Source: Aquamicrobium zhengzhouense
Lineage (GTDB): Bacteria; Pseudomonadota; Alphaproteobacteria; Rhizobiales; Rhizobiaceae
Direction of reading: 5' to 3'
DNA length: 64,000 nucleotides
NCBI RefSeq assembly: GCF_016124105.1
Contig: NZ_JADGMQ010000003.1
Span: forward strand, 186,001 to 250,000
Part shown: piece by piece, positions 1-64,000 of the stretch
Position numbering within the stretch: position 1 is the stretch's first letter
Layout: each line of letters begins with the position of its first letter
Translations under genes and position numbers: made by a program
Notes under the pieces: generated by a model
What the model saw: only the letters and a program-made list of their open reading frames with translations
What the model was told of the DNA's origin: nothing
The model's database searches: none

Positions 1-1984
1 TCAGTACACCACCATCGCCATTGTCGGCGTCGTGGTTTTTCTTCTCGCTTGGTGGCTGCTATCGGGGGCAGCAGCAGTTGGGTTTCTGATAGGCGCGGTC
101 CTGTCTGGTGCGGCAGGCTATATTGGCATGCACGTCTCGGTACGTGCGAATGTGAGAACCGCACAGGCGGCTTCCGGTAGCCTCGCTGCCGGGCTTGATC
201 TCGCTTTCAAGGCCGGTGCGATCACCGGCATGTTGGTAGCAGGCCTCGCTCTGCTGGGCGTTGCCGTTTACTACTGGATCCTGATCGGACCGTCAGGCTA
301 CGCGCCATCTGATCGCACAGTGATCGATGCGCTTGTTTCCCTCGGCTTTGGCGCTTCTCTGATCTCCATTTTCGCCCGTCTTGGTGGCGGCATTTTTACC
401 AAGGGTGCCGACGTTGGCGGTGACCTCGTTGGAAAGGTTGAAGCTGGTATCCCCGAGGATGATCCCCGCAATCCGGCCACCATCGCCGACAATGTGGGCG
501 ATAATGTCGGTGACTGCGCTGGCATGGCCGCTGACCTGTTTGAAACCTACGCGGTGACGGTTGTGGCGACTATGGTGCTCGCAGCAATCTTCTTCGCTGG
601 ATCAGACGTTCTCGCGTCGGTGATGATCTATCCGCTGGCGATTTGCGGCGCTTGCATCATCACGTCGATTATCGGGACGTTCTTCGTCAAGCTTGGTGCG
701 AACGGCTCGATTATGGGCGCCCTTTACAAGGGGTTGATCGTCACTGGACTTCTGACGGTTGTTGGCGTCGCGATTGCCAATCAGCTTACGATTGGCTGGG
801 GAGAGCTTGGCGTCGTGGCGGGCCAATCGATTACCGGCACCGCACTGTTCGTCTGCGGCCTGATCGGTCTTGTCGTGACCGGACTGATCGTGGTCATCAC
901 CGAGTACTACACCGGGACCAACAAGCGGCCTGTAAACTCGATTGCGCAGGCCTCGGTGACTGGGCACGGCACGAACGTGATCCAGGGGCTCGCAGTCTCG
1001 CTCGAATCAACGGCGCTTCCGGCTATTGTCATCGTCGGCGGCATCCTGGCCACGTTCCAGCTTGCCGGTCTGTTCGGAACCGCCATTGCCGTTACGACCA
1101 TGCTGGGCCTCGCTGGCATGATTGTGGCTCTCGATGCCTTCGGGCCGGTTACGGACAACGCTGGTGGTATTGCCGAAATGTCTGGCCTGCCGCCCGAGGT
1201 GCGCCAGTCTACGGACGCGCTTGATGCGGTGGGGAACACCACAAAGGCCGTGACAAAGGGCTATGCGATTGGTTCGGCGGGCCTTGGCGCGCTGGTGCTC
1301 TTCGCAGCATATTCCTACGATCTGGAATATTTTGCCGCGAACAGTGATCGCTATCCGTATTTCGCCGGGATTGGCGACATCTCGTTCTCACTGTCGAACC
1401 CGTATGTCGTCGCGGGACTCATCTTCGGCGGGCTTATCCCTTACCTGTTCGGCGGCATCGCCATGACGGCTGTTGGACGCGCAGCCGGGTCGATTGTCGA
1501 GGAAGTGCGCAAGCAGTTCCGCGAAGATCCCGGCATCATGGCCGGCACCTCTAAGCCGAACTATGCACGCGCGGTGGATATTCTCACGCGAGCGGCGATC
1601 AAGGAAATGATCATTCCTTCGCTTCTGCCTGTCCTCGCACCACTCGTCGTCTATTTCGGAGTGCTTCTGATCTCCGGATCCAAGGCCTCAGCCTTCGCGG
1701 CGCTGGGAGCGTCGTTGCTCGGTGTGATCGTTAACGGTCTGTTCGTGGCAATTTCCATGACCTCCGGTGGCGGCGCATGGGACAATGCGAAAAAGTCGTT
1801 CGAGGATGGCTTTACCGACAAGGACGGTGTGAAACACTTGAAGGGATCCGAAGCGCATAAGGCATCGGTTACAGGTGACACCGTTGGCGACCCTTACAAG
1901 GATACGGCAGGGCCTGCGGTAAATCCCGCAATCAAGATCACCAACATCATGGCCTTGCTGCTGCTGGCGGTCATGGCGAACTAG
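1..1984 (+). CDS. hppA: Membrane-bound proton-pumping pyrophosphatase, 5' end cut by window
   Basis: Integral membrane H+-PPase: hydrolyses pyrophosphate and pumps protons across the inner membrane. The reading frame is open from base 2 ([10 protein letters not shown]...), so the gene starts outside the window and about 50 of the usual ~710 residues are missing; the GTG at 32 is not the true start. Visible signatures are the substrate-site stretch [12 protein letters not shown] with [20 protein letters not shown] just after it, and many hydrophobic helices up to the C-terminal LLLAVMAN. The motif GNTTKAVT (Lys codon 1244-1246, Thr codon 1253-1255) carries the Lys/Thr pair that marks the K+-independent subfamily; K+-dependent enzymes have Ala there. 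A strong terminator follows the stop codon. Very secure. Confidence 0.97.
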
Positions 1985-1998
1985 CGGTCCGCAAACGC

Positions 1999-2037
1999 AA
2001 TCGGCCGCAGGGAGACCCATTGCGGCCGATTGGTTTT
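1999..2037 (+). terminator. Intrinsic terminator after hppA
   Basis: Perfect 11-bp stem (AATCGGCCGCA, 1999-2009, with TGCGGCCGATT, 2021-2031), an 11-nt loop and then GGTTTT. It lies 15 bp past the hppA stop codon. Confidence 0.85.
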
Positions 2038-2051
2038 ATCCTGACGCTAGA

Positions 2052-2201
2052 TCAAAAGTTATGCCTTTCTGACGAAGGATTGCGTCGGCCCATCCGGTTT
2101 GGAGCCGAAATCAGCGCGACCGGCTTTCGTGACTGATTTTCCTTCATGATCACGTAGCCAATCCAGGCGAGGCTTCCGACAAAGAGCATTTTCAGCATCA
2201 T
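2052..2201 (-). CDS. Small single-pass membrane protein, 49 aa
   Basis: Unrecognised small protein. It begins MMLKMLFVGSLAWIGYVIMK, which is one hydrophobic segment (about residues 4-19), followed by a hydrophilic, mostly basic tail ending SSERHNF. The start is backed by a good ribosome-binding site, AAGGAGAAAG, ending directly before the ATG codons at 2201/2198. The second ATG is equally possible (48 aa). It lies on the strand opposite to hppA and the PepSY gene, with its stop 15 bp from the hppA terminator. The hydrophobic N-terminus could be an anchor or an uncleaved signal. No function can be assigned; coding status rests on the RBS, the membrane segment and the otherwise empty interval. 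Confidence 0.55.
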   Translation of the reverse strand: MMLKMLFVGSLAWIGYVIMKENQSRKPVALISAPNRMGRRNPSSERHNF

Positions 2202-2318
2202 CTTTCTCCTTTCGCCTCCAACAGCGGAGGGCAGAGATCGGTTCCGCGAATTAACCGTGGAACGGCATGCGCCGCTTCTCGTTCATCATCTCCAGGAGAT
2301 CGATCAACAGGAGCGAGC

Positions 2319-2591
2319 ATGTTGAAGAAGTTGGCATTAGCGGGAGCTCTAACTTTTCTGACGCTGGGTGGTGCTCAGGCACAGAATGAGAATCAAAACG
2401 CCACGACAGCTGATTCACGCAAGCCGTCAGAGATTCTCGCGCTCATCGAAGGGCGCAATGATTTCGCGCGACTCGAGGAGATGAAATGGGATGACGATGG
2501 CTACTACGAAATCGTCTATCACACGGCTGACAAAGCGCGGGTGGAGATAAATATTGACGCGAAGACAGGAGAGCCCGTTGACGGGCGGTGA
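2319..2591 (+). CDS. Small periplasmic PepSY-like protein
   Basis: A 90-residue protein with a clear Sec signal peptide (MLKKLALAGALTFLTLGGAQA, cleavage after AQA near residue 21). The mature part, with KPSEILALIEGRNDFARLEE then WDDDGYYEIVYHT and a final DAKTGEPVDG, has the helix-strand layout and the closing DxxTGE of PepSY_2-like domains. Such domains are usually periplasmic and are thought to inhibit proteases or bind peptides; the role here is unknown. The start is preceded by AGGAGCGAGC. Single gene; the next feature downstream is tRNA-Asn on the other strand. Confidence 0.8.
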   Translation: MLKKLALAGALTFLTLGGAQAQNENQNATTADSRKPSEILALIEGRNDFARLEEMKWDDDGYYEIVYHTADKARVEINIDAKTGEPVDGR

Positions 2592-2623
2592 GGCGCTAAG
2601 CGACCTTTTCTCTTGAAGAGAGG

Positions 2624-2698
2624 TGGCTCCCCGGGCCGGATTCGAACCAGCGACCAACCGGTTAACAGCCGGTTGCTCTACCGCTGAGCTACCGGGGA
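2624..2698 (-). tRNA. tRNA-Asn (GTT)
   Basis: On the minus strand a complete cloverleaf of 75 nt: acceptor TCCCCGG paired with CCGGGGA, anticodon loop CTGTTAA (anticodon GTT), T-arm GGTTCGAATCC and an encoded 3' CCA. Confidence 0.97.
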
Positions 2699-2854
2699 AT
2701 GGCCTGCTCACGTGAACGAGGCTGCGTATACAAAGCCTTTTCTGATTTGCCAAGCCCTATCTGCACTTTTCGTGTTTTTTCCTGTCTCGCGCTGGTGTTT
2801 CCACATTTGGCGTCTCATATCTGGCCGGGTTCAGCGTGTGAAAAGTGAAACACC

Positions 2855-3130
2855 ATGTGCATCGATGAGCAGGAACGTCGCCCGAGACGAAAGATATCGC
2901 TGTTGGGGCGTGAGATTCTGCTGCCAGAATCGCGTGCTCTACGAGTCACGATCGGAATCGCGCTGGTTTTCGGTGGTTGCCTCGGCTTTTTGCCGATTCT
3001 CGGCTTCTGGATGATTCCGCTCGGCCTTTTGATTCTGTCTTACGAGTTCGCATTGGTACGCCGGTGGCGGCGCCGATCCGCCGTCTGGTGGGCTCAAAAA
3101 CGGAATCGCCGGCCCAACAGGCCTCGTTAA
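2855..3130 (+). CDS. Small membrane protein, PGPGW-like
   Basis: A 91-residue protein with two closely spaced hydrophobic helices (about residues 29-47 and 49-66: RVTIGIALVFGGCLGFLP and GFWMIPLGLLILSYEFALV) between a basic N-terminus (ERRPRRK) and a very basic tail (RRWRRRSAVWW...RNRRPNRPR). This hairpin with a flanking Arg/Trp cluster matches small inner-membrane proteins of the PGPGW type found in proteobacteria; function unknown. The ATG has only a weak ribosome-binding site (AAAGTGAAA), so the exact start is uncertain. A frame opening at 2712 overlaps it out of phase and shows no protein-like character. Confidence 0.7.
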   Translation: MCIDEQERRPRRKISLLGREILLPESRALRVTIGIALVFGGCLGFLPILGFWMIPLGLLILSYEFALVRRWRRRSAVWWAQKRNRRPNRPR

Positions 3131-3147
3131 GACCAGGACATGCCCAT

Positions 3148-3564
3148 TCAGCCCACAGGGTCAGTACGAATCCGTGGAATGTCGGCACGACTCTTCCTGC
3201 CGTCCCGCAATACGATCAATCCGAACATGAGGACGCCAATGAAGACGATTATGGACGCAACGGCTACAATCGGCTCCAAGGCGGGATTGCCCGTTACCAG
3301 CAGATAGAGGGAAGGGGTCATCAGGACCACGCCGAAGGTGTAGGTGTAAAACTGAACCCTGGCGAGGCGTCTTGCAGCGCCGTCAGGGTTAAGCGCGTGG
3401 TAGGTCCCGAAGATGGCCATCGTCACCCAACCAAGCAGGTTGATGTGCGCGTGCGCACCTACTGCACTATGGTCGTGACTGATTGACATATGCAGCCCAA
3501 CGAGAACGCCAGCGATTAAAAAACCGAGCGCGCAAAGATAGTACATTCTTGAAATCAGCGGCAT
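3148..3564 (-). CDS. Stand-alone CcoN-like (heme-copper oxidase subunit I-like) membrane protein
   Basis: A 138-residue protein with four predicted membrane helices. It contains HMSISHDHSAVGAHAHINLLGW followed by GTYH, the histidine-rich pattern seen around the first helices of cbb3-type oxidase subunit I, but it is far shorter than a true subunit I (~480 aa) and has no room for the binuclear centre. Small homologues of this kind occur in many proteobacteria, often labelled cytochrome-c oxidase. Heme binding through the HxH pair is plausible but unproven. The start at 3564 has GGGGAGGAC upstream. It is convergent with the gene before it, with a 17-bp gap. Confidence 0.75.
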   Translation of the reverse strand: MPLISRMYYLCALGFLIAGVLVGLHMSISHDHSAVGAHAHINLLGWVTMAIFGTYHALNPDGAARRLARVQFYTYTFGVVLMTPSLYLLVTGNPALEPIVAVASIIVFIGVLMFGLIVLRDGRKSRADIPRIRTDPVG

Positions 3565-3822
3565 CGTGTGTCCTCCCCGAACCGCAAGATGCCGACCTTA
3601 ACTCCCGTCTGGGTCTCAGTGCTACTGACCGGCGGTTGAAGTCCGCGCTGAGTCGCAAAACGAGGTTCCTACAAGAATCATCTCTTTGGCGGATCCGATA
3701 CCGCAACAGACGTAAGTAGCCGAGTTGCGGCGGTGAATGGGTGTATGCATGGCTCTCGCCACTGTCTCATTCCATATATCGAGTGTCCGCCAACGATATT
3801 TCGTATAATGGCCCGTGCCCGC
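3565..3822. other. Intergenic stretch without a supported gene
   Basis: No frame here has a ribosome-binding site together with protein-like composition. The frames that cross it are Arg/Ser-rich shadows. It should hold the promoter of the CcoN-like gene on the minus strand, but I could not identify one with confidence. An isolated TATAAT at about 3804-3809 has no matching -35 box. Confidence 0.5.
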
Positions 3823-3851
3823 TTGACGGGTTCCATTACCTAACATATTGA
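3823..3851 (+). promoter_or_regulatory. Candidate sigma-70 promoter of tRNA-Cys
   Basis: TTGACG (3823-3828), a 17-bp spacer and TATTGA (3846-3851), placing transcription start about 20 bp before the mature tRNA-Cys. Confidence 0.6.
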
Positions 3852-3877
3852 GACCGCGGAACGTTTGGAAACGTTAA

Positions 3878-3951
3878 GGCCTCGTGGCGGAGTGGTTACG
3901 CAGAGGACTGCAAATCCTTGCACGCCGGTTCGATTCCGGCCGAGGCCTCCA
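3878..3951 (+). tRNA. tRNA-Cys (GCA)
   Basis: 74-nt cloverleaf: acceptor GGCCTCG with CGAGGCC, anticodon loop CTGCAAA (anticodon GCA), T-arm GGTTCGATTCC and encoded CCA. Confidence 0.97.
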
Positions 3952-4007
3952 ATCCTTCTTATACGTTCCAGCCGATGCAATTCGCGTAGCGCCAGACAGG
4001 TTGAGTG

Positions 4008-4682
4008 ATGACGGTCGATTTTCAGCAGCTTCGGGTGAAGATGGTCGACGGTCAGGTCCGTACCACCGACGTCACGCAGGTCAGCCTGCTCGCCGCGATG
4101 CTGTCCGTTCCACGCGAAGAGTATGTTCCTGAGGAACGTCGCGCGCTTGCCTATATCGACGAGGACATTGAGCTCGCGCCGGCGGGTGAGGGTGCAGAGG
4201 CTCGTTACCTCATGGAGCCGTCGCCGTTCGCCAAAATGGTTCAGGTCGCGGAGATTCGTCCAGGCGATCGGGTGCTCGATGTCGCGTGTGGAACCGGCTA
4301 TTCGAGTGCCGTCCTCGCGCGCCTGGCGTCCGAAGTCATTGCTTTGGAGAGCATCGCCACGGTGGCAGAGCGTGCCAAGTCGATCCTTGAGGCGCAGGGC
4401 GTGGGCAATGTCGAAGTTGTCCAGGGAGCGCTTGCTGAAGGGCATTGCGTCAAGGCTCCCTACGATGTCATCGTCATCAACGGCTCCGTTGATGAGGTCT
4501 CGAAGGAACTGTTCGATCAACTCGCTGAAGGCGGTCGCTTGGTTGCAGTCGTCGGCACCGGCAATGCTGGTCGCGCCGCGATCTACGTAAAGGACGACGG
4601 ACACGTATCAGCTCGTACAGTATTCAATGCAGCTGTGCGTCCTTTGGCTGAGTTCGCTCGCACAATCGCTTTCGAATTCTAA
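4008..4682 (+). CDS. Pcm-like SAM-dependent methyltransferase, non-canonical
   Basis: A 224-residue cytoplasmic protein of the protein-L-isoaspartate O-methyltransferase superfamily. The SAM-binding motif I is VLDVACGTGYSSAVLARLA (about residues 90-108), followed by VIALESI and YDVIVINGSVDEVSKELFDQL, with the C-terminal GGRLVAVVGTG strand. The SQP-type motif that supplies the catalytic Ser/Thr in true Pcm is replaced by MEPSPF, so isoaspartyl repair cannot be assumed. A second Pcm-like gene sits at 54833. I prefer ATG 4008 to GTG 4005. It lies 192 bp upstream of tolC, an association common in rhizobia. The substrate is unknown. Confidence 0.85.
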   Translation: MTVDFQQLRVKMVDGQVRTTDVTQVSLLAAMLSVPREEYVPEERRALAYIDEDIELAPAGEGAEARYLMEPSPFAKMVQVAEIRPGDRVLDVACGTGYSSAVLARLASEVIALESIATVAERAKSILEAQGVGNVEVVQGALAEGHCVKAPYDVIVINGSVDEVSKELFDQLAEGGRLVAVVGTGNAGRAAIYVKDDGHVSARTVFNAAVRPLAEFARTIAFEF

Positions 4683-4708
4683 GCTTTTCACGAAAAAAGT
4701 CTTGGAAT

Positions 4709-4724
4709 GTTACCGATCGGTAAC
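4709..4724. promoter_or_regulatory. Perfect 16-bp palindrome upstream of tolC, candidate operator
   Basis: GTTACCGATCGGTAAC is perfectly self-complementary. It begins one base after TTGGAA (4703-4708), a possible -35 element, and ends 150 bp before the tolC start. The symmetry and size suit a TetR- or MarR-type dimer; no regulator gene is adjacent. Confidence 0.45.
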
Positions 4725-4835
4725 GCCACCTCGCGCAAACTTTGTGTATTGTCCCGCTTGATTTCTCCCGGTAGTCATATGCCGGTTGGCTCATCAGGCG
4801 CGCTCCGGCGCGGGGGATGGTTTGCGTTCAACTGG

Positions 4836-4849
4836 GGCAGGTACCTGCC
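4836..4849. promoter_or_regulatory. Perfect 14-bp palindrome in the tolC leader
   Basis: GGCAGGTACCTGCC lies 25 bp before the tolC start. It could be an operator or, in RNA, a small hairpin near the ribosome-binding site. A 27-codon frame (ATG 4779 to TGA 4862) overlaps it and ends 12 bp before the tolC start, but it has a poor ribosome-binding site. Confidence 0.35.
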
Positions 4850-4874
4850 TCAGCGCTTTTGAAAGAGGTGGCAC

Positions 4875-6248
4875 TTGTTTTCTGTCCGCAAAGGTTTGTT
4901 TGCCGCGTTGCTGTCTGGGGTCGCGCTGGCATCGACACCGTCGTTCGGTGAAACGTTGCAGGGTGCCATGTCGAAGGCATACACCAACAATGCCAGCTTG
5001 AATGCGGCGCGTGCCGGGGTTCGGGTCACGGATGAAGGTGTTGCGATCGCGAAGTCGGGCTGGCGACCCGCCATTGGTGCGAGCGGCAGCCTTACCTACA
5101 CGAAAAACTCAGGTGTCGAGATTCGCACCGGCTCGTTCGGTGTCCAGATTCAGCAGTCGATTTTTGACGGCTTTCAGACGCTGAATTCGGTCCGGTCCGC
5201 CGAATCTCGCGTCCGCGCCTCAAATGAGAGCTTGCGCAACAGCGAGCAGGATATCCTCTTCAATGCCGCTGCAGCGTATGTGGATGTTCTGCGCGACCGA
5301 CAGATTGCCAACTTCCGCGAGCGCAATCTTGCGTTTCTCGGTGAGCAGGTCCGTGCAGCCAACTCTCGCCTCGAAGTAGGTGAGGGCACGCGAACAGACG
5401 TTGCCCAAGCGCGTGCACAGCAGGCAGCCGCTGTTGCCCAGCTCAGTGCAGCTCGCGCTCAGCTGCAATCTAGTGAGGCAACTTACTACCAGCTTGTCGG
5501 CGATCGTCCGGGCAAGCTCGATGTGGCCCGTGCTGCCAGCCATCTGGTTCCTGCTTCGCTGGAGCAGGCGCAGGCCATCGCGCTGTCCGAGCATCCGGCA
5601 GTGCGTGCCAGTGAACACCTCGTGGACGCAGCCGCATTCCAGGTAAAGCAGGCGGAGGGTTCGCTGCTGCCGCAGTTGAGTGCTCAGGCCGGTGTCTCCT
5701 CCAGCGACCGGAAGACCTATTCGGACCTTCCCGGCGTGCGTGAACAGGATGGGAGCTCCACCACGGCTTCTATTGGCCTGAACCTTTCGATTCCGATCTA
5801 TCAGGGTGGGCGCACCTCAGCGACGATCCGCCAGGCGAAGGAATCGCTCGGCCAGGCGCGCATTGAGGTTGATGTCGCTCGCGACCGTGTACGTCAGGCT
5901 GTTACCGCGGCTTGGGCGCAATATGTGGCTGCCCAGCAGATGGTCTCTGCCGGCCGTGAGCTTGTCTCAGCAGCGCAGCTTGCGCTCAGCGGCGTTGTTG
6001 AGGAGAGAAACGTGGGTCAGCGCACCACGCTCGACGTACTCAACGCGCAGGCGGATGTGATTTCCGCACAGATCAGCCTGGCAGGTTCGGAACGCGACGT
6101 GGTCGCAGCAAGCTACGCGATCCTCTCCTCGATGGGCCGCCTTGCTCCGGATCGTCTCGGCCTGAACGTCGCGCTTTACGACCCCACCGAGCATTATGAT
6201 GCCGTGAAGAACAAGTGGGTAGGAACGCGGACGCCTGACGGCCGCTGA
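4875..6248 (+). CDS. tolC: TolC-family outer-membrane efflux protein
   Basis: Outer-membrane channel-tunnel of type I secretion and RND efflux systems. The protein has 457 residues, with a signal peptide (MFSVRKGLFAALLSGVALASTPSFG, cleavage near residue 25) and then ETLQGAMSKAYTNNASLNAAR, the typical TolC start. Two long repeats follow, each rich in Ala/Gln helices (about 60-230 and 260-425), including GEGTRTDVAQARAQ and its counterpart VGQRTTLDVLNAQADV. The start is a TTG: an in-frame TGA lies at 4860-4862, and AGAGG sits 6 bp before the TTG. No inner-membrane or adaptor partner is encoded nearby, so it probably serves several systems. Two palindromes upstream suggest regulation. Confidence 0.95.
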   Translation: MFSVRKGLFAALLSGVALASTPSFGETLQGAMSKAYTNNASLNAARAGVRVTDEGVAIAKSGWRPAIGASGSLTYTKNSGVEIRTGSFGVQIQQSIFDGFQTLNSVRSAESRVRASNESLRNSEQDILFNAAAAYVDVLRDRQIANFRERNLAFLGEQVRAANSRLEVGEGTRTDVAQARAQQAAAVAQLSAARAQLQSSEATYYQLVGDRPGKLDVARAASHLVPASLEQAQAIALSEHPAVRASEHLVDAAAFQVKQAEGSLLPQLSAQAGVSSSDRKTYSDLPGVREQDGSSTTASIGLNLSIPIYQGGRTSATIRQAKESLGQARIEVDVARDRVRQAVTAAWAQYVAAQQMVSAGRELVSAAQLALSGVVEERNVGQRTTLDVLNAQADVISAQISLAGSERDVVAASYAILSSMGRLAPDRLGLNVALYDPTEHYDAVKNKWVGTRTPDGR

Positions 6249-6276
6249 TAGCGACGCTTCGCACCCGAGAATTAGG

Positions 6277-6312
6277 AAAAGCGGCTGACGGTAAACGCAG
6301 CCGCTTTTTTGT
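6277..6312 (+). terminator. Intrinsic terminator after tolC
   Basis: AAAAGCGGCTG (6277-6287) pairs perfectly with CAGCCGCTTTT (6298-6308); a T run continues to 6310. It lies 28 bp past the tolC stop. Confidence 0.88.
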
Positions 6313-6426
6313 TTTCCTTCTACCGCCGATGCGCTCCATCCTTAGGTGAGGCGCGGATTTACCGGCAGAGCAATGCCGCTGACCGCGCGCGCCTCAAAGA
6401 GGACGCGCTGACGGCTGCAGGCTTGC

Positions 6427-8064
6427 TTACTGCTGGTGCAGTTCTACGACGCCCTTTGGATGAATGTCCCATTCTCGGCGGCCTGTTGGGCGCTCGATCA
6501 TCCGGTGGACCGTTGGCGGGTGCTCACCGGCATGCAGCCGGCGGATTTCGTCGCTGACGAGAGCATCTGCATGGGTCATGCGCTGATTGTAGCGGACATA
6601 TTCAAGCCACGTCGGCAGATGATAGCTTTCCATCCAGCGTTCCGGATGCTCCAGATCCCGCATCAGGCTCCAGCGGCGAGCGCCATCCCGCTTCCTGATC
6701 CGCCTTCGCTCCCCCATCATTGCAAGGAAGGTGGGCGTGTCCTTCTCATCAATGATGTATTCGATCACGATCTTCACCGGGCCGCTTCGCGGGGTGATGT
6801 CCAGCTCGAGAGCAGGCTCCTTCCAACGGTTTATCGGGTCGAGGTTGAGGGATTCCAGCGCCGGCAGCGCGATAGACTTTATCAGGCCGACGGCTGCACC
6901 CGCGGCCATCACAAGGGCAGCGATTTGCAATGCCGCTTCAGGGCCCGATGTGTCGGCGATGCTTCCCCATACCCAGCTGCCGATTGCCATCCCGCCAAAC
7001 GTACATGTGTGATAGAGCGACAGCGCGCGGCCGACGACCCAGCGCGGCGTTGAGAGTTGAACGGTGATGTTGAAGCTGGACAGCGAAATCACCCAGCATG
7101 CACCCGCCAGAAGCAAAACCGCCACTGACAAGATCGCGCCAGGTGCGAAGGAGAGCGTCAAGGCAGAGACCGCAAAGCCGATGAAGCCTAGCCGGGCAAT
7201 TGCCTCAGTTGTCATGTGCTCGCGCAGATAGCCGCTGGCGACAGCGCCACCAACTGCACCGACGCCGAACGCCCCGAACAGCACTCCATAGAGGAATGCG
7301 CCGCCGTCCAGCATATCACGCGCAACGATCGGCAGAAGCGCCACGATGGTGATTACACTGCCGCCGAACCAGAACCCGCGGTACAATACCTTCTGCAGGT
7401 TTGGCGACATCGCCACGTAACGAAGCCCCGCCACAATGGCGAGGCCGAGTGGTTCGCGGGGGAGAGTCGATGCGCGTGGTGCCGGCTTCCATCGGACCAG
7501 CACGATCAGTAGCGCGATATAACTTACAGCATTCACCGCGAAGGCGGCGGCGGCGCCGAAAGCGGCGACGATTGCACCGCCGATTGCCGGCCCGACGCTT
7601 CGAGTGAGGTTGAACCCCATGCTGTTGATCGCGACTGCTGCCGGGATGACGTCGCGTGGAACCATATCACCGACCGACGCCTGCCATGACGGGTTGTACA
7701 GCGCTGTCCCGCAGCCGATCATAAATGTGAAGGTGAGGAGCAGCCAAGGTGTCAGCATGTCTTCATAAGCGAAGACCGCTAAAACGATGGATATGAAGAA
7801 CATGAAGCCCTGGGCGAGCAGCATCACGCGACGCCGGTTGAAGTTGTCCGCAATCGCCCCGGCCACCACGGAGAACAGCATGATCGGCATTGCCGTGGAT
7901 GCTTGAACCAATGCCACCATGTCCGCTGAAGACGATATGATCGTCATCAGCCACGCTGCGCCGACCGTCTGGATCAGCGAGCCGAAGTTGGAGGCGAGGC
8001 TGGCAGACCAGATTGAACGAAAAACCGGTTGGCGAAATGGAGCGAGTGGAGATGCAGATGACAC
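6427..8064 (-). CDS. MFS transporter of the MFS_3 (EntS-like) family with C-terminal soluble domain
   Basis: A 545-residue inner-membrane exporter. Residues ~10-410 form the twelve-helix MFS unit (FRSIWSASLASNFGSLIQTV, DNFNRRRVML loop, NPSWQASVGDMVPRDVIPAA). Residues ~425-545 form a soluble domain (VKIVIEYIIDEKDTPTFLAM ... RRIRKRDGARRW ... VRYNQRMTHADALVSDEIR) that resembles the antibiotic-monooxygenase-like ferredoxin fold seen in this family. Substrates of relatives include siderophores and drugs; the substrate here is unknown. The start is a GTG with a weak ribosome-binding site, so the N-terminus may differ by some residues. It is not a Wzx/MATE flippase and is unlikely to flip the polysaccharide of the adjoining cluster. 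Confidence 0.9.
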   Translation of the reverse strand: MSSASPLAPFRQPVFRSIWSASLASNFGSLIQTVGAAWLMTIISSSADMVALVQASTAMPIMLFSVVAGAIADNFNRRRVMLLAQGFMFFISIVLAVFAYEDMLTPWLLLTFTFMIGCGTALYNPSWQASVGDMVPRDVIPAAVAINSMGFNLTRSVGPAIGGAIVAAFGAAAAFAVNAVSYIALLIVLVRWKPAPRASTLPREPLGLAIVAGLRYVAMSPNLQKVLYRGFWFGGSVITIVALLPIVARDMLDGGAFLYGVLFGAFGVGAVGGAVASGYLREHMTTEAIARLGFIGFAVSALTLSFAPGAILSVAVLLLAGACWVISLSSFNITVQLSTPRWVVGRALSLYHTCTFGGMAIGSWVWGSIADTSGPEAALQIAALVMAAGAAVGLIKSIALPALESLNLDPINRWKEPALELDITPRSGPVKIVIEYIIDEKDTPTFLAMMGERRRIRKRDGARRWSLMRDLEHPERWMESYHLPTWLEYVRYNQRMTHADALVSDEIRRLHAGEHPPTVHRMIERPTGRREWDIHPKGVVELHQQ

Positions 8065-8185
8065 GATTTAAAAGAGACCCCATAAAATTATGCAGCTGGT
8101 GCGGGCGCACCTAGCGTAACTCAACTTTTCGATTCGAGCTTAGCGAATTTGCAAGGCCGAATTTCGGCTGGGTTGGCGGCAACGC

Positions 8186-9487
8186 CTACCGGAGGTGCGT
8201 TGCGTTGCGCTGATGCCGCTGCTCAAGCGCCATCGCGCCCCAAATCAGGCCAAGAAGCAGGTAGAAATGCCGCCAATGGTCCATGTCAATGACGGTTCCG
8301 AGGCCGATGTGACCGAGAAACACAACGTAGGCGCATAAGAGGAACGGCTGCCAGGGGCGATCGCGAAAGAGGATCCTGAACCCTCCGATCACTGTCCATG
8401 CTATGAGCGTGAGGAACGACGCAAAGCCGAGCCATCCATAGTCCATCAGGGCCTTGAGCCAGATGTTATGAGTGTCTTCACCGAGGAGACGGCCGAAATT
8501 GAGAGGACCAATCCCTAATGGATGCTCCATAGCCATCTGGAATCCGATAGCGAAGCGAGCAAATCGCCCTGACTGCCCACCATCGTAATCCTGAACCAGC
8601 TTGGCGCGCGTCGCAAAGAAGTCCGAGACGCCGGGGAGTTGCAGAGCGAACAGGATCGCTGCGACAAGGATCGCAAGTGCCAATAGGGACATGAGTGCAA
8701 TGCGAAGGCGGAAGAGGCCGCTCCGCGATTGCAAAAATAACGCCGCAATCATCAGGACGCCTGCAACCGCGAACAGGCCCCATGCTCCTCGGGAGAATGA
8801 AAAGAAGATGGCGGAGACCAACACGACGAATGCGCCTGCGGTCACAGGCATCAAAAGCGGGTTGCCCGTCAGTAGGCGGTGGAGCAGCCAGATGGCGGGC
8901 AGGGCTAGGAAGGGGCCGAAGACATTAGGATCGGCAAAAGCCCCCGACGCACGATCGTAAAGGGTGAACATTCCGGCGCCGGGGAAAAGGCGAAAGTAAC
9001 CAGCAATGCCGAGCAGCCCCGTGACAAGCCCGGCCGCAACCCAGGCAAGAAAGATCAGGCGATAACGTGAGTGATCGGCTTCGACGATCGCGACGAAAAA
9101 CACAGCTGTCAGGGCAAGAAAAATCGAGACCGCCAGATACATCGGCGTCTCGTAAAGGTCGGACATCACCCCCATCGAGATGAAACCGCCAATGTTGAAA
9201 AGCACCAGCAGCGTGAGCAGCACCGCCGCGTGCCCTGAAATACGCAGGCCGAACAGCGCCCAGATGCCGAGCAAGGCTGCCATGTAAAGTTCGTACGGTG
9301 CGGGCTCGTGAATCACAAAGCCCCCGAGAAATACGCCAAGCGTAACCGCAGCCGATGTAACGATCGAGATCGCCTTGGCCTGAACTGCCGCGCGCGGCAA
9401 ACCGCTTTGCGTCAACTCACTCAATATGCGTTCTCGGAATTCAGGAGCCGGATTGGGGTGAGGAACAGGATCTTGAGATCCAGCCAA
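8186..9487 (-). CDS. O-antigen ligase / Wzy-type polymerase of the polysaccharide cluster
   Basis: A polytopic inner-membrane protein with 11-12 helices and a long periplasmic loop before the conserved Wzy_C/O-antigen-ligase segment (RFAIGFQMAMEHPLGIGP ... DTHNIWLKALMDYGWLGF, about residues 310-355). In this context it most likely polymerises lipid-linked repeat units at the periplasmic face, like HfsC or HfsI in holdfast synthesis; ligation is the alternative. The start shown is a TTG overlapping the upstream gene by 67 bp. A TTG at 9424, whose TTGA overlaps the upstream TGA stop, is an attractive alternative (412 aa), since the first 21 residues are hydrophilic and poorly constrained. Confidence 0.88.
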   Translation of the reverse strand: MAGSQDPVPHPNPAPEFRERILSELTQSGLPRAAVQAKAISIVTSAAVTLGVFLGGFVIHEPAPYELYMAALLGIWALFGLRISGHAAVLLTLLVLFNIGGFISMGVMSDLYETPMYLAVSIFLALTAVFFVAIVEADHSRYRLIFLAWVAAGLVTGLLGIAGYFRLFPGAGMFTLYDRASGAFADPNVFGPFLALPAIWLLHRLLTGNPLLMPVTAGAFVVLVSAIFFSFSRGAWGLFAVAGVLMIAALFLQSRSGLFRLRIALMSLLALAILVAAILFALQLPGVSDFFATRAKLVQDYDGGQSGRFARFAIGFQMAMEHPLGIGPLNFGRLLGEDTHNIWLKALMDYGWLGFASFLTLIAWTVIGGFRILFRDRPWQPFLLCAYVVFLGHIGLGTVIDMDHWRHFYLLLGLIWGAMALEQRHQRNATHLR

Positions 9488-10956
9488 AGCGACCAGTTTT
9501 CGATGTAATAGAGATCGAATTCGGTGCGTATCCGGATCTTTTCGTCATTATCGATCTCCCCACGCCAGCCATTTACTTGAGCCCACCCCGTGACCCCCGG
9601 CTTGACCCTGTGTCGCGCGAAATATCCGTCGACGACCTCGTGGTAGAGGAGATTGCGGGTCTGTCCTGCCACTGCATGCGGTCGCGGACCGACGAGTGAC
9701 AAATGCCCCATCAGAACGTTGAAGAACTGGGGCAGTTCGTCGATTGAGGTCTTTCGGATAAACCTGCCGACGCGAGTGACGCGCGGATCGTTCTTGGTGA
9801 CTGCGTTTTTCGCGCTCGGGTCGCATTGCTCGACATACATTGACCGGAACTTGTAGACATCGATTGGCTCGTTGTTGAAGCCGTGCCGCGTCTGTTTGAA
9901 GAGTATGGGCCCTTTGCTATCGAGCTTGATGGCTACGGCCGTCGCGAGCATCACCGGAGCGAAAAGGACGATCCCCAACAGGCTGAAGACGACGTCGCAG
10001 CTACGCTTTACCACTGAGTCCCAGTCATTGATCGGCCGGTCGAATATATCCAGCATCGGTACGGAGCCGATGAACGAGTAGGAGCGTGGCCGGAAACGCA
10101 GCTGGTTTGAATGGGCAGACAGGCGGATGTCGACCGGCAGTACCCAGAGCTTCTTCAGGAGCGACAGCACGCGTTTCTCGGCAGTGAAAGGCAGGGAAAC
10201 GATCAGCATGTCGATGCGGGCAATCCGGGCAAATTCGATTAGCTGAGCGACCGAGCCAAGTTTCGGATAGCCCGCAATGATCGGGGGCGAGCGCGTGTCG
10301 TCGCGATCATCGAAAAACCCGCAGATGCGAATGTCGTTGAATGGCTGGCGCTCGATGGAGCGGATGAGAGCTTCTGCTTGTGAGCCGCCACCGATGATAA
10401 CTGCGCGTCTTTCCATTCGGCCATTGCGCGCCCAGCGGCGCACAAGGCGCGCAACAATGCTTCGAAAGGCCAGCATTCCTATCAGGCCGGCAGCGAACCA
10501 GCTTGCTGCCCAAACGCGCGAGAACTCGATCGAGATCTTCAGGAAAAAACCAATCGCAGCCATCGCAGCGAGGGCGGATGTCCATACAAGAAGGCATGTC
10601 CCAAAGGCGAGCAGGGGCTGTTGCAGCCGCGCGAGCTGGTAGTTGCCAGCGATCTCCAGCAGCACCACGCTTGTAGCAGAGCAGGCTAGGATCAGCGGGC
10701 CATAGTACCAAAGCTGGCCGGCCTCCCATCCGACATAAGTAAGCCAGAGCCCTATTCCGCTTAAGACCAGTAGCGAAAACTCTAGGATACGCACGACACC
10801 GATGACCATGACCGGTGACATCGTGTCGTGCCTGTACTGCGTCGCAATTTGCCGGGCGAGCGGGCTGATCTGAGCGTTGAAGGCGCTTCCGCGCTCGTCC
10901 TTAAACGATCGAACCGCGTCTAGCGTGAAGTTATGATCGAGCTTCTTCTTTGGCAT
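9421..10956 (-). CDS. Initiating undecaprenyl-phosphate sugar-1-phosphate transferase (WcaJ/HfsE-like)
   Basis: Polyisoprenyl-phosphate hexose-1-phosphate transferase that starts the repeat unit on the lipid carrier. It has 511 residues: four N-terminal helices (about 45-155), a Rossmann-like middle domain (AVIIGGGSQAEALIRSIE, ~185), and the catalytic bacterial sugar transferase domain from KRSCDVVFSLLGIVLFAP (~312) on, with KFRSM, KTSIDELPQFFNVL, LVGPRPH and RHRVKPGVTGWAQVNG. The ATG at 10956 is chosen because AAGAGA lies 6 bp upstream; a TTG two codons earlier is less likely. It is followed by the Wzy-like gene in a short overlap, so the two are probably co-transcribed. Confidence 0.94.
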   Translation of the reverse strand: MPKKKLDHNFTLDAVRSFKDERGSAFNAQISPLARQIATQYRHDTMSPVMVIGVVRILEFSLLVLSGIGLWLTYVGWEAGQLWYYGPLILACSATSVVLLEIAGNYQLARLQQPLLAFGTCLLVWTSALAAMAAIGFFLKISIEFSRVWAASWFAAGLIGMLAFRSIVARLVRRWARNGRMERRAVIIGGGSQAEALIRSIERQPFNDIRICGFFDDRDDTRSPPIIAGYPKLGSVAQLIEFARIARIDMLIVSLPFTAEKRVLSLLKKLWVLPVDIRLSAHSNQLRFRPRSYSFIGSVPMLDIFDRPINDWDSVVKRSCDVVFSLLGIVLFAPVMLATAVAIKLDSKGPILFKQTRHGFNNEPIDVYKFRSMYVEQCDPSAKNAVTKNDPRVTRVGRFIRKTSIDELPQFFNVLMGHLSLVGPRPHAVAGQTRNLLYHEVVDGYFARHRVKPGVTGWAQVNGWRGEIDNDEKIRIRTEFDLYYIENWSLWLDLKILFLTPIRLLNSENAY

Positions 10957-11025
10957 CTGCAATCTCTTGGCTGCAGATGACTTACAGGAAAGCTGCTAAG
11001 GAAATCTTGACCCTCTGCCGTAGAG

Positions 11026-12153
11026 TTAGCTGAGCAATGACGTGCGATAGGCGGTTTCGATATTATTCGACATGGTCGCTACGCTGAAGCGACTTCGAAG
11101 TTCATCGGCCGGCGGCATTGTTTTCAGGTACGCAGCTTCATTTTCGAGGACACGAACCATGGTCGACGCAATGCTGTTCGCGTCGGCTGAAACCAGGGCA
11201 GGGGATGAAGCACCGAAAATTTCCGGTATTCCACCGACCGCGGTTGCTATCATGGGCTTGCCTGCAGCGAGTGCCTCAAGAACCAGATATGGCATGGCCT
11301 CGGCACGCGATGGGACAACTACAGTCCGTCCAAGCGCAAAGGCGTCCCGCGCCGGTATAGGAGGACGAAAGGAGACTGCAAGGCCGAGCACTTCCGCCAG
11401 TCTCTTGTAACTCTGAAGATCAGGCCCATCGCCGATCATGACCGCCCGGATCTTTCTCTCGGTGATTGTCTCCGCGTTCGCGAGCGCCTGTAAAAACAGA
11501 TCCGGCCCCTTCAGGCCCCGCATCATCCCGATATAGATGAAGTCTGCTGCGTCGGGTGCCGGAGCTACGGGGATGAACTCGCTGGGGGCCAAGCCATTGT
11601 GGAACATGGACATAGGCACTGACGCGGATCTGCTGATTTTCTCGCGGAACGCCTGCCTTTCGTGCTCCGAGACAAACAAGATGTGGTCGCTCAACCGGGT
11701 CAGCATCCGCTCGATCGCGAACAGAAGCCTACCTTTCCGAGTGGCGGGGTCGTAATGCAGCACGCCGCCATGCGGAGAATAGACGCGGGCAACGCGATAC
11801 CTGAAAACCCGCAACACTGAGCCGAAGACTCGCACAAGCGCGCCACCCTTGGCGCCATGCCCGTGCAGCACGTCTGGCCGCAATTCCTTGATCAATCGAT
11901 ATGTACGCCAACCCGCCGCGAGATCTGCCGCGCTGATGGCGCGCCTGATGGGCATACGAAGGACGCCCAGCTCCAACTTGTCCTGTATCTGCTCAAAGTA
12001 GTGTTCCTCAAGCGGTCCGCCTGTCGAGGAATCGCAGATGATGCCCACCTTGTGGCCTGCTGCGGCCTGCGCCTTGGCGAGGTCTCGCACGTGCCGGAAT
12101 ATGCCACCTACCGGCGAACGAAAGCAGTGGATGATGCGAAGGCTTTGATCCAC
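11026..12153 (-). CDS. GT4-family glycosyltransferase
   Basis: A 375-residue GT-B retaining glycosyltransferase. The N-terminal domain begins SLRIIHCFRSPVGGIFRHVRDL (acceptor side, with GGIFRH). The C-terminal nucleotide-sugar domain has FIYIGMMRGLKGPDLFLQAL, VMIGDGPDLQSYKRLAE and the E-x7-E motif in VPSRAEAMPYLVLEALAAGKP (about residues 275-295). It is the only elongating glycosyltransferase visible in the cluster and would add sugars to the lipid-linked intermediate on the cytoplasmic face. It starts with GTG 8 bp after the Wza-type gene, so the two form a transcription unit. Donor and linkage cannot be read from sequence. Confidence 0.92.
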   Translation of the reverse strand: MDQSLRIIHCFRSPVGGIFRHVRDLAKAQAAAGHKVGIICDSSTGGPLEEHYFEQIQDKLELGVLRMPIRRAISAADLAAGWRTYRLIKELRPDVLHGHGAKGGALVRVFGSVLRVFRYRVARVYSPHGGVLHYDPATRKGRLLFAIERMLTRLSDHILFVSEHERQAFREKISRSASVPMSMFHNGLAPSEFIPVAPAPDAADFIYIGMMRGLKGPDLFLQALANAETITERKIRAVMIGDGPDLQSYKRLAEVLGLAVSFRPPIPARDAFALGRTVVVPSRAEAMPYLVLEALAAGKPMIATAVGGIPEIFGASSPALVSADANSIASTMVRVLENEAAYLKTMPPADELRSRFSVATMSNNIETAYRTSLLS

Positions 12154-12161
12154 GTCACGCT

Positions 12162-12722
12162 CTAGAAGAGGCGTTCGCGAACGTAGATCGTGTCGCCCGG
12201 AAGCACAGGGTCGGAGGTGGGTACGCGCCCTGTCATGACCTCATTGTTGATCGTCCTCGTGATATCAACGTTGGTCTGGTTGGCGCGCGGGGTAAAGCCA
12301 CCAGCGGAGGCTACAGCTTTCTGGACGGTGAGCCCGGGCACATAGGAATACTGACCGGCGGCGCCGACCTCGCCCATCACGAAGATGGAACGGTAGCGAT
12401 CGACCTCGACCGAGACGTCCGGATCGCGCAGGTAACCATTGCGCAGCTTGTCAGCGATCAGCCGCTCAATCTGCTGGACCGTGTGGCCACGTGCAGGAAC
12501 AGCGCCAACCAGCGGAAAGGAGATGTAGCCGGACTGATCGACAGCGTAGATGTTTGTCAGCGAGTCCTGCTCGAAGACGGTGACACGAATGCGGTCGCCC
12601 GCGTCGACGACATAAGGTTTGCTAGTTGCTTCGTGGAAGGCCGCGGGAGCCGGCCGATAGCTGGAACATCCAGAAACTGCGAACGCAGCGCAGAGGATGA
12701 ATGCAACGGTCGGGCGCTTCAT
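12162..12722 (-). CDS. Wza-type polysaccharide export lipoprotein
   Basis: Outer-membrane-associated export protein of 186 residues. The lipoprotein signal MKRPTVAFILCAAFAVSGC ends in lipobox VSGC. It is followed by the Poly_export domain (YVVDAGDRIRVTVFEQDSL ... SGYISFPLVGAVPARGHTVQ) and one SLBB-like repeat (GQYSYVPGLTVQKAVASAGG). At ~190 residues it is a short, HfsD/GumB-like version without the extra domains of E. coli Wza. It is the first gene of the minus-strand operon and is divergent from the Wzc-like gene across 226 bp that must contain both promoters. ATG 12722 is preferred over TTG 12728. Confidence 0.93.
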   Translation of the reverse strand: MKRPTVAFILCAAFAVSGCSSYRPAPAAFHEATSKPYVVDAGDRIRVTVFEQDSLTNIYAVDQSGYISFPLVGAVPARGHTVQQIERLIADKLRNGYLRDPDVSVEVDRYRSIFVMGEVGAAGQYSYVPGLTVQKAVASAGGFTPRANQTNVDITRTINNEVMTGRVPTSDPVLPGDTIYVRERLF

Positions 12723-12948
12723 GGACAAGTGGCTACTTCCAGATTGTGGACGGCGCCGGATGCCGTCTCTCTTGGAAGCGAATTTGTGCTGACAAGGTTA
12801 ATGGCCGGTAAAAGCCTGGAAGTATTTGTCCTTTTGGCTGGCGTTGCTCTCGCGCTGTCTGCACACCAGAACAGGCGGTTACTCATCGTTTAACTCCTCG
12901 GTTACCATACGCATTTACCATGCTGCAGACGTGTATCGGAGTTTGCGC

Positions 12949-15045
12949 ATGTCTGGGGCTGGAACGGCGGACGTTGATGTTGATCTTGGCAGGTTGTTCG
13001 GCAGCCTGTCACGAAATTGGCGGCGCATTGCTGTGGCGGCAGCAGGTACGACTGCAATCGCCTTCATGCTCGCTTCGATGGCAACGCCGCATTATCGCGC
13101 TGAAACGCGTGTGCTTATCGAAAACCGCGAGTCTATTTATACCCGGCCCACCGGCGCTACGAGCGAGGCAGACCGTCCGCTGCTCGACGGTGAGGCGATA
13201 GCAAGCCAGGTCGAAGTCATCGCTTCGAACGACATCTTGCGCGACGTCGCTCGCAAACTCGATCTGGCCAAGCATGATGAATTTGGTGCCGCCGGACATA
13301 CTTCAACGCTTGGGCATCTGATGATCCTCGCGGGGCTGAAAAACGATCCTTCGCAGGCTTCTGTCGAGGACCGGATCATCAAGGCGATGCGCGAAAAATT
13401 GAGCGTCTACAATGTCGACCGCTCACGCGTCATCGTCATCAGCTTCTCGTCGACGGATTCGGCTTTGGCTGCCAAAGTTCCGAACGCGATAGCCGACGCA
13501 TATCTCGACGTTCAGGAGCAGGCGAAGCGCCTGACGACGGCAGATGCCACAGAGTGGCTCGAGCCGGAGATCGCCGACCTGCGCCGTCGTGTGCGCGAGG
13601 CTGAGGCGCGCGTTGCAGACTATCGTGCGACCGCTGATCTGCTCGCGGGGCAGAATAACTCCGTTCTCGCCAATCAGCAGCTTTCGGAAATCTCGACTGA
13701 GCTTTCGCGTGTGAGTGCGGCTCGCTCCGCAGCCCAGGCGCGCGCCATTGCGATCAAGGATGCGCTGGCATCGGGTGCATCGGTAGAGACGATCCCTGAA
13801 GTCCTGAATGCGCCTGTGCTGCAGCGTTTGCGAGAACGCCAGGCGCAGCTTTCATCGGACCTTGCTGACCTCTCGACGACCTTGCTTGGAAATCATCCGC
13901 GCATCCGTTCGTTGAATGCGCAGCTGTCCGAGCTCGGCCAGCAGCTTAGGAACGAGGCAAACAAAGTTCTCGCATCTATCGAAGGCGACGAGCAGTCAAT
14001 GCGGACGCGTGAGACGCAACTTACGGCCGACCTCAACCGCCTCAAGGCTGCGGCGGCGCAGGCAGGCGGTGACGAAGTCGAGCTTCGGGCGCTTGAGCGC
14101 GAAGCCGCAGCCGAGCGTGCGTTGCTTGAATCCTATCTAACCCGTTATCGCGAGGCGGCTTCCCGCGCTGACCGGAATTACCTGCCGGCGGACGCGCGGA
14201 TCTTCTCCCGCGCGAGCCAGCCTTATGAGCCATATTTCCCGAAAGTGTTGCCGATCACGATGGCGGCGTTTGCCGGTTCGGCGCTGATTCTGATGATTTT
14301 CACCTTGCTCGCGGAGCTGTTCAGCGGGCGCGCCATGCGGGCGGCACCCCGAGCGATCGATCCGGTTGAGGAAGTCGTCATGCCAACATACTCAGCGGCA
14401 GATCACCTAGGCTTCGCGGATGAGGGCGAGGTCGTATCGGCCGCGGCGCAGACTGAGCTTTTGATCAGCGATGCTGCCAAGCTCCTGGCAGAAGCTGATT
14501 TCACACGTGCAGTCTTCATCTCTCCTGAAGGAGATGAGGCGGCAGCCGCGTCCGTCATGGTTGCGCGCGAAATATCTGATATCGGCTTGCGGGTTGTCTT
14601 TCTGGACCTGACATCTACCGGCGCGCCATCGTCCTCGATGCTGGAGAGCAGCAGATATCCGGGCATCACCAATCTTCTGGCGTCCGAGGCGCAGTTTTCC
14701 GAAATCATTCGCGGCGATCTTTATTCGGATTGCCACGTCATCGCCGTCGGTACGGCCGAGACAGAGAAGGCGATGCGGGCCATCGATCGCTTGCCGATCA
14801 TCCTGGCATCATTGGAAACCGCTTACGACCTGATCATCATTGAATGCGGACCTACAGATGCCGAGAGTCTTGCCAGGGTGATCAGTGAGACGACGGAGAT
14901 TCTGGTGAGTGTCATCGAGCGGGAAGAAGTTGCGATCCAGGAAACTGCAGCTGATCTCGTCGCCGCAGGATACGGTGAGGCCTTGCTTGTCACGCCGGTA
15001 GGCTATCAGGCTCCACCCGCGCCTGAAGGAAGATCGGTGGCGTGA
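12949..15045 (+). CDS. Wzc/GumC-like chain-length and export protein with degenerate kinase domain
   Basis: Inner-membrane polysaccharide copolymerase of 698 residues. The N-terminal Wzz domain begins DVDVDLGRLFGSLSRNWRRI and has TM1 near residues 27-46. A long periplasmic coiled coil (about 180-420) contains GNHPRIRSLNAQL and the GNVR-like region YLPADARIFSRASQPYEPYFP before TM2 (~430-450). The C-terminal CpsD-like region has lost its Walker A: SPEGDEAAAASV (14521-14556) stands in place of GxxxxGKS/T, with VVFLDLT and LIIIECGP for Walker A' and B, and there is no Tyr-rich tail. It probably folds but cannot autophosphorylate. ATG 12949 follows GGAG; an upstream extension is not protein-like. 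HfsA is the closest functional analogue. Confidence 0.92.
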   Translation: MSGAGTADVDVDLGRLFGSLSRNWRRIAVAAAGTTAIAFMLASMATPHYRAETRVLIENRESIYTRPTGATSEADRPLLDGEAIASQVEVIASNDILRDVARKLDLAKHDEFGAAGHTSTLGHLMILAGLKNDPSQASVEDRIIKAMREKLSVYNVDRSRVIVISFSSTDSALAAKVPNAIADAYLDVQEQAKRLTTADATEWLEPEIADLRRRVREAEARVADYRATADLLAGQNNSVLANQQLSEISTELSRVSAARSAAQARAIAIKDALASGASVETIPEVLNAPVLQRLRERQAQLSSDLADLSTTLLGNHPRIRSLNAQLSELGQQLRNEANKVLASIEGDEQSMRTRETQLTADLNRLKAAAAQAGGDEVELRALEREAAAERALLESYLTRYREAASRADRNYLPADARIFSRASQPYEPYFPKVLPITMAAFAGSALILMIFTLLAELFSGRAMRAAPRAIDPVEEVVMPTYSAADHLGFADEGEVVSAAAQTELLISDAAKLLAEADFTRAVFISPEGDEAAAASVMVAREISDIGLRVVFLDLTSTGAPSSSMLESSRYPGITNLLASEAQFSEIIRGDLYSDCHVIAVGTAETEKAMRAIDRLPIILASLETAYDLIIIECGPTDAESLARVISETTEILVSVIEREEVAIQETAADLVAAGYGEALLVTPVGYQAPPAPEGRSVA

Positions 15046-15065
15046 TTGCTCAAGCACCGCTTGGA

Positions 15066-16235
15066 CTATTGGTCATGCGGTGTTGACCTGGTTCCAGCCA
15101 CCTTGGTCCGCAATTGCTTAAGGACCGACCAGAGTACGGCATTTGATTTGATTAGGCGCACGGCGTGGCCGCGCGCTGTCGAGATCGCCCATGCGGCTCG
15201 CCCTTTGGCTGTGAGCGGCAGCAGGGTGTCAAACTGCCATGTTTCGACGTCGCACCAGCTACGCTTGTAAGGTTCATCCCCGACACTGAAGTCGTAGAGC
15301 GACTTCCCCGCGTTACATGCCTCTTCAATGCAAAGGTAATCGAAGAAGAAGCCGGGGCTGAGGTTCGCTCCCATCTCAACAATTCCACCAAAGTCACAGA
15401 CAACGCTATGTTCGTTGATGCTCATCCCGTGGACGGCGACGAGCTCGCCGTTGATCTCGATGCCTTTGACCTCGAATGGACGATCCCCGTAAACCAGACT
15501 GCTGGAATAAAGTCTGCGAAAGAAAGTCTGAACTTCAAGCGGCGCAAATACGTTCGGAATACCGCGCTCTGCGAACCGGGCAGCCTTCATCATGAAAAAT
15601 GCATCGAGCAGCCGGTCGACCTCTTCCGGGGATGACGCCTTGATGACCCGGTAGCCTCCAATTTCATCGAATTTCCGCTGGTTGTGGCGGAATTTTTTTT
15701 TCTTGCGACGTCCTCCGTTGCGCTTGAGAGCAGCTTCAAGGCCGTCCCTAAGATCTACGGCAAGGGAAACATTGGGACTGCGCATCGCGGCAAGCTTGCG
15801 AAGTGGATTTTCCAGGTTCCCATGGTTGGGATTCTGTCTCTGAAGGCTGATGAGATCTATGTCGGGTCGCGAGGCCTGCACAGCGGAGCAGATGGCTTTG
15901 ATGTCGGCCTCCTCAACCAATCCGGCGTCCGGTACAACGGCGGGAAAGTTGCCGTTCGCGTGTTCTGCGGACGGGAATTGAGCGATGGCAAACGGCCCTT
16001 CTCGAACCACTTCAAGTGCAAGCGCGAAAACCGGAGCGCCACCTTTGCGCAGCATTATGATGACAGCATCGGAACCGCTGGCCTCTACCCAAGCGCGTAT
16101 CCAAAGCGGATGCTGAGGGGGAGCAAAACGCGCGTCTTGGCAGAACCTGTCGTAGGCTGAGAGCCCGATATCGTCCGCCGGAAACACCTCCACCAGCGGG
16201 GCGTACGTTTCCCTCGCCGCGTTGCTGTCAACCAT
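15066..16235 (-). CDS. GNAT acyltransferase of the CelD/BioF2 (FemAB-like) family
   Basis: A 389-residue protein with the double-GNAT architecture of Acetyltransf_6 proteins. Characteristic segments are NGGRRKKKKFRHNQRKFDE (about 175-193), IEINGELVAVHGMSIN and the late SPGFFFDYLCIEEACNAG then YDFSVGDEPYKRSW. Relatives are common in exopolysaccharide loci, and HfsK of Caulobacter, of this type, tunes holdfast cohesion. Here it probably acylates a sugar of the polymer or its precursor in the cytoplasm; donor and acceptor are unknown. It is divergent from the deacetylase gene with 54 bp between, and convergent with the Wzc-like gene. Confidence 0.88.
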   Translation of the reverse strand: MVDSNAARETYAPLVEVFPADDIGLSAYDRFCQDARFAPPQHPLWIRAWVEASGSDAVIIMLRKGGAPVFALALEVVREGPFAIAQFPSAEHANGNFPAVVPDAGLVEEADIKAICSAVQASRPDIDLISLQRQNPNHGNLENPLRKLAAMRSPNVSLAVDLRDGLEAALKRNGGRRKKKKFRHNQRKFDEIGGYRVIKASSPEEVDRLLDAFFMMKAARFAERGIPNVFAPLEVQTFFRRLYSSSLVYGDRPFEVKGIEINGELVAVHGMSINEHSVVCDFGGIVEMGANLSPGFFFDYLCIEEACNAGKSLYDFSVGDEPYKRSWCDVETWQFDTLLPLTAKGRAAWAISTARGHAVRLIKSNAVLWSVLKQLRTKVAGTRSTPHDQ

Positions 16236-16289
16236 AACGCAATCCTTCCGCCCGATACTGCACGCAACGTAGTCGAGAAAGGTGAATCA

Positions 16290-17300
16290 ATGCTCGACGC
16301 CAGTGAGGTCGGACAGAAGCTGATTCTGAGCGCTGGTTATTGGTCCGGCGCGTCTGTGCTGGCGAACCGGTTCCTGTCGCCGTCGGGAGGCATCTTGATG
16401 TTGCACAGGGTAAACCGTGGTGGCCCTTCGCCTCTGGGCGTGAATAGCCATCTGACGATCTCGCCGGAATTCCTTGACCGATTGTTGTCCGATTTGCGCG
16501 GCGGCGGGCTCTCTTTCGTCTCCATGGACGAGATGGTTGACGGTTTGCAACACAGGCGAAAAGGCATGATAGCCGTCACTCTTGATGACGGTTGGCTGGA
16601 CAATTTTACCGATGGGCTACCCGTCTTTCAGTCTCACGGAGTGCCATTTACCGTTTACGCAACCACAGGGTTCATGAGCGCGCAGGTTGAGCCCTGGTGG
16701 GAACTGGCGGAGGAGTTCGTTGCTCGTGGAGGAGAAATTCGCTCGCTGGGCCACCGCGGTGAAAGCTTGCGGCAACGAGCGCTACGGCTGATGCGATATA
16801 TTTCCGCTGAAATGGATGAACAGGATCAGCAAGCATTCCTGGCGCGGATTGGTGCGATTGATACGGCAGCGCCTCGTCGGTTCATGGATTGGAACGAACT
16901 GCGCGTGCTCGCGGCTCACCCGTTGGCGACAATAGGGGCCCACACGGTCCATCACTACAATCTTCGTCGCCTCGATGAAGCTTCAGCTTTCTCAGAGCTT
17001 GTCGGCAGCGCAGACCACATAGAGCGGGAGATTGGCGTTCGGCCCAAGCATTTTGCGTACCCGTACGGATCGGCAAATGCGGCAGGTGCCCGGGAGCTCG
17101 ACTTGGCTCGCCGCGCCGGTTTCCAGTCCGCCGTTACGACGCGGCACGGTGTCCTTATGCCTGAACACCGTCACCACCTGCATGCGCTTCCCCGCATTTC
17201 GATCAATGGGAACTATCAGCGGATAAGCTATGCGCGCACGTTGCTGTCAGGGCTAACGACACTGTTGGCCAATCGCGGTCAGCGGCTGGTCACGCTCTAG
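16290..17300 (+). CDS. NodB-like polysaccharide deacetylase (HfsH-like)
   Basis: Carbohydrate esterase family 4 protein of 336 residues. The catalytic/metal motif TLDDGWLDNF (about residues 95-104) replaces the usual TFDDGY, and the metal histidines lie in GAHTVHHYNL (about 216-225). A further motif is HFAYPYGSANAAGARE. It should remove N-acetyl groups from GlcNAc-type residues; no Sec signal is visible, so it may act on the intermediate in the cytoplasm, as proposed for HfsH. Deacetylation makes such adhesins cationic. It ends overlapping the DUF2842 gene by 4 bp on the other strand. Confidence 0.92.
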   Translation: MLDASEVGQKLILSAGYWSGASVLANRFLSPSGGILMLHRVNRGGPSPLGVNSHLTISPEFLDRLLSDLRGGGLSFVSMDEMVDGLQHRRKGMIAVTLDDGWLDNFTDGLPVFQSHGVPFTVYATTGFMSAQVEPWWELAEEFVARGGEIRSLGHRGESLRQRALRLMRYISAEMDEQDQQAFLARIGAIDTAAPRRFMDWNELRVLAAHPLATIGAHTVHHYNLRRLDEASAFSELVGSADHIEREIGVRPKHFAYPYGSANAAGARELDLARRAGFQSAVTTRHGVLMPEHRHHLHALPRISINGNYQRISYARTLLSGLTTLLANRGQRLVTL

Positions 17301-17515
17301 CGGGTCTTGGGGCGAGGGGGCGTCGCCATCCATTTGATGATGACCATCGCAGGCAACACCCAGAGCAGGCCGGTGAAGAAGAAGTAGGCGAGGTGGACGA
17401 GTGGTCCGGACTCGGCAAGCTGTGCCACCGCGACGATGGTCGCGACAATCGCGTAGATGCTAACCAGCAGCACCAGCAGCACTGTACCAATCAGTTTCTT
17501 GAGACGTACGGGCAT
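17297..17515 (-). CDS. DUF2842 small membrane protein
   Basis: A 72-residue protein with two hydrophobic segments (KKLIGTVLLVLLVSIYAIVA, ~6-25; HLAYFFFTGLLWVLPAMVII, ~40-59) joined by a short loop, ending WMATPPRPKTR. Length and the GLLWVLPA...IKWM pattern fit DUF2842, an alphaproteobacterial family of unknown function. It lies next to, and divergent from, the heme A synthase gene, a common rhizobial neighbourhood. The ATG at 17515 is preceded by GAAGAATAGCG, a modest ribosome-binding site. Confidence 0.87.
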   Translation of the reverse strand: MPVRLKKLIGTVLLVLLVSIYAIVATIVAVAQLAESGPLVHLAYFFFTGLLWVLPAMVIIKWMATPPRPKTR

Positions 17516-17663
17516 CGCTATTCTTCCTTTGACGGCGTTCTATGCCGCATGGGTGCAGGGCGCAAACGGTTTACGCCGCGACGGCGTGTCGCGTGGCCTT
17601 CTATTGCGTTGCGTCAGCGGATAAGAGACGAAACGCGCACTTGTCTTCGTGAAGGTGACCTGC

Positions 17664-18764
17664 ATGGCCGGACACGCGGCATCAAATGCCTCTACTCCAA
17701 TTCTCGCAATGGATCGCGAACAGCACAACCGCCGCCTTGTTCGCTGGTGGCTCTACGTTGTCTTGCTGGTCCTGTTCGCGTTGTTCGTCGTCGGTGGCGC
17801 AACGCGCCTGACGGGGTCTGGCCTTTCAATTACCGAGTGGAAGCCGATCCATGGTGTCATACCACCAATGAACGAGGCTGAGTGGCTCGAAGAGTTCGAT
17901 AAATATCGCGCCATCCCGCAGTATGAGCAGGTCAACAAGGGCATGTCCCTTGGCGAATTCCAGGTGATCTTCTGGTGGGAATGGGCACATCGTATCCTCG
18001 CCCGTGGTGTGGGAATTCTAGTCGCGGTTCCATTGGTGTTCTTCTGGGTATCCGGTCGGCTGGAACAGCATCTCAAGCCGAAGCTCGTCGGCCTTCTCGC
18101 CCTTGGCGGATTTCAAGGGTTTATCGGCTGGTGGATGGTCTCCTCCGGTCTTTCTGAACGAGCCTATGTCAGCCAGTACCGCCTTATGACGCATCTTATG
18201 CTGGCTTGTCTCATCTTCACGGCCACCATGCTCATTGCGCGCGGGTTAGCTCCACATAGTGCGGGACCGGCGAAAGATCGGACACGCAGCTTTGCCGGAT
18301 GGCTTCTGGTCTTGGTGCTAATCCAGATCGCTCTGGGTGCGCTTGTCGCCGGGCTTCACGCCGGTATGACCTTCACCACTTGGCCGCTGATGGATGGCAA
18401 GCTTTGGCCCGATCAGCTGCTGTTGATGAACCCGTGGTGGATCAACTTCTTCGAAAACGTGAAAACCGTTCAGTTCACTCACCGCATGGGTGGGTACGTG
18501 CTGTTCCTGGCGGCTCTGTGGCATGCGATCGCAACATGGAGAACTGAGCCGGGTACGCCGCACGCGAGGCGCGCTTTGGTGCTGTTCCTGATGGTGTTCG
18601 TTCAGGCAGCTCTTGGAGTCGTGACGCTTGTGACAGCGGCGAGCCTTCATCCGGCCCTTACGCACCACGCCTTCGCTATCATCGTCCTTGGCTTCGCAGC
18701 GGCTCACTGGCGCGCTGCGAAGGGGAGCTATCCAAGCGAGACTGTCGTTATCAACGACAGATGA
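17664..18764 (+). CDS. ctaA: Heme A synthase (COX15/CtaA, type 2)
   Basis: Oxidises the C8 methyl of heme O to the formyl group of heme A, used by aa3-type cytochrome oxidases. 366 residues with eight membrane helices. Conserved sites are [10 protein letters not shown] after TM1, [32 protein letters not shown] and [10 protein letters not shown]; these histidines bind the two hemes. The cysteine loop of type 1 enzymes is absent, as in mitochondrial COX15. ATG 17664 is preferred over GTG 17649 because GAAGGTG lies 6 bp upstream. No oxidase subunit genes are in the window. Confidence 0.95.
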
Positions 18765-18767
18765 GGG

Positions 18768-18787
18768 AAGGCGGCTTAAGCCGCCTT
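18768..18787. terminator. Shared hairpin between convergent ctaA and argC
   Basis: AAGGCGGCTTAAGCCGCCTT is a perfect 20-bp palindrome 3 bp past the ctaA stop and containing the argC stop codon. It would form the same hairpin from either strand. There is no T run, so it may act as a weak bidirectional terminator or RNA-end stabiliser. Confidence 0.5.
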
Positions 18788-19714
18788 GCCAATCATCAGT
18801 TCCATGTTCTGGACAGCAGCGCCCGAAGCGCCCTTGCCGAGATTGTCGAGTACTGCCACGAGGTTTACCTGCCCATTGCCCTCTGTGCCGCAAACAATCA
18901 GCTGCATGCGGTCGGTATCGTTCAACGCGGTCGGATCAAGGCGCGGCGCGGACGTTGCAGTGCCTAGCGGCAGTACCTCAACGATATTCTGACCTGCATA
19001 ATGATCCGCCAACGCTTCGTGGAGGCGGGCCAAAGTGGTGCCCTCTGCAAGCAGATCAAGGTGCAGCGGCACCTGGACCAGCATGCCCTGCGCAAACTTG
19101 CCTACGCTGGGGGCGAAGATTGGCGCCCGATCGAGTTTACCGTGAAGTTTCATCTCCGGCACATGCTTGTGGGCCAGAGACAAGCCGTACAGGAAGTGCG
19201 GCGAAGCAATGTGGTCTTCAGCGCCCGCATTCTCCATCTGCGCAATCAGCTGCTTGCCGCCGCCGGTATATCCGGACACAGCGTTGACGCTGATCGGGTA
19301 GGTGGCTGGAAGAAGGCCAGCGGAGACAAGCGGCCTGATCAGTCCGATGGCACCTGTGGGGTAGCAGCCTGGGTTGGCGACGAAACGCGCAGCGGCGATC
19401 TTGGCAGCCTGCGCCTTGTCCATCTCGGCAAAGCCGTAGGCCCAATCGGGGTTAACGCGATTGGCTGTCGACGTATCGATCACACGAGTAGTCGTGTTGC
19501 CGTCCAGCATTGCGACGGATTCGCGCGCAGCATCATCCGGGAGGCACAAGATCGCAATGTCGGCGGCGTGCAGCATCTCGCGGCGCAAATCGGCGTTGCG
19601 GCGGTCAGCCTCCGGGATCGACAGCATTTCGATGTCGGTGCGGCCTTCAAGGCGCTGACGGATCTGTAGGCCCGTTGTACCATGCTCGCCGTCGATGAAA
19701 ATTTTCGGTGTCAT
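18776..19714 (-). CDS. argC: N-acetyl-gamma-glutamyl-phosphate reductase, short (type 2) form
   Basis: NADPH-dependent reduction of N-acetylglutamyl phosphate to the semialdehyde in arginine synthesis. 312 residues, the length of the short ArgC family. The N-terminal nucleotide-binding segment is [20 protein letters not shown]; catalytic Cys lies in [17 protein letters not shown] (about residues 112-128); SGYTGGGK and HKHVPEM follow. The ATG at 19714 has GGGAAA upstream. It is transcribed in the same direction as rplM-rpsI and the ureohydrolase. The stop codon lies inside a palindrome shared with ctaA. Confidence 0.96.
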
Positions 19715-19801
19715 TTCAATTTCCCGGGAAACCCAATTATATCAAGACCTTGGGTCTAGTTCCGGAATCAGACTAACCGGAACCTCAACCTGGATCTTAG
19801 C

Positions 19802-20755
19802 TTACGAGGCTGCAGCTTTTCGCTTCGCCAGCAGTCCAAGATAGTGCAGGGCAACGGTCGCGCCCGCGATAGCGGTTATATCGGCATGATCGTAGGCTGG
19901 TGCAACCTCCACAACGTCCGCACCCACAATATCGAGCGCCTCCAGCTGTCGAAGGACCGATAGCATTTTGGCGGAGGAAGGCCCGCCCGCTACTGGCGTT
20001 CCGGTGCCGGGGGCGTAGGCCGGATCGAGGCAATCTATGTCGAAGGTCAGGTATGTTTTTGCGTTAGCGGTACGCTCAAGAATGGCGCTTGCGACCTCGC
20101 TGGCTCGCATCTCTTCAAGTTCATGGCCATAGATGATCTTGAAGCCACAATCTTCTGGGGCGTGCGTGCGAATGCCGATCTGAATGGAGCGCGTCGGATC
20201 GATAATTCCTGCACGCACGGCACGGGCGACAAACGACCCGTGGTCAATGCGGCTGTCATCGTCGAACCATGTGTCCTGATGCGCGTCGAACTGCACGAGC
20301 GCCATCGGTCCGTGTTTCGCGGCGTGCGCCTTCAAGATTGGCCATGTGACGTAGTGATCGCCTCCAAGTGAAAGGAGAAAGCCAGCCTCGCTGAGGATGT
20401 GCGCGGCCTCGCGCTCAATCCGTCCCGGCGTCTCCTGATGGTTGCCGTAGTCGAGAAGGCAATCGCCATAATCGACGACCGACATGTTCTCGAACAGGTC
20501 GAGATGGAACGGGTATTGGGGGTCTACATCGAAGATGGCCGAAGCGCGGCGGATAGCCTGCGGACCAAAGCGTGATCCAGGGCGATTGGAGACGGCGGCG
20601 TCGAAAGGAATGCCCCAGACAACAGCATCTGCACCCGCCACATCCTTCGAGTATCGGCGGCGCATGAAGGACAGCGCGCCTGCGTAGGTCGGTTCCGCGT
20701 CGCTCCCGATGGCTCTGTCTGCCGTGAAGGCTCGGTCTATCGCGTCGGATGGCAT
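19802..20755 (-). CDS. speB: Agmatinase/ureohydrolase family enzyme
   Basis: Mn-dependent amidinohydrolase of 317 residues. Metal ligands are all present: GGDHYVTWP, FDAHQDTW (DxHxD) and TFDIDCLDPAYAPGTGTP (DxDxxD). The early loop GIPFDAAVSNRPGSRFGPQAIR is typical of agmatinase and guanidino-acid hydrolases. Agmatine to putrescine plus urea is the default assignment, but related enzymes act on guanidinobutyrate or other guanidino acids, so the substrate is open. AGGAGATCACG gives a clear ribosome-binding site before ATG 20755. It lies downstream of the rpsI terminator. Confidence 0.88.
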   Translation of the reverse strand: MPSDAIDRAFTADRAIGSDAEPTYAGALSFMRRRYSKDVAGADAVVWGIPFDAAVSNRPGSRFGPQAIRRASAIFDVDPQYPFHLDLFENMSVVDYGDCLLDYGNHQETPGRIEREAAHILSEAGFLLSLGGDHYVTWPILKAHAAKHGPMALVQFDAHQDTWFDDDSRIDHGSFVARAVRAGIIDPTRSIQIGIRTHAPEDCGFKIIYGHELEEMRASEVASAILERTANAKTYLTFDIDCLDPAYAPGTGTPVAGGPSSAKMLSVLRQLEALDIVGADVVEVAPAYDHADITAIAGATVALHYLGLLAKRKAAAS

Positions 20756-20810
20756 CGTGATCTCCTACAATCGAGGATGGAAGCTATTGGCCGGAAGCGT
20801 CACATGCGCA

Positions 20811-20839
20811 ACAAAAAAGCGGACCCGAAGGCCCGCTTT
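20811..20839 (-). terminator. Intrinsic terminator of the rplM-rpsI operon
   Basis: On the minus strand AAAGCGGGCC (20839-20830) pairs with GGTCCGCTTT (20825-20816) around a TTCG tetraloop, with one G-U pair, and a T run follows. It lies 22 bp past the rpsI stop. Confidence 0.88.
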
Positions 20840-20861
20840 CTCTTGTCCAATCCAGGCGCGA

Positions 20862-21341
20862 TTAGCGCTTGGAGAACTGGAACGAACGACGAGCCTTGGC
20901 ACGACCGTACTTCTTACGCTCGACGGTACGGCTGTCGCGGGTCAGGAAGCCACCCTTCTTGAGGACGGCGCGGAGCGCCGGCTCATAATGGGTGAGTGCC
21001 TTCGAGATGCCGTGACGAATTGCGCCAGCCTGGCCGGAGAGACCGCCACCAACAACAGTCGCGACGATGTCGAACTGACCATCACGGTTCGACGCAACGA
21101 TCGGCTGCTGCAGGATCATCTGCAGGACCGGACGCGCGAAGTACTTGTCGTACTCCTTGTCGTTGATGATGATCTTGCCGGTGCCCGGCTTGACCCAGAC
21201 GCGAGCAATTGCGTCCTTACGCTTGCCAGTTGCGTATGCACGGCCCTGTGCGTCCAGCTTCTGGACGTAAACCGGAGCCTCTGGCTGCGCAGCAGCGCCA
21301 GCAACCTGGCCGAGTTCTGCGAGAGAAGAAAGGTCAGCCAT
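20862..21341 (-). CDS. rpsI: 30S ribosomal protein S9
   Basis: 159 residues with the universal C-terminal S9 core: [20 protein letters not shown], the [19 protein letters not shown] loop and the terminal [17 protein letters not shown], whose end reaches the ribosomal P-site tRNA. The first ~30 residues ([18 protein letters not shown]) are the alphaproteobacterial extension. The start codon overlaps the rplM stop by one base (TAATG), so translation is coupled. Confidence 0.98.
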
Positions 21342-21805
21342 TATGCGGCCCTCTTGTTCTTGCCGTTGAGTGCGCCGATGTCCAGCGTCTCCGGCTGCTG
21401 TGCCTCATGCGGGTGCTCTGCACCAGCGTAAACGCGCAGGTTCTTCATCTGACGACGGCCGAGCGGGCCGCGCGGGATCATGCGCTCGATTGCCTTCTCG
21501 ATGACGCGCTCCGGGAAGCGGCCTTCGAGGATCTGGCGAGCCGTGCGCTCCTTGATGCCGCCCGGGTGGCCGGTGTGCCAGTAGTACATCTTGTCGGTGT
21601 ACTTCTTGCCGGTCAGCACGACCTTGTCAGCGTTGACGATGATGACATTGTCACCGTCATCGACGTGCGGGGTGAAGGTAGCTTTGTGCTTGCCACGAAG
21701 ACGATTGGCGACAATGGTTGCCAGACGACCGAGGACGATGCCCTCAGCGTCAATAAGCACCCACTTCTTCACCACGTCCGCAGGCTTCTGCGAAAAGGTA
21801 GCCAT
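21341..21805 (-). CDS. rplM: 50S ribosomal protein L13
   Basis: 154 residues. Conserved features are [17 protein letters not shown] near the N-terminus, [29 protein letters not shown] and [23 protein letters not shown] 21805 gives the family N-terminus MATFSQKP; the frame stays open upstream but that part is not conserved-looking. A clear promoter lies 133-161 bp upstream of the start, leaving a leader of about 125 nt with two hairpins. It is co-transcribed with rpsI. Confidence 0.98.
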
Positions 21806-21830
21806 GGTTTCTGCTTTCGTTGGTCCTTTA

Positions 21831-21895
21831 CCACCCGAAGGCGGGAAGGCGTTTCTTGTTGCTTTTGTTGTTGAAGAACTTGTTCTTCTTACAAC
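21831..21895 (-). promoter_or_regulatory. Structured 5' leader of rplM-rpsI (two hairpins)
   Basis: Within the ~125-nt leader: an upstream hairpin (21867-21895) with stem GAAGAAC/GTTCTTC extended by GTTGT/ACAAC across a small internal loop, and a downstream hairpin (21831-21844, CCGCC-TTCG-GGTGG) ending about 26 nt before the start. L13 represses its own operon in E. coli through its leader; whether these hairpins do the same is inference. Confidence 0.45.
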
Positions 21896-21937
21896 ACGGG
21901 AAGCGTCCACCTTTTCAGGCTTCAGTATCCATGGCGG

Positions 21938-21966
21938 CTTATAGAAGGCAGCGAATAAGGCGTCAA
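21938..21966 (-). promoter_or_regulatory. Sigma-70 promoter of rplM-rpsI
   Basis: On the minus strand TTGACG (21966-21961), 17-bp spacer, TATAAG (21943-21938). Near-consensus and correctly oriented before a ribosomal operon. Confidence 0.75.
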
Positions 21967-22045
21967 CAAGGGTTGTGCAATAGAAGTAAAAAAATAACCA
22001 ATAAAAACAACTAGATAGGCGTGGGGTATTATTTTACCACAGCAA

Positions 22046-22483
22046 TCAGCGCTTTGGTGGGATCGAATAGGTGCCTGTTGCGTGGGCGACGACCTGCTGG
22101 TCAGGTCCCGCGATCATTTCGATGTCGAAGACCATAAGGCTGCGGCCAAGCTTCAGAATCCGGCATTTTCCATCGATCGGTCCAGCCTCTGCCTTACGCA
22201 TGAAATTGATGCTGATGTTGGTCGTTACTGACAGCGCATCGCGGCCAGCATGGCTTAAGACACAAACATAACCGCCGATATCCGCGAGGGCAAACAGGGC
22301 GGGGCCTGACACGGTGCCGCCAGGGCGAATGTGCCGATCCGTTGCGTTCAGGCGAACAATGCAGCCACCGGGAAACACCTCCGTCGCAACGTAATCTTCG
22401 GAGCCGTTATTGAGCTGCGGAAAAATCTCGTTCAGGAACAAATTGATCTCGTCGGCGCTCATCACCGGCGTCAGCGCGTTCAT
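22046..22483 (-). CDS. PaaI-family hotdog thioesterase
   Basis: A 145-residue hotdog-fold protein. The core helix region is HIRPGGTVSGPALFALADIG (about residues 51-70), where Gly/Asp positions match PaaI/YbgC thioesterases, followed by strands ALSVTTNISINFMRKA, KCRILKLGRSLMVFDIEM and VAHATGTYSIPPK. It hydrolyses acyl- or aryl-CoA; the specific substrate is unknown. It is divergent from the crotonase gene (118 bp between starts), which suggests a shared theme of CoA metabolism. GGGAGG precedes ATG 22483, though 9 bp away. Confidence 0.88.
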   Translation of the reverse strand: MNALTPVMSADEINLFLNEIFPQLNNGSEDYVATEVFPGGCIVRLNATDRHIRPGGTVSGPALFALADIGGYVCVLSHAGRDALSVTTNISINFMRKAEAGPIDGKCRILKLGRSLMVFDIEMIAGPDQQVVAHATGTYSIPPKR

Positions 22484-22600
22484 CTCAAAAAACCTCCCAC
22501 TCAGTTCTTGCCGCTGAATGTTGCCGTTTCGAAGCTTTCCTTCAAGGCGCTGCGTGGTACTTTCGGCGCGCTGATACGAACATGCGCGGCGGAGACTAGG

Positions 22601-23410
22601 ATGACTGATAAGACCGACAATGCGGCTGGCCCGCTCATTATCGAACGCGTCGAGACGACGCTGCGCCTGACGCTCGCCAACCCACCCGCCAATGCGCTTT
22701 CAATGGCGATGATCTCGGAGCTCCAGAGCGCGCTGGACAAGGCGGCCAATGACCGGACTGTACGTGTTGTCGTGATTGCTGCTGCTGGGAAGGTCTTCTG
22801 TGCCGGGCATGACCTTAAGGAAATGACTGCGCACCGCGCCGATGCTGATGGCGGAAAGACGTTTTTTGAAGATATCATGAAAGCTTGCGCCAAACTAATG
22901 CAGTCGATCGTCAAGCTGCCAAAGCCGGTCATCGCGGAAATCGGCGGCATCGCGTCTGCAGCTGGTTGCCAGCTTGTCGCCAGTTGCGATCTGGCAATTT
23001 CGACTGATAAGGCGACGTTCGCTACGCCTGGGGTTAACATAGGCCTGTTCTGCTCGACCCCCATGGTCGCGCTCTCGCGCAATATTTCGCACAAGCACGC
23101 AATGGAAATGCTGCTCACCGGTGAGCAGATCGATGCGTCGTCTGCCCGTGAATACGGCCTCATCAACCGCGTTGTGCCGGAAGAGTATCTCACTCACGTC
23201 GTGATGAAATACGCCGAATCCATCGCGTCGAAATCGCCGCTGACGATCAAGATCGGCAAAGAGGCATTCTATCGGCAGGCCGAAATGAACCTGACCGACG
23301 CCTATGACTACGCGTCAAACGTCATGGTCGAGAACATGATGACCGGTGACGCCAACGAAGGCATCTGCGCTTTCGTCGAAAAGCGCGCGCCCGAGTGGAA
23401 GGGCGAGTAA
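22601..23410 (+). CDS. Crotonase-superfamily protein, ECHDC3-like, lacking hydratase glutamates
   Basis: A 269-residue enoyl-CoA hydratase/isomerase fold protein. CoA/oxyanion-hole region VFCAGHDLKEM (about 65-75) and GGIASAAGCQLVASCDLAIS (about 110-129). In rat crotonase the catalytic glutamates fall in GGGCELA and GQPEI; here the positions read AGCQLVA and ATPGVNI, so both are absent. FATPGVNIGLFCSTPMVALS matches the human ECHDC3 subgroup. A simple hydratase role is therefore doubtful; another enolate reaction or a binding role is possible. GGAG upstream supports ATG 22601; the frame extends upstream but opposite the paaI start. It is followed 5 bp later by the CoA-binding protein gene. Confidence 0.9.
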   Translation: MTDKTDNAAGPLIIERVETTLRLTLANPPANALSMAMISELQSALDKAANDRTVRVVVIAAAGKVFCAGHDLKEMTAHRADADGGKTFFEDIMKACAKLMQSIVKLPKPVIAEIGGIASAAGCQLVASCDLAISTDKATFATPGVNIGLFCSTPMVALSRNISHKHAMEMLLTGEQIDASSAREYGLINRVVPEEYLTHVVMKYAESIASKSPLTIKIGKEAFYRQAEMNLTDAYDYASNVMVENMMTGDANEGICAFVEKRAPEWKGE

Positions 23411-23415
23411 CGCAT

Positions 23416-23937
23416 ATGAAGCACGACGCGTACGACAATTCCTACATCGCAGACATTTTGAGCTCGGTGAAGACCGTCGCCATTGTCGGCGCGTCGGCCA
23501 ATGACGTGCGGCCGTCGTTTTTCGTTGCAAAGTATCTGATCGACAAGGGTTACAAGGTTTTCCCGATCAATCCGGGACATGCAGGCAAAGAGATCCTCGG
23601 ACAAATGACCTATCCGCACCTAGCCGACGTGCCACAGCCAATCGACATGGTCGATGTATTTCGCGCTTCGGCGGCGGTGCCGGGAATCGTTGAGGAAGTA
23701 TTGGCACTTGATCCTCTGCCCAAGGTCATTTGGATGCAATTGACCGTTCGCCATGATCAGGCAGCCGCCAAGGCAGAGGCCGCAGGCATCAAGGTGGTGA
23801 TGGATCGTTGCCCGAAGATCGAGTACGCGCGTCTTGCTGGGGAGATCGGCTGGAACGGAGTAAACAGCCGGGTGATCTCATCCAAAAAGCCGGTTTTGAA
23901 AGGCGGCTTCCAAAGCTTTGGATTGCGAAGCCGCTGA
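23416..23937 (+). CDS. CoA-binding (YccU-like) Rossmann-fold protein
   Basis: A 173-residue cytoplasmic protein of the CoA_binding_2 family. N-terminal nucleotide-binding signature VKTVAIVGASANDVRPSFFV (about residues 15-34), then KGYKVFPINPGHAGKEILG, MVDVFRASAAVP and VMDRCPKIEYARL. Homologues are stand-alone versions of the CoA-binding domain of succinyl-CoA synthetase; role unknown. It starts 5 bp after the crotonase stop, so it is almost surely co-transcribed. ATG 23416 is chosen over an earlier in-frame codon inside the crotonase gene. Confidence 0.9.
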   Translation: MKHDAYDNSYIADILSSVKTVAIVGASANDVRPSFFVAKYLIDKGYKVFPINPGHAGKEILGQMTYPHLADVPQPIDMVDVFRASAAVPGIVEEVLALDPLPKVIWMQLTVRHDQAAAKAEAAGIKVVMDRCPKIEYARLAGEIGWNGVNSRVISSKKPVLKGGFQSFGLRSR

Positions 23938-23958
23938 CCGGAAGAATTTTCTAACCCA

Positions 23959-24027
23959 CGCTCGTTTTTACGAACGCGGAATGGTTCCGTAGGTGCATTG
24001 AGGAAAAATCCTCTTTGCGTTTACGCA
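23959..24027 (+). promoter_or_regulatory. Row of four small hairpins upstream of metY
   Basis: Four short inverted repeats in tandem: CGCTCGTTTTTACGAACG (23959-23976, one mismatch), CGGAATGGTTCCG (23977-23989), GAGGAAAAATCCTC (24000-24013) and TGCGTTTACGCA (24016-24027). They end 50 bp before the metY start. I could not match them to SAM-I, SAM-II or SAH riboswitch consensus from memory, so this is only a candidate leader structure; the third could also be a terminator for the preceding gene. Confidence 0.35.
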
Positions 24028-24077
24028 CTGCCTTTGCGATCAATGCCGTAACGACAATTTTCCCCTGGAGGAGCCAA

Positions 24078-25361
24078 ATGTCACAGCGCACGCCCGGATT
24101 TAACACGCTTGCCATTCACGCCGGTGCTCAGCCCGACCCCGCTACAGGAGCGCGGGCAACGCCGATCTACCAGACGACCTCGTTCGTATTCGACGACGTC
24201 GATCATGCGGCTTCACTGTTCGGCTTGAAGGCCTTCGGCAATATCTACACCCGTATCATGAACCCGACGCAGGCCGTGCTAGAAGAGCGTGTCGCAGCGC
24301 TTGAGGGTGGCACTGCTGCGGTGGCGACTTCGTCGGGCCATGGCGCTCAGCTGCTCGTCTTCCACACGATCATGAAGCCGGGCGATAATTTCGTTGCTGC
24401 ACGCAAACTTTATGGCGGCTCGATCAACCAGTTTGGTCACGCATTCAAGAACTTTGGCTGGGAAGTGCGCTGGGCCGATCCTGAAGACCTCGCATCCTTT
24501 GAAAGCCAGATCGATGAGCGCACCCGCGCGATCTTCATTGAAAGCCTTGCTAATCCCGGCGGCACCTTCGTCGACATCGCCAAGATTTCCGAAGTTGCCC
24601 GCAAGCATGGGCTCCCGCTCATTGTCGACAACACGATGGCGAGCCCATACCTCGTTCGTCCGATCGAGCACGGAGCCGACATTGTCGTCCACTCGCTGAC
24701 CAAGTTCATCGGTGGTCATGGTAACTCCATGGGCGGCATTATCGTCGATGGCGGTACTTTCGACTGGTCGAAGTCGGGCAACTATCCGATGCTCTCGGAA
24801 CCGCGCCCGGAATATGCCGGCATGGTTCTTCACGAGACTTTTGGCAATTTCGCATTCGCTATCGCCTGCCGCGTGCTCGGTCTTCGCGATTTTGGGCCCA
24901 CCATCTCGCCGTTCAACGCCTTCCTGATTGCTACCGGGCTTGAGACGCTGCCGTTGCGGATGCAGCGTCACTGCGACAACGCTCTCAAGGTGGCTGAGTG
25001 GCTGAAGACCCATCCGAAGATCGAGTGGGTTTCCTATCCAGGCCTCGCAGAAGATCCGAACAACGCACTGCAGAAGAAGTACTCGCCGAATGGTGCGGGT
25101 GCGGTATTCACGTTCGGGCTCAAAGGCGGCTTTGAAGCGGGTGTGAAGGTGGTTGAAGGGGTGGAGTTGTTCTCACACCTGGCAAATATCGGTGACACCA
25201 AGTCACTGATCATTCATCCAGCTTCCACGACGCACCGCCAGCTGACCGATGAGCAGAAGGTTGCTGCAGGTGCTGGTCCCGATGTAATCCGAATCTCGGT
25301 TGGCATCGAGGATGTGGCTGATATCATTGGAGACTTGGAGCAAGCTCTGGCAAAGGCATAA
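24078..25361 (+). CDS. metY: O-acetylhomoserine aminocarboxypropyltransferase (sulfhydrylase)
   Basis: PLP enzyme that makes homocysteine from O-acetyl- or O-succinylhomoserine and sulfide. 427 residues, typical of MetY. N-terminus FNTLAIHAGAQPDPATGAR, substrate loop PIYQTTSFVFDD and YTRIMNPTQAVLEERVAALEGG. PLP-site features are ATSSGHGAQ, LPLIVDNTMASPYL and the Schiff-base lysine in VVHSLTKFIGGHGNSMGG (about residue 209). The C-terminus has STTHRQLTDEQ and RISVGIED. GGAGGAG lies 4 bp before ATG 24078. The cupin gene follows after 3 bp. Confidence 0.95.
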   Translation: MSQRTPGFNTLAIHAGAQPDPATGARATPIYQTTSFVFDDVDHAASLFGLKAFGNIYTRIMNPTQAVLEERVAALEGGTAAVATSSGHGAQLLVFHTIMKPGDNFVAARKLYGGSINQFGHAFKNFGWEVRWADPEDLASFESQIDERTRAIFIESLANPGGTFVDIAKISEVARKHGLPLIVDNTMASPYLVRPIEHGADIVVHSLTKFIGGHGNSMGGIIVDGGTFDWSKSGNYPMLSEPRPEYAGMVLHETFGNFAFAIACRVLGLRDFGPTISPFNAFLIATGLETLPLRMQRHCDNALKVAEWLKTHPKIEWVSYPGLAEDPNNALQKKYSPNGAGAVFTFGLKGGFEAGVKVVEGVELFSHLANIGDTKSLIIHPASTTHRQLTDEQKVAAGAGPDVIRISVGIEDVADIIGDLEQALAKA

Positions 25362-25364
25362 GCC

Positions 25365-25715
25365 ATGTACGCTAGTCACTTTGCAGCACTTTCAATTGCT
25401 GGAATTGACGTGGAAGAGGGGGCTCCGGCCCCCGACCGCGTTATTTCAGGCACGCCAACCTTCCGGACATGGAACGTCGAAGAGGCGGAGGGGGGCATCT
25501 ACGCTGGCATCTGGGAATCGACGCCCGGGAAGTGGCGCATCTCCTACGACGAGTGGGAGTTCTGTCACATCTTGTCTGGCGTCTCGATCATCACGGAAGA
25601 TGGTGGTGAAGCGAGGTCAGTAAGGGCTGGCGATTCTTTCGTCATCCGGCCAGGCTTCAGGGGGACCTGGGAAGTTGTCGAGACGACGCGCAAGGAATAT
25701 GTGATCCGCGCGTAA
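25365..25715 (+). CDS. Cupin-domain protein (DUF861/Cupin_3)
   Basis: A 116-residue single cupin. The segment GTPTFRTWNVEEAEGGIYAG leads into the barrel, with WRISYDEWEFCHILSGVSII for motif 1 and VRAGDSFVIRPGFRGTWEVV for motif 2. Motif 1 has E..FCH where metal-binding cupins usually have HxH, as in other DUF861 members. Likely a small-molecule binding protein or enzyme; function unknown. It starts 3 bp after metY and precedes the flavin oxidase by 29 bp, so the three genes probably form one operon. Confidence 0.85.
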   Translation: MYASHFAALSIAGIDVEEGAPAPDRVISGTPTFRTWNVEEAEGGIYAGIWESTPGKWRISYDEWEFCHILSGVSIITEDGGEARSVRAGDSFVIRPGFRGTWEVVETTRKEYVIRA

Positions 25716-25744
25716 CAGCCGGGCATCTGCCTGCGGGAGGGGCG

Positions 25745-26848
25745 ATGAGAACGACTGTCGTAGGCGCAGGTATAGCCGGATTGGCAACCGCCTGGGCGCT
25801 GACCCGCCGAGGGCACCAGGTGACGCTCATCGAGCAGGGCACCATTCCCAACACTCTGTCCGCTTCGGGTGATCATCACCGAATTATTCGCCGTGCGTAT
25901 CCAGCCGATTCCGGCTACGGCGACGCTATCTCCGAGGCATACTCGGCCTGGAACGAGTTGTGGCGGGATCTTGATCGCAGTCACTACGACCCGCGCGGCT
26001 TCATGTGCATCTCACGCGAGCTGGGGGATGAAGCCGAAATTTACCTCGCCGGTATGGATGCGGGCGGTTGGCAGTATGACCTCCTCCAGCCCGACGCCGC
26101 ATGCGAGCGATGGCCCTTTCTCGATCGCGGTTCGTTCAGATACGCTTTTCAATCTGATGACGGTGGAGCGCTCCATTGCCGACGCATTGCAAGCGACCTG
26201 GCGGCCTGGCTGCGCGAACATGGCTGCGTCATCCTTGAGCAGCGCCGCGTAGATGCCGTCGATTGCGATGCGGGGCGATGCCACCTGGCCGACGGTGCCA
26301 CCATTGCAGCGGACCAAGTCGTTATCACGGCGGGGGCCTGGGTTGCCAAGCTCTTCCCGGACCTATCCCAGCGTCTGGCTGTTCATAGAACTGGTGTGGT
26401 TTATCTCGACCCTCCCACCGATCTGGTGGAGGCCTGGAGCAGGGCTCCCGTCATCCTCGATGTTGGCGGAGCGACCGATGGCTACATCATACCACCTTCA
26501 GGCCAAGGCGGCTTGAAGTTTGGTGCTGGTGCTCATCGCTACGAAAATGCTGATCCCGATCGAGCCCGGGAGCCGTATGAGGGTGAGGGATGGGATATCC
26601 TCAACCTATTTGCACCTCCTATTGCGCGGATATCTGAATACGAGATCACGCACACGGCCACCTGTGTCTACACTTTTACCTCCGACGAAAGGTTCTTCAT
26701 GGAGAGGCGGGGCAATTGCGTCATTGTGTCCGCCTGCTCTGGCCACGGCTACAAGTTTGGGGCTGCCGTCGGGCAACATGTCGCGGCCGCGCTGGAGAAT
26801 GGTGATTTTGCGCGTCTCGAGCGCTGGCTCCTCGGCGACCGCCCCTGA
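25745..26848 (+). CDS. FAD-dependent amine oxidase of the monomeric sarcosine oxidase type
   Basis: A 367-residue DAO-family flavoprotein. The dinucleotide-binding motif is VVGAGIAGLATAWAL (residues 5-19). HHRIIRRAYP (44-53) corresponds to the substrate/flavin loop of monomeric sarcosine oxidase. CVYTFTSDE (Cys307) matches the cysteine that binds FAD covalently in MSOX, and SACSGHGYKFG (Lys337) carries the oxygen-activating lysine. It should oxidise a secondary N-methyl amine, giving H2O2 and formaldehyde or an imine; sarcosine is one candidate. GGGAGGGGCG gives a strong ribosome-binding site. Third gene of the metY group. Confidence 0.9.
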   Translation: MRTTVVGAGIAGLATAWALTRRGHQVTLIEQGTIPNTLSASGDHHRIIRRAYPADSGYGDAISEAYSAWNELWRDLDRSHYDPRGFMCISRELGDEAEIYLAGMDAGGWQYDLLQPDAACERWPFLDRGSFRYAFQSDDGGALHCRRIASDLAAWLREHGCVILEQRRVDAVDCDAGRCHLADGATIAADQVVITAGAWVAKLFPDLSQRLAVHRTGVVYLDPPTDLVEAWSRAPVILDVGGATDGYIIPPSGQGGLKFGAGAHRYENADPDRAREPYEGEGWDILNLFAPPIARISEYEITHTATCVYTFTSDERFFMERRGNCVIVSACSGHGYKFGAAVGQHVAAALENGDFARLERWLLGDRP

Positions 26849-26900
26849 CGGTCAAAGACAGATCAGAGACATTCTGGCGTTGCAGGCGGCCTTCTAAACT

Positions 26901-26931
26901 CTTGCACTTGCATGAGTGGGCATCCTATGTA
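26901..26931 (+). promoter_or_regulatory. Candidate clpP promoter (CTTG-type)
   Basis: CTTGCAC (26901-26907), 16-bp spacer, CCTATGTA (26924-26931). Read as sigma-70 it is TTGCAC-17 bp-CTATGT; read as RpoH it resembles the CTTG...CYTATNT pattern of alphaproteobacterial heat-shock promoters. It ends 62 bp before the clpP start. Confidence 0.45.
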
Positions 26932-26993
26932 GCGACTGACATAAGTTGGATTCCGGCCTTCGCGCCCAGTACAATCTCCTGGAAGGACTATCG

Positions 26994-27632
26994 ATGCGGG
27001 ACCCCGTCGAACACTACATGAACCTCGTGCCGATGGTGGTCGAGCAGACCAATCGTGGCGAACGCGCATACGACATCTTCTCGCGCCTCCTGAAGGAGCG
27101 CATCATCTTCATTACGGGTCCGATCGAGGACGGCATGGCGTCGCTCGTTTGCGCGCAGTTGCTCTTCCTCGAGGCTGAAAACCCGAAGAAGGAAATCAAC
27201 ATGTACATCAATTCGCCGGGTGGCGTCGTCACCTCTGGCCTGGCGATGTACGACACGATGCAGTTCATCAAGCCGCCGGTGTCGACGCTCTGCGTTGGTC
27301 AGGCCATGTCGGCTGGTTCGCTCCTGCTGTGCGCTGGCGCGGAAGGCATGCGCTTCGCGACCCCTAACGCGTCGATCATGGTCCACCAGCCATCCGGTGG
27401 ATACCAGGGGCAGGCGACCGACATTCTTATTCACGCCCAGTGGACCGAAGCGCTCAAGCGCCGGCTCAATGAAATTTACGTGAAGCACACTGGTCAGGAT
27501 TACGAGACGATCCATAACGCTTTGGAGCGTGACCGCTTCATGACTGCCGAGCAGGCCAAGGAATTCGGCCTGGTCGATCAAATCATCGAATCGCGCGAGG
27601 CTGTTGAAGCCGCGAGCGCTTCTGCTGAGTAA
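26994..27632 (+). CDS. clpP: ATP-dependent Clp protease proteolytic subunit
   Basis: Serine peptidase subunit of ClpXP/ClpAP. 212 residues. The catalytic triad is Ser106 (GQAMSAGS), His131 (MVHQPSGG) and Asp180 (ERDRFMTA), with the spacing of E. coli ClpP. The N-terminus [20 protein letters not shown] is the family start; there is little or no propeptide. GGAAGGA lies 7 bp upstream of ATG 26994. It sits immediately upstream of clpX with a 290-bp gap that holds a candidate second promoter. Confidence 0.98.
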
Positions 27633-27763
27633 TACGTATGGACGATGGCGCGTAAGCCGAATTTCGGTCTTCCGCGCCATTTACGTCACAATTTGCTGTT
27701 CCCTCGGGACAGGTGGCGACCTACGTTAAGTCTCTGTTGAGTTTAAACGGCGTAGCTTTCCTG

Positions 27764-27793
27764 CTTGGAACGCTGGCGTTCGTTGCTATACAT
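27764..27793 (+). promoter_or_regulatory. Candidate clpX promoter (CTTG-type)
   Basis: CTTGGAA (27764-27770) and CTATACAT (27786-27793) with 15 bp between. It can be read as sigma-70 (TTGGAA-16-TATACA) or RpoH-like. It would give a leader of about 125 nt before clpX, with no convincing gene in it. Confidence 0.4.
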
Positions 27794-27922
27794 TCCTATG
27801 GGATGGCTATGGCAGCTACGGCGGGACATGGGCATTGGCAGGGGCATGTTCCCGCCATTATGTTAGACCTGAAAGGCCACGCTTGTTGCGGGCCCCGGTA
27901 AGGCCGAAAGGACTTGGACAAC

Positions 27923-29194
27923 ATGAGCAAGGTCAGCAACGGTGGCGGCGATTCCAAGAACACGCTGTACTGCTCGTTCTGCGGCAAGAGCCAGCACGAG
28001 GTTCGCAAGCTGATCGCTGGCCCGACAGTGTTCATCTGCGATGAATGCGTTGAGCTTTGCATGGACATCATCCGCGAGGAAAATAAAACCTCGATGGTGA
28101 AGTCGCGCGAGGGTGTGCCCACCCCGCAGGAAATTCTTGGCGTTCTGGACGACTATGTGATCGGACAGCCTTATGCCAAGCGTGTGCTGTCGGTGGCGGT
28201 TCATAACCACTACAAGCGCCTCGCGCACGCCTCGAAGAACCAGGACGTCGAGCTGGCGAAGTCGAATATCTTGCTGATTGGCCCGACGGGCTGTGGCAAG
28301 ACGTTGCTTGCGCAAACGCTGGCGCGCATCATCGACGTGCCATTCACCATGGCCGACGCGACGACATTGACCGAAGCCGGTTACGTTGGTGAAGACGTCG
28401 AGAACATCATCCTGAAGCTGCTTCAGTCTGCCGATTACAATGTCGAACGTGCGCAGCGCGGCATCGTCTACATCGACGAAATCGACAAGATTTCCCGCAA
28501 GTCGGACAATCCGTCGATAACACGCGATGTGTCGGGCGAGGGCGTCCAGCAGGCGCTGCTGAAGATCATGGAAGGCACCGTTGCTTCGGTTCCGCCGCAG
28601 GGCGGCCGCAAGCACCCGCAGCAGGAGTTCCTGCAGGTGGATACGGCCAACATCCTCTTCATTTGCGGTGGCGCATTTGCTGGCCTTGACCGCATCATTT
28701 CCGATCGTGGCCGCAAGACTTCGATCGGCTTCGGTGCGACCGTGGAATCGCCAGAAGATCGCCGTACGGGAGAGCTTTTCCGTCAGGTCGAGCCTGAGGA
28801 TCTTTTGAAGTTTGGTCTCATTCCGGAGTTTGTCGGTCGTCTGCCGGTTCTCGCGACGCTCGAGGATCTTGATGAGGCTGCACTGATCCAGATTCTGACG
28901 GAACCGAAGAACGCCCTGGTCAAGCAGTACCAGCGCCTGTTCGAGATGGAAAATGTTGAGCTGACGTTCCACGACAGCGCGCTCTCTGCCATCGCGAAGA
29001 AGGCGATTGAGCGGAAGACAGGTGCTCGTGGTCTGCGTTCGATCATGGAATCGATCTTGCTCGACACGATGTTCGAACTTCCGGCGCTGGAAGGCGTGCA
29101 GGAAGTGGTGATCTCGGATGAGGTCGTCTCCGGAAACGCCCGCCCTCTCTATATTTACGCTGAGAAGGAAAAGGGCAGCGCAGCAAGCGCCTGA
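27923..29194 (+). CDS. clpX: ClpX ATPase/unfoldase subunit
   Basis: AAA+ unfoldase that feeds ClpP. 423 residues. N-terminal C4 zinc domain [15 protein letters not shown]...[10 protein letters not shown] (about 14-44); Walker A GPTGCGKT (120-127); pore loop GYVGEDV; Walker B VYIDEIDK; sensor/arginine-finger region [14 protein letters not shown]-terminal [20 protein letters not shown] 27923 follows AAAGGA; an in-frame TTG three codons earlier is less likely. A terminator follows, so lon has its own transcript. Confidence 0.98.
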
Positions 29195-29216
29195 CGGTTT
29201 CCAGTTCCAAAGCTTG

Positions 29217-29245
29217 GCGGCGCCTCCGGGCGCCGCAATCGTTTT
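29217..29245 (+). terminator. Intrinsic terminator after clpX
   Basis: GCGGCGCC (29217-29224) and GGCGCCGC (29229-29236) pair around a TCCG tetraloop, followed by AATCGTTTTGG. It ends 23-51 bp past the clpX stop. Confidence 0.7.
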
Positions 29246-29411
29246 GGCGTAGGACTTGATCTTCGGACGGTGCAACGCCAACTAAGCGTTCGAGATGATC
29301 GTTGAGTTCTTCCGTGCTGCAGCCTCTCAGAGGTAGGCGGAACGATTTACGGTCGCTAATATCGAGAATCGCGGCTGGCCATTTGGCGGCCGCGACATGA
29401 AAGGTTGGATT

Positions 29412-31820
<2,409 letters not shown>

Positions 31821-31848
31821 CGTTGCGTGAGCACGTTTAATGACAAGG

Positions 31849-31876
31849 AAGCCGGGTTTTTGACCCGGCTTTTTTG
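31849..31876 (+). terminator. Intrinsic terminator after lon
   Basis: AAGCCGGGT (31849-31857) and ACCCGGCTT (31863-31871) form a perfect 9-bp stem with a 5-nt loop and a T run. Confidence 0.9.
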
Positions 31877-32011
31877 CTCGAAACCGCAGAAATCCGGTAA
31901 AAAGCGGCTCTGCGCACGCTTTCTCGCTTGGTGTCTTCAAGTTCATTTTCTAATGTTTGCATCCTGCCGGTTGAGTCAGTCACCGGTCTTTCACAGGGAA
32001 GGGAATTCTCC

Positions 32012-32284
32012 ATGAATAAGAATGAACTCGTATCCGCAGTCGCGGACGCCGCCAAGCTCTCCAAGGCTGACGCCCAGGCCGCTGTCGATGCGGTTTTTTC
32101 GGTCATCACCAACCAACTGAAAAGCGGTGGCGATGTTCGTCTGATCGGCTTCGGAAACTTCTCGGTTTCCAAGCGCGAAGCAACGACCGGCCGCAACCCG
32201 CAGACTGGTGCTGAAGTGAAGATCCCGGCCCGAAACGTGCCGAAGTTCTCGGCTGGCAAGGGTCTTAAGGACGCCGTCAACTAA
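32012..32284 (+). CDS. hup: DNA-binding protein HU
   Basis: Nucleoid protein of 90 residues that bends and compacts DNA. Begins [20 protein letters not shown]; the beta-arm signature is [20 protein letters not shown] with the Pro-containing arm tip [17 protein letters not shown], ending [22 protein letters not shown] precedes ATG 32012. It has its own terminator, and the classical position downstream of lon. The HU rather than IHF assignment is clear from the full-length match at the N-terminus. Confidence 0.97.
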
Positions 32285-32315
32285 GCGGTACCGGTGACAG
32301 GCGGGGGAAAGTTGA

Positions 32316-32346
32316 AAAGTCGGGCGCAAGTCCGGCTTTTTCTTTT
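32316..32346 (+). terminator. Intrinsic terminator after hup
   Basis: AAAGTCGGG (32316-32324) pairs with TCCGGCTTT (32331-32339), including two G-U pairs, 6-nt loop CGCAAG, and a T-rich tail. Confidence 0.8.
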
Positions 32347-32510
32347 GCCCTTGCTCCTATTCGCTTTGCGGCTGGGTGTCCTTAGCTGTGTGAAACCAGT
32401 CTAATGCCGGTCAAAGGATTCACAGTTCGGTAACCGTAGTTTAGCCTTGAGCATGATTCGGTGATCCGGCGTCGGCCGGATGGGGTGGCACCACAGCGGC
32501 GGACCTGACA

Positions 32511-33203
32511 ATGGCACAGACTGGCAGCGCGCAACGCGAACCTTCAATGGAAGAAATCCTGGCGTCTATTCGCAGGATCATCGAGGACAGTGACAGTGTG
32601 AGGCAACCTCTTGAAGAGGCTACGGCCGAGCTTCGTGTCATCAGCCAGCCGATGGCAGATGCGGACGTGCGCGCTGCTTCGGCGGACATCGAGGCGTTTC
32701 GCGAGGAGTTTGAAGAGCACGCCGACGACCCTGCATCGGCAGTTGAGACGATCCAGCCGACGACCCAAGCAATGGTTGATCAGCCAATCCCTGAAGCCGA
32801 GGAGGTGGCTTCGGTGGCAAACGTGTCAGCGTCACAAGAGGATGTGCAGCAGGTTACAGCGCCGGCTGACGGTTTCGTTCAGGTGGCCCGAGACGATTCG
32901 AAGGTAGCGGACGTCGAAGCCACCACAGTCGAGACCGCTCCGCAGACGGTGGCCGAAGGGGAGATGGACGAAAAAATTGAGGCGAGGCCAGCTTTGATAT
33001 CCGGCGCAACGGAGCGCCAAGTAGCTGCTGCTTTTGGAGAACTGTCGGAAGCGTTTGCGGCTAGTCGTCGCCGTTCGTTCGACGAAATGGCGGAAGAGAT
33101 GCTTCGGCCTATGCTTCAGGACTGGCTCGACAACAACCTTCCGACCTTGGTTGAAAAGCTGGTTCGGGAAGAAATCGAGCGTGTTGCTCGCGGTGGCCAA
33201 TAG
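32511..33203 (+). CDS. popZ: PopZ-like polar organizing protein (DUF2497)
   Basis: A 230-residue protein with the PopZ layout: a short conserved N-terminal helix (PSMEEILASIRRIIEDSDSV, residues 12-31), a long acidic, Pro/Val/Glu-rich disordered linker (~40-165), and a C-terminal helical assembly region (SRRRSFDEMAEEMLRPMLQD, then WLDNNLPTLVEKLVREEIER). In Caulobacter and Agrobacterium PopZ forms a polar matrix that anchors centromere (ParB) and polarity factors. It lies upstream of valS, as in other Rhizobiales, with a minus-strand secreted-protein gene inserted between. Start ATG 32511 has only a weak ribosome-binding site. Confidence 0.9.
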   Translation: MAQTGSAQREPSMEEILASIRRIIEDSDSVRQPLEEATAELRVISQPMADADVRAASADIEAFREEFEEHADDPASAVETIQPTTQAMVDQPIPEAEEVASVANVSASQEDVQQVTAPADGFVQVARDDSKVADVEATTVETAPQTVAEGEMDEKIEARPALISGATERQVAAAFGELSEAFAASRRRSFDEMAEEMLRPMLQDWLDNNLPTLVEKLVREEIERVARGGQ

Positions 33204-33228
33204 CCACCAGCGAGCATTTCGCGGACAA

Positions 33229-33630
33229 CTAGAATTTCTGGCAGTCGCCGTACATGATGTGAAGCGTATCGCTGCTTCCAGCGATGTAGCCGTAAGCGAG
33301 AGCGCGTACGAAACGCAGTGACGCTTTGTCGAACGTCATGAAGTAGAACTCTTCAACGCATTGAAGAAGGTTCGGCTTTCCGTGCCACGGGGCCTCGCAC
33401 TTATATACTTCTTCACGCCCATCCACACGCAGCGTCAGCCTGGAGCCGTTCTCAATTGCGGTAAACTTCTCGTCGTGGAATGACGTTCGTTCAAACCGGT
33501 TCTTGTCTTTATTCAGCATGAATCCGGTGTTGTCATACGATGCGCACGCGTAGGCTGCGCTTTCAGCAAAAGCGGAGGATGTGCTAAGCGCGACCATGAG
33601 GGCTGCAACGCAGCCGCCAAAACGTTTCAT
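33229..33630 (-). CDS. Secreted hypothetical protein, 133 aa
   Basis: Signal peptide MKRFGGCVAALMVALSTSSAFA (cleavage near residue 22), then a mature domain of ~110 residues with four cysteines (YACASYD, YKCEAPW, LLQCVEE, YGDCQKF), which could form two periplasmic disulfides. Motifs NRFERTSFHDEKFTAIENGS and YFMTFDKASLRFVRALAYGY suggest a small beta-rich fold. I do not recognise the family. It sits between popZ and valS on the opposite strand, convergent with popZ (25-bp gap). Confidence 0.75.
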   Translation of the reverse strand: MKRFGGCVAALMVALSTSSAFAESAAYACASYDNTGFMLNKDKNRFERTSFHDEKFTAIENGSRLTLRVDGREEVYKCEAPWHGKPNLLQCVEEFYFMTFDKASLRFVRALAYGYIAGSSDTLHIMYGDCQKF

Positions 33631-33790
33631 AGACGTAGTCTTTCAGTGATTACCGATGATCCGCGTTTGATAGGCGATGAAATCGCCCAGGCAAACGGCA
33701 GTGAGGCCGGTTCGGTGGATGATCAACAGGTGTTGTGGCAGGCGACGAAGGCCTCGTAAACACTACGAAAAACGCTACTTATGAGAGTAA

Positions 33791-33831
33791 GGGGGCATCA
33801 GGTTGACTCAGATGCTCCCATCCGGTTTACA
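33791..33831 (+). promoter_or_regulatory. Candidate valS promoter with a dyad around the -35 box
   Basis: TTGACT (33803-33808), 17-bp spacer, TTTACA (33826-33831), 32 bp before the valS start. The -35 box lies between two inverted arms, GGGGGCATC (33791-33799) and GATGCTCCC (33811-33819), which differ from perfect symmetry at one position and could bind a dimeric regulator. Confidence 0.45.
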
Positions 33832-33863
33832 CCGGGCTGAATCCGCAACAGCTGGAGCTTCCC

Positions 33864-36635
33864 ATGCTCGACAAGACATACGACGCGAAGACCGTCGAAC
33901 CCATCATCGCGAAAGCTTGGGAGGACGCAGACGCGTTCGCAGCCGGAGCTGGCGCAGAACCTGGCGCAGATCCGTTCGCAATTGTCATCCCGCCGCCGAA
34001 CGTCACGGGTTCACTGCATATGGGCCATGCGCTCAACAACACGCTTCAGGACATTATGGTCCGTTTCGAGCGTATGCGTGGCAAGAACGTCTTGTGGCAG
34101 CCAGGTATGGACCATGCCGGTATCGCGACGCAGATGGTCGTCGAGCGCAAGCTGGCAGCTGAAGGTATTCGCCGCCGCGACCTTACGCGCGAAGAGTTCA
34201 TCGACAAGATCTGGGAATGGAAAGCCGAATCCGGCGGCATGATCTTCAACCAGCTGAAGCGGCTTGGTGCGTCATGTGACTGGTCTCGCGAACGCTTCAC
34301 CATGGATGAGGGGTTGTCCGAGGCTGTTTTGGAAGTCTTTGTCACGCTTTACCAGCAAGGTCTGATCTACAAGGACAAGCGGCTGGTCAATTGGGACCCG
34401 AAGCTGCTGACTGCGATCTCCGATCTCGAGGTTGAGCAGATTGAGCTTGACGGAAGTCTCTGGCACTTCCGCTACCCGGTCGAAGGCAAAACCTACGATC
34501 CAGAGGACGCGTCGACATACATCACCGTTGCGACGACGCGACCGGAGACGATGCTGGGCGACACGGGCGTTGCCGTGCATCCGGAAGACGAGCGCTACAC
34601 GGCCCTCGTTGGCAAGAACGTGATCCTGCCGCTTGTCGGCCGCCGTATTTGCGTCGTGGCAGACGACTATTCGGATCCCGAGAAGGGCACCGGCGCGGTT
34701 AAGATCACGCCCGCACATGATTTCAATGACTTTGAAGTCGGCAAGCGCAACGATCTGCGCATGATCAACATCCTCAACACGGATGCGACGACCAACATTG
34801 TCGACAACGAGGATTTCATTGAAGGCATCGAGCCGACGCCGGAGCAAGCCGCAGTTTGGCAGCAACTCCATGGCCTCGATCGCTTCGAAGCGCGCAAGCT
34901 GATCGTTCAATTGATGGAAGAAGGCGGTTATCTCGCCAAGATCGAACCGCACCGCCATATGGTCCCACATGGCGACCGTGGCGGCGTGCCGATCGAGCCG
35001 TTCCTGACCGATCAGTGGTATGTCGATGCGGCGACGCTCGCCAAGCCGGCCATTGCCTCCGTTCGTGAAGGCCGCACAAACTTCGTCCCGAAAAACTGGG
35101 AAAAGACCTATTTCGATTGGATGGAGAACATCCAGCCGTGGTGCATTTCACGCCAGCTGTGGTGGGGCCATCAGATCCCGGCGTGGTACGGCCCGGACGG
35201 CAAGGTCTTCGTCGCAAAGAGCGAACAGGAGGCTCTGGACCAGGCGGTAGAGTACTATCTGGCGGTCGACACACCCTGGCGCGACTGGGTTAAGGACCAG
35301 CTCGAAAATTACGAGCCGGGCAAGATACTGACGCGCGACGAAGACGTCCTCGATACCTGGTTCTCGTCGGCGCTATGGCCATTCTCGACGCTCGGCTGGC
35401 CGCACCAGACCAAGGAGCTCGAGACCTATTACCAGACCGATGTTCTGGTCACCGGTTTTGACATCATCTTCTTCTGGGTCGCCCGAATGATGATGATGGG
35501 GCTTCACTTCATGAAGGAGGAGCCGTTCCACACCGTCTATGTTCACGCGCTGGTTCGCGACAAGACCGGTGCCAAGATGTCGAAGTCTAAGGGCAACGTC
35601 ATCGACCCGTTGGAGCTGATCGATGAGTATGGCGCTGACGCGCTTCGTTTCACGCTCGCCATCATGGCGGCGCAGGGCCGTGACGTGAAGCTCGATCCGG
35701 CACGCGTCGCAGGCTACCGCAACTTCGGCACCAAGCTGTGGAACGCGACCCGTTTTGCGGAGATGAATGAGGTCAAGCGCGACCCTTCGTTCAAGCCGGA
35801 AGATGCAAAGCTCACCCTCAACCGCTGGGTGTTAACCGAGCTCGGTCGCGCTACGGCCGCAATTACCGACGGCATCACGTCATATCGCTTCAACGATGCG
35901 GCCGCGTCGGCCTATCGCTTCGTCTGGAATCTCGTCTGCGACTGGTATGTCGAGTTGCTCAAGCCTGTCTTCATGGGCGACGATGAGGCTGCAAAGGCGG
36001 AAAGCCGCGCCTGCATGGCGTACGTGCTTGACGAGATCTACAAGCTTCTGCACCCGATGATGCCGTTCATGACGGAAGAGCTGTGGAAGCAGACGGCAGA
36101 TCGCAACACTCTGCTTTGTCAGGCCGCCTGGCCGACCCCGGACTTCGAAGATGCTGCGGCTGCGGCTGAAATCAACTGGCTGATCGAACTGGTGACGGGT
36201 ATCCGCTCGGTCCGTTCAGAAATGAACGTTCCACCGTCAGCAACAGCTCCGCTGGTGCTTGTCGGTGCAAATGAGCAGAGCCGTGAGCGTGCTGCACGGC
36301 ACCACGCAGCAATCCGGCGTCTTGCGCGTGTCTCGGAGATCGATTTCGCTGATGGGGGCCCGAAGGGCGCTGCTCAGATCGTGATCGGCGAGGCAACCGC
36401 GTGCCTGCCGCTCGGCGACTTGATCGATCTTAAGGCCGAGGAAGCGCGTCTTACGAAGGAGCTTTCGAAGAACGCTGACGAGATTGGCCGGATCGAAAAG
36501 AAGCTCGGTAATCCGAACTTTGTTTCCAAAGCTGCGCCGGAAGTGGTTGAGGCGGAGCGAGAAAAGCTCACAACTCTTCAAGAAGGTCGCGCCAAGCTTG
36601 AGACCGCAATAGCCCGGGTGCGCGACGCCTCCTGA
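33864..36635 (+). CDS. valS: Valyl-tRNA synthetase
   Basis: Class Ia synthetase, 923 residues. HIGH-type motif PPNVTGSLHMGHAL (about 42-55), KMSKS motif GAKMSKSKGN (Lys571-Ser575), a CP1 editing domain (TRPETMLGDTGVAVHPEDERY), the anticodon-binding domain, and a C-terminal coiled coil ending LQEGRAKLETAIARVRDAS that is typical of ValRS. GGAG 8 bp upstream supports ATG 33864. Charges tRNA-Val and edits mischarged Thr. Confidence 0.98.
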   Translation: MLDKTYDAKTVEPIIAKAWEDADAFAAGAGAEPGADPFAIVIPPPNVTGSLHMGHALNNTLQDIMVRFERMRGKNVLWQPGMDHAGIATQMVVERKLAAEGIRRRDLTREEFIDKIWEWKAESGGMIFNQLKRLGASCDWSRERFTMDEGLSEAVLEVFVTLYQQGLIYKDKRLVNWDPKLLTAISDLEVEQIELDGSLWHFRYPVEGKTYDPEDASTYITVATTRPETMLGDTGVAVHPEDERYTALVGKNVILPLVGRRICVVADDYSDPEKGTGAVKITPAHDFNDFEVGKRNDLRMINILNTDATTNIVDNEDFIEGIEPTPEQAAVWQQLHGLDRFEARKLIVQLMEEGGYLAKIEPHRHMVPHGDRGGVPIEPFLTDQWYVDAATLAKPAIASVREGRTNFVPKNWEKTYFDWMENIQPWCISRQLWWGHQIPAWYGPDGKVFVAKSEQEALDQAVEYYLAVDTPWRDWVKDQLENYEPGKILTRDEDVLDTWFSSALWPFSTLGWPHQTKELETYYQTDVLVTGFDIIFFWVARMMMMGLHFMKEEPFHTVYVHALVRDKTGAKMSKSKGNVIDPLELIDEYGADALRFTLAIMAAQGRDVKLDPARVAGYRNFGTKLWNATRFAEMNEVKRDPSFKPEDAKLTLNRWVLTELGRATAAITDGITSYRFNDAAASAYRFVWNLVCDWYVELLKPVFMGDDEAAKAESRACMAYVLDEIYKLLHPMMPFMTEELWKQTADRNTLLCQAAWPTPDFEDAAAAAEINWLIELVTGIRSVRSEMNVPPSATAPLVLVGANEQSRERAARHHAAIRRLARVSEIDFADGGPKGAAQIVIGEATACLPLGDLIDLKAEEARLTKELSKNADEIGRIEKKLGNPNFVSKAAPEVVEAEREKLTTLQEGRAKLETAIARVRDAS

Positions 36636-36660
36636 GACCCGGAACAACTGTGGGATTGAA

Positions 36661-36692
36661 GAAACGCTCCGTCGGTGATGGGGCGTTTTCTT
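36661..36692 (+). terminator. Intrinsic terminator after valS
   Basis: AAACGCTCC (36662-36670) pairs with GGGGCGTTT (36680-36688), one G-U pair, 9-nt loop, followed by TCTTATT. Confidence 0.75.
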
Positions 36693-36769
36693 ATTGGCAA
36701 CTTCCGCGCGATACCGCTTGTTAACCATAATTATGCTTCGTTTAGGCTTCCCGCTGCCGAGAGAAGACC

Positions 36770-37951
36770 ATGGTAGAAGTTCGCGCAAAGAATATTTTGG
36801 CATTGCTGGCGGCGTTGGGTTTCTCAACCGCGGCGGAAGCGGGTGGGTTCGCCCGTGGCACTGCCGACACGGACATCCTGTATGAGGCTGGCACATTCGC
36901 TGCTCGGGCTGGCGCCACCGTGATCGTTCCAAATCGGAAGTTCGATACAAATTCGAATCCAGCGCTGATTGGGGTAAATCCCTTTCAAAGCTACGTCGTG
37001 CCGTCCGCTGCCGTTAAGTATCAACTAGTTCCTAATTTTAGCTGTGCCGGAACATACACGCATGGCTTTGGCGCTGCGGGCGACTGGCGCGGCGGTGGCG
37101 GAACGGTCACCGGAAAACTCACTGAGGAATTTCTGGTTCATGAGTTCGGTCTGACGTGCGGCGCAAACATCGAGTTAGGCAACGGCAAGCTGTGGCTGCT
37201 CGGTGGTGCGTTTGTCGACCACTTCGATTATGAACGGACCGGGGTGGTACGTGGAGCGCTACTCCCGGCGCTTAACGGTTTGCCGACCCTGCTGGAGCTT
37301 GATGGGACCGATGTCGGCTACCGTATCGGCGTAGCCTACGAGATGCCAGAGATCGCCCTTCGCACTCAACTGATGTACCGCTCAGGCACTTCTTTTGGAG
37401 CTACCGGCAATTTGACGGCACCGATGGCGGCTCTTGGTTTAGGCCTCAGCGGTTCTCCAGCGACTGTCGGCACTATAGGTGTCGGCCGGTTGCCCCAGAG
37501 CGTGGAATTTAAGGCGCAAACTGGTATCGCACCGGGCTGGCTCGGATTTGGTTCGATCAAATGGACCGATTGGAGCGCAGTGGAGACGCTCGATGTGTTC
37601 GGACCCACGGGTGCGATCGTCAGTCGTAATGAATATTACTGGAGAGACGGTTGGACCGTCGCCGGTGGGATTGGCCACGCTTTCACCGACCGCATTTCGG
37701 GTTCGCTGTCGGTTCAGTGGGACCGCGGTGTGTCTACCGGCTATGACCTGATGGGCGACACTTACACGGTTGCAGCCGGTGGCTCGTTCAAGGACGATTG
37801 GGGCGGGGAGTTCCGCATGGGGCTTGGGCTCAGCTATTTGAGCTCATCTCAGGAGACCGCTTACCCGACCGCTTACTACCCCGCAGGAAATGCTTCCGTC
37901 GATTCTGGATGGGCAGTCAGCTTCGGCGGCAGCTACAAGCTCACCTGGTAG
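36770..37951 (+). CDS. OmpP1/FadL-family outer-membrane channel
   Basis: A 393-residue outer-membrane beta-barrel for hydrophobic compounds. Signal peptide up to AEA (~residue 23), then GGFARGTADTDILYEAGTFA, the FadL-type N-terminal hatch. Alternating amphipathic strands with aromatic girdles fill the rest, and the chain ends in Trp (GGSYKLTW), the outer-membrane insertion signal. Relatives carry long-chain fatty acids or aromatic hydrocarbons; the substrate here is unknown. Only two cysteines are present (FSCAGTY, LTCGANI). It stands alone between terminators. Confidence 0.9.
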   Translation: MVEVRAKNILALLAALGFSTAAEAGGFARGTADTDILYEAGTFAARAGATVIVPNRKFDTNSNPALIGVNPFQSYVVPSAAVKYQLVPNFSCAGTYTHGFGAAGDWRGGGGTVTGKLTEEFLVHEFGLTCGANIELGNGKLWLLGGAFVDHFDYERTGVVRGALLPALNGLPTLLELDGTDVGYRIGVAYEMPEIALRTQLMYRSGTSFGATGNLTAPMAALGLGLSGSPATVGTIGVGRLPQSVEFKAQTGIAPGWLGFGSIKWTDWSAVETLDVFGPTGAIVSRNEYYWRDGWTVAGGIGHAFTDRISGSLSVQWDRGVSTGYDLMGDTYTVAAGGSFKDDWGGEFRMGLGLSYLSSSQETAYPTAYYPAGNASVDSGWAVSFGGSYKLTW

Positions 37952-37973
37952 TCTAAAAACGTCCGCTACCAAT

Positions 37974-38006
37974 TACGCCCGTGCCTGTCGCGGGCGTATT
38001 TGTTTG
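37974..38006 (+). terminator. Intrinsic terminator after the FadL-like gene
   Basis: TACGCCCG (37974-37981) pairs perfectly with CGGGCGTA (37991-37998); TTTGTTTG follows. Confidence 0.82.
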
Positions 38007-38288
38007 TGTGGCGGTTGTGCAACATGAAGCACGAGACACGATCGTCCAGCCTCTCAATGCCCTGAAATGCCCACATCCCGCCATAAACCCGGCGCACCTC
38101 AAGGCTCTATTATGAAAGGTGCCGTAAGAGCGCTATAACGGAAGGCGTCGCGTCACCTGCGACAAGGATGATGATGGAAGAACGGAAAAGGTCCAGCTTG
38201 TCGGTGCGGACGTTTGAAGTGCCAACGAGCAAGGATTCGGCTCCGGCTTCTGCCATTCGGGTGGCAAGGACGTGGGAAACGGGGCGTC
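38007..38288. other. Non-coding region upstream of exoR
   Basis: No convincing gene on either strand; minus-strand frames here are rich in Arg/Pro/His and lack ribosome-binding sites. A TATAAC at 38134-38139 could be a -10 box, but no good -35 box stands before it. The exoR frame is open upstream to 38214, yet the residues are not signal-peptide-like, so the region is probably promoter plus leader. Confidence 0.5.
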
Positions 38289-39098
38289 ATGCGTGTAGGT
38301 GAGTTTTTCAGAATAGGCTTGCTGTCTGTAGCAACCTGCGGGGCCTGCAGTCTGTGGTCCGCAAACGCCTTTGCTCTCGACCAGTCGGTCATTGGAGCAC
38401 CGGAGGAAAAGCGCAGTCCATGGGCCGTTTTCCGGCTTGGCTTTACCGCTTACAAGAGTGGGCATAAGGAACAGGCAGTCGAAGCGTATAGATATGCGGC
38501 CGAGAATGGGCAGCTAGGTGCCCGTTGGAAGCTGGCTCGGATGTATGCCGAAGGGGACGGCGTCACGCGCAACGATTACGAAGCCTACAAATTCTTCCAG
38601 GAAATCGCCGCACAGGACGTTGATCCCGGCTCCCCGGATGGCAGTTACGTAGCAGACGCTCTCGTCGCACTTGGACGATATACCCTTCGCGGTATTCCTG
38701 ACAGTCCGGTTCAGCCAAATCCTGCAGTAGCGCAGGATTATTACATGCGCGCCGCCGCCACCTATCGGAATCCCGATGCTCAGTTCGAGGTCGGGAACAT
38801 GCTCCTCAACGGGGAAGGGGGCTTCAAGGCGAACATCCAGCAGGCAGGCCGCTGGTTCCAGCTGGCCGCCCAAAAGGGCCATGCGGGCGCTCAGGCCACG
38901 CTTGGAAACCTCCTCTTCCAGAGCGGGAAGGTGGTCCGTGGCCTCGCGCTGATGACCGCTGCTCTTGAACGTGCGCGCCCCGGCGACAAGCAGTGGATAC
39001 GCGGCATGCAGGAAGAAGCATTTGCGCTAGCAGATGAAGCGGACCGTCGGACCGCGATTGCCCTTGCCCAAGATATGCTTGTTCAGGGCTCTAACTAG
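38289..39098 (+). CDS. exoR: ExoR, periplasmic Sel1-repeat regulator of exopolysaccharide
   Basis: 269 residues, matching the 268 of Sinorhizobium ExoR. Signal peptide MRVGEFFRIGLLSVATCGAC ... ANAFA (cleavage near 33). Sel1-type repeats: VEAYRYAAENGQLGARWKLA with MYAEGDGVTRNDYEAYKFF, AVAQDYYMRAAATYRNPDAQ with LLNGEGG, and AGRWFQLAAQKGHAGAQATL; C-terminal DKQWIRGMQEEAFALADEAD. In rhizobia ExoR binds the sensor ExoS in the periplasm and holds the ExoS-ChvI system off, repressing succinoglycan and related traits until it is degraded. Start 38289 is chosen for the signal peptide. ExoS/ChvI are not in the window. Confidence 0.92.
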   Translation: MRVGEFFRIGLLSVATCGACSLWSANAFALDQSVIGAPEEKRSPWAVFRLGFTAYKSGHKEQAVEAYRYAAENGQLGARWKLARMYAEGDGVTRNDYEAYKFFQEIAAQDVDPGSPDGSYVADALVALGRYTLRGIPDSPVQPNPAVAQDYYMRAAATYRNPDAQFEVGNMLLNGEGGFKANIQQAGRWFQLAAQKGHAGAQATLGNLLFQSGKVVRGLALMTAALERARPGDKQWIRGMQEEAFALADEADRRTAIALAQDMLVQGSN

Positions 39099-39114
39099 CC
39101 GATTTTAAAAGCGG

Positions 39115-39903
39115 TCAGTCTATCCTGAGTTCGGCAATGGCCGGAACGTGATCTGATGGCTTCTCCCAGGCGCGAACGTGCTTTTCGACGCTGGTCGACG
39201 ACAGCAGATTCGCGGCCTCCGGAGAGAGAAGAAGATGGTCAATCCGGATGCCATTGTTCTTCTGCCAGGCACCGGCCTGATAATCCCAGAACGTGTAGAT
39301 GCCGTCTTCATCAGTCGTCGTGCGGATCGCATCGATGAAGCCGAGGTTGCAGAGACGGCGCAATGCCTGACGGCTCTCAGGTTGAAAGAGCGCGTCATTG
39401 TACCACTGGTCGATGTTCCTGGCGTCGCCGGCTTCCGGGATCACGTTGTAGTCTCCCGCTAGCACGAGCGGTTCCTCGAGCGCCAATCGTTCATCCGCCC
39501 AGCGTTCCAGGCGGTCCATCCACCGGAGCTTGTAGCCGAACTTTCGGTCTTCGCTGATTGGATTTCCGTTAGGAAGATAAAGCGACACCACCCGAAGGAC
39601 CCCTTTCGGGGTCGAAAACACGCCTTCGATAAAGCGTGCCTGTTCGTCTTCGTCGTCGCCTGGAAGACCGCGATTTACCTCATCGAAGCGCAGCTTCGAA
39701 AGGATCGCAACTCCATTGAACCCTTTTTGGCCGTGCGTTTCGACGTGATAGCCGAGCGCTTCAATCTCCATCCGAGGAAATGCGTCGTCAACGCTTTTGA
39801 TCTCTTGGAGGCAGGCGATATCCGGCTTGCTCTCCTCAAGCCAGGCCAGCAAAGTGTCGATGCGTGCCTTGACGCCGTTGATATTCCAAGTTGCGATTTT
39901 CAT
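39115..39903 (-). CDS. xthA: Exodeoxyribonuclease III / AP endonuclease
   Basis: DNA repair enzyme of the EEP (DNase I-like) fold, 262 residues. Conserved sites: MKIATWNINGVKARIDTLLA, LQEIKSVDDAFP (metal Glu), VVSLYLPNGNP, LAGDYNVIPE (Asp/Asn), IRIDHLLLSPEA, and the catalytic His in KPSDHVPAIAEL near the end. Length is typical. It starts 6 bp after the erpA stop, so both are likely in one transcript; convergent with exoR (16 bp between stops). Confidence 0.97.
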   Translation of the reverse strand: MKIATWNINGVKARIDTLLAWLEESKPDIACLQEIKSVDDAFPRMEIEALGYHVETHGQKGFNGVAILSKLRFDEVNRGLPGDDEDEQARFIEGVFSTPKGVLRVVSLYLPNGNPISEDRKFGYKLRWMDRLERWADERLALEEPLVLAGDYNVIPEAGDARNIDQWYNDALFQPESRQALRRLCNLGFIDAIRTTTDEDGIYTFWDYQAGAWQKNNGIRIDHLLLSPEAANLLSSTSVEKHVRAWEKPSDHVPAIAELRID

Positions 39904-39909
39904 GAAGAT

Positions 39910-40260
39910 TCAGATCGAGAAAGAGGTGCCGCAGCCGCAGGACGCTACTGCATTTGGGTTTTTGATCTGGAAAGACTGACCGATCAGATCGTCCACGAAA
40001 TCGACGACAGCACCCCCCATGTAAACGAGGGACAGATCATCGATCAGCACCGTGGCGCCATTTTTTTCAATGGCAACGTCATCGTCATTGCGGGTGTCGG
40101 TGAGGTCCATCTTGTAGGAGAACCCTGAACAGCCTCCACCTTCGACGGTAATGCGCAATGCAATCTTGCCAGGCTCCGTCGCGAGAATTTTCTTGATACG
40201 ATCAGCCGCAGCGTCGGTCATTTCGACGCTCTTCATGCCGGACTTTGCATCGACGCCCAT
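39910..40260 (-). CDS. erpA: A-type iron-sulfur cluster insertion protein
   Basis: 116 residues of the HesB/IscA/ErpA family. The three cluster ligands are present: GGGCSGFSY and the C-terminal SCGCGTSF. N-terminal VEMTDAAADRIKKILATEPG is typical. It carries Fe-S clusters to apoproteins; ErpA versus IscA cannot be settled without a tree, but the isolated setting, away from isc or suf genes, fits ErpA. AAGGTG lies 6 bp before the ATG at 40260. Divergent from dgt. Confidence 0.9.
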   Translation of the reverse strand: MGVDAKSGMKSVEMTDAAADRIKKILATEPGKIALRITVEGGGCSGFSYKMDLTDTRNDDDVAIEKNGATVLIDDLSLVYMGGAVVDFVDDLIGQSFQIKNPNAVASCGCGTSFSI

Positions 40261-40335
40261 AACCATCACCTTGCGTTCGCATTTGCACAATAGGTATGAA
40301 CAGCCAACAGCCAAGTCAACAAGCGGTGGGATCAC

Positions 40336-41559
40336 GTGATCGGAATATCAGGAACCCTCGACGGGATTGGCTTCGGTTATCGTCCCCGTGCACCGTACGC
40401 GTGCGACCCCGAGAAATCGCGAGGTCGTCTTTATCACGAAGGCGAAAGTCGGACCCGCACTCCGTTCCAGCGCGACCGGGACCGGATCATCCACTCCACG
40501 GCGTTTCGGCGTCTCAAGCACAAGACGCAGGTCTTCATTGCTCATGAGGGCGACCATTATCGCACACGCCTGACACACTCGATCGAGGTGGCTCAGATTG
40601 CCCGCGCATTGGCGCGTGCGCTGAGGGTGGATGAGGATTTGGCCGAGGCGATCGCGCTGGTCCACGACTTTGGACATACGCCGTTCGGGCATACTGGTGA
40701 AGACGCGCTTGATGCGATGATGAAGCCTTGGGGCGGGTTTGATCACAACGCCCAGTCACTGCGAATCGTTACAAGGATCGAACGTCGCTACGCGGAATTT
40801 GACGGGCTGAACCTGTGCTGGGAGACGCTTGAGGGCCTGGTCAAGCATAACGGCCCCCTTGCGACCGATGACGGTCGCGCGCTGAAGGGCGAGCTTCCGA
40901 TGACGATCGTAAACTTCAACGAGCTGTTTGATCTGGAGCTGTCAAAATTTGCCTCCGTCGAGGCGCAGGCGGCAGCGCTGGCGGACGATATTGCATACGA
41001 CGCGCATGACATTGACGATGGCCTGAGATCGGGCTTGCTCACGCTCTCCATGCTGGAGGAGACGCCGCTTCCCGCCCAGATCCTCTCTGAAGTCAGAGCC
41101 AAATATCCGTCTCTCGATGCGGTTCGTACTGGCCATGAGCTGATGCGGCGGCAAATCACCAGGATGGTTGAAGACGCGATCGGAACGTCCAACGCGCGCC
41201 TCGCAGAACTCAAGCCAGAAAGTGTGGCCGATATTCATAATGCGGCGAAACAGGTCGTCTCTTTCTCCGAGGATATGGGAACTGCGGAAAAAGAGTTGAA
41301 ACGTTTCATGTACGCAAAGCTCTATCGTCACCCCGATGTCATGGAAGCGCGAAGAGGTGCGGACCGCATCGTACGCGACCTGTTTCAGCATTATTTTTCC
41401 AACCCCCGAGATATGCCGGAGGGCTGGCGGGAAGGGCTGGACAGTGCTGAAGAGCGCATCAAGGCACGCGATGTCGGTGATTTTATTGCGGGGATGACGG
41501 ACACCTACGCCATCCGCGAGCATAAGCGTCTGTTTGACCATACACCCGAATTAGGTTAG
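40336..41559 (+). CDS. dgt: dGTPase-like deoxynucleotide triphosphohydrolase
   Basis: HD-domain enzyme, 407 residues, of the short Dgt-like type 2 group. Motifs: [34 protein letters not shown] (first metal His), [19 protein letters not shown] (HD pair, about residues 110-128), [18 protein letters not shown]. Hydrolyses dNTPs to nucleosides and triphosphate. The start is GTG 40336, within a GGTGGGATCAC context. It heads the long rightward series with argS 59 bp downstream. Confidence 0.95.
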
Positions 41560-41618
41560 GCGAAGCGCGAATTTCCGGGCCTGAGGGCCTCTCCCGCATC
41601 AAAGCCGGATAGCTGACC

Positions 41619-43376
41619 ATGAATATTTTCACGCAGTTCGCGTCGCGCATCAACAAGGCGATTGAACAGCTTGGGTTGACCCCGAAGGACGGCGGTTCAC
41701 TCGATCTTTCGCGAATTGCGGTCGAGCCTCCGCGCGACCCAAGTCACGGCGATCTGGCGACGAATGCGGCGATGGTACTTTCCAAGAGTGTTGGTGAGAA
41801 TCCGCGCGCGCTGGCCGAGAGGCTCGCGGGCGTCCTCGCCGCCGACCCGGACGTTGCTGCGGCTGAGGTTGCTGGACCCGGTTTCGTGAATCTGCGTCTT
41901 GCTGATGGTTTCTGGCAGGCTCGGCTCGGCGAGATGCTTGAGGCGGGGACGGATTACGGGCGGTCTACGGCCGGCGCAAACCGCAAGGTAAATGTCGAGT
42001 ACGTTTCGGCGAACCCGACCGGACCCATGCATGTTGGCCATTGTCGCGGTGCTGTCGTTGGTGACGCACTTGCCAACATCATGGCTTTCGCTGGCTTTGA
42101 TGTGACCAAGGAATATTACATCAACGACGCAGGCGCGCAGATCGACGTGCTCGCGCGCTCCGTCCTGCTGCGCTACCGCGAGGCGCTTGGTGAGCAGATC
42201 GGAGAGATCCCGGCGGGGCTTTATCCTGGCGACTATCTGGTCCCGGTCGGCGAGGCGCTGGCCAAAGAGTTCGGCGAGAAACTGCTGTCGATGGCAGAGG
42301 ACGAGGCCTTGGCGCTCGTCAAGGAGCGGACCATCGATGCAATGATGCAGATGATCCGCGAGGATCTCGAAGCGCTCAACGTTCATCATGACGTGTTCTT
42401 TTCGGAGCGCACGCTCCATGAAGGCAATGGCAGCGCCATCCGCACGGCAATCGCCGACCTTACCCTCAACGGCCATGTCTACAAGGGCAAGCTGCCGCCT
42501 CCGAAGGGTGAGAAAAGCGAAGACTGGGAAGATCGCGAACAGACCTTGTTCCGCTCGACCGAGGTTGGCGATGACATGGATCGTCCGCTGATGAAGTCGG
42601 ACGGGGCCTTTACTTATTTCGCCGCTGATGTCGCCTACATGAAGGACAAAATCAGCCGTGGCTTTGAAGAGCTGATCTTCATCCTTGGTGCCGACCACGG
42701 CGGTTACGTCAAGCGCATGGAAGCGCTCGGCAAGGCGCTGTCGGGCGGCTCCGTCGATGTCGAGATCCTGCTTTGCAATCTCGTCAAGCTGTTCCGCGGT
42801 GGCGAGCCTGTGCGCATGTCGAAGCGGGCAGGCGAGTTTGTGACCCTGCGTGATGTGGTCGAAGAGGTTGGGCGCGACCCGATCCGCTTCATGATGCTCT
42901 ATCGCAAGAATACCGAGCCGCTGGACTTCGACTTTGCCAAGGTAACGGAGCAGTCGAAGGACAACCCGGTCTTCTACGTGCAATACGCGTCGGCGCGTTG
43001 CCACTCGGTCTTCCGGCAGGCGAAAGAGCAGCTCGGGGAAAGCTGGATCGAACGGAAGACGATGAAAGATGCTGCGCATCTGCTGGTCGATGAGGGCGAG
43101 ATTGCGATCATCCGTAAGCTGGCTGAGTATCCACGGCTGATCGAGTCAGCAGCTCAGTCCATGGAGCCGCATCGCCTCGCTTTCTATCTGTACGACCTTG
43201 CGCAGGTATTCCACTCGCATTGGAACCGTGGCACCGACAACCAGGCCTTACGCTTTATTAAGGTTAACGAACCAGAATTGACGCACGCCAGGCTGGGACT
43301 GGTGCAGGCCGTTTCGGACGTACTCACGTCCGGCCTTGCGTTGATCGGTGCAGATGCACCAGCGGAGATGCGCTAG
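41619..43376 (+). CDS. argS: Arginyl-tRNA synthetase
   Basis: Class Ia synthetase, 585 residues. N-terminal Arg-tRNA-synt_N domain ([19 protein letters not shown]), HIGH-type motif [18 protein letters not shown] (about 132-149), and [17 protein letters not shown] with the MSK signature in place of KMSKS, usual for ArgRS; C-terminal DALR anticodon domain. Follows dgt and precedes the SPOR-domain gene (99 bp). Confidence 0.98.
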
Positions 43377-43475
43377 GTTCACGGAAGGTTCTGCCACCGT
43401 TTACCCACATTAGCTTGGTAACGCCAACCTAGTGACGTCGCCGGCGTCCGATCGAGTCCGAGTGCGGGAAAAAGC

Positions 43476-46400
43476 ATGGCAGACACCAATCAGAACACGC
43501 GCGGCCAGTTTTTGGATGATGATCCATTCGCTGAGCTCACGCGCATCATGGGCCTTGACCCGCGTCCAGCCGCTCCCGCGGCTCCAGCTGCCGAAACAGC
43601 AGCTACACCGGAAGTCGAAGATTTCGGTATTGACCTTGAGAAGGAGTTGCTCGGCGAACTTGCATCTGACGAGTTCGTAGCAACTTCCCCTGAACCAGTA
43701 GCTTGGCCGGAGAGCCCGGTTTCCCAGCCGGCCACCACAAGCTCATACGTTGAAGAGACACAGCCGCAGGAGGCAGTTTCGCAGCCTGAGGTACAAAGTG
43801 CACCTGAGGACGAAACGGCCTGGGAAGATAGCCTCGATGACCTGCTTGCGCGGGAATTGTTGGCCACGACCGAGTCCGATGAAGAGGATGAGCCAGATAT
43901 GGCTCCGGCGGAGCCTCACGTTACGGTTCAGGAAACTGCTGTTCCCGAAAGCTCCCTTGAGGAGGAGCGTGACACAGCGGTGCAGGTTGCACCTGAAGAA
44001 GTGATCGCGACTGCCGCCGAACTGTATCTCAACGATGACGAGCTTTGGCCGCTCGAAAATCTGGAACATTTCAACGTCGAGGTGCCTTCCGAGGAACAGG
44101 CTGAAGCGGCTGCGGACGAAGAGACCGCAGAGCCAGTACAAGCTGCGTCAGTCCAGTCTGACCCTTCCCTGGTGCCAAGTGTCGTCGCTGCTCACGAAAG
44201 CATTGAGACGGCCCCTGAACCTGTTGGTGCCGAAGCTTCTGCCGCCGTAGAGCCGGATTTCGACTTCGATTTTGGTGGCCTCGAGAGCAACGACGACAGC
44301 GAAGCGGTTGCAGAGCCGGGTGAGGTGCATTCGCCACTCGACGCGCAGGCACATCCTTTCGAGGAAGAGGCCCGCGACGACGAAGCCGCTTCGGCCTCTG
44401 CAGACTTCGAAGACGATTTCAGCTTTGAGCCTTTTGAACTCGATCTTGCTGACGAGCGTGTAGCAGAGACTCCGGACTTGGAGCCCGAGATTTCTGCCAA
44501 CGACGACACGAGTGCCGCCGTCGCATCTGACTTCAGCTTCGAGCCGGCCGAATTTGAGTCGTCTGAAAAGACGGAGAATGCTGCTTCGGCAGACGCTTCG
44601 ACATTCGAGGTGACGGCAGAGGACATCGATTCAGATGCCCCCGCAGAGTTCTCGTTCGAACCATTCACACTCGATCGTGCAGACGATGCAGCTTTAGAAC
44701 CGATCGGGGCCGCACCCGAAGTTGAGCCTGTTCATGCGGATGCTGAACCGCGTGACGATTTCTCCTTTGATCCGTTCGAATTCGAAAACGAAGCAGCTCT
44801 TGGTGCAGAGCCTTCGCAGGCTGAAGCGTCTCAGATCAGCAGCGCGCCTTCGGCGCCGGAAGACGTTTTTCCGTTCGATGCATTTGAGCTCGATCTGAGC
44901 GATGAGAGCGGCGAGGTTGAGCGCGAGCCGGAGCCTGCGATTGCCGCGCCCGCTTCGATCTTCCCGACAGCGCCTGCGTCGCTACGTATCGCCCCAGCGG
45001 AGCCAAGCTTCGAAGATGAACTGACAGCGCTGCTGAACGGTGAGGATACGCCTGCACCGGTCGTCGCAAGCACGACGGCTCAGCCGCGCGACAGCTGGCA
45101 ACCGTCAGTCCATACGTTCGGGACGACCCAGAACGCGGAAACGCCGTCCGCACCAAGCTACACGCCGGCTACGGCCAGCGCTGAACGGGATGTTGAGCAT
45201 GAAGAGCTCGAAAATATTTTCGACGATTTCTCGCTTGATCTCGATGATAGCGCGCAGCCGGCAGAGCCAGAGCCTTCTGTTGATGCTCAATGGTCGACGG
45301 CCCCACGGACCGCGACGACCCCGGTCGAGGAACCGGATTTTGACGCCATCTTTGGCGATGACCTCGATCTTCGCATAAACGAGGAGCCAGCTCAGCCGGC
45401 GTCTGCGCCTATGCCTTCTTATGCGCCTCAAACAGGCCTTGCCGCAGGTGCGGTCGGCATGGCGGCTGCAGCCAGCTTCGGCTCCCGAACTCAGTCTGAC
45501 AACGCGGGCTTTGAAAGAAGCCCGCCGCAGGCCGCAGGTGGATACGGATCGGCCGCGACGGCAGCTGCATCTCAGCATGGCTTCGGTCAATCCTGGACTG
45601 CTGCTCCCGCCGTTTCGAAGGACCAGGCGCCGGAGATCGAGACCATCGAGGTTCTCGAGCCCGCACCGAGACTGGTCGATGACCTGGATATCCCGGAAGT
45701 CGAATATGAGGCTGCGCCTCCGCCTGCCGATCCTTTCGATGCCTTCGAGAGCGAATTTGCTCGAAGCATGGATCAGATGCAGGACGTCGAGCATTCGTCG
45801 CAGACGGAAGCTGCCGCACAGCATTTTGACGGCCCAACTCCGCGGGAGTTGGCGGAGGAAGAGGCACGTTGGCTGTCTGCACCACCGATGGATCAACAGG
45901 ATTTTGACTTCGACAATGAGGTAGATCAAGAGGTTGCGCCGGCGCCTTACATAGGCAGGCGAGCGCAATCCACTCCGCGCCGCCGCGGGACGATGCTCGC
46001 GGCAGCCGTTGCCGGTGTTGCGGCTATTGGTGTGATCGGAGTCGTGGGCGCTTCGTTCTTTGGTGGTGGTTCGGATGGTCCGGCGTTCGTGGCTGCGGAT
46101 GGGGAACCGATAAAGGTTCGTCCGGAAAATCCCGGTGGAACCACCGTTCCGAACCAGAACAGCAAGGTTTATCAGAGCGTGACCGGAAGCGGCGAAACCG
46201 TGCCTGGTCAGGAACGGCTGATCACGACCTCCGAGCAGCCGGTGGATGTCCTGCGGCAGGCTGAGGCTGAAAATGTCCTCGCTCCCGGCATTGATGATCA
46301 AGGCGCCGACGAAGACGTTGCAGCGGTGGATGACGGCAGCGATGAACTCGCAGCTATCATGGGACAGCCGAAGTCCGAGGATCGGATCGATCCGGCTGAC

Positions 46401-47021
46401 CAGTCTGCCCAGTCAACTGTCGCCGAGGAAGTCGCAGCGGTAGCACCGCGCCGGGTTCGCACGATGGTCGTAAGGCCAGACGGGACGCTCGTACCTCGCG
46501 AGGAGGTCGCTCCAGCCGCTGAAGCTCCCGCACAGAATGCGGCGACTTCCGTGATGGAAGCTCCCGCAGCTGGCGTCCCGCTCGTGGAGAGTGCAAACTC
46601 GCTCTCCGATGCGGATGCCGGTGGGGTCGATGTCGAAACTCCGGCGACCGTAGCGGTTGTGCCCACGCCGCGCGTCGAGCCGCGTCCCGCCGCCTCGCAG
46701 CAGGTTGCTCAGGCACCAGCGCCGGCACCTACGCCAGTCTCTGCGCCCGCCGCAGCAGCATCAGCAGGTCAGGCATCGGGCGGTTGGTCGATGCAAATCG
46801 CCTCGCAGCCGACAGTCGAAGGTGCGCAGGCTGCCTATCAGGACCTTGCGCGCCGATATGGCAGCGTCCTTCAGGGCAGGGGCGTTGACATCGTTCGAGC
46901 CGACATTGAAGGGCGCGGTACTTATTATCGCGTGCGTATCCCGGCAACGAGCCGCGATGAGGCAATTCAGCTTTGCACCCGCTACAAATCGGCGGGAGGC
47001 AACTGCTTCGTCTCGCGCTGA
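43476..47021 (+). CDS. Giant acidic SPOR-domain membrane protein with internal motif repeats
   Basis: 1181 residues. A very long cytoplasmic, Asp/Glu/Pro/Ala-rich region (1-825) is followed by a basic stop (RRAQSTPRRRGT), one membrane helix (~839-860) and a periplasmic Pro/Ala-rich linker ending in a SPOR domain (GGWSMQIASQPTVEGAQAAY through GGNCFVSR, ~1102-1180) that binds denuded peptidoglycan at division sites. The acidic region holds imperfect repeats of the form FSFEPFELD at about residues 314, 353, 392, 429, 464 and 582. SPOR proteins in alphaproteobacteria lie upstream of nagZ-scpAB as here, but this one is unusually long. The N-terminus DDDPFAELTRIMGLDP is probably conserved. Confidence 0.92.
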   Translation: MADTNQNTRGQFLDDDPFAELTRIMGLDPRPAAPAAPAAETAATPEVEDFGIDLEKELLGELASDEFVATSPEPVAWPESPVSQPATTSSYVEETQPQEAVSQPEVQSAPEDETAWEDSLDDLLARELLATTESDEEDEPDMAPAEPHVTVQETAVPESSLEEERDTAVQVAPEEVIATAAELYLNDDELWPLENLEHFNVEVPSEEQAEAAADEETAEPVQAASVQSDPSLVPSVVAAHESIETAPEPVGAEASAAVEPDFDFDFGGLESNDDSEAVAEPGEVHSPLDAQAHPFEEEARDDEAASASADFEDDFSFEPFELDLADERVAETPDLEPEISANDDTSAAVASDFSFEPAEFESSEKTENAASADASTFEVTAEDIDSDAPAEFSFEPFTLDRADDAALEPIGAAPEVEPVHADAEPRDDFSFDPFEFENEAALGAEPSQAEASQISSAPSAPEDVFPFDAFELDLSDESGEVEREPEPAIAAPASIFPTAPASLRIAPAEPSFEDELTALLNGEDTPAPVVASTTAQPRDSWQPSVHTFGTTQNAETPSAPSYTPATASAERDVEHEELENIFDDFSLDLDDSAQPAEPEPSVDAQWSTAPRTATTPVEEPDFDAIFGDDLDLRINEEPAQPASAPMPSYAPQTGLAAGAVGMAAAASFGSRTQSDNAGFERSPPQAAGGYGSAATAAASQHGFGQSWTAAPAVSKDQAPEIETIEVLEPAPRLVDDLDIPEVEYEAAPPPADPFDAFESEFARSMDQMQDVEHSSQTEAAAQHFDGPTPRELAEEEARWLSAPPMDQQDFDFDNEVDQEVAPAPYIGRRAQSTPRRRGTMLAAAVAGVAAIGVIGVVGASFFGGGSDGPAFVAADGEPIKVRPENPGGTTVPNQNSKVYQSVTGSGETVPGQERLITTSEQPVDVLRQAEAENVLAPGIDDQGADEDVAAVDDGSDELAAIMGQPKSEDRIDPADQSAQSTVAEEVAAVAPRRVRTMVVRPDGTLVPREEVAPAAEAPAQNAATSVMEAPAAGVPLVESANSLSDADAGGVDVETPATVAVVPTPRVEPRPAASQQVAQAPAPAPTPVSAPAAAASAGQASGGWSMQIASQPTVEGAQAAYQDLARRYGSVLQGRGVDIVRADIEGRGTYYRVRIPATSRDEAIQLCTRYKSAGGNCFVSR

Positions 47022-47036
47022 TCTGTGCGGAATTTC

Positions 47037-47070
47037 AGAAAGGCCACCTCCGGGTGGCCTTTCTCGTTTG
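47037..47070 (+). terminator. Hairpin terminator after the SPOR gene
   Basis: AGAAAGGCCACC (47037-47048) pairs perfectly over 12 bp with GGTGGCCTTTCT (47053-47064) around a TCCG loop, followed by CGTTTG. It probably separates or attenuates transcription into nagZ. Confidence 0.75.
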
Positions 47071-47137
47071 TGGACCAACCCCGACGGCGCTGGACAGTCG
47101 GGTGCACGATGTCTCGCTTCCAGATATGATTCGAGTC

Positions 47138-48157
47138 ATGAGCGAATCAAAAGCAATGATCGTCGGCGCGTCCGGCGCGACACTGACATCCGAGGAAATT
47201 GCCTTTTACCGCGAACAGCGGCCTTGGGGATTCATTCTGTTCGCGCGCAATATTGTCGACGCTGAGCAGGTGCGAGAGCTTGTGGCTGCGATGCGCGATT
47301 GTGCCGGCAGCCCGAATGCTCCGGTCTTCATCGATCAAGAGGGAGGGCGGGTCCAACGACTGCGTCCGCCGCTCGCACCAAACTACCCCGCGGGGGCGGC
47401 CCTCGGCGCGCTATATCAGCGCGACCCAAATGCCGGACTCCGCTCTGCCTGGCTGGTCTCGCGGCTTCATGCGTTCGATCTACGCAAACTCGGAATAACT
47501 GCCGACTGCCTCCCGGTACTCGATGTTCCCGTAGAGGGGGCGCACGACGTGATCGGAGACCGTGCCTATGGCAAGGAGCCGGGTATCGTTGCGGTGATGG
47601 GCCGAGCCGCCATGGAGGGACTGAAGGCGGGGGGAGTGCTGCCGGTAATCAAGCATATTCCGGGACACGGACGCGCATTTGCCGATAGCCATTTCAACCT
47701 GCCTGTCGTCGACGCGACGCTTGACGAGTTACGGACGCATGATTTTCCGCCGTTCCGGGCTCTGTCCGATGCTCCAATGGCGATGACGGCGCACGTTGTC
47801 TATACGGCCATCGATCCGGACCATCCGGTTACGACCTCTCCACGTGCCGTCAACGAGATCATCCGCGGCGAGCTGGAATTTGACGGGCTGCTCATGAGCG
47901 ATGACGTCTCGATGAAGGCCCTCTCCGGCGACTTCGAAGAGCGGACCCGTGGGATCTTCGAGGCCGGTTGTGATGTCGTCCTCCATTGCAACGGCCTGAT
48001 GGACGAGATGAAGGCGGTGGCGACGCAAACGCCGGTTCTTTCAGGCGAGGCCTTGCGTCGCGCGACGGCTGCCTTGCAGGGGCTGAACGTAATCGACACT
48101 GCAGTTGAAGAAGAAGTGCGCGCAGAGTTCGCGGCCTTGTATGAGGCGGTAGCATAG
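47138..48157 (+). CDS. nagZ: Beta-N-acetylhexosaminidase (NagZ, GH3)
   Basis: Cytosolic peptidoglycan-recycling enzyme that removes GlcNAc from anhydro-muropeptides. 339 residues. N-terminal PWGFILFARNI; FIDQEGGRVQRLRPP substrate loop; KHIPGHGRAFADSHFNLP, the GH3 NagZ His/Asp catalytic loop (about residues 172-189); and the nucleophile in LLMSDDVSMKAL. ATG 47138 is chosen for its match to family N-termini (MSESKAMIVGASG); ATG 47126 is possible. Upstream of scpA with a 9-bp gap. Confidence 0.95.
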   Translation: MSESKAMIVGASGATLTSEEIAFYREQRPWGFILFARNIVDAEQVRELVAAMRDCAGSPNAPVFIDQEGGRVQRLRPPLAPNYPAGAALGALYQRDPNAGLRSAWLVSRLHAFDLRKLGITADCLPVLDVPVEGAHDVIGDRAYGKEPGIVAVMGRAAMEGLKAGGVLPVIKHIPGHGRAFADSHFNLPVVDATLDELRTHDFPPFRALSDAPMAMTAHVVYTAIDPDHPVTTSPRAVNEIIRGELEFDGLLMSDDVSMKALSGDFEERTRGIFEAGCDVVLHCNGLMDEMKAVATQTPVLSGEALRRATAALQGLNVIDTAVEEEVRAEFAALYEAVA

Positions 48158-48166
48158 GAACAGCCA

Positions 48167-49006
48167 TTGTCCACGACAGCATCCAAAGCTGACGTTCCGA
48201 TGGAACGGCTCTGGAGTGACGAAGAGGAGAAGCCAGGCATCTCCGAGCCGTCACTGGTTGTGGACGTGGATGGCTTTGAAGGTCCGCTGGACCTACTTTT
48301 GCATCTGGCACGGACGCAAAAGGTCGACCTTGCTCGGATCTCGATTGGTGCGCTGGTCGACCAATACATCTTATTCATCGAGCAGGCGCGTCGCATGCGG
48401 CTGGAACTGGCCGCTGATTACTTGGTGATGGCGGCGTGGCTCGCTTATCTGAAGTCGAAGCTGCTCATACCCAAGCAGCCGGACGACGAAGGCGAGAGCG
48501 GCGAGGAGATGGCAGCGGTCCTCCAGTTCCGGCTGAAGCGGCTGGAGGCCATGCGTGACGCGGCAGCGCGTTTGGTTAATCGCAATCGGTTGGGCCGAGA
48601 CGTTTTCGCGCGTGGAATGCCTGAGATGGTGATCATCGAAAAGCATAACGAATACACCGCCACGCTTTATGATCTTCTGACAGCCTACGCCGCTCAGCGC
48701 CAGCGCCAGGCAGTCAGTACGGTTCAGATCGCGAAGCGAGGTGTTTGGTCGTTGAAGCAGGCGCGCGAGTTATTGACGCGAATGATTGGCGAGGTCCGCG
48801 ACTGGACGGCGCTTGATCACTTTCTTCTCCGTTGGACCACGAAGCCGGAGCAAAGGGCTACTGCCATTGCGAGTTCGTTCGCGGCCAGTCTCGAAATGGT
48901 GCGGGATGGGACGCTTGAGGTCCGGCAGGACGGTGCGTTTTCACCGATCTACCTGCGAGAGCGCCGATCCGATCCTATTCGAACGGGGGAGGGGGCTGAT
49001 GAATGA
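48167..49006 (+). CDS. scpA: Segregation and condensation protein A
   Basis: Kleisin subunit of the SMC-ScpAB condensin. 279 residues. N-terminal signature VDGFEGPLDLLLHLARTQKVDLARISI, MAAWLAYLKSKLLIP, and a C-terminal winged-helix region FAASLEMVRDGTLEVRQDGAFSPIYL. The start is TTG 48167 with AGGAA 7 bp upstream; ATG 48200 would lose conserved-neutral residues only. It overlaps scpB by 8 bp (ATGAATGA), so the two are translationally coupled. Confidence 0.95.
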   Translation: MSTTASKADVPMERLWSDEEEKPGISEPSLVVDVDGFEGPLDLLLHLARTQKVDLARISIGALVDQYILFIEQARRMRLELAADYLVMAAWLAYLKSKLLIPKQPDDEGESGEEMAAVLQFRLKRLEAMRDAAARLVNRNRLGRDVFARGMPEMVIIEKHNEYTATLYDLLTAYAAQRQRQAVSTVQIAKRGVWSLKQARELLTRMIGEVRDWTALDHFLLRWTTKPEQRATAIASSFAASLEMVRDGTLEVRQDGAFSPIYLRERRSDPIRTGEGADE

Positions 49007-49721
49007 CACTGGCGCCAAGATCATTCCTTTCGACAAGGAAGGTGATCATGGGAATGTTGTCTTCCACACTGATATCCTCGAAGCGGTTCGTATGGCGGAG
49101 GCAATCATCTTCGCATCCGCATCGCCTGTCTCCGAAAAAGCGCTCGCTGAGCGTCTGCCGGAAGGGGCCCAGGTTCGCGAAGTCGTCCTTGAACTTCAGC
49201 GGCAGTATGAGCGTCGGGGCGTCAATCTTGTGCGCGTCGCGGACGCCTGGGCGTTTCGAACTGCTGGTGATCTTGCATTCCTGATGAGCCGAGACGCGGT
49301 GCAACAAAAGAAACTCTCTCGAGCGGCACTCGAGGTCTTGTCGATCATTGCCTATCATCAGCCAGTCACAAGGGCGGAAATCGAGGAAGTTCGCGGAGTC
49401 GAAACGTCAAAGGGAACGATCGATACGCTTCTCGAGACCGGTTGGATTCGTATGCGGGGGCGAAGGAAGACGCCGGGCCGGCCAGTTACATACGGCACGA
49501 CTGACGTATTTCTTGACCATTTCGGTCTCGAAGAGCTACGTGATCTTCCGGGTATCGACGAACTTAAAGGGGCGGGTCTGCTGTCGGCTCGGATGCCAGC
49601 CAATTTCGCGATCCCACAACCCCCTGTGGATCATGACGCATTGACCGACGATGAGGACCCGCTTGAGGATCTCGATCTTGAGGGGCTAGGGCTGTTGACA
49701 CCTCGCGCCATGGATGATTGA
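48999..49721 (+). CDS. scpB: Segregation and condensation protein B
   Basis: Partner of ScpA in the condensin complex; dimer with two winged helices per chain. 240 residues. Signatures: RMAEAIIFASASPVSEKALA, GVNLVRVADAWAFRTAGDLA, LSRAALEVLSIIAYHQPVTR and EIEEVRGVETSKGTIDTLLE with GWI. An acidic tail (TDDEDPLEDLDLEGLG) follows. Strong GGGGGAGGGGG ribosome-binding site just before ATG 48999 inside the end of scpA. Confidence 0.95.
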   Translation: MNDTGAKIIPFDKEGDHGNVVFHTDILEAVRMAEAIIFASASPVSEKALAERLPEGAQVREVVLELQRQYERRGVNLVRVADAWAFRTAGDLAFLMSRDAVQQKKLSRAALEVLSIIAYHQPVTRAEIEEVRGVETSKGTIDTLLETGWIRMRGRRKTPGRPVTYGTTDVFLDHFGLEELRDLPGIDELKGAGLLSARMPANFAIPQPPVDHDALTDDEDPLEDLDLEGLGLLTPRAMDD

Positions 49722-49770
49722 CCAAGGTTGGTCTTCCACATAACCGGTAGGCCAGACGGGTCGGTAACGA

Positions 49771-50871
49771 GTGGCTGCGAATTCTTCATCGGTTCAGGTA
49801 ACAGCGGGGGTGTCTTTTGCCGCCCGGCTCAGGTTCGAAAATATCAGTCATGAATTTTTGCCCGGGCTGGCCACGCTTCATGATGTTTCTCTGACCGCGG
49901 ATGCCGGCGAGGTTCTTTGCCTCTTGGGTCCCTCTGGTTCTGGGAAGACAACATTGTTGCGCATTGCGGCGGGTCTGCAGGGGCAGACACGCGGACGCCT
50001 GTTTCTGAACGAACGCGAGATCGCTGGACCCGAGGTATTTCTTCCTCCCGAAAAGCGTTCAATCGGCCTCGTTTTTCAGGACTTCGCGCTTTTCCCGCAT
50101 CTGAGCATCATCGACAACGTGCGTTTCGGACTTACTGCGCTCTCGAAAGATGAGGCACGGCGCGAGGCAATGAACGCGCTTAAGCGCGTCGGTCTGGCCC
50201 ATTATGCAGATGCGTATCCGCAGGCATTATCCGGCGGACAGCAGCAGCGCGTCGCGCTGGCGCGTGCGATTGCTCCGCGCCCGGCCGTGCTGTTGATGGA
50301 CGAACCGTTTTCCGGCCTCGATTCGCGTCTGCGGGACATGGTCCGCGCCGAGACCCTCGAAATCCTGCGCCGCAGTCGCGCGACCGCCATAGTTGTTACG
50401 CATGATGCCGAGGAGGCTATGCGGCTTGGCGACAAAATTGCGCTGTTGAAGGACGGAAACCTCGTCCAGGTTGGCACGGCCCAGCAGCTTTACAACCAGC
50501 CTTCGAACCTGTTTGCTGCAGGCTTCTTTTCGGAACTGAACGTCTTCGAGGGCAGAGCGCAAAACGGGGTCGTGGAAACTCCCTTGGGACGCTTTTCGGC
50601 AAACGGGCTGTCGGACGGAACTGCCGCATCAGTCGCCTTTCGTTTGTCCGCGTTCGATATATCGGAGAAGAGCGGCGAAATACCGGCCAGGGTGTTATCT
50701 CGCCGTTTTCTTGGAGTGATAGAATTGGTTGAGCTGGCTGTTCCAGGATCGGAAGTACCGGTTAGAGCGCGTGTCAGGTGCGGCGCTTTGTCCGGTGACG
50801 ATCGGGAAATTTGGCTCACGATACGTGAAACGGATGTGCTTGTGTTTGCAAGAAGCGACAACAGCGCATAG
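49771..50871 (+). CDS. Orphan ABC transporter ATP-binding protein (FbpC/PotA-like)
   Basis: A 366-residue ABC ATPase: Walker [13 protein letters not shown] (about 53-64), Q-loop [12 protein letters not shown], signature [14 protein letters not shown], Walker [13 protein letters not shown], switch His in VVTHDAEEA. Residues ~250-366 form an OB/TOBE-like regulatory domain as in importers of iron, polyamine or sulfate. No permease or binding-protein gene is nearby; the neighbours are scpB and tatA. It may energise a transporter encoded elsewhere. The start is GTG 49771 with a weak ribosome-binding site. Confidence 0.9.
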
Positions 50872-50927
50872 ATCAAATCCTAGGCTGGCTCGACCGGTCG
50901 GGGGAAACATTCGAGAGAGAGTTACAA

Positions 50928-51143
50928 ATGGGTACTTTTTCGGTCTGGCATTGGCTCATCGTTCTGGTCGTAGTCTTGCTTCTGTTCGGTCGTGGTAAGA
51001 TCCCGGAACTGATGGGTGACATGGCTAAGGGTATCAAGAGCTTCAAGAAGGGCATGTCCGACGAGGACGAGCCGAAGACGGTTGAGCATCGCCCTGAGGA
51101 GACGGTAGCGTCGACCAAGGAAAAGGCTGGCAAGACGTCCTAA
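50928..51143 (+). CDS. tatA: Sec-independent translocase TatA
   Basis: Pore-forming subunit of the twin-arginine pathway. 71 residues: short N-terminal membrane helix ([21 protein letters not shown], residues 7-27), FGRGKIPE hinge, amphipathic helix [16 protein letters not shown] and a charged tail. It exports folded proteins. First gene of tatABC; tatB follows 39 bp later. Confidence 0.97.
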
Positions 51144-51182
51144 GGGCTCGTGCCCACCTTTTCTGCGTCGGAGTGAGAAGCG

Positions 51183-51743
51183 ATGTTTGACATCGGCTGG
51201 AGCGAGATGCTGGTGATCGCAATTGTGGTCATCGTCGTCGTTGGCCCCAAAGAATTGCCTGGAATGCTGCGGACTTTTGGCAAGACGACTGCGAAATTGC
51301 GCGTCATGGCCAATGATTTCCGCAAGCAGTTCGATGAGGCCATGAAAGAGGCCGAGCTTGACGATTTGAAGCAACTCGCAAACGACGCGCGCAGCTTGAA
51401 CCCGGCAAGCCAGATAAAGAAAGCGCTATCGCCAATGGAACAGGCAGCCCGGGACGTAAAAGCCGGGCTCGATAGCGCGATGAAGCCGGAGACGTCAGCG
51501 GTTACCGACGCCTCTGCGGATGCCGCTCAGGCGGATGAATCGGGAGACACGCCAGCCGCGGCAGCGATGAAGGCGGCGGTAGCCAAGGCCACCGCCGCGA
51601 CGGCCGCCACTGCTGCAGCGAATTCAGCGGCAGCTACCACGGCTTCCTCCCCAGAGGCCTTGGCTAGCGACGCGCTGCCTCCTGAAAACACCCAGTCAGT
51701 AGCCGCAGGCGAACAGGCCGATGCCGGCGGAGCAAAATCGTGA
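51183..51743 (+). CDS. tatB: Sec-independent translocase TatB
   Basis: Substrate-receptor subunit of the Tat system with TatC. 186 residues. MFDIGWSEMLVIAIVVIVVV with GPKELP hinge (the Glu/Pro TatB signature), amphipathic helix LRTFGKTTAKLRVMANDFRK, and a long Ala/Thr-rich disordered tail (~120-186). GGAGTGAGAAGCG lies before the ATG. Its stop overlaps the tatC GTG start by 4 bp. Confidence 0.96.
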   Translation: MFDIGWSEMLVIAIVVIVVVGPKELPGMLRTFGKTTAKLRVMANDFRKQFDEAMKEAELDDLKQLANDARSLNPASQIKKALSPMEQAARDVKAGLDSAMKPETSAVTDASADAAQADESGDTPAAAAMKAAVAKATAATAATAAANSAAATTASSPEALASDALPPENTQSVAAGEQADAGGAKS

Positions 51744-52567
51744 CTTCAGCAGATAAAGACGAGATCGAGCAGTCTTCGGCACCGCTGATCGAGCACCTCA
51801 TTGAGCTGCGCAAGCGGCTGATTTGGTCGCTTGCTGGATTTTTCCTCGCATTCCTTTTGTGCTTCTTCTTTGCGAAGGAGCTGTTTAACCTGCTGGTCCT
51901 CCCATTCCAGTGGGCCACCCAGTGGGCAGGGCTCGATACCGGGCGGGTCAATCTGATCTATACGGCGCCGCAGGAGTTCTTCTTTACCCAGATCAAACTA
52001 GGAATGTTCGGTGGTCTTGTGCTGGCGTTTCCGGTGATTGCAACCCAGCTCTACAAATTCGTGGCGCCGGGCCTCTATCGGAATGAACGACGGGCCTTTC
52101 TGCCTTTCCTAGTTGCTGCCCCCATCCTGTTCTTGTTGGGTGCGGCGCTCGTCTACTTCTTCTTCACCCCGATGGTGATGTGGTTCTTCCTGGCGATGCA
52201 GCAGATCGGCCCGGATGATGAAGTGACGATCGAGCTGCTGCCGCGCGTCTCGGAATATCTTGGACTGATCATGACGCTGATCCTGGCGTTCGGATTGGTG
52301 TTCCAGCTGCCGGTGGTAACCACTCTTCTGGCGCGGGTCGGCCTTCTGTCGGCTCAAACTCTGGCCGATAAGCGCAAATGGGCGATCGTCATTGCCTTTG
52401 TCGTGGCGGCTGTGATCACTCCGCCCGATCCGGTCAGCCAGATCGGATTGGCGCTTCCTACGATACTGCTTTACGAAATCTCGATCATCTTGTGCCGCCG
52501 CATCGAAAAGACGCGTGAAAAGGAACGACTGGCGCGGGAAGCTGAAGCGGCTGAACCGACGACATGA
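51740..52567 (+). CDS. tatC: Sec-independent translocase TatC
   Basis: Six-helix membrane core that recognises the twin-arginine signal. 275 residues. N-terminal PLIEHLIELRKRLIWSLAGF, YTAPQEFFFTQIKLGMFGG, the proline-rich FVAPGLYRNERRAFLPF, and DPVSQIGLALPTILLYEISI near the end. GTG start overlaps tatB (GTGA), so translation is coupled. Completes tatABC. Confidence 0.97.
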   Translation: MTSADKDEIEQSSAPLIEHLIELRKRLIWSLAGFFLAFLLCFFFAKELFNLLVLPFQWATQWAGLDTGRVNLIYTAPQEFFFTQIKLGMFGGLVLAFPVIATQLYKFVAPGLYRNERRAFLPFLVAAPILFLLGAALVYFFFTPMVMWFFLAMQQIGPDDEVTIELLPRVSEYLGLIMTLILAFGLVFQLPVVTTLLARVGLLSAQTLADKRKWAIVIAFVVAAVITPPDPVSQIGLALPTILLYEISIILCRRIEKTREKERLAREAEAAEPTT

Positions 52568-52588
52568 TCAGTGAGAACTCTGCCTGGC

Positions 52589-54047
<1,459 letters not shown>

Positions 54048-54048
<1 letters not shown>

Positions 54049-54830
54049 TGCGCATTTTGCTGACCAATGATGATGGCATCCACGCAGAGGGCCTTCAGGT
54101 TCTCGAGCGGATTGCGCGCCAGCTTTGCGACGAGGTTTGGGTGGTTGCGCCGGAGACTGACCAGTCAGGCTTCGCGCACTCGCTTTCGCTTTCCGAGCCA
54201 CTGCGGATGCGCAAGGTCAGCGAGCGGCACTATGCCGTTCGTGGAACACCGACGGATTGCGTGATCATGGGCGTGCGGCACCTGCTGCCAGAGCCACCTG
54301 ACCTGATCCTGTCCGGCGTAAATGCTGGGTCCAACGTTGCCGATGACGTGACCTATTCGGGAACGATCGCCGGCGCGATGGAAGGCACTTTGCTGGGTAT
54401 CAGGTCAATAGCGCTAAGCCAGGCCTATTCCTTGTCGGAAGATGGTCGTGAGGTGAATTGGGCAACGGCAGAAGAGCATGCTCCGCACGTATTGCGTCAG
54501 CTGATTGGGCTCGACCTACCACGGAATGTGTTCCTCAACCTGAACTTCCCGAATTGTGACCCCGATGAGGTGAGGGGTGTAGCCGTGACTGATCAGGGCA
54601 AGCTTTCGCATGGGCTTTGGCTCGAAGAGCGCAAGGATGGTCGGGGCTTCCCTTACTTCTGGCTGCGTTTTGGTCGTGACCCTGGTGAGATCCGCGATGG
54701 TACCGATATCGCAGCGCTTCGTGCCAGCATGATCTCGGTGACACCGTTGCACATGGATCTCACGGCGTATGCGGTGAAAGACCAGATTGCCAATGCGCTC
54801 GCCAAGGCGCCAGCGCGCCAGCAGAGCTGA
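54048..54830 (+). CDS. surE: 5'/3'-nucleotidase SurE
   Basis: Stress-survival nucleotide phosphatase, 260 residues. N-terminal metal site [20 protein letters not shown] (Asp-Asp), [20 protein letters not shown], and [20 protein letters not shown] (Asn/Ser ligands). Acts on nucleoside monophosphates. Between serS and pcm, an arrangement widespread in proteobacteria; pcm starts 2 bp after its stop. Confidence 0.97.
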
Positions 54831-54832
54831 CA

Positions 54833-55480
54833 ATGGACGAGGCGGAACGCGAACGCTTTGCGGCATTTCTGCTGCGGATGCGAAGCAGCAATTTGAACCA
54901 TCGAGATCTGATGGCGGCAGTTGAGGCAACGCCTCGCTCGTCCTTCGTGCCGCCTCAGTGGCGCGTCGATGCCTGGTCCGAGCGCTCGATTCCCATCGAG
55001 TGCGGTGAGGCGATCGAGGGGATCGACCTCCAGATGCGGGTGATTTCACTCCTGAACCTTGAGCCTGGTTCGCGGGTCCTCGAGGTCGGGACCGGCTCGG
55101 GCTATACGTCTGCCGTCATGTCCAGGCTATCGGCCCGCGTCCTGACGCTGGATCGTTTCCGCACGCTGTGTGATGCCGCGCGTCAACGCCACGAAACGCT
55201 TGGAATTTCCAATATCCTCGTGCGCCAGGCAGATGGGACAAACGGTGCGGCGGCAGAGGGGCCGTTCGATCGTATCGTTATATGGGCGGCTTACGAATCG
55301 CTGCCGCGTGGTTTTGTGGAGCAATTGTCGTCCGGAGGTGTGATGATCGCACCGATCGGTCCGGCAGACGGCATCCAGACGCTGGAGAAGCTTACGAAGA
55401 CCGGCAGCAGGTTCGAACGTGAAAACGTTGCAAATGTCCGCCTTCAGCCGATTGCATCAGGCATCGCTGCCGCGATCTGA
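54833..55480 (+). CDS. pcm: Protein-L-isoaspartate O-methyltransferase homologue
   Basis: 215 residues with the Pcm fold: MAAVEATPRSSFVPPQW, motif I RVLEVGTGSGYTSAVMSRLS (about 80-99), FDRIVIWAAYESLPRGFVEQ and GGVMIAPIGPADG. Position in surE-pcm supports the name. However the usual ISQP catalytic segment is replaced by IPIECGEAIEGIDLQ, so the Ser/Thr that contacts the isoaspartate is missing. It may be a divergent repair enzyme or have another substrate. See the second homologue at 4008. Confidence 0.88.
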   Translation: MDEAERERFAAFLLRMRSSNLNHRDLMAAVEATPRSSFVPPQWRVDAWSERSIPIECGEAIEGIDLQMRVISLLNLEPGSRVLEVGTGSGYTSAVMSRLSARVLTLDRFRTLCDAARQRHETLGISNILVRQADGTNGAAAEGPFDRIVIWAAYESLPRGFVEQLSSGGVMIAPIGPADGIQTLEKLTKTGSRFERENVANVRLQPIASGIAAAI

Positions 55481-55587
55481 CTACGGTACGCAGTCTGTAA
55501 ACATTCATTTCCTCGGATTAACGGCCCAGTAACATTAACGCGCTTTAATCGAACCATTCATTGGTATCGAGTGTTGCGGGTAGTGTG

Positions 55588-56883
55588 ATGGGTTTCGCAG
55601 TTTCAGGCCAAAACCGCCGTGTTCTGTTGCGCGGAGCCGCTGTCATCCTGATTGGCGGTCTCACCGCCGGATGCAGTTCGGGAGCAATGCGCTTCGAGGA
55701 CCTGGCCGGTCCGCAGGCCAGCGTTTCCAATCAGCAATATTCGGGATCCGCGTATGGCGTGGATCCGACCGCAACCGGTTCGATTTCATCGGCGCCACGG
55801 CAGGGCGGCTTGCTGAACCGGCTGACTCCACGACCACGGCAGGATCTCGGTGGGCAGTACGCAGCAGCGCCATCGCAGAACAGCTGGCAAAACAACAGTG
55901 CCCCGCAGCCGGTTTATTCAGCGCCCGCATCGCCCGTCTCAGCCGGACCTGCACTGGCACCGGTGATGCGCAGCAGCCTTGATCCTGCACCCGCCGTCCC
56001 GCCTGCGGCTCGACACGCGGAATCGCGTCCGTCCACCGCGTCGGGTGCTTTTGGGCAGACGGATCAGGTCGCACGCGTTCCTACGCCAACGAAGGCCCCT
56101 GATGGCCGGGTAGTGAATCAGTCTACCAATCTGACACAAACAGCACAGCTGGGTACGCAGTCGGTCGCGTCCGGCGCGCAGGCCGCTGCTGCTGGCAACG
56201 TCCACAAGGTTGCGTCCGGCGACACGCTCCACTCGGTGTCACGGAAATATCAGGTCAGCGTGGATTCACTGAAGCGAGCCAATGGCCTTTCCGACGGCAA
56301 CATCCGTATCGGGCAGACGCTGACGATCCCGGGAGCCGGGGCAGCTAGTGCCCCCGTACAGGTAGTAGCGGCACCGAAGCCAGCGACGGCTGCGGTCACG
56401 CCCGAAACGCCGAAGCCGGAAGTTGCGACCTATACTCCACCGAAGAAGGCCGAGTTGCCAGTCCAGCAGGCGGCAATCGACCGCACAACGCCGGCTCCGA
56501 ACGCAACCGGCATCTCCAGCATGCGCTGGCCGGTCCGCGGTCGCGTCATCAGCGGCTTTAGCGCTTCAGGTGCGAAGAAAAACGATGGCATTGATATCGC
56601 AGTCCCGGCGGGCACGCCGATCAAGGCTGCTGAAAACGGTGTCGTGATCTATGCCGGCGACGGTCTTAAGGAATTCGGCAATACGGTTCTGGTCCGGCAC
56701 GAAAACGGGCTGGTAACCGTCTACGGCCACGCCAGCGAGCTGAAGGTTCAGCGGGGTCAGAAGGTCCGTCGTGGTGAAGATATTGCGTTGGCCGGTATGA
56801 GTGGCTCGGCAGAAATGCCGAAGCTGCACTTTGAAGTCCGGAAGGATTCCACGCCGGTCGATCCTTCGAAGTACCTCGAGTAA
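55588..56883 (+). CDS. LysM-LytM (M23-like) envelope lipoprotein, NlpD/DipM type
   Basis: About 431 residues. Lipoprotein signal with lipobox GLTAGC, a Ser/Pro/Ala-rich linker, one LysM domain (HKVASGDTLHSVSRKYQVSV ... IRIGQTLTIPG, ~206-250), and a C-terminal LytM domain (MRWPVRGRVISGFSASG onward, ~312-428). The first zinc ligand, His of HxGxD, is replaced by Asn (KKNDGIDIAVPAGTP), as in NlpD/EnvC, so it probably activates amidases rather than cutting peptidoglycan itself. Later YGHASEL and LHFEVR remain. Start is uncertain between TTG 55561, GTG 55585 and ATG 55588. Last gene of the serS-surE-pcm series. Confidence 0.9.
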   Translation: MGFAVSGQNRRVLLRGAAVILIGGLTAGCSSGAMRFEDLAGPQASVSNQQYSGSAYGVDPTATGSISSAPRQGGLLNRLTPRPRQDLGGQYAAAPSQNSWQNNSAPQPVYSAPASPVSAGPALAPVMRSSLDPAPAVPPAARHAESRPSTASGAFGQTDQVARVPTPTKAPDGRVVNQSTNLTQTAQLGTQSVASGAQAAAAGNVHKVASGDTLHSVSRKYQVSVDSLKRANGLSDGNIRIGQTLTIPGAGAASAPVQVVAAPKPATAAVTPETPKPEVATYTPPKKAELPVQQAAIDRTTPAPNATGISSMRWPVRGRVISGFSASGAKKNDGIDIAVPAGTPIKAAENGVVIYAGDGLKEFGNTVLVRHENGLVTVYGHASELKVQRGQKVRRGEDIALAGMSGSAEMPKLHFEVRKDSTPVDPSKYLE

Positions 56884-56942
56884 GCGAACCGAACAAATGT
56901 AGGGGTGTCCGTTTCGTCTCCAGTCCGGACCACCTGCAAAAT

Positions 56943-56970
56943 AAAGGCCCGCATCGCGCGGGCCTTTTTG
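56943..56970. terminator. Bidirectional intrinsic terminator
   Basis: AAAGGCCCGC (56943-56952) and GCGGGCCTTT (56958-56967), 5-nt loop, TT and T run on the + strand; A-rich flank gives a T-rich tail on the minus strand. It serves the LytM gene and the convergent DUF815 gene. Confidence 0.88.
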
Positions 56971-56993
56971 CTATTCGGGATCACCTGTCTCGC

Positions 56994-57872
56994 TTATGCT
57001 TCCAGCCGGTGACCCAGCCGACCGGCCAGATCCTGTACGAACTGCCATGCAACTCGGCCAGATCTGCTCCCGCGCGTGGTTGCCCACTCAAGCGCGTCAC
57101 GACGCAGCTCGTCAGCACCGACCTTGAGACCGAAGTGCTTTGCATAGCCGTCGATCATTTCGAGATATTCGTCCTGCGAGCATTTGTGGAAACCGAGCCA
57201 CAGGCCGAACCGATCGGATAGCGAAACCTTCTCTTCGACGGCCTCAGCCGGGTTGATTGCGGTTGACCGCTCATTCTCGATCATGTCGCGCGGCAATAGG
57301 TGCCGACGGTTGGAGGTGGCGTAGAAGATCACATTTTCCGGCCGTCCTTCGACACCACCATCGAGCGCTGCCTTGAGGGATTTGTAGGAGGCATCGTCAT
57401 GATCGAACGAGAGATCGTCACAGAACAAGATGAAATGCTGCGGCTGGCCCTTGAGGATGGTGAGAAGCTTGGGCAGCGACGAAATGTCTTCGCGATGGAT
57501 TTCGATCAGCTTCAGTCGGGGCTGATCGGGCGCACTTTCAGCCAATATTGCAGCATGCGCGGCCTTGACCAGCGATGACTTGCCCATCCCGCGGGCACCC
57601 CACAACAAGACGTTGTTCGCCGGTAATCCCCGAGAAAATCTTCGAGTATTCTCGACCAGGATATCGCGAACCCGGTCGACGCTCTTGATAAGGGAGATGT
57701 CGACGCGGTTGACCTGATGCACCGGTTCAAGCGCGCCGAGCTCAGCTGACCATACGAAGCAATCGGCCGCCGAGAGATCGCTGGGCTGCGGTTCGCGCGG
57801 AGCAAGAAGGGCGATCGTTGCGATCAATTTGTCGATCTTTTCTTCCAGCGTCTCGGGCAGGGCGGTGCTCAT
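56994..57872 (-). CDS. DUF815 AAA-type ATPase
   Basis: A 292-residue protein of the DUF815 P-loop family. Walker A is NVLLWGARGMGKSSLVKA (about 87-104), Walker B FILFCDDLSF, and sensor YATSNRRHLLPRDM; C-terminal GLKVGADELRRDALEWATTR is lid-like. Function unknown; the fold is DnaA/RuvB-like, and family members are single-gene loci in many proteobacteria. GGAAATATTTGC lies before the ATG at 57872. Divergent from yajC. Confidence 0.9.
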   Translation of the reverse strand: MSTALPETLEEKIDKLIATIALLAPREPQPSDLSAADCFVWSAELGALEPVHQVNRVDISLIKSVDRVRDILVENTRRFSRGLPANNVLLWGARGMGKSSLVKAAHAAILAESAPDQPRLKLIEIHREDISSLPKLLTILKGQPQHFILFCDDLSFDHDDASYKSLKAALDGGVEGRPENVIFYATSNRRHLLPRDMIENERSTAINPAEAVEEKVSLSDRFGLWLGFHKCSQDEYLEMIDGYAKHFGLKVGADELRRDALEWATTRGSRSGRVAWQFVQDLAGRLGHRLEA

Positions 57873-58051
57873 GCAAATATTTCCGTGCTTATCGATTGTT
57901 ACCGGCTGAGGGTCTATCATGCGTCTCAATGCCTTAAAAGGCGTGGGGTCGAAGCAGGCACGGTTGCATTGAAACCGTGAGACATTATATTCCGGCCACC
58001 TTTCAGGGGCGGTTCGGCCGGCCTTTATCACCTTCGTTTCAGGAGATTTCC

Positions 58052-58387
58052 ATGTTTGTCACCCCGGCATACGCCCAGACTGCGGCAGGCGGCCCAGACA
58101 TTTTTGTCAGCATCCTTCCGTTTATCCTCATCTTCGTTGTGATGTATTTCCTGATCATCCGGCCTCAGCGCCAGCAGATGAAGAAGCGCGCCGAGATGCT
58201 CGCGGCAGTTCGCCGTGGCGATACCGTGATCACGGGCGGCGGCCTGATCGGCAAGGTGACGAAGGCTGCTGACGACGAGCTGGAAGTTGATCTTGGCAAT
58301 GGCGTCACTGTGAGGGCGCTTCGCGGCACCATCGCGGACGTTCGCGTCAAGGGCGAGCCGGTGGCAAACCAGAACGCCAAGAAATAA
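58052..58387 (+). CDS. yajC: Preprotein translocase subunit YajC
   Basis: 111-residue membrane protein that associates with SecDF. One transmembrane helix (IFVSILPFILIFVVMYFLII, residues 17-36) followed by RPQRQQMKKRAEML and a small beta domain (RRGDTVITGGGLIGKVTKA). AGGAGATTTCC precedes ATG 58052. Upstream of secDF by 57 bp. Confidence 0.97.
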   Translation: MFVTPAYAQTAAGGPDIFVSILPFILIFVVMYFLIIRPQRQQMKKRAEMLAAVRRGDTVITGGGLIGKVTKAADDELEVDLGNGVTVRALRGTIADVRVKGEPVANQNAKK

Positions 58388-58444
58388 CCTCATTCAAGGC
58401 AGAAGCGGTACCCGTGCCGCTCCGTCTGTATTGGACGTTTTAAT

Positions 58445-61006
58445 ATGCTTTATTTCTCGCGTTGGAAGTCGGTATCGATCTGGTTGGTCGTACTTCTCGG
58501 TATCATCGTAGCGCTACCGAACCTCCTGCCACAGTCGGTCCTGTCGTCGATGCCGAACTGGCTCCCGACGCGACAGCTTACGCTGGGTCTCGACCTTCAG
58601 GGTGGATCTCACATCCTGTTGCAGGTGGATCGGGAAGATCTTATCCGGGACCGACTTGAAGCCGCGAGAGATGACGTCCGCACCAAGCTTCGTGATGCAC
58701 GCATCGGTTATACCGGGCTCTCCGGAACCGGGCGTGCTGTCCAGGTTCGTATCCGCGACGCCAGCCAGGTTGAAGCTGCAAAGGCTGCTCTGGCCGACCT
58801 CACGGCACCGGTTTCGGCAGGTTTTCTTGGAGCCGGTACGGTAACCGAGGTTGCCATGACGGAGCCGGAGCCAGGATTGCTGCGCTTTTCCCTTACGGAT
58901 GAGGGCATCAATTACCGCGTTGGCACTGCGGTCGACCAATCTGTTGAGGTGGTCAATCGGCGCGTTAACGAGCTTGGTACTACTGAACCGATCATTCAGC
59001 GCCAGGGAACGGATAGAATCCTTGTTCAGGTGCCTGGCCTAGAAGATCCGCAGCGCCTGAAGGACATCCTTGGCCAAACCGCCAAGCTGACCTTCCAGAT
59101 GGTCGACCAGTCAATGCCGGCACAGGAGGCGCTCAACGGCCGCGCTCCCGCTGGCACGACGGTTATGATGTCGAACGATGAGTCGCAGATTCCGTACATC
59201 ATCGAGAATCGCGTCATCGTCTCCGGCGAAAATCTCGTAGATGCGCAAACCAGCTTTGATCAGCGGACGAACGAGCCTGTTGTATCGTTCCGTTTCGACA
59301 ATCAGGGTGCAACACGATTTGGCCAGGCTACACAGCAGAACGTTGGTCGCCTGTTCGCCATCATCCTGGACAACAAGGTTATCTCCGCTCCGCAAATCCG
59401 CGAGCCGATTCTTGGTGGTTCTGGGCAGATTTCAGGCAACTTTACCGTTCAGAGCGCGAATGACCTGGCGGTCCTTCTGCGCGCCGGCGCGCTTCCCGCC
59501 GATCTGCAGATTATTGAGGAGCGCACCGTTGGACCAAGCCTGGGGCAGGATTCGATTCAGGCTGGTACCTTTGCGACCGGTGTTGCAGCGATGCTGGTAT
59601 TTGCGTTCCTGATTATTTTCTACGGAAAGCTCGGGGCGCTTGCGAGCATCGGCTTGGCCGCAAACCTCGCTATGATGATCGCAATTTTGACCGTGCTTGG
59701 CGCTACGCTGACCTTGCCCGGCATTGCAGGTATTGCCCTTACACTTGGCATGGCTGTCGACTCCAACGTGATCATTTACGAACGCGTTCGTGAGGAGAGG
59801 GCGCAAGGCAGGTCGCTGATCCAATCGCTTGATTCCGGGTTCCGTCGCGCACTTGCCGCGGTCGTTGACGCTAACGTCACGACGCTTATCGCAGCCGGCA
59901 TCCTGTTCTATATGGGCACCGGTCCCATCCGTGGTTTTGCCGTCACTCTGGGGATCGGTATTATCACCACGGTCTTCACCGCCTTCACTCTAACCCGCTG
60001 GTTGATCGCCGTCTGGCTGCGTCGTACGCGCCCGACTGACTACCCGGCTGGCCTCGTGCACGTGCTTCCTCTTGAGCCGAAGGTGAAACTGATGCGCTGG
60101 CGCAATGTCGCCTTCGCCGTATCTTCGGCCGCTTGCATCGCGATCATCGCGATGTTCTTCACCGGCAACATGAACTACGGCATCGACTTCCGCGGCGGGT
60201 CGCTGATTGAGGTCCAGGCGAAGAACGGCGTGGCTGACCCGGGTGATGTACGTGCCCGGCTGGGCGAATTGGCAATCGGCGAAGTTCAAGTTCAGGAATT
60301 TGGCAACGCCGAACTGATGATTCGTGTTCAATCGCAGGACGGCGACGAGGATATGGCTGAGCAGGCTGCCGTCGAGTCTGTACGCGGCGCAATTGGCGAT
60401 GAATATGAGTTCCGTCGAGTAGAGGTGGTCGGCCCAACTGTCTCGTCCGAACTCGCCTGGTCTGGTGCCATCGGCATTACAGCATCACTGATTGCGATGC
60501 TCATCTACATCTGGATCAGATTTGAGTGGCAGTTCGGTTTGGGAGCGATCGTGTCGACGTTGCACGACGTGATCTTGATGATCGGCCTCTACGTGGTCTT
60601 TGGCATGGAGTTCAACCTCGCCAGTATCGCGGCCATCCTTACGGTCGTCGGTTACTCGATCAACGATACGGTCGTTATCTACGATCGGGTTCGAGAAAAT
60701 CTGCGGCGATATAAGAAAATGCCGACCCTGGATTTGCTGAATCTATCGCTCAATCAGACGCTTTCGAGAACTTTCCTCACCGGTTTGACGACGATTCTCG
60801 CACTTGCCACGCTCTATATGTGGGGTGGCGAAGTCATCGCTGACTTCATGCTCGCCATTCTGATTGGCGTGCTGATCGGAACTTACTCGTCTATTTTTGT
60901 GGCGGGCCCGATGCTGTACCTCTTCAACCTTCGACCGGGTATTTTCGCCGAGAGCACCGACGAAAAGTCGAATACCGCCGGTGTTGCTCCTACCAAGGTG
61001 GCATGA
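58445..61006 (+). CDS. secDF: Fused protein-export subunit SecDF
   Basis: 853-residue single-chain fusion of SecD and SecF that uses the proton gradient to pull exported proteins through SecYEG. SecD half (~1-530): TLGLDLQGGSHILLQVDRED, periplasmic P1 domain, and GMAVDSNVIIYERVREERAQ in TM4. SecF half (~540-840): NYGIDFRGGSLIEVQ, GYSINDTVVIYDRVRENLRR. Twelve helices. The fused form is usual in Rhizobiales and some Gram-positives. Followed 6 bp later by the Mth938-like gene. Confidence 0.97.
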   Translation: MLYFSRWKSVSIWLVVLLGIIVALPNLLPQSVLSSMPNWLPTRQLTLGLDLQGGSHILLQVDREDLIRDRLEAARDDVRTKLRDARIGYTGLSGTGRAVQVRIRDASQVEAAKAALADLTAPVSAGFLGAGTVTEVAMTEPEPGLLRFSLTDEGINYRVGTAVDQSVEVVNRRVNELGTTEPIIQRQGTDRILVQVPGLEDPQRLKDILGQTAKLTFQMVDQSMPAQEALNGRAPAGTTVMMSNDESQIPYIIENRVIVSGENLVDAQTSFDQRTNEPVVSFRFDNQGATRFGQATQQNVGRLFAIILDNKVISAPQIREPILGGSGQISGNFTVQSANDLAVLLRAGALPADLQIIEERTVGPSLGQDSIQAGTFATGVAAMLVFAFLIIFYGKLGALASIGLAANLAMMIAILTVLGATLTLPGIAGIALTLGMAVDSNVIIYERVREERAQGRSLIQSLDSGFRRALAAVVDANVTTLIAAGILFYMGTGPIRGFAVTLGIGIITTVFTAFTLTRWLIAVWLRRTRPTDYPAGLVHVLPLEPKVKLMRWRNVAFAVSSAACIAIIAMFFTGNMNYGIDFRGGSLIEVQAKNGVADPGDVRARLGELAIGEVQVQEFGNAELMIRVQSQDGDEDMAEQAAVESVRGAIGDEYEFRRVEVVGPTVSSELAWSGAIGITASLIAMLIYIWIRFEWQFGLGAIVSTLHDVILMIGLYVVFGMEFNLASIAAILTVVGYSINDTVVIYDRVRENLRRYKKMPTLDLLNLSLNQTLSRTFLTGLTTILALATLYMWGGEVIADFMLAILIGVLIGTYSSIFVAGPMLYLFNLRPGIFAESTDEKSNTAGVAPTKVA

Positions 61007-61012
61007 TCCTCA

Positions 61013-61402
61013 ATGAAGGAAGGTTTGATCATCCGCGCGGCCCATTATCCGGGCCGCGCTCCGATTGATGCCTACGGAAACGGCGGGTTCCGTTTCGCCG
61101 ACATGTCTCATCGCGGCTCGATTCTTTGTCTGCCATCGGGCATCCACGGCTGGCCTGTAACGAGTGGTCGTGGGCTTACCGAAGAGGATCTGGAAAAGGT
61201 CATTGCCGAGGCAGGAGAGCTGGATATCCTTCTTGTGGGGACCGGGATCGATCTGGTGCCACTTTCGAAGACGGTCCGCGAGCGGTTGCGACAATTCAAC
61301 GTGTCAGTCGAGCCCATGTCGACGGGCTCGGCGGTGCGGACTTACAACGTTCTCTTGGCCGAGGACCGCGCAGTCGGTGCAGCGTTGATAGCGGTTGAGT
61401 GA
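61013..61402 (+). CDS. Mth938-like (DUF498) protein, NDUFAF3 homologue
   Basis: A 129-residue protein of the DUF498/Mth938 family. Conserved segments: IDAYGNGGFRFADMSHRGSI, ILLVGTGIDLVPLSKTVRER (about 72-91) and VEPMSTGSAVRTYNVLLAE. The mitochondrial relative NDUFAF3 assists respiratory complex I assembly. It starts 6 bp after secDF and ends 1 bp before the next gene, so it belongs to the yajC-secDF operon. Bacterial function is not established. Confidence 0.9.
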   Translation: MKEGLIIRAAHYPGRAPIDAYGNGGFRFADMSHRGSILCLPSGIHGWPVTSGRGLTEEDLEKVIAEAGELDILLVGTGIDLVPLSKTVRERLRQFNVSVEPMSTGSAVRTYNVLLAEDRAVGAALIAVE

Positions 61403-61403
61403 G

Positions 61404-62243
61404 ATGACAGAGACGCCCGCGTCGCTTCTTCCCGACCTGCGCAAGAATGATCTAGATCGCTATATTTCGGTGCTGTACGCGCCGGCAGAGAAGCGTGAAG
61501 CCTTGGCGGCGCTGTATCTATTCAATGCCGAGATAGCCGCGATCCGCAGCCGGATCCATGATCCCATGCCAGGTGAGATCCGTGTCCAATGGTGGCGGGA
61601 TACGCTGCAGAGTGGGGATCCCGATGCGGCGGGTCATCCGATCGCAACGGCATTGTTGCGCGTCGTCCACGAACATCGCCTTCCACTGGCAGCGTTCGAT
61701 AATTATCTAGAGGCTCGGATCTTCGACCTCTATGACGATCCAATGCCCTCTCGCAGCGACCTCGAAGGCTATTGCGGTGAGACGGCGTCGGCGGTGATTC
61801 AGCTTGCAGCGCTAATTCTCGATCCGGTGACTGCGCGAAGCTATGCTGCCGCGTCAGGACATGCCGGATGCGCACTTGCGATAACCTCACTCTTGAGGCT
61901 GATTCCAATTCACCGCTCTCGCGGGCAGTGTTACATCCCGGCCGAAATTCTGGGCGCGGCAGGCATCAGCCGGGAGGAGTTTCTGACCGGCGAGAATCCT
62001 GAAGGCGCGCGTCGAGCGATCGCCGGAATGTCGGCGCTTGCGCACGAACATTTCGTTCAATTCGAAGCTGATGCGAAAGGGTTGCCACCGGCACTGGTCA
62101 GCGCATACCTGCCGACGGCGCTGGTTCCTTTGTATCTGGCGAAAATTGGCAACGACAGCCTCGATCCGATGGTCGATGTCGTCGACATTTCGCTGCTACG
62201 AAAGCATTTCAAGTTGATTACCAGCGCCTTGCGGCGCTGGTAA
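61404..62243 (+). CDS. Phytoene/squalene-synthase-like protein, NDUFAF6 type
   Basis: 279 residues, all-helical trans-isoprenyl synthase fold. Segments: REALAALYLFNAEIAAIRSR, GEIRVQWWRDTLQSGDP (about 54-70), YCGETASAVIQLAALIL, HAGCALAITSLLRLIPIHRS. The two Asp-rich (DxxxD) motifs of true synthases are not seen at the usual places, while EIRVQWWRD is typical of NDUFAF6. A complex I assembly-type role is therefore more likely than carotenoid or hopanoid synthesis. ATG 61404 overlaps the region of the preceding stop (GAGTGAGATGA). Confidence 0.82.
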   Translation: MTETPASLLPDLRKNDLDRYISVLYAPAEKREALAALYLFNAEIAAIRSRIHDPMPGEIRVQWWRDTLQSGDPDAAGHPIATALLRVVHEHRLPLAAFDNYLEARIFDLYDDPMPSRSDLEGYCGETASAVIQLAALILDPVTARSYAAASGHAGCALAITSLLRLIPIHRSRGQCYIPAEILGAAGISREEFLTGENPEGARRAIAGMSALAHEHFVQFEADAKGLPPALVSAYLPTALVPLYLAKIGNDSLDPMVDVVDISLLRKHFKLITSALRRW

Positions 62244-62247
62244 TCAT

Positions 62248-63669
62248 TTACTCGGCTGCGGCCAATCCTTCGCTTTCCAACCAGCGACGGCAATCAGCGA
62301 GTGCACGGGCGGACAGCGCCCTTTTCTTCGCGATTGCCTTGTCCTTGCCGCGGAAGCGCCCTTCGAAGCCATCCGGACGCAGTTGCGTGCCAGGTTCAAG
62401 TGGCGGGAAGAGGCCGAAGTTCACGTTCATCGGCTGAAAGGAGCGCTTGCCTGGCTCGTCATCTGAGACGATGTGCCCACCGGTGATGTGGCCGAGAAGG
62501 GCACCGAAAGCCGTTGTCTGCGGCGGCGTGACAAGTGACCGGCCAAGACGCTGTGCCGCGGCGAAGCGACCCGCGAGAAGACCGATAGCTGCGGATTCGA
62601 CGTAGCCCTCGCAGCCTGTAATCTGGCCAGCAAACCGCAGGCCCGGACGGGATTTCAACTGCAGCGATCCATCGAGCAGGATCGGCGAATTGATATAAGT
62701 GTTGCGGTGCAGGCCGCCTAGTCGGGCAAATTCTGCATTTTCCAGGCCAGGGATCATGCGGAAGATGCGAACTTGCTCGCCATGCTTCAGCTTCGTCTGG
62801 AACCCGACCATGTTGTAGAGGGTACCGAGTGCATTGTCTTGGCGCAGCTGCACGACCGCGTAGGCTTTCACCGTCGGATTGTGGGCGTTAGTCAGCCCCA
62901 TTGGCTTCATCGGGCCATGACGCAGTGTCTCTGCGCCGCGCTCTGCCATAATCTCGATCGGCAGACACCCATCAAAATATGGCGTGCCTTCCCATTCCTT
63001 GAACTCGGTTTTGCCGCCAGCGATCAACTCGGCGACGAACTTCTCGTACTGCTCCTTGCTCATCGGGCAGTTGATGTAGTCTTTGCCCGTGCCGCCCGGG
63101 CCGACCTTGTCATAGCGCGACTGGAACCAGGCGACGTTCATATCGATCGAGTCGAAATGAACGATTGGAGCGATTGCGTCGAAGAAGGCCAGAGAATCCG
63201 CGCCGGTCTCCGCGGCAATCGCCTCGGCCAAAGATGGTGCCGTGAGTGGCCCGGTGGAAACAATCGTCAGGTCCCAATCCTGCGGGGGGAGACCGGTGAC
63301 CTCTTCGCGCACGATGGTGACGAGGGGGTGCGATTTCAGTGCGGCAGAGACCCGGTCCGAAAATGCGACGCGGTCGACCGCGAGGGCGCCGCCCGCTGGT
63401 ACCTGGCTCGCATCGCCCGACGCCATGATCAACGAATTGGCCAAGCGCATTTCGGCATGCAAGACGCCAACTGCATTTGTCTCGGCATCATCCGATCTGA
63501 ACGAGTTGGAGCAAACCAGCTCGGCAAGGCCGTCAGTCTGGTGCGCCTCGGTCTCTCTTATGGGACGCATCTCGTGGAGGATTACAGGTACGCCCGCTTG
63601 TGCGAGCTGCCATGATGCTTCGGAACCGGCGAGACCGCCACCAACGACGTGTACAGGAGCTATTGTCAT
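62248..63669 (-). CDS. trmFO: Folate-dependent tRNA (uracil-5-)-methyltransferase
   Basis: Makes m5U54 in tRNA using methylenetetrahydrofolate and FAD. 473 residues. FAD motif [20 protein letters not shown] (residues 7-26), [29 protein letters not shown] (conserved Cys), [32 protein letters not shown] and [19 protein letters not shown] 63669 is used; the frame is open further upstream but the leader is not conserved-like. Stop lies 4 bp from the convergent NDUFAF6-like gene. No promoter is clear; the sRNA terminator lies 45 bp upstream. Confidence 0.96.
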
Positions 63670-63712
63670 GGAAGGGAAATAATCCGCTACGGGCGTGAAA
63701 GCAAGGAAGCCC

Positions 63713-63831
63713 GAAAACGACAACACCCGCCGGGGGAGGAGGACCGGCGGGTGTCGTTTAAGTGGCCCTCAACTGGGAGGAGGAAGTTTTGGGCCTTATT
63801 CGCCGGGTGGGAGGAGGAACCCCGGCGAAAA
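63713..63831 (-). ncRNA. CCUCCUCCC-loop small RNA (cuckoo/CcsR/alpha-r14-like)
   Basis: On the minus strand, just after the DUF1127 stop, three consecutive hairpins each display TCCTCCTCCC in the loop. Hairpin 1: TTCGCCGGG/CCCGGCGAA (63829-63799; loop motif 63818-63809). Hairpin 2: GGCCC..AACT/AGTT..GGGCC (63795-63764; motif 63784-63775). Hairpin 3: ACACCCGCCGG/CCGGCGGGTGT (63754-63723; motif 63743-63734), followed by TCGTTTT, a terminator. Known alphaproteobacterial sRNAs (CcsR1-4 of Rhodobacter, the cuckoo family, alpha-r14/NfeR1) share these anti-Shine-Dalgarno loops, and CcsR is co-transcribed with a DUF1127 gene as here. Targets and processing are inferred. Confidence 0.85.
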
Positions 63832-63842
63832 CTGAATTCTTT

Positions 63843-63983
63843 TTAGACCGACTTGCGGGCGATGAACGGGATGTCACCGCGGGCGATGCCCAAGTCGTGA
63901 AGTTCACGATTGGAAAGGCGGCTCAGCTCGTTGACGGTGTCACGGTAGCGGCGCCAATTGCGGAAATTGCGGATCAAGTTCAT
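63843..63983 (-). CDS. DUF1127 small Arg-rich protein
   Basis: 46 residues: MNLIRNFRNWRRYRDTVNEL, then the DUF1127 core LSNRELHDLGIARGDIP and FIARKSV. AGGTGA lies 6 bp before the ATG. Short DUF1127 proteins in alphaproteobacteria, such as CcaF1 of Rhodobacter, bind RNA and affect stress responses and sRNA processing. It lies directly upstream of the triple-hairpin sRNA, with 12 nt to the first stem, so both are probably from one transcript. Its promoter lies at or beyond the window edge. Confidence 0.88.
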   Translation of the reverse strand: MNLIRNFRNWRRYRDTVNELSRLSNRELHDLGIARGDIPFIARKSV

Positions 63984-64000
63984 TTCGTCACCTAGAGAAG

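Follow-up and report, generated by a model that had tools for sequence, protein, structure and literature searches.

Alpha-r14 RNAs with fixed loops and freer stems have been published (PMC3927594, PMC10746234), and short DUF1127 genes combined with CcsR-like RNAs have been named CIN1 (PMC10253847, a paper that cites the original work); the kind of RNA and the kind of gene arrangement described below are therefore already in the literature. NfeR1 of S. meliloti is reported to carry three motifs that are redundant on its targets and to silence two ABC-transporter leaders and ntrB, the LsrB site of its promoter is given as TGCA-N6-GCAT at −72 to −57, and the same study leaves its helper chaperone, if any, unsettled (PMC10746234). 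LsrB and VtlR are names of orthologues (PMC7486931, PMC11975290), and the VtlR box of B. abortus and A. tumefaciens is reported as GCAT-N3-TG-N3-T (PMC7486931). In A. tumefaciens, VtlR bound three promoters only and directly activates atu1667, the orthologue of BAB1_0914 and BAB2_0512, and whether atu1667 yields a small protein or a regulatory RNA is described as unsettled (PMC7486931). The VtlR targets described for A. tumefaciens C58 include, besides atu1667, vrsA of about 300 nt. The B. melitensis counterparts of BAB1_0914 and BAB2_0512 are called DUF1127 genes (PMC12595884). DUF1127 genes share no single control mode, because another S. meliloti gene of this type is governed by uORF-dependent attenuation (PMC12218461).

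The window, i.e. the whole stretch of 64,000 nucleotides analysed here, comes from the genome of Aquamicrobium zhengzhouense (4.07 Mb over 29 contigs) and contains a DUF1127 gene, an alpha-r14 (ar14) RNA and trmFO in this order on the minus strand. The DUF1127 gene (63843..63983), which encodes a small protein of 46 aa, had been called correctly in the first-pass annotation (PF06568; E-value, 7.2e-18; 64.5 bits against a cut-off of 23.3). The ar14 RNA (63718..63834) starts 8 nt past the DUF1127 stop codon on the same strand. Its three-hairpin form had been noted to resemble alpha-r14, and membership in this family is supported by an Rfam covariance-model search, in which the RNA matched RF02344 over the complete model (positions 1–123) with 86.3 bits, above the gathering cut-off of 58.8. 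The next gene downstream, trmFO (62248..63669), was identified by a match of 62248-63666 to NF003739 (TrmFO; 672.2 bits against a cut-off of 262); its ATG lies at 63669, and 48 nt separate it from the ar14 match. This gene order is kept in all eight genomes of the genus group, the present one included, and trmFO is thus a conserved neighbour. In one of these genomes (locus L010, genome G003), the trmFO match is split into two overlapping pieces, resembling a frame shift or an assembly error.

The 117-nt single strand is predicted to fold into three hairpins with a free energy of −57.6 kcal/mol (shuffled sequences, −34.5 kcal/mol with a standard deviation of 3.1; z = −7.39), located at 63799..63829 (hairpin 1), 63764..63795 (hairpin 2) and 63720..63757 (hairpin 3) on the minus strand, and CCUCCUCCC sits unpaired in every one of the three predicted loops. 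Exact copies of the anti-Shine-Dalgarno 10-mer TCCTCCTCCC are found at 63809..63818, 63775..63784 and 63734..63743, and these three, all on the minus strand, are the only copies in the whole window. A chance repeat was dropped as their origin, since 0.11 copies were expected and none of 100 shuffled sequences contained three. The first-pass annotation had described a shared loop motif of 10 nt; the three copies do lie in the loops, but conservation extends only over the 9-mer CCTCCTCCC. The remaining base of the 10-mer varies: in the 24 loops of the eight genus members, CCTCCTCCC is preceded by A 14 times and by T 10 times. A T run after the last stem, also noted earlier, is present but weak in this strain (GTTGTCGTTTT) and longer in some relatives, so that hairpin 3 can be described as terminator-like with a weak T tail. 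A terminator scan of L002 (1200-2200), which permits loops of up to 8 nt, found none.

In an alignment of the eight genus members, all 27 loop columns are invariant, compared with 42 of the 72 stem columns (8 of 24 in hairpin 1, 9 of 18 in hairpin 2 and 25 of 30 in hairpin 3), and CCUCCUCCC is unpaired in 24 of 24 loops. Of the 36 predicted base pairs, 11 have changed on both sides with pairing kept in one or more sequences; for 10, at least one sequence shows a broken pair or a gap. The stems thus vary and partly covary around fixed loops, the opposite of variable loops on fixed stems, and the earlier proposal that conserved loops on divergent stems indicate a functional RNA is supported by this sequence comparison. 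A coding role for the array was considered and dropped because the DUF1127 stop codon precedes it and because its loops are fixed while its stems covary.

The same columns bear on an alternative explanation, namely that the hairpins only form the 3' end of the DUF1127 mRNA and stabilise this message, without acting in trans. The short distance from the stop codon and the terminator-like last hairpin are consistent with such a role, and short DUF1127 proteins of A. tumefaciens are reported to act via PhoR, so that the important product may be the protein (PMC12501420); a stabiliser, however, requires stems rather than a fixed loop, and action in trans is reported for alpha-r14 RNAs that stand alone and have the same loops (PMC10746234). 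We regard this explanation as quite improbable.

Two DUF1127 genes and six ar14 matches, three of which exceed the Rfam cut-off, were identified in the A. zhengzhouense genome, and only the copy in the window has a DUF1127 gene directly ahead of it. Two other ar14-type RNAs share a strand of contig C7, at a distance of approximately 0.7 kb from each other (L001, 91113-91230; L004, 90355-90455); L004 is below the ar14 cut-off and contains one full CCTCCTCCC. An ar14-type RNA also follows a phasin-like gene in all eight genus genomes (L005, L024-L029 and L031), at 15-17 nt from the phasin stop codon in seven genomes and 78 nt in L031; the copies L005 and L031 score under the Rfam cut-off, and Phasin_2 was found in both of the phasin-like genes scanned (2 of 8). 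No box was found in the 150 nt, mostly coding, ahead of seven of these phasin-linked RNAs (L031 left out). A link between phasin and an anti-Shine-Dalgarno RNA in Sinorhizobium was not found in the literature available to us, in which the one matching paper concerns mycobacteria.

Within a family sample of 61 genomes including the present one, ar14 matches occur in 60 (above the cut-off in 56) and DUF1127 in 59. A same-strand DUF1127 match is found no more than 600 nt upstream of at least 70 ar14 places in at least 43 genomes, a lower bound obtained from 150 ar14 matches and the first 115 DUF1127 matches. Because relatives are non-independent samples, this and all other counts among relatives should be read with that dependence in mind. 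The named loci examined were the best 80 of 255 by DUF1127 relatedness (L035 being the genus member L014 again), the closest being that of Aminobacter sp. J41, with 96% protein identity. The link of the array to DUF1127 reported earlier extends to these loci: at least two copies of CCTCCTCCC lie within 300 nt past the DUF1127 stop codon in 72 of the 80, one copy in 4 and none in 4. Seven Brucella loci (L040, L041, L046, L049, L050, L052 and L068) have three or four CCTCCTCCC each within 300 nt after DUF1127. When 14 of the 80 loci, picked among the motif-bearing ones, were analysed by cmscan, all 14 contained ar14 above the cut-off. In 48 of 79 named loci, the DUF1127 gene is preceded by a further one in tandem, as judged by an ORF rule. 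Many of the loci L055-L114, which are mostly from Mesorhizobium, combine tandem DUF1127 genes with several ar14 arrays in a row, and L078 and L112 contain three arrays each above the cut-off.

Because trmFO is the next gene in all eight genus members and in 63 of the 80 named loci, transcription may read through into it. This conservation and the short T tail in the window would suit an array that works chiefly in cis on trmFO, through tuned read-through past a weak terminator, but such a role appears very unlikely. T tails are long in some relatives, six CCTCCTCCC copies are arranged as two arrays within 300 nt past the stop codon in 30 of the 80 named loci, mostly of Mesorhizobium, and termination does not need the loop motif.

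The boxes ahead of the DUF1127 gene suggest how the unit is switched on, namely by LsrB/VtlR. A candidate composite box, recognized by the two published box patterns, is located 75 bases past the window end on the minus strand (C20:250075-250097; window-equivalent 64075-64097), 114 to 92 nt upstream of the DUF1127 start codon. In this composite, TGCA-N6-GCAT overlaps GCAT-N3-TG-N3-T, with GCAT common to both. TGCA-N6-GCAT is found ahead of DUF1127 in all eight genus members, and the strict composite in seven of the eight upstream regions compared with 0 of 160 shuffled sequences; L014 has the LsrB box and lacks the strict composite. The two published boxes were fixed beforehand. Scored singly on either strand, TGCA-N6-GCAT occurs in 57 of 79 named upstream regions, against 35 of 1580 shuffled sequences, and GCAT-N3-TG-N3-T occurs in 67, against 86 of the shuffled ones. 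On the forward strand, 51 of the 79 carry the strict composite (0 of 1580), and 58 carry a relaxed form, TGCA-N6-GCA-N4-TG-N3-T, which was picked after the sequences had been seen (1 of 1580). The relaxed form starts 120 to 116 nt upstream of the start codon in 49 of these 58 and elsewhere, between −142 and −107, in the other 9; it is absent from 21 of the 79, including all seven Brucella and all three Phyllobacterium loci. The published VtlR 15-mer with up to three mismatches is present in 76 of the 79 upstream regions, compared with 5 of 395 shuffles.

In the whole 4.07-Mb genome, the strict composite has three matches, one at this locus and the others on contigs C9 and C12, and its reversed pattern has none. 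The VtlR 15-mer CAATGCAGCCATGCA with up to two mismatches was also tried on this genome and rejected: it has 17 sites (3 for the reversed control) and none at the six ar14 places, and is therefore not the form used here. Ahead of stand-alone ar14 copies (12 genus loci, with L004, L006, L030 and L032 left out; 150 nt ahead of each), TGCA-N6-GCAT on either strand occurs in 7 of 12 (3 of 240 shuffles) and GCAT-N3-TG-N3-T in 6 of 12 (11 of 240), and the composite occurs in none on the forward strand and in 2 of 12 on either strand. These counts are suggestive only, but they hint that boxes ahead of stand-alone copies are less regular than those ahead of DUF1127.

Downstream of the box, a promoter-like site with the sequence pattern CTTCAA-N17-CTATCT was identified on the minus strand, again past the window end (C20:250034-250062; window-equivalent 64034-64062), and the pattern CTTC[A/T]A-N17-CTATCT is present in this position in all eight genus members. 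Assuming a start approximately 7 nt after CTATCT, TGCA-N6-GCAT would lie at about −70 to −57, and with this predicted start the candidate box position agrees with the LsrB site of NfeR1 (−72 to −57). An E. coli-type scan for an internal promoter in L002 (1200-2200) found none. The −35 element is similar both to RpoH and to RpoD consensus elements, and the promoter core cannot by itself separate the two.

The first-pass annotation had likened the link to DUF1127 to Rhodobacter CcsR and had proposed checks under heat and oxidative stress. CcsR-like stress control is not supported as the main idea, and the upstream DNA points elsewhere. Such a unit would be expressed from an RpoH-type promoter under these stresses, and RNase E together with the DUF1127 protein would excise the hairpins. 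For ccaF1-CcsR1-4 of R. sphaeroides, an RpoHI/RpoHII promoter and processing by RNase E are reported (PMC10253847). The promoter core conserved in the genus could be read by RpoH; however, the composite LsrB/VtlR box upstream of it, which occurs far above chance, indicates a LysR regulator, and the stress analogy is therefore probably not the main control. In addition, one three-hairpin unit is present here, against four sRNAs in the R. sphaeroides system. LsrB of A. tumefaciens is reported to be redox-linked (PMC11975290), and oxidative stress may thus still matter. On balance, we consider a CcsR-like unit unlikely.

A gene for the indicated regulator is present in the same genome. On contig C12, trxB, a LysR gene of 300 aa and ar15 lie in a row, and residues 1-299 of the LysR protein align with 9HH1, which is LsrB of A. 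tumefaciens (E-value, 1.4e-142). This ar15 copy (L132:3499-3610), beside the LsrB orthologue, contains TTCCTCCTCCC, and GCAT-N3-TG-N3-T lies 63 nt ahead of it. We take ar15 to be the AbcR family. smrC15 is equated with AbcR2 in a published table (PMC7143759), and the trxB, vtlR and AbcR genes are reported to adjoin likewise in A. tumefaciens (PMC7486931).

From the sequence, the predicted fold, the conservation, the gene order, the boxes and the presence of the regulator gene, we infer that the locus specifies an LsrB/VtlR-activated mRNA which encodes the 46-aa DUF1127 protein and an anti-Shine-Dalgarno ar14 RNA that represses other mRNAs, an interpretation that we regard as likely. One promoter would give rise to a single mRNA with the DUF1127 coding part first and the three-hairpin alpha-r14 RNA at its putative end, i.e. 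an operon of the CIN1 kind. The LysR regulator LsrB/VtlR probably activates it by binding the composite box, which starts some 70 nt before the predicted transcription start. While still joined to the mRNA at its 3' end, or once released by processing, the RNA would offer three CCUCCUCCC loops, and these may base-pair with the Shine-Dalgarno regions of other mRNAs and reduce their translation, a step proposed because the three motifs of NfeR1 act in this manner. The DUF1127 protein may help to mature the RNA, as suggested by the CcaF1 precedent; the effect of short A. tumefaciens DUF1127 proteins on phosphate genes through PhoR contacts and the report that RNA binding was not found for Salmonella YjiS (both PMC12501420) count against this role.

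Transport genes are likely targets. The pattern GGGAGGAG-N4-9-ATG has 23 sites in the genome (3 for the reversed control); one place enters this count twice, and another site is antisense to the ar14 copy L004. Downstream of such sites are 17 genes whose ORF has 50 aa or more. Pfam analysis of 8 of these 17 candidate targets identified five transport parts (two DctP, one TctC, one Peripla_BP_4 and one ABC ATPase). Because the eight genes were picked after their sequences had been viewed, these transport parts serve as a lead rather than as a measure of enrichment.

A broader and more tentative idea, which we hold to be possible and somewhat short of an even chance, is that the Rhizobiales LsrB/VtlR core regulon consists of anti-Shine-Dalgarno RNAs, with AbcR-type RNAs, NfeR1-type RNAs and DUF1127 mRNAs with alpha-r14 3' parts all being direct targets. 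If true, this would explain how hundreds of genes are changed by a regulator with few direct sites, atu1667-type genes would make both a protein and an RNA, and these Hfq-independent RNAs would have a candidate helper in the co-encoded DUF1127 protein. Against this idea, LsrB of S. meliloti is reported not to drive AbcR RNAs (PMC7486931), although another study describes co-activation of AbcR1 by LsrB (PMC10746234), and restoring AbcR2 and three DUF1127 genes is reported not to rescue the virulence of a B. melitensis vtlR mutant (PMC12595884). With a conserved unit that combines an LsrB/VtlR box, a DUF1127 gene and an alpha-r14 array, the questions of the atu1667 product and the NfeR1 chaperone become testable in harmless strains. 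A statement that VtlR/LsrB-activated DUF1127 genes are DUF1127-alpha-r14 units was not found in the portions of the literature available to us, which do not extend to the source papers on cuckoo RNAs and CcaF1; the link may already be published, and its novelty is uncertain.

Among the known systems, NfeR1, the founding member of RF02344, resembles the RNA in the window in having three hairpins, CCUCCUCCC in each loop and variable stems, and an LsrB box of the same form is reported upstream of it (PMC10746234). NfeR1 is reported to have a sigma-70 promoter of its own, which carries LsrB and NtrC sites (PMC10746234), whereas the boxes at the present locus lie ahead of DUF1127. The available text on VtlR makes no mention of an alpha-r14 array behind VtlR-activated DUF1127 genes (PMC12595884, PMC7486931), but atu1667 of A. 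tumefaciens and BAB1_0914 and BAB2_0512 of Brucella share with the present locus a DUF1127 gene under VtlR/LsrB control or with the corresponding box. The Brucella DUF1127 loci compared here, which are not assumed to be identical with BAB1_0914 or BAB2_0512, have no relaxed composite box, unlike the present locus. In ccaF1-CcsR1-4 of R. sphaeroides, regulatory RNAs likewise lie in the 3' region of a DUF1127 gene (PMC10253847), but the protein has 71 aa and is followed by four sRNAs, compared with 46 aa and one three-hairpin unit here, and the RpoHI/RpoHII promoter reported there contrasts with the LsrB/VtlR-type box of the present locus. In the arrangement of CIN1 and the cuckoo RNAs, a short DUF1127 gene is followed by anti-Shine-Dalgarno hairpins, as in the window; in the description given by the citing paper (PMC10253847), no defining difference between CIN1 and the present unit is apparent.
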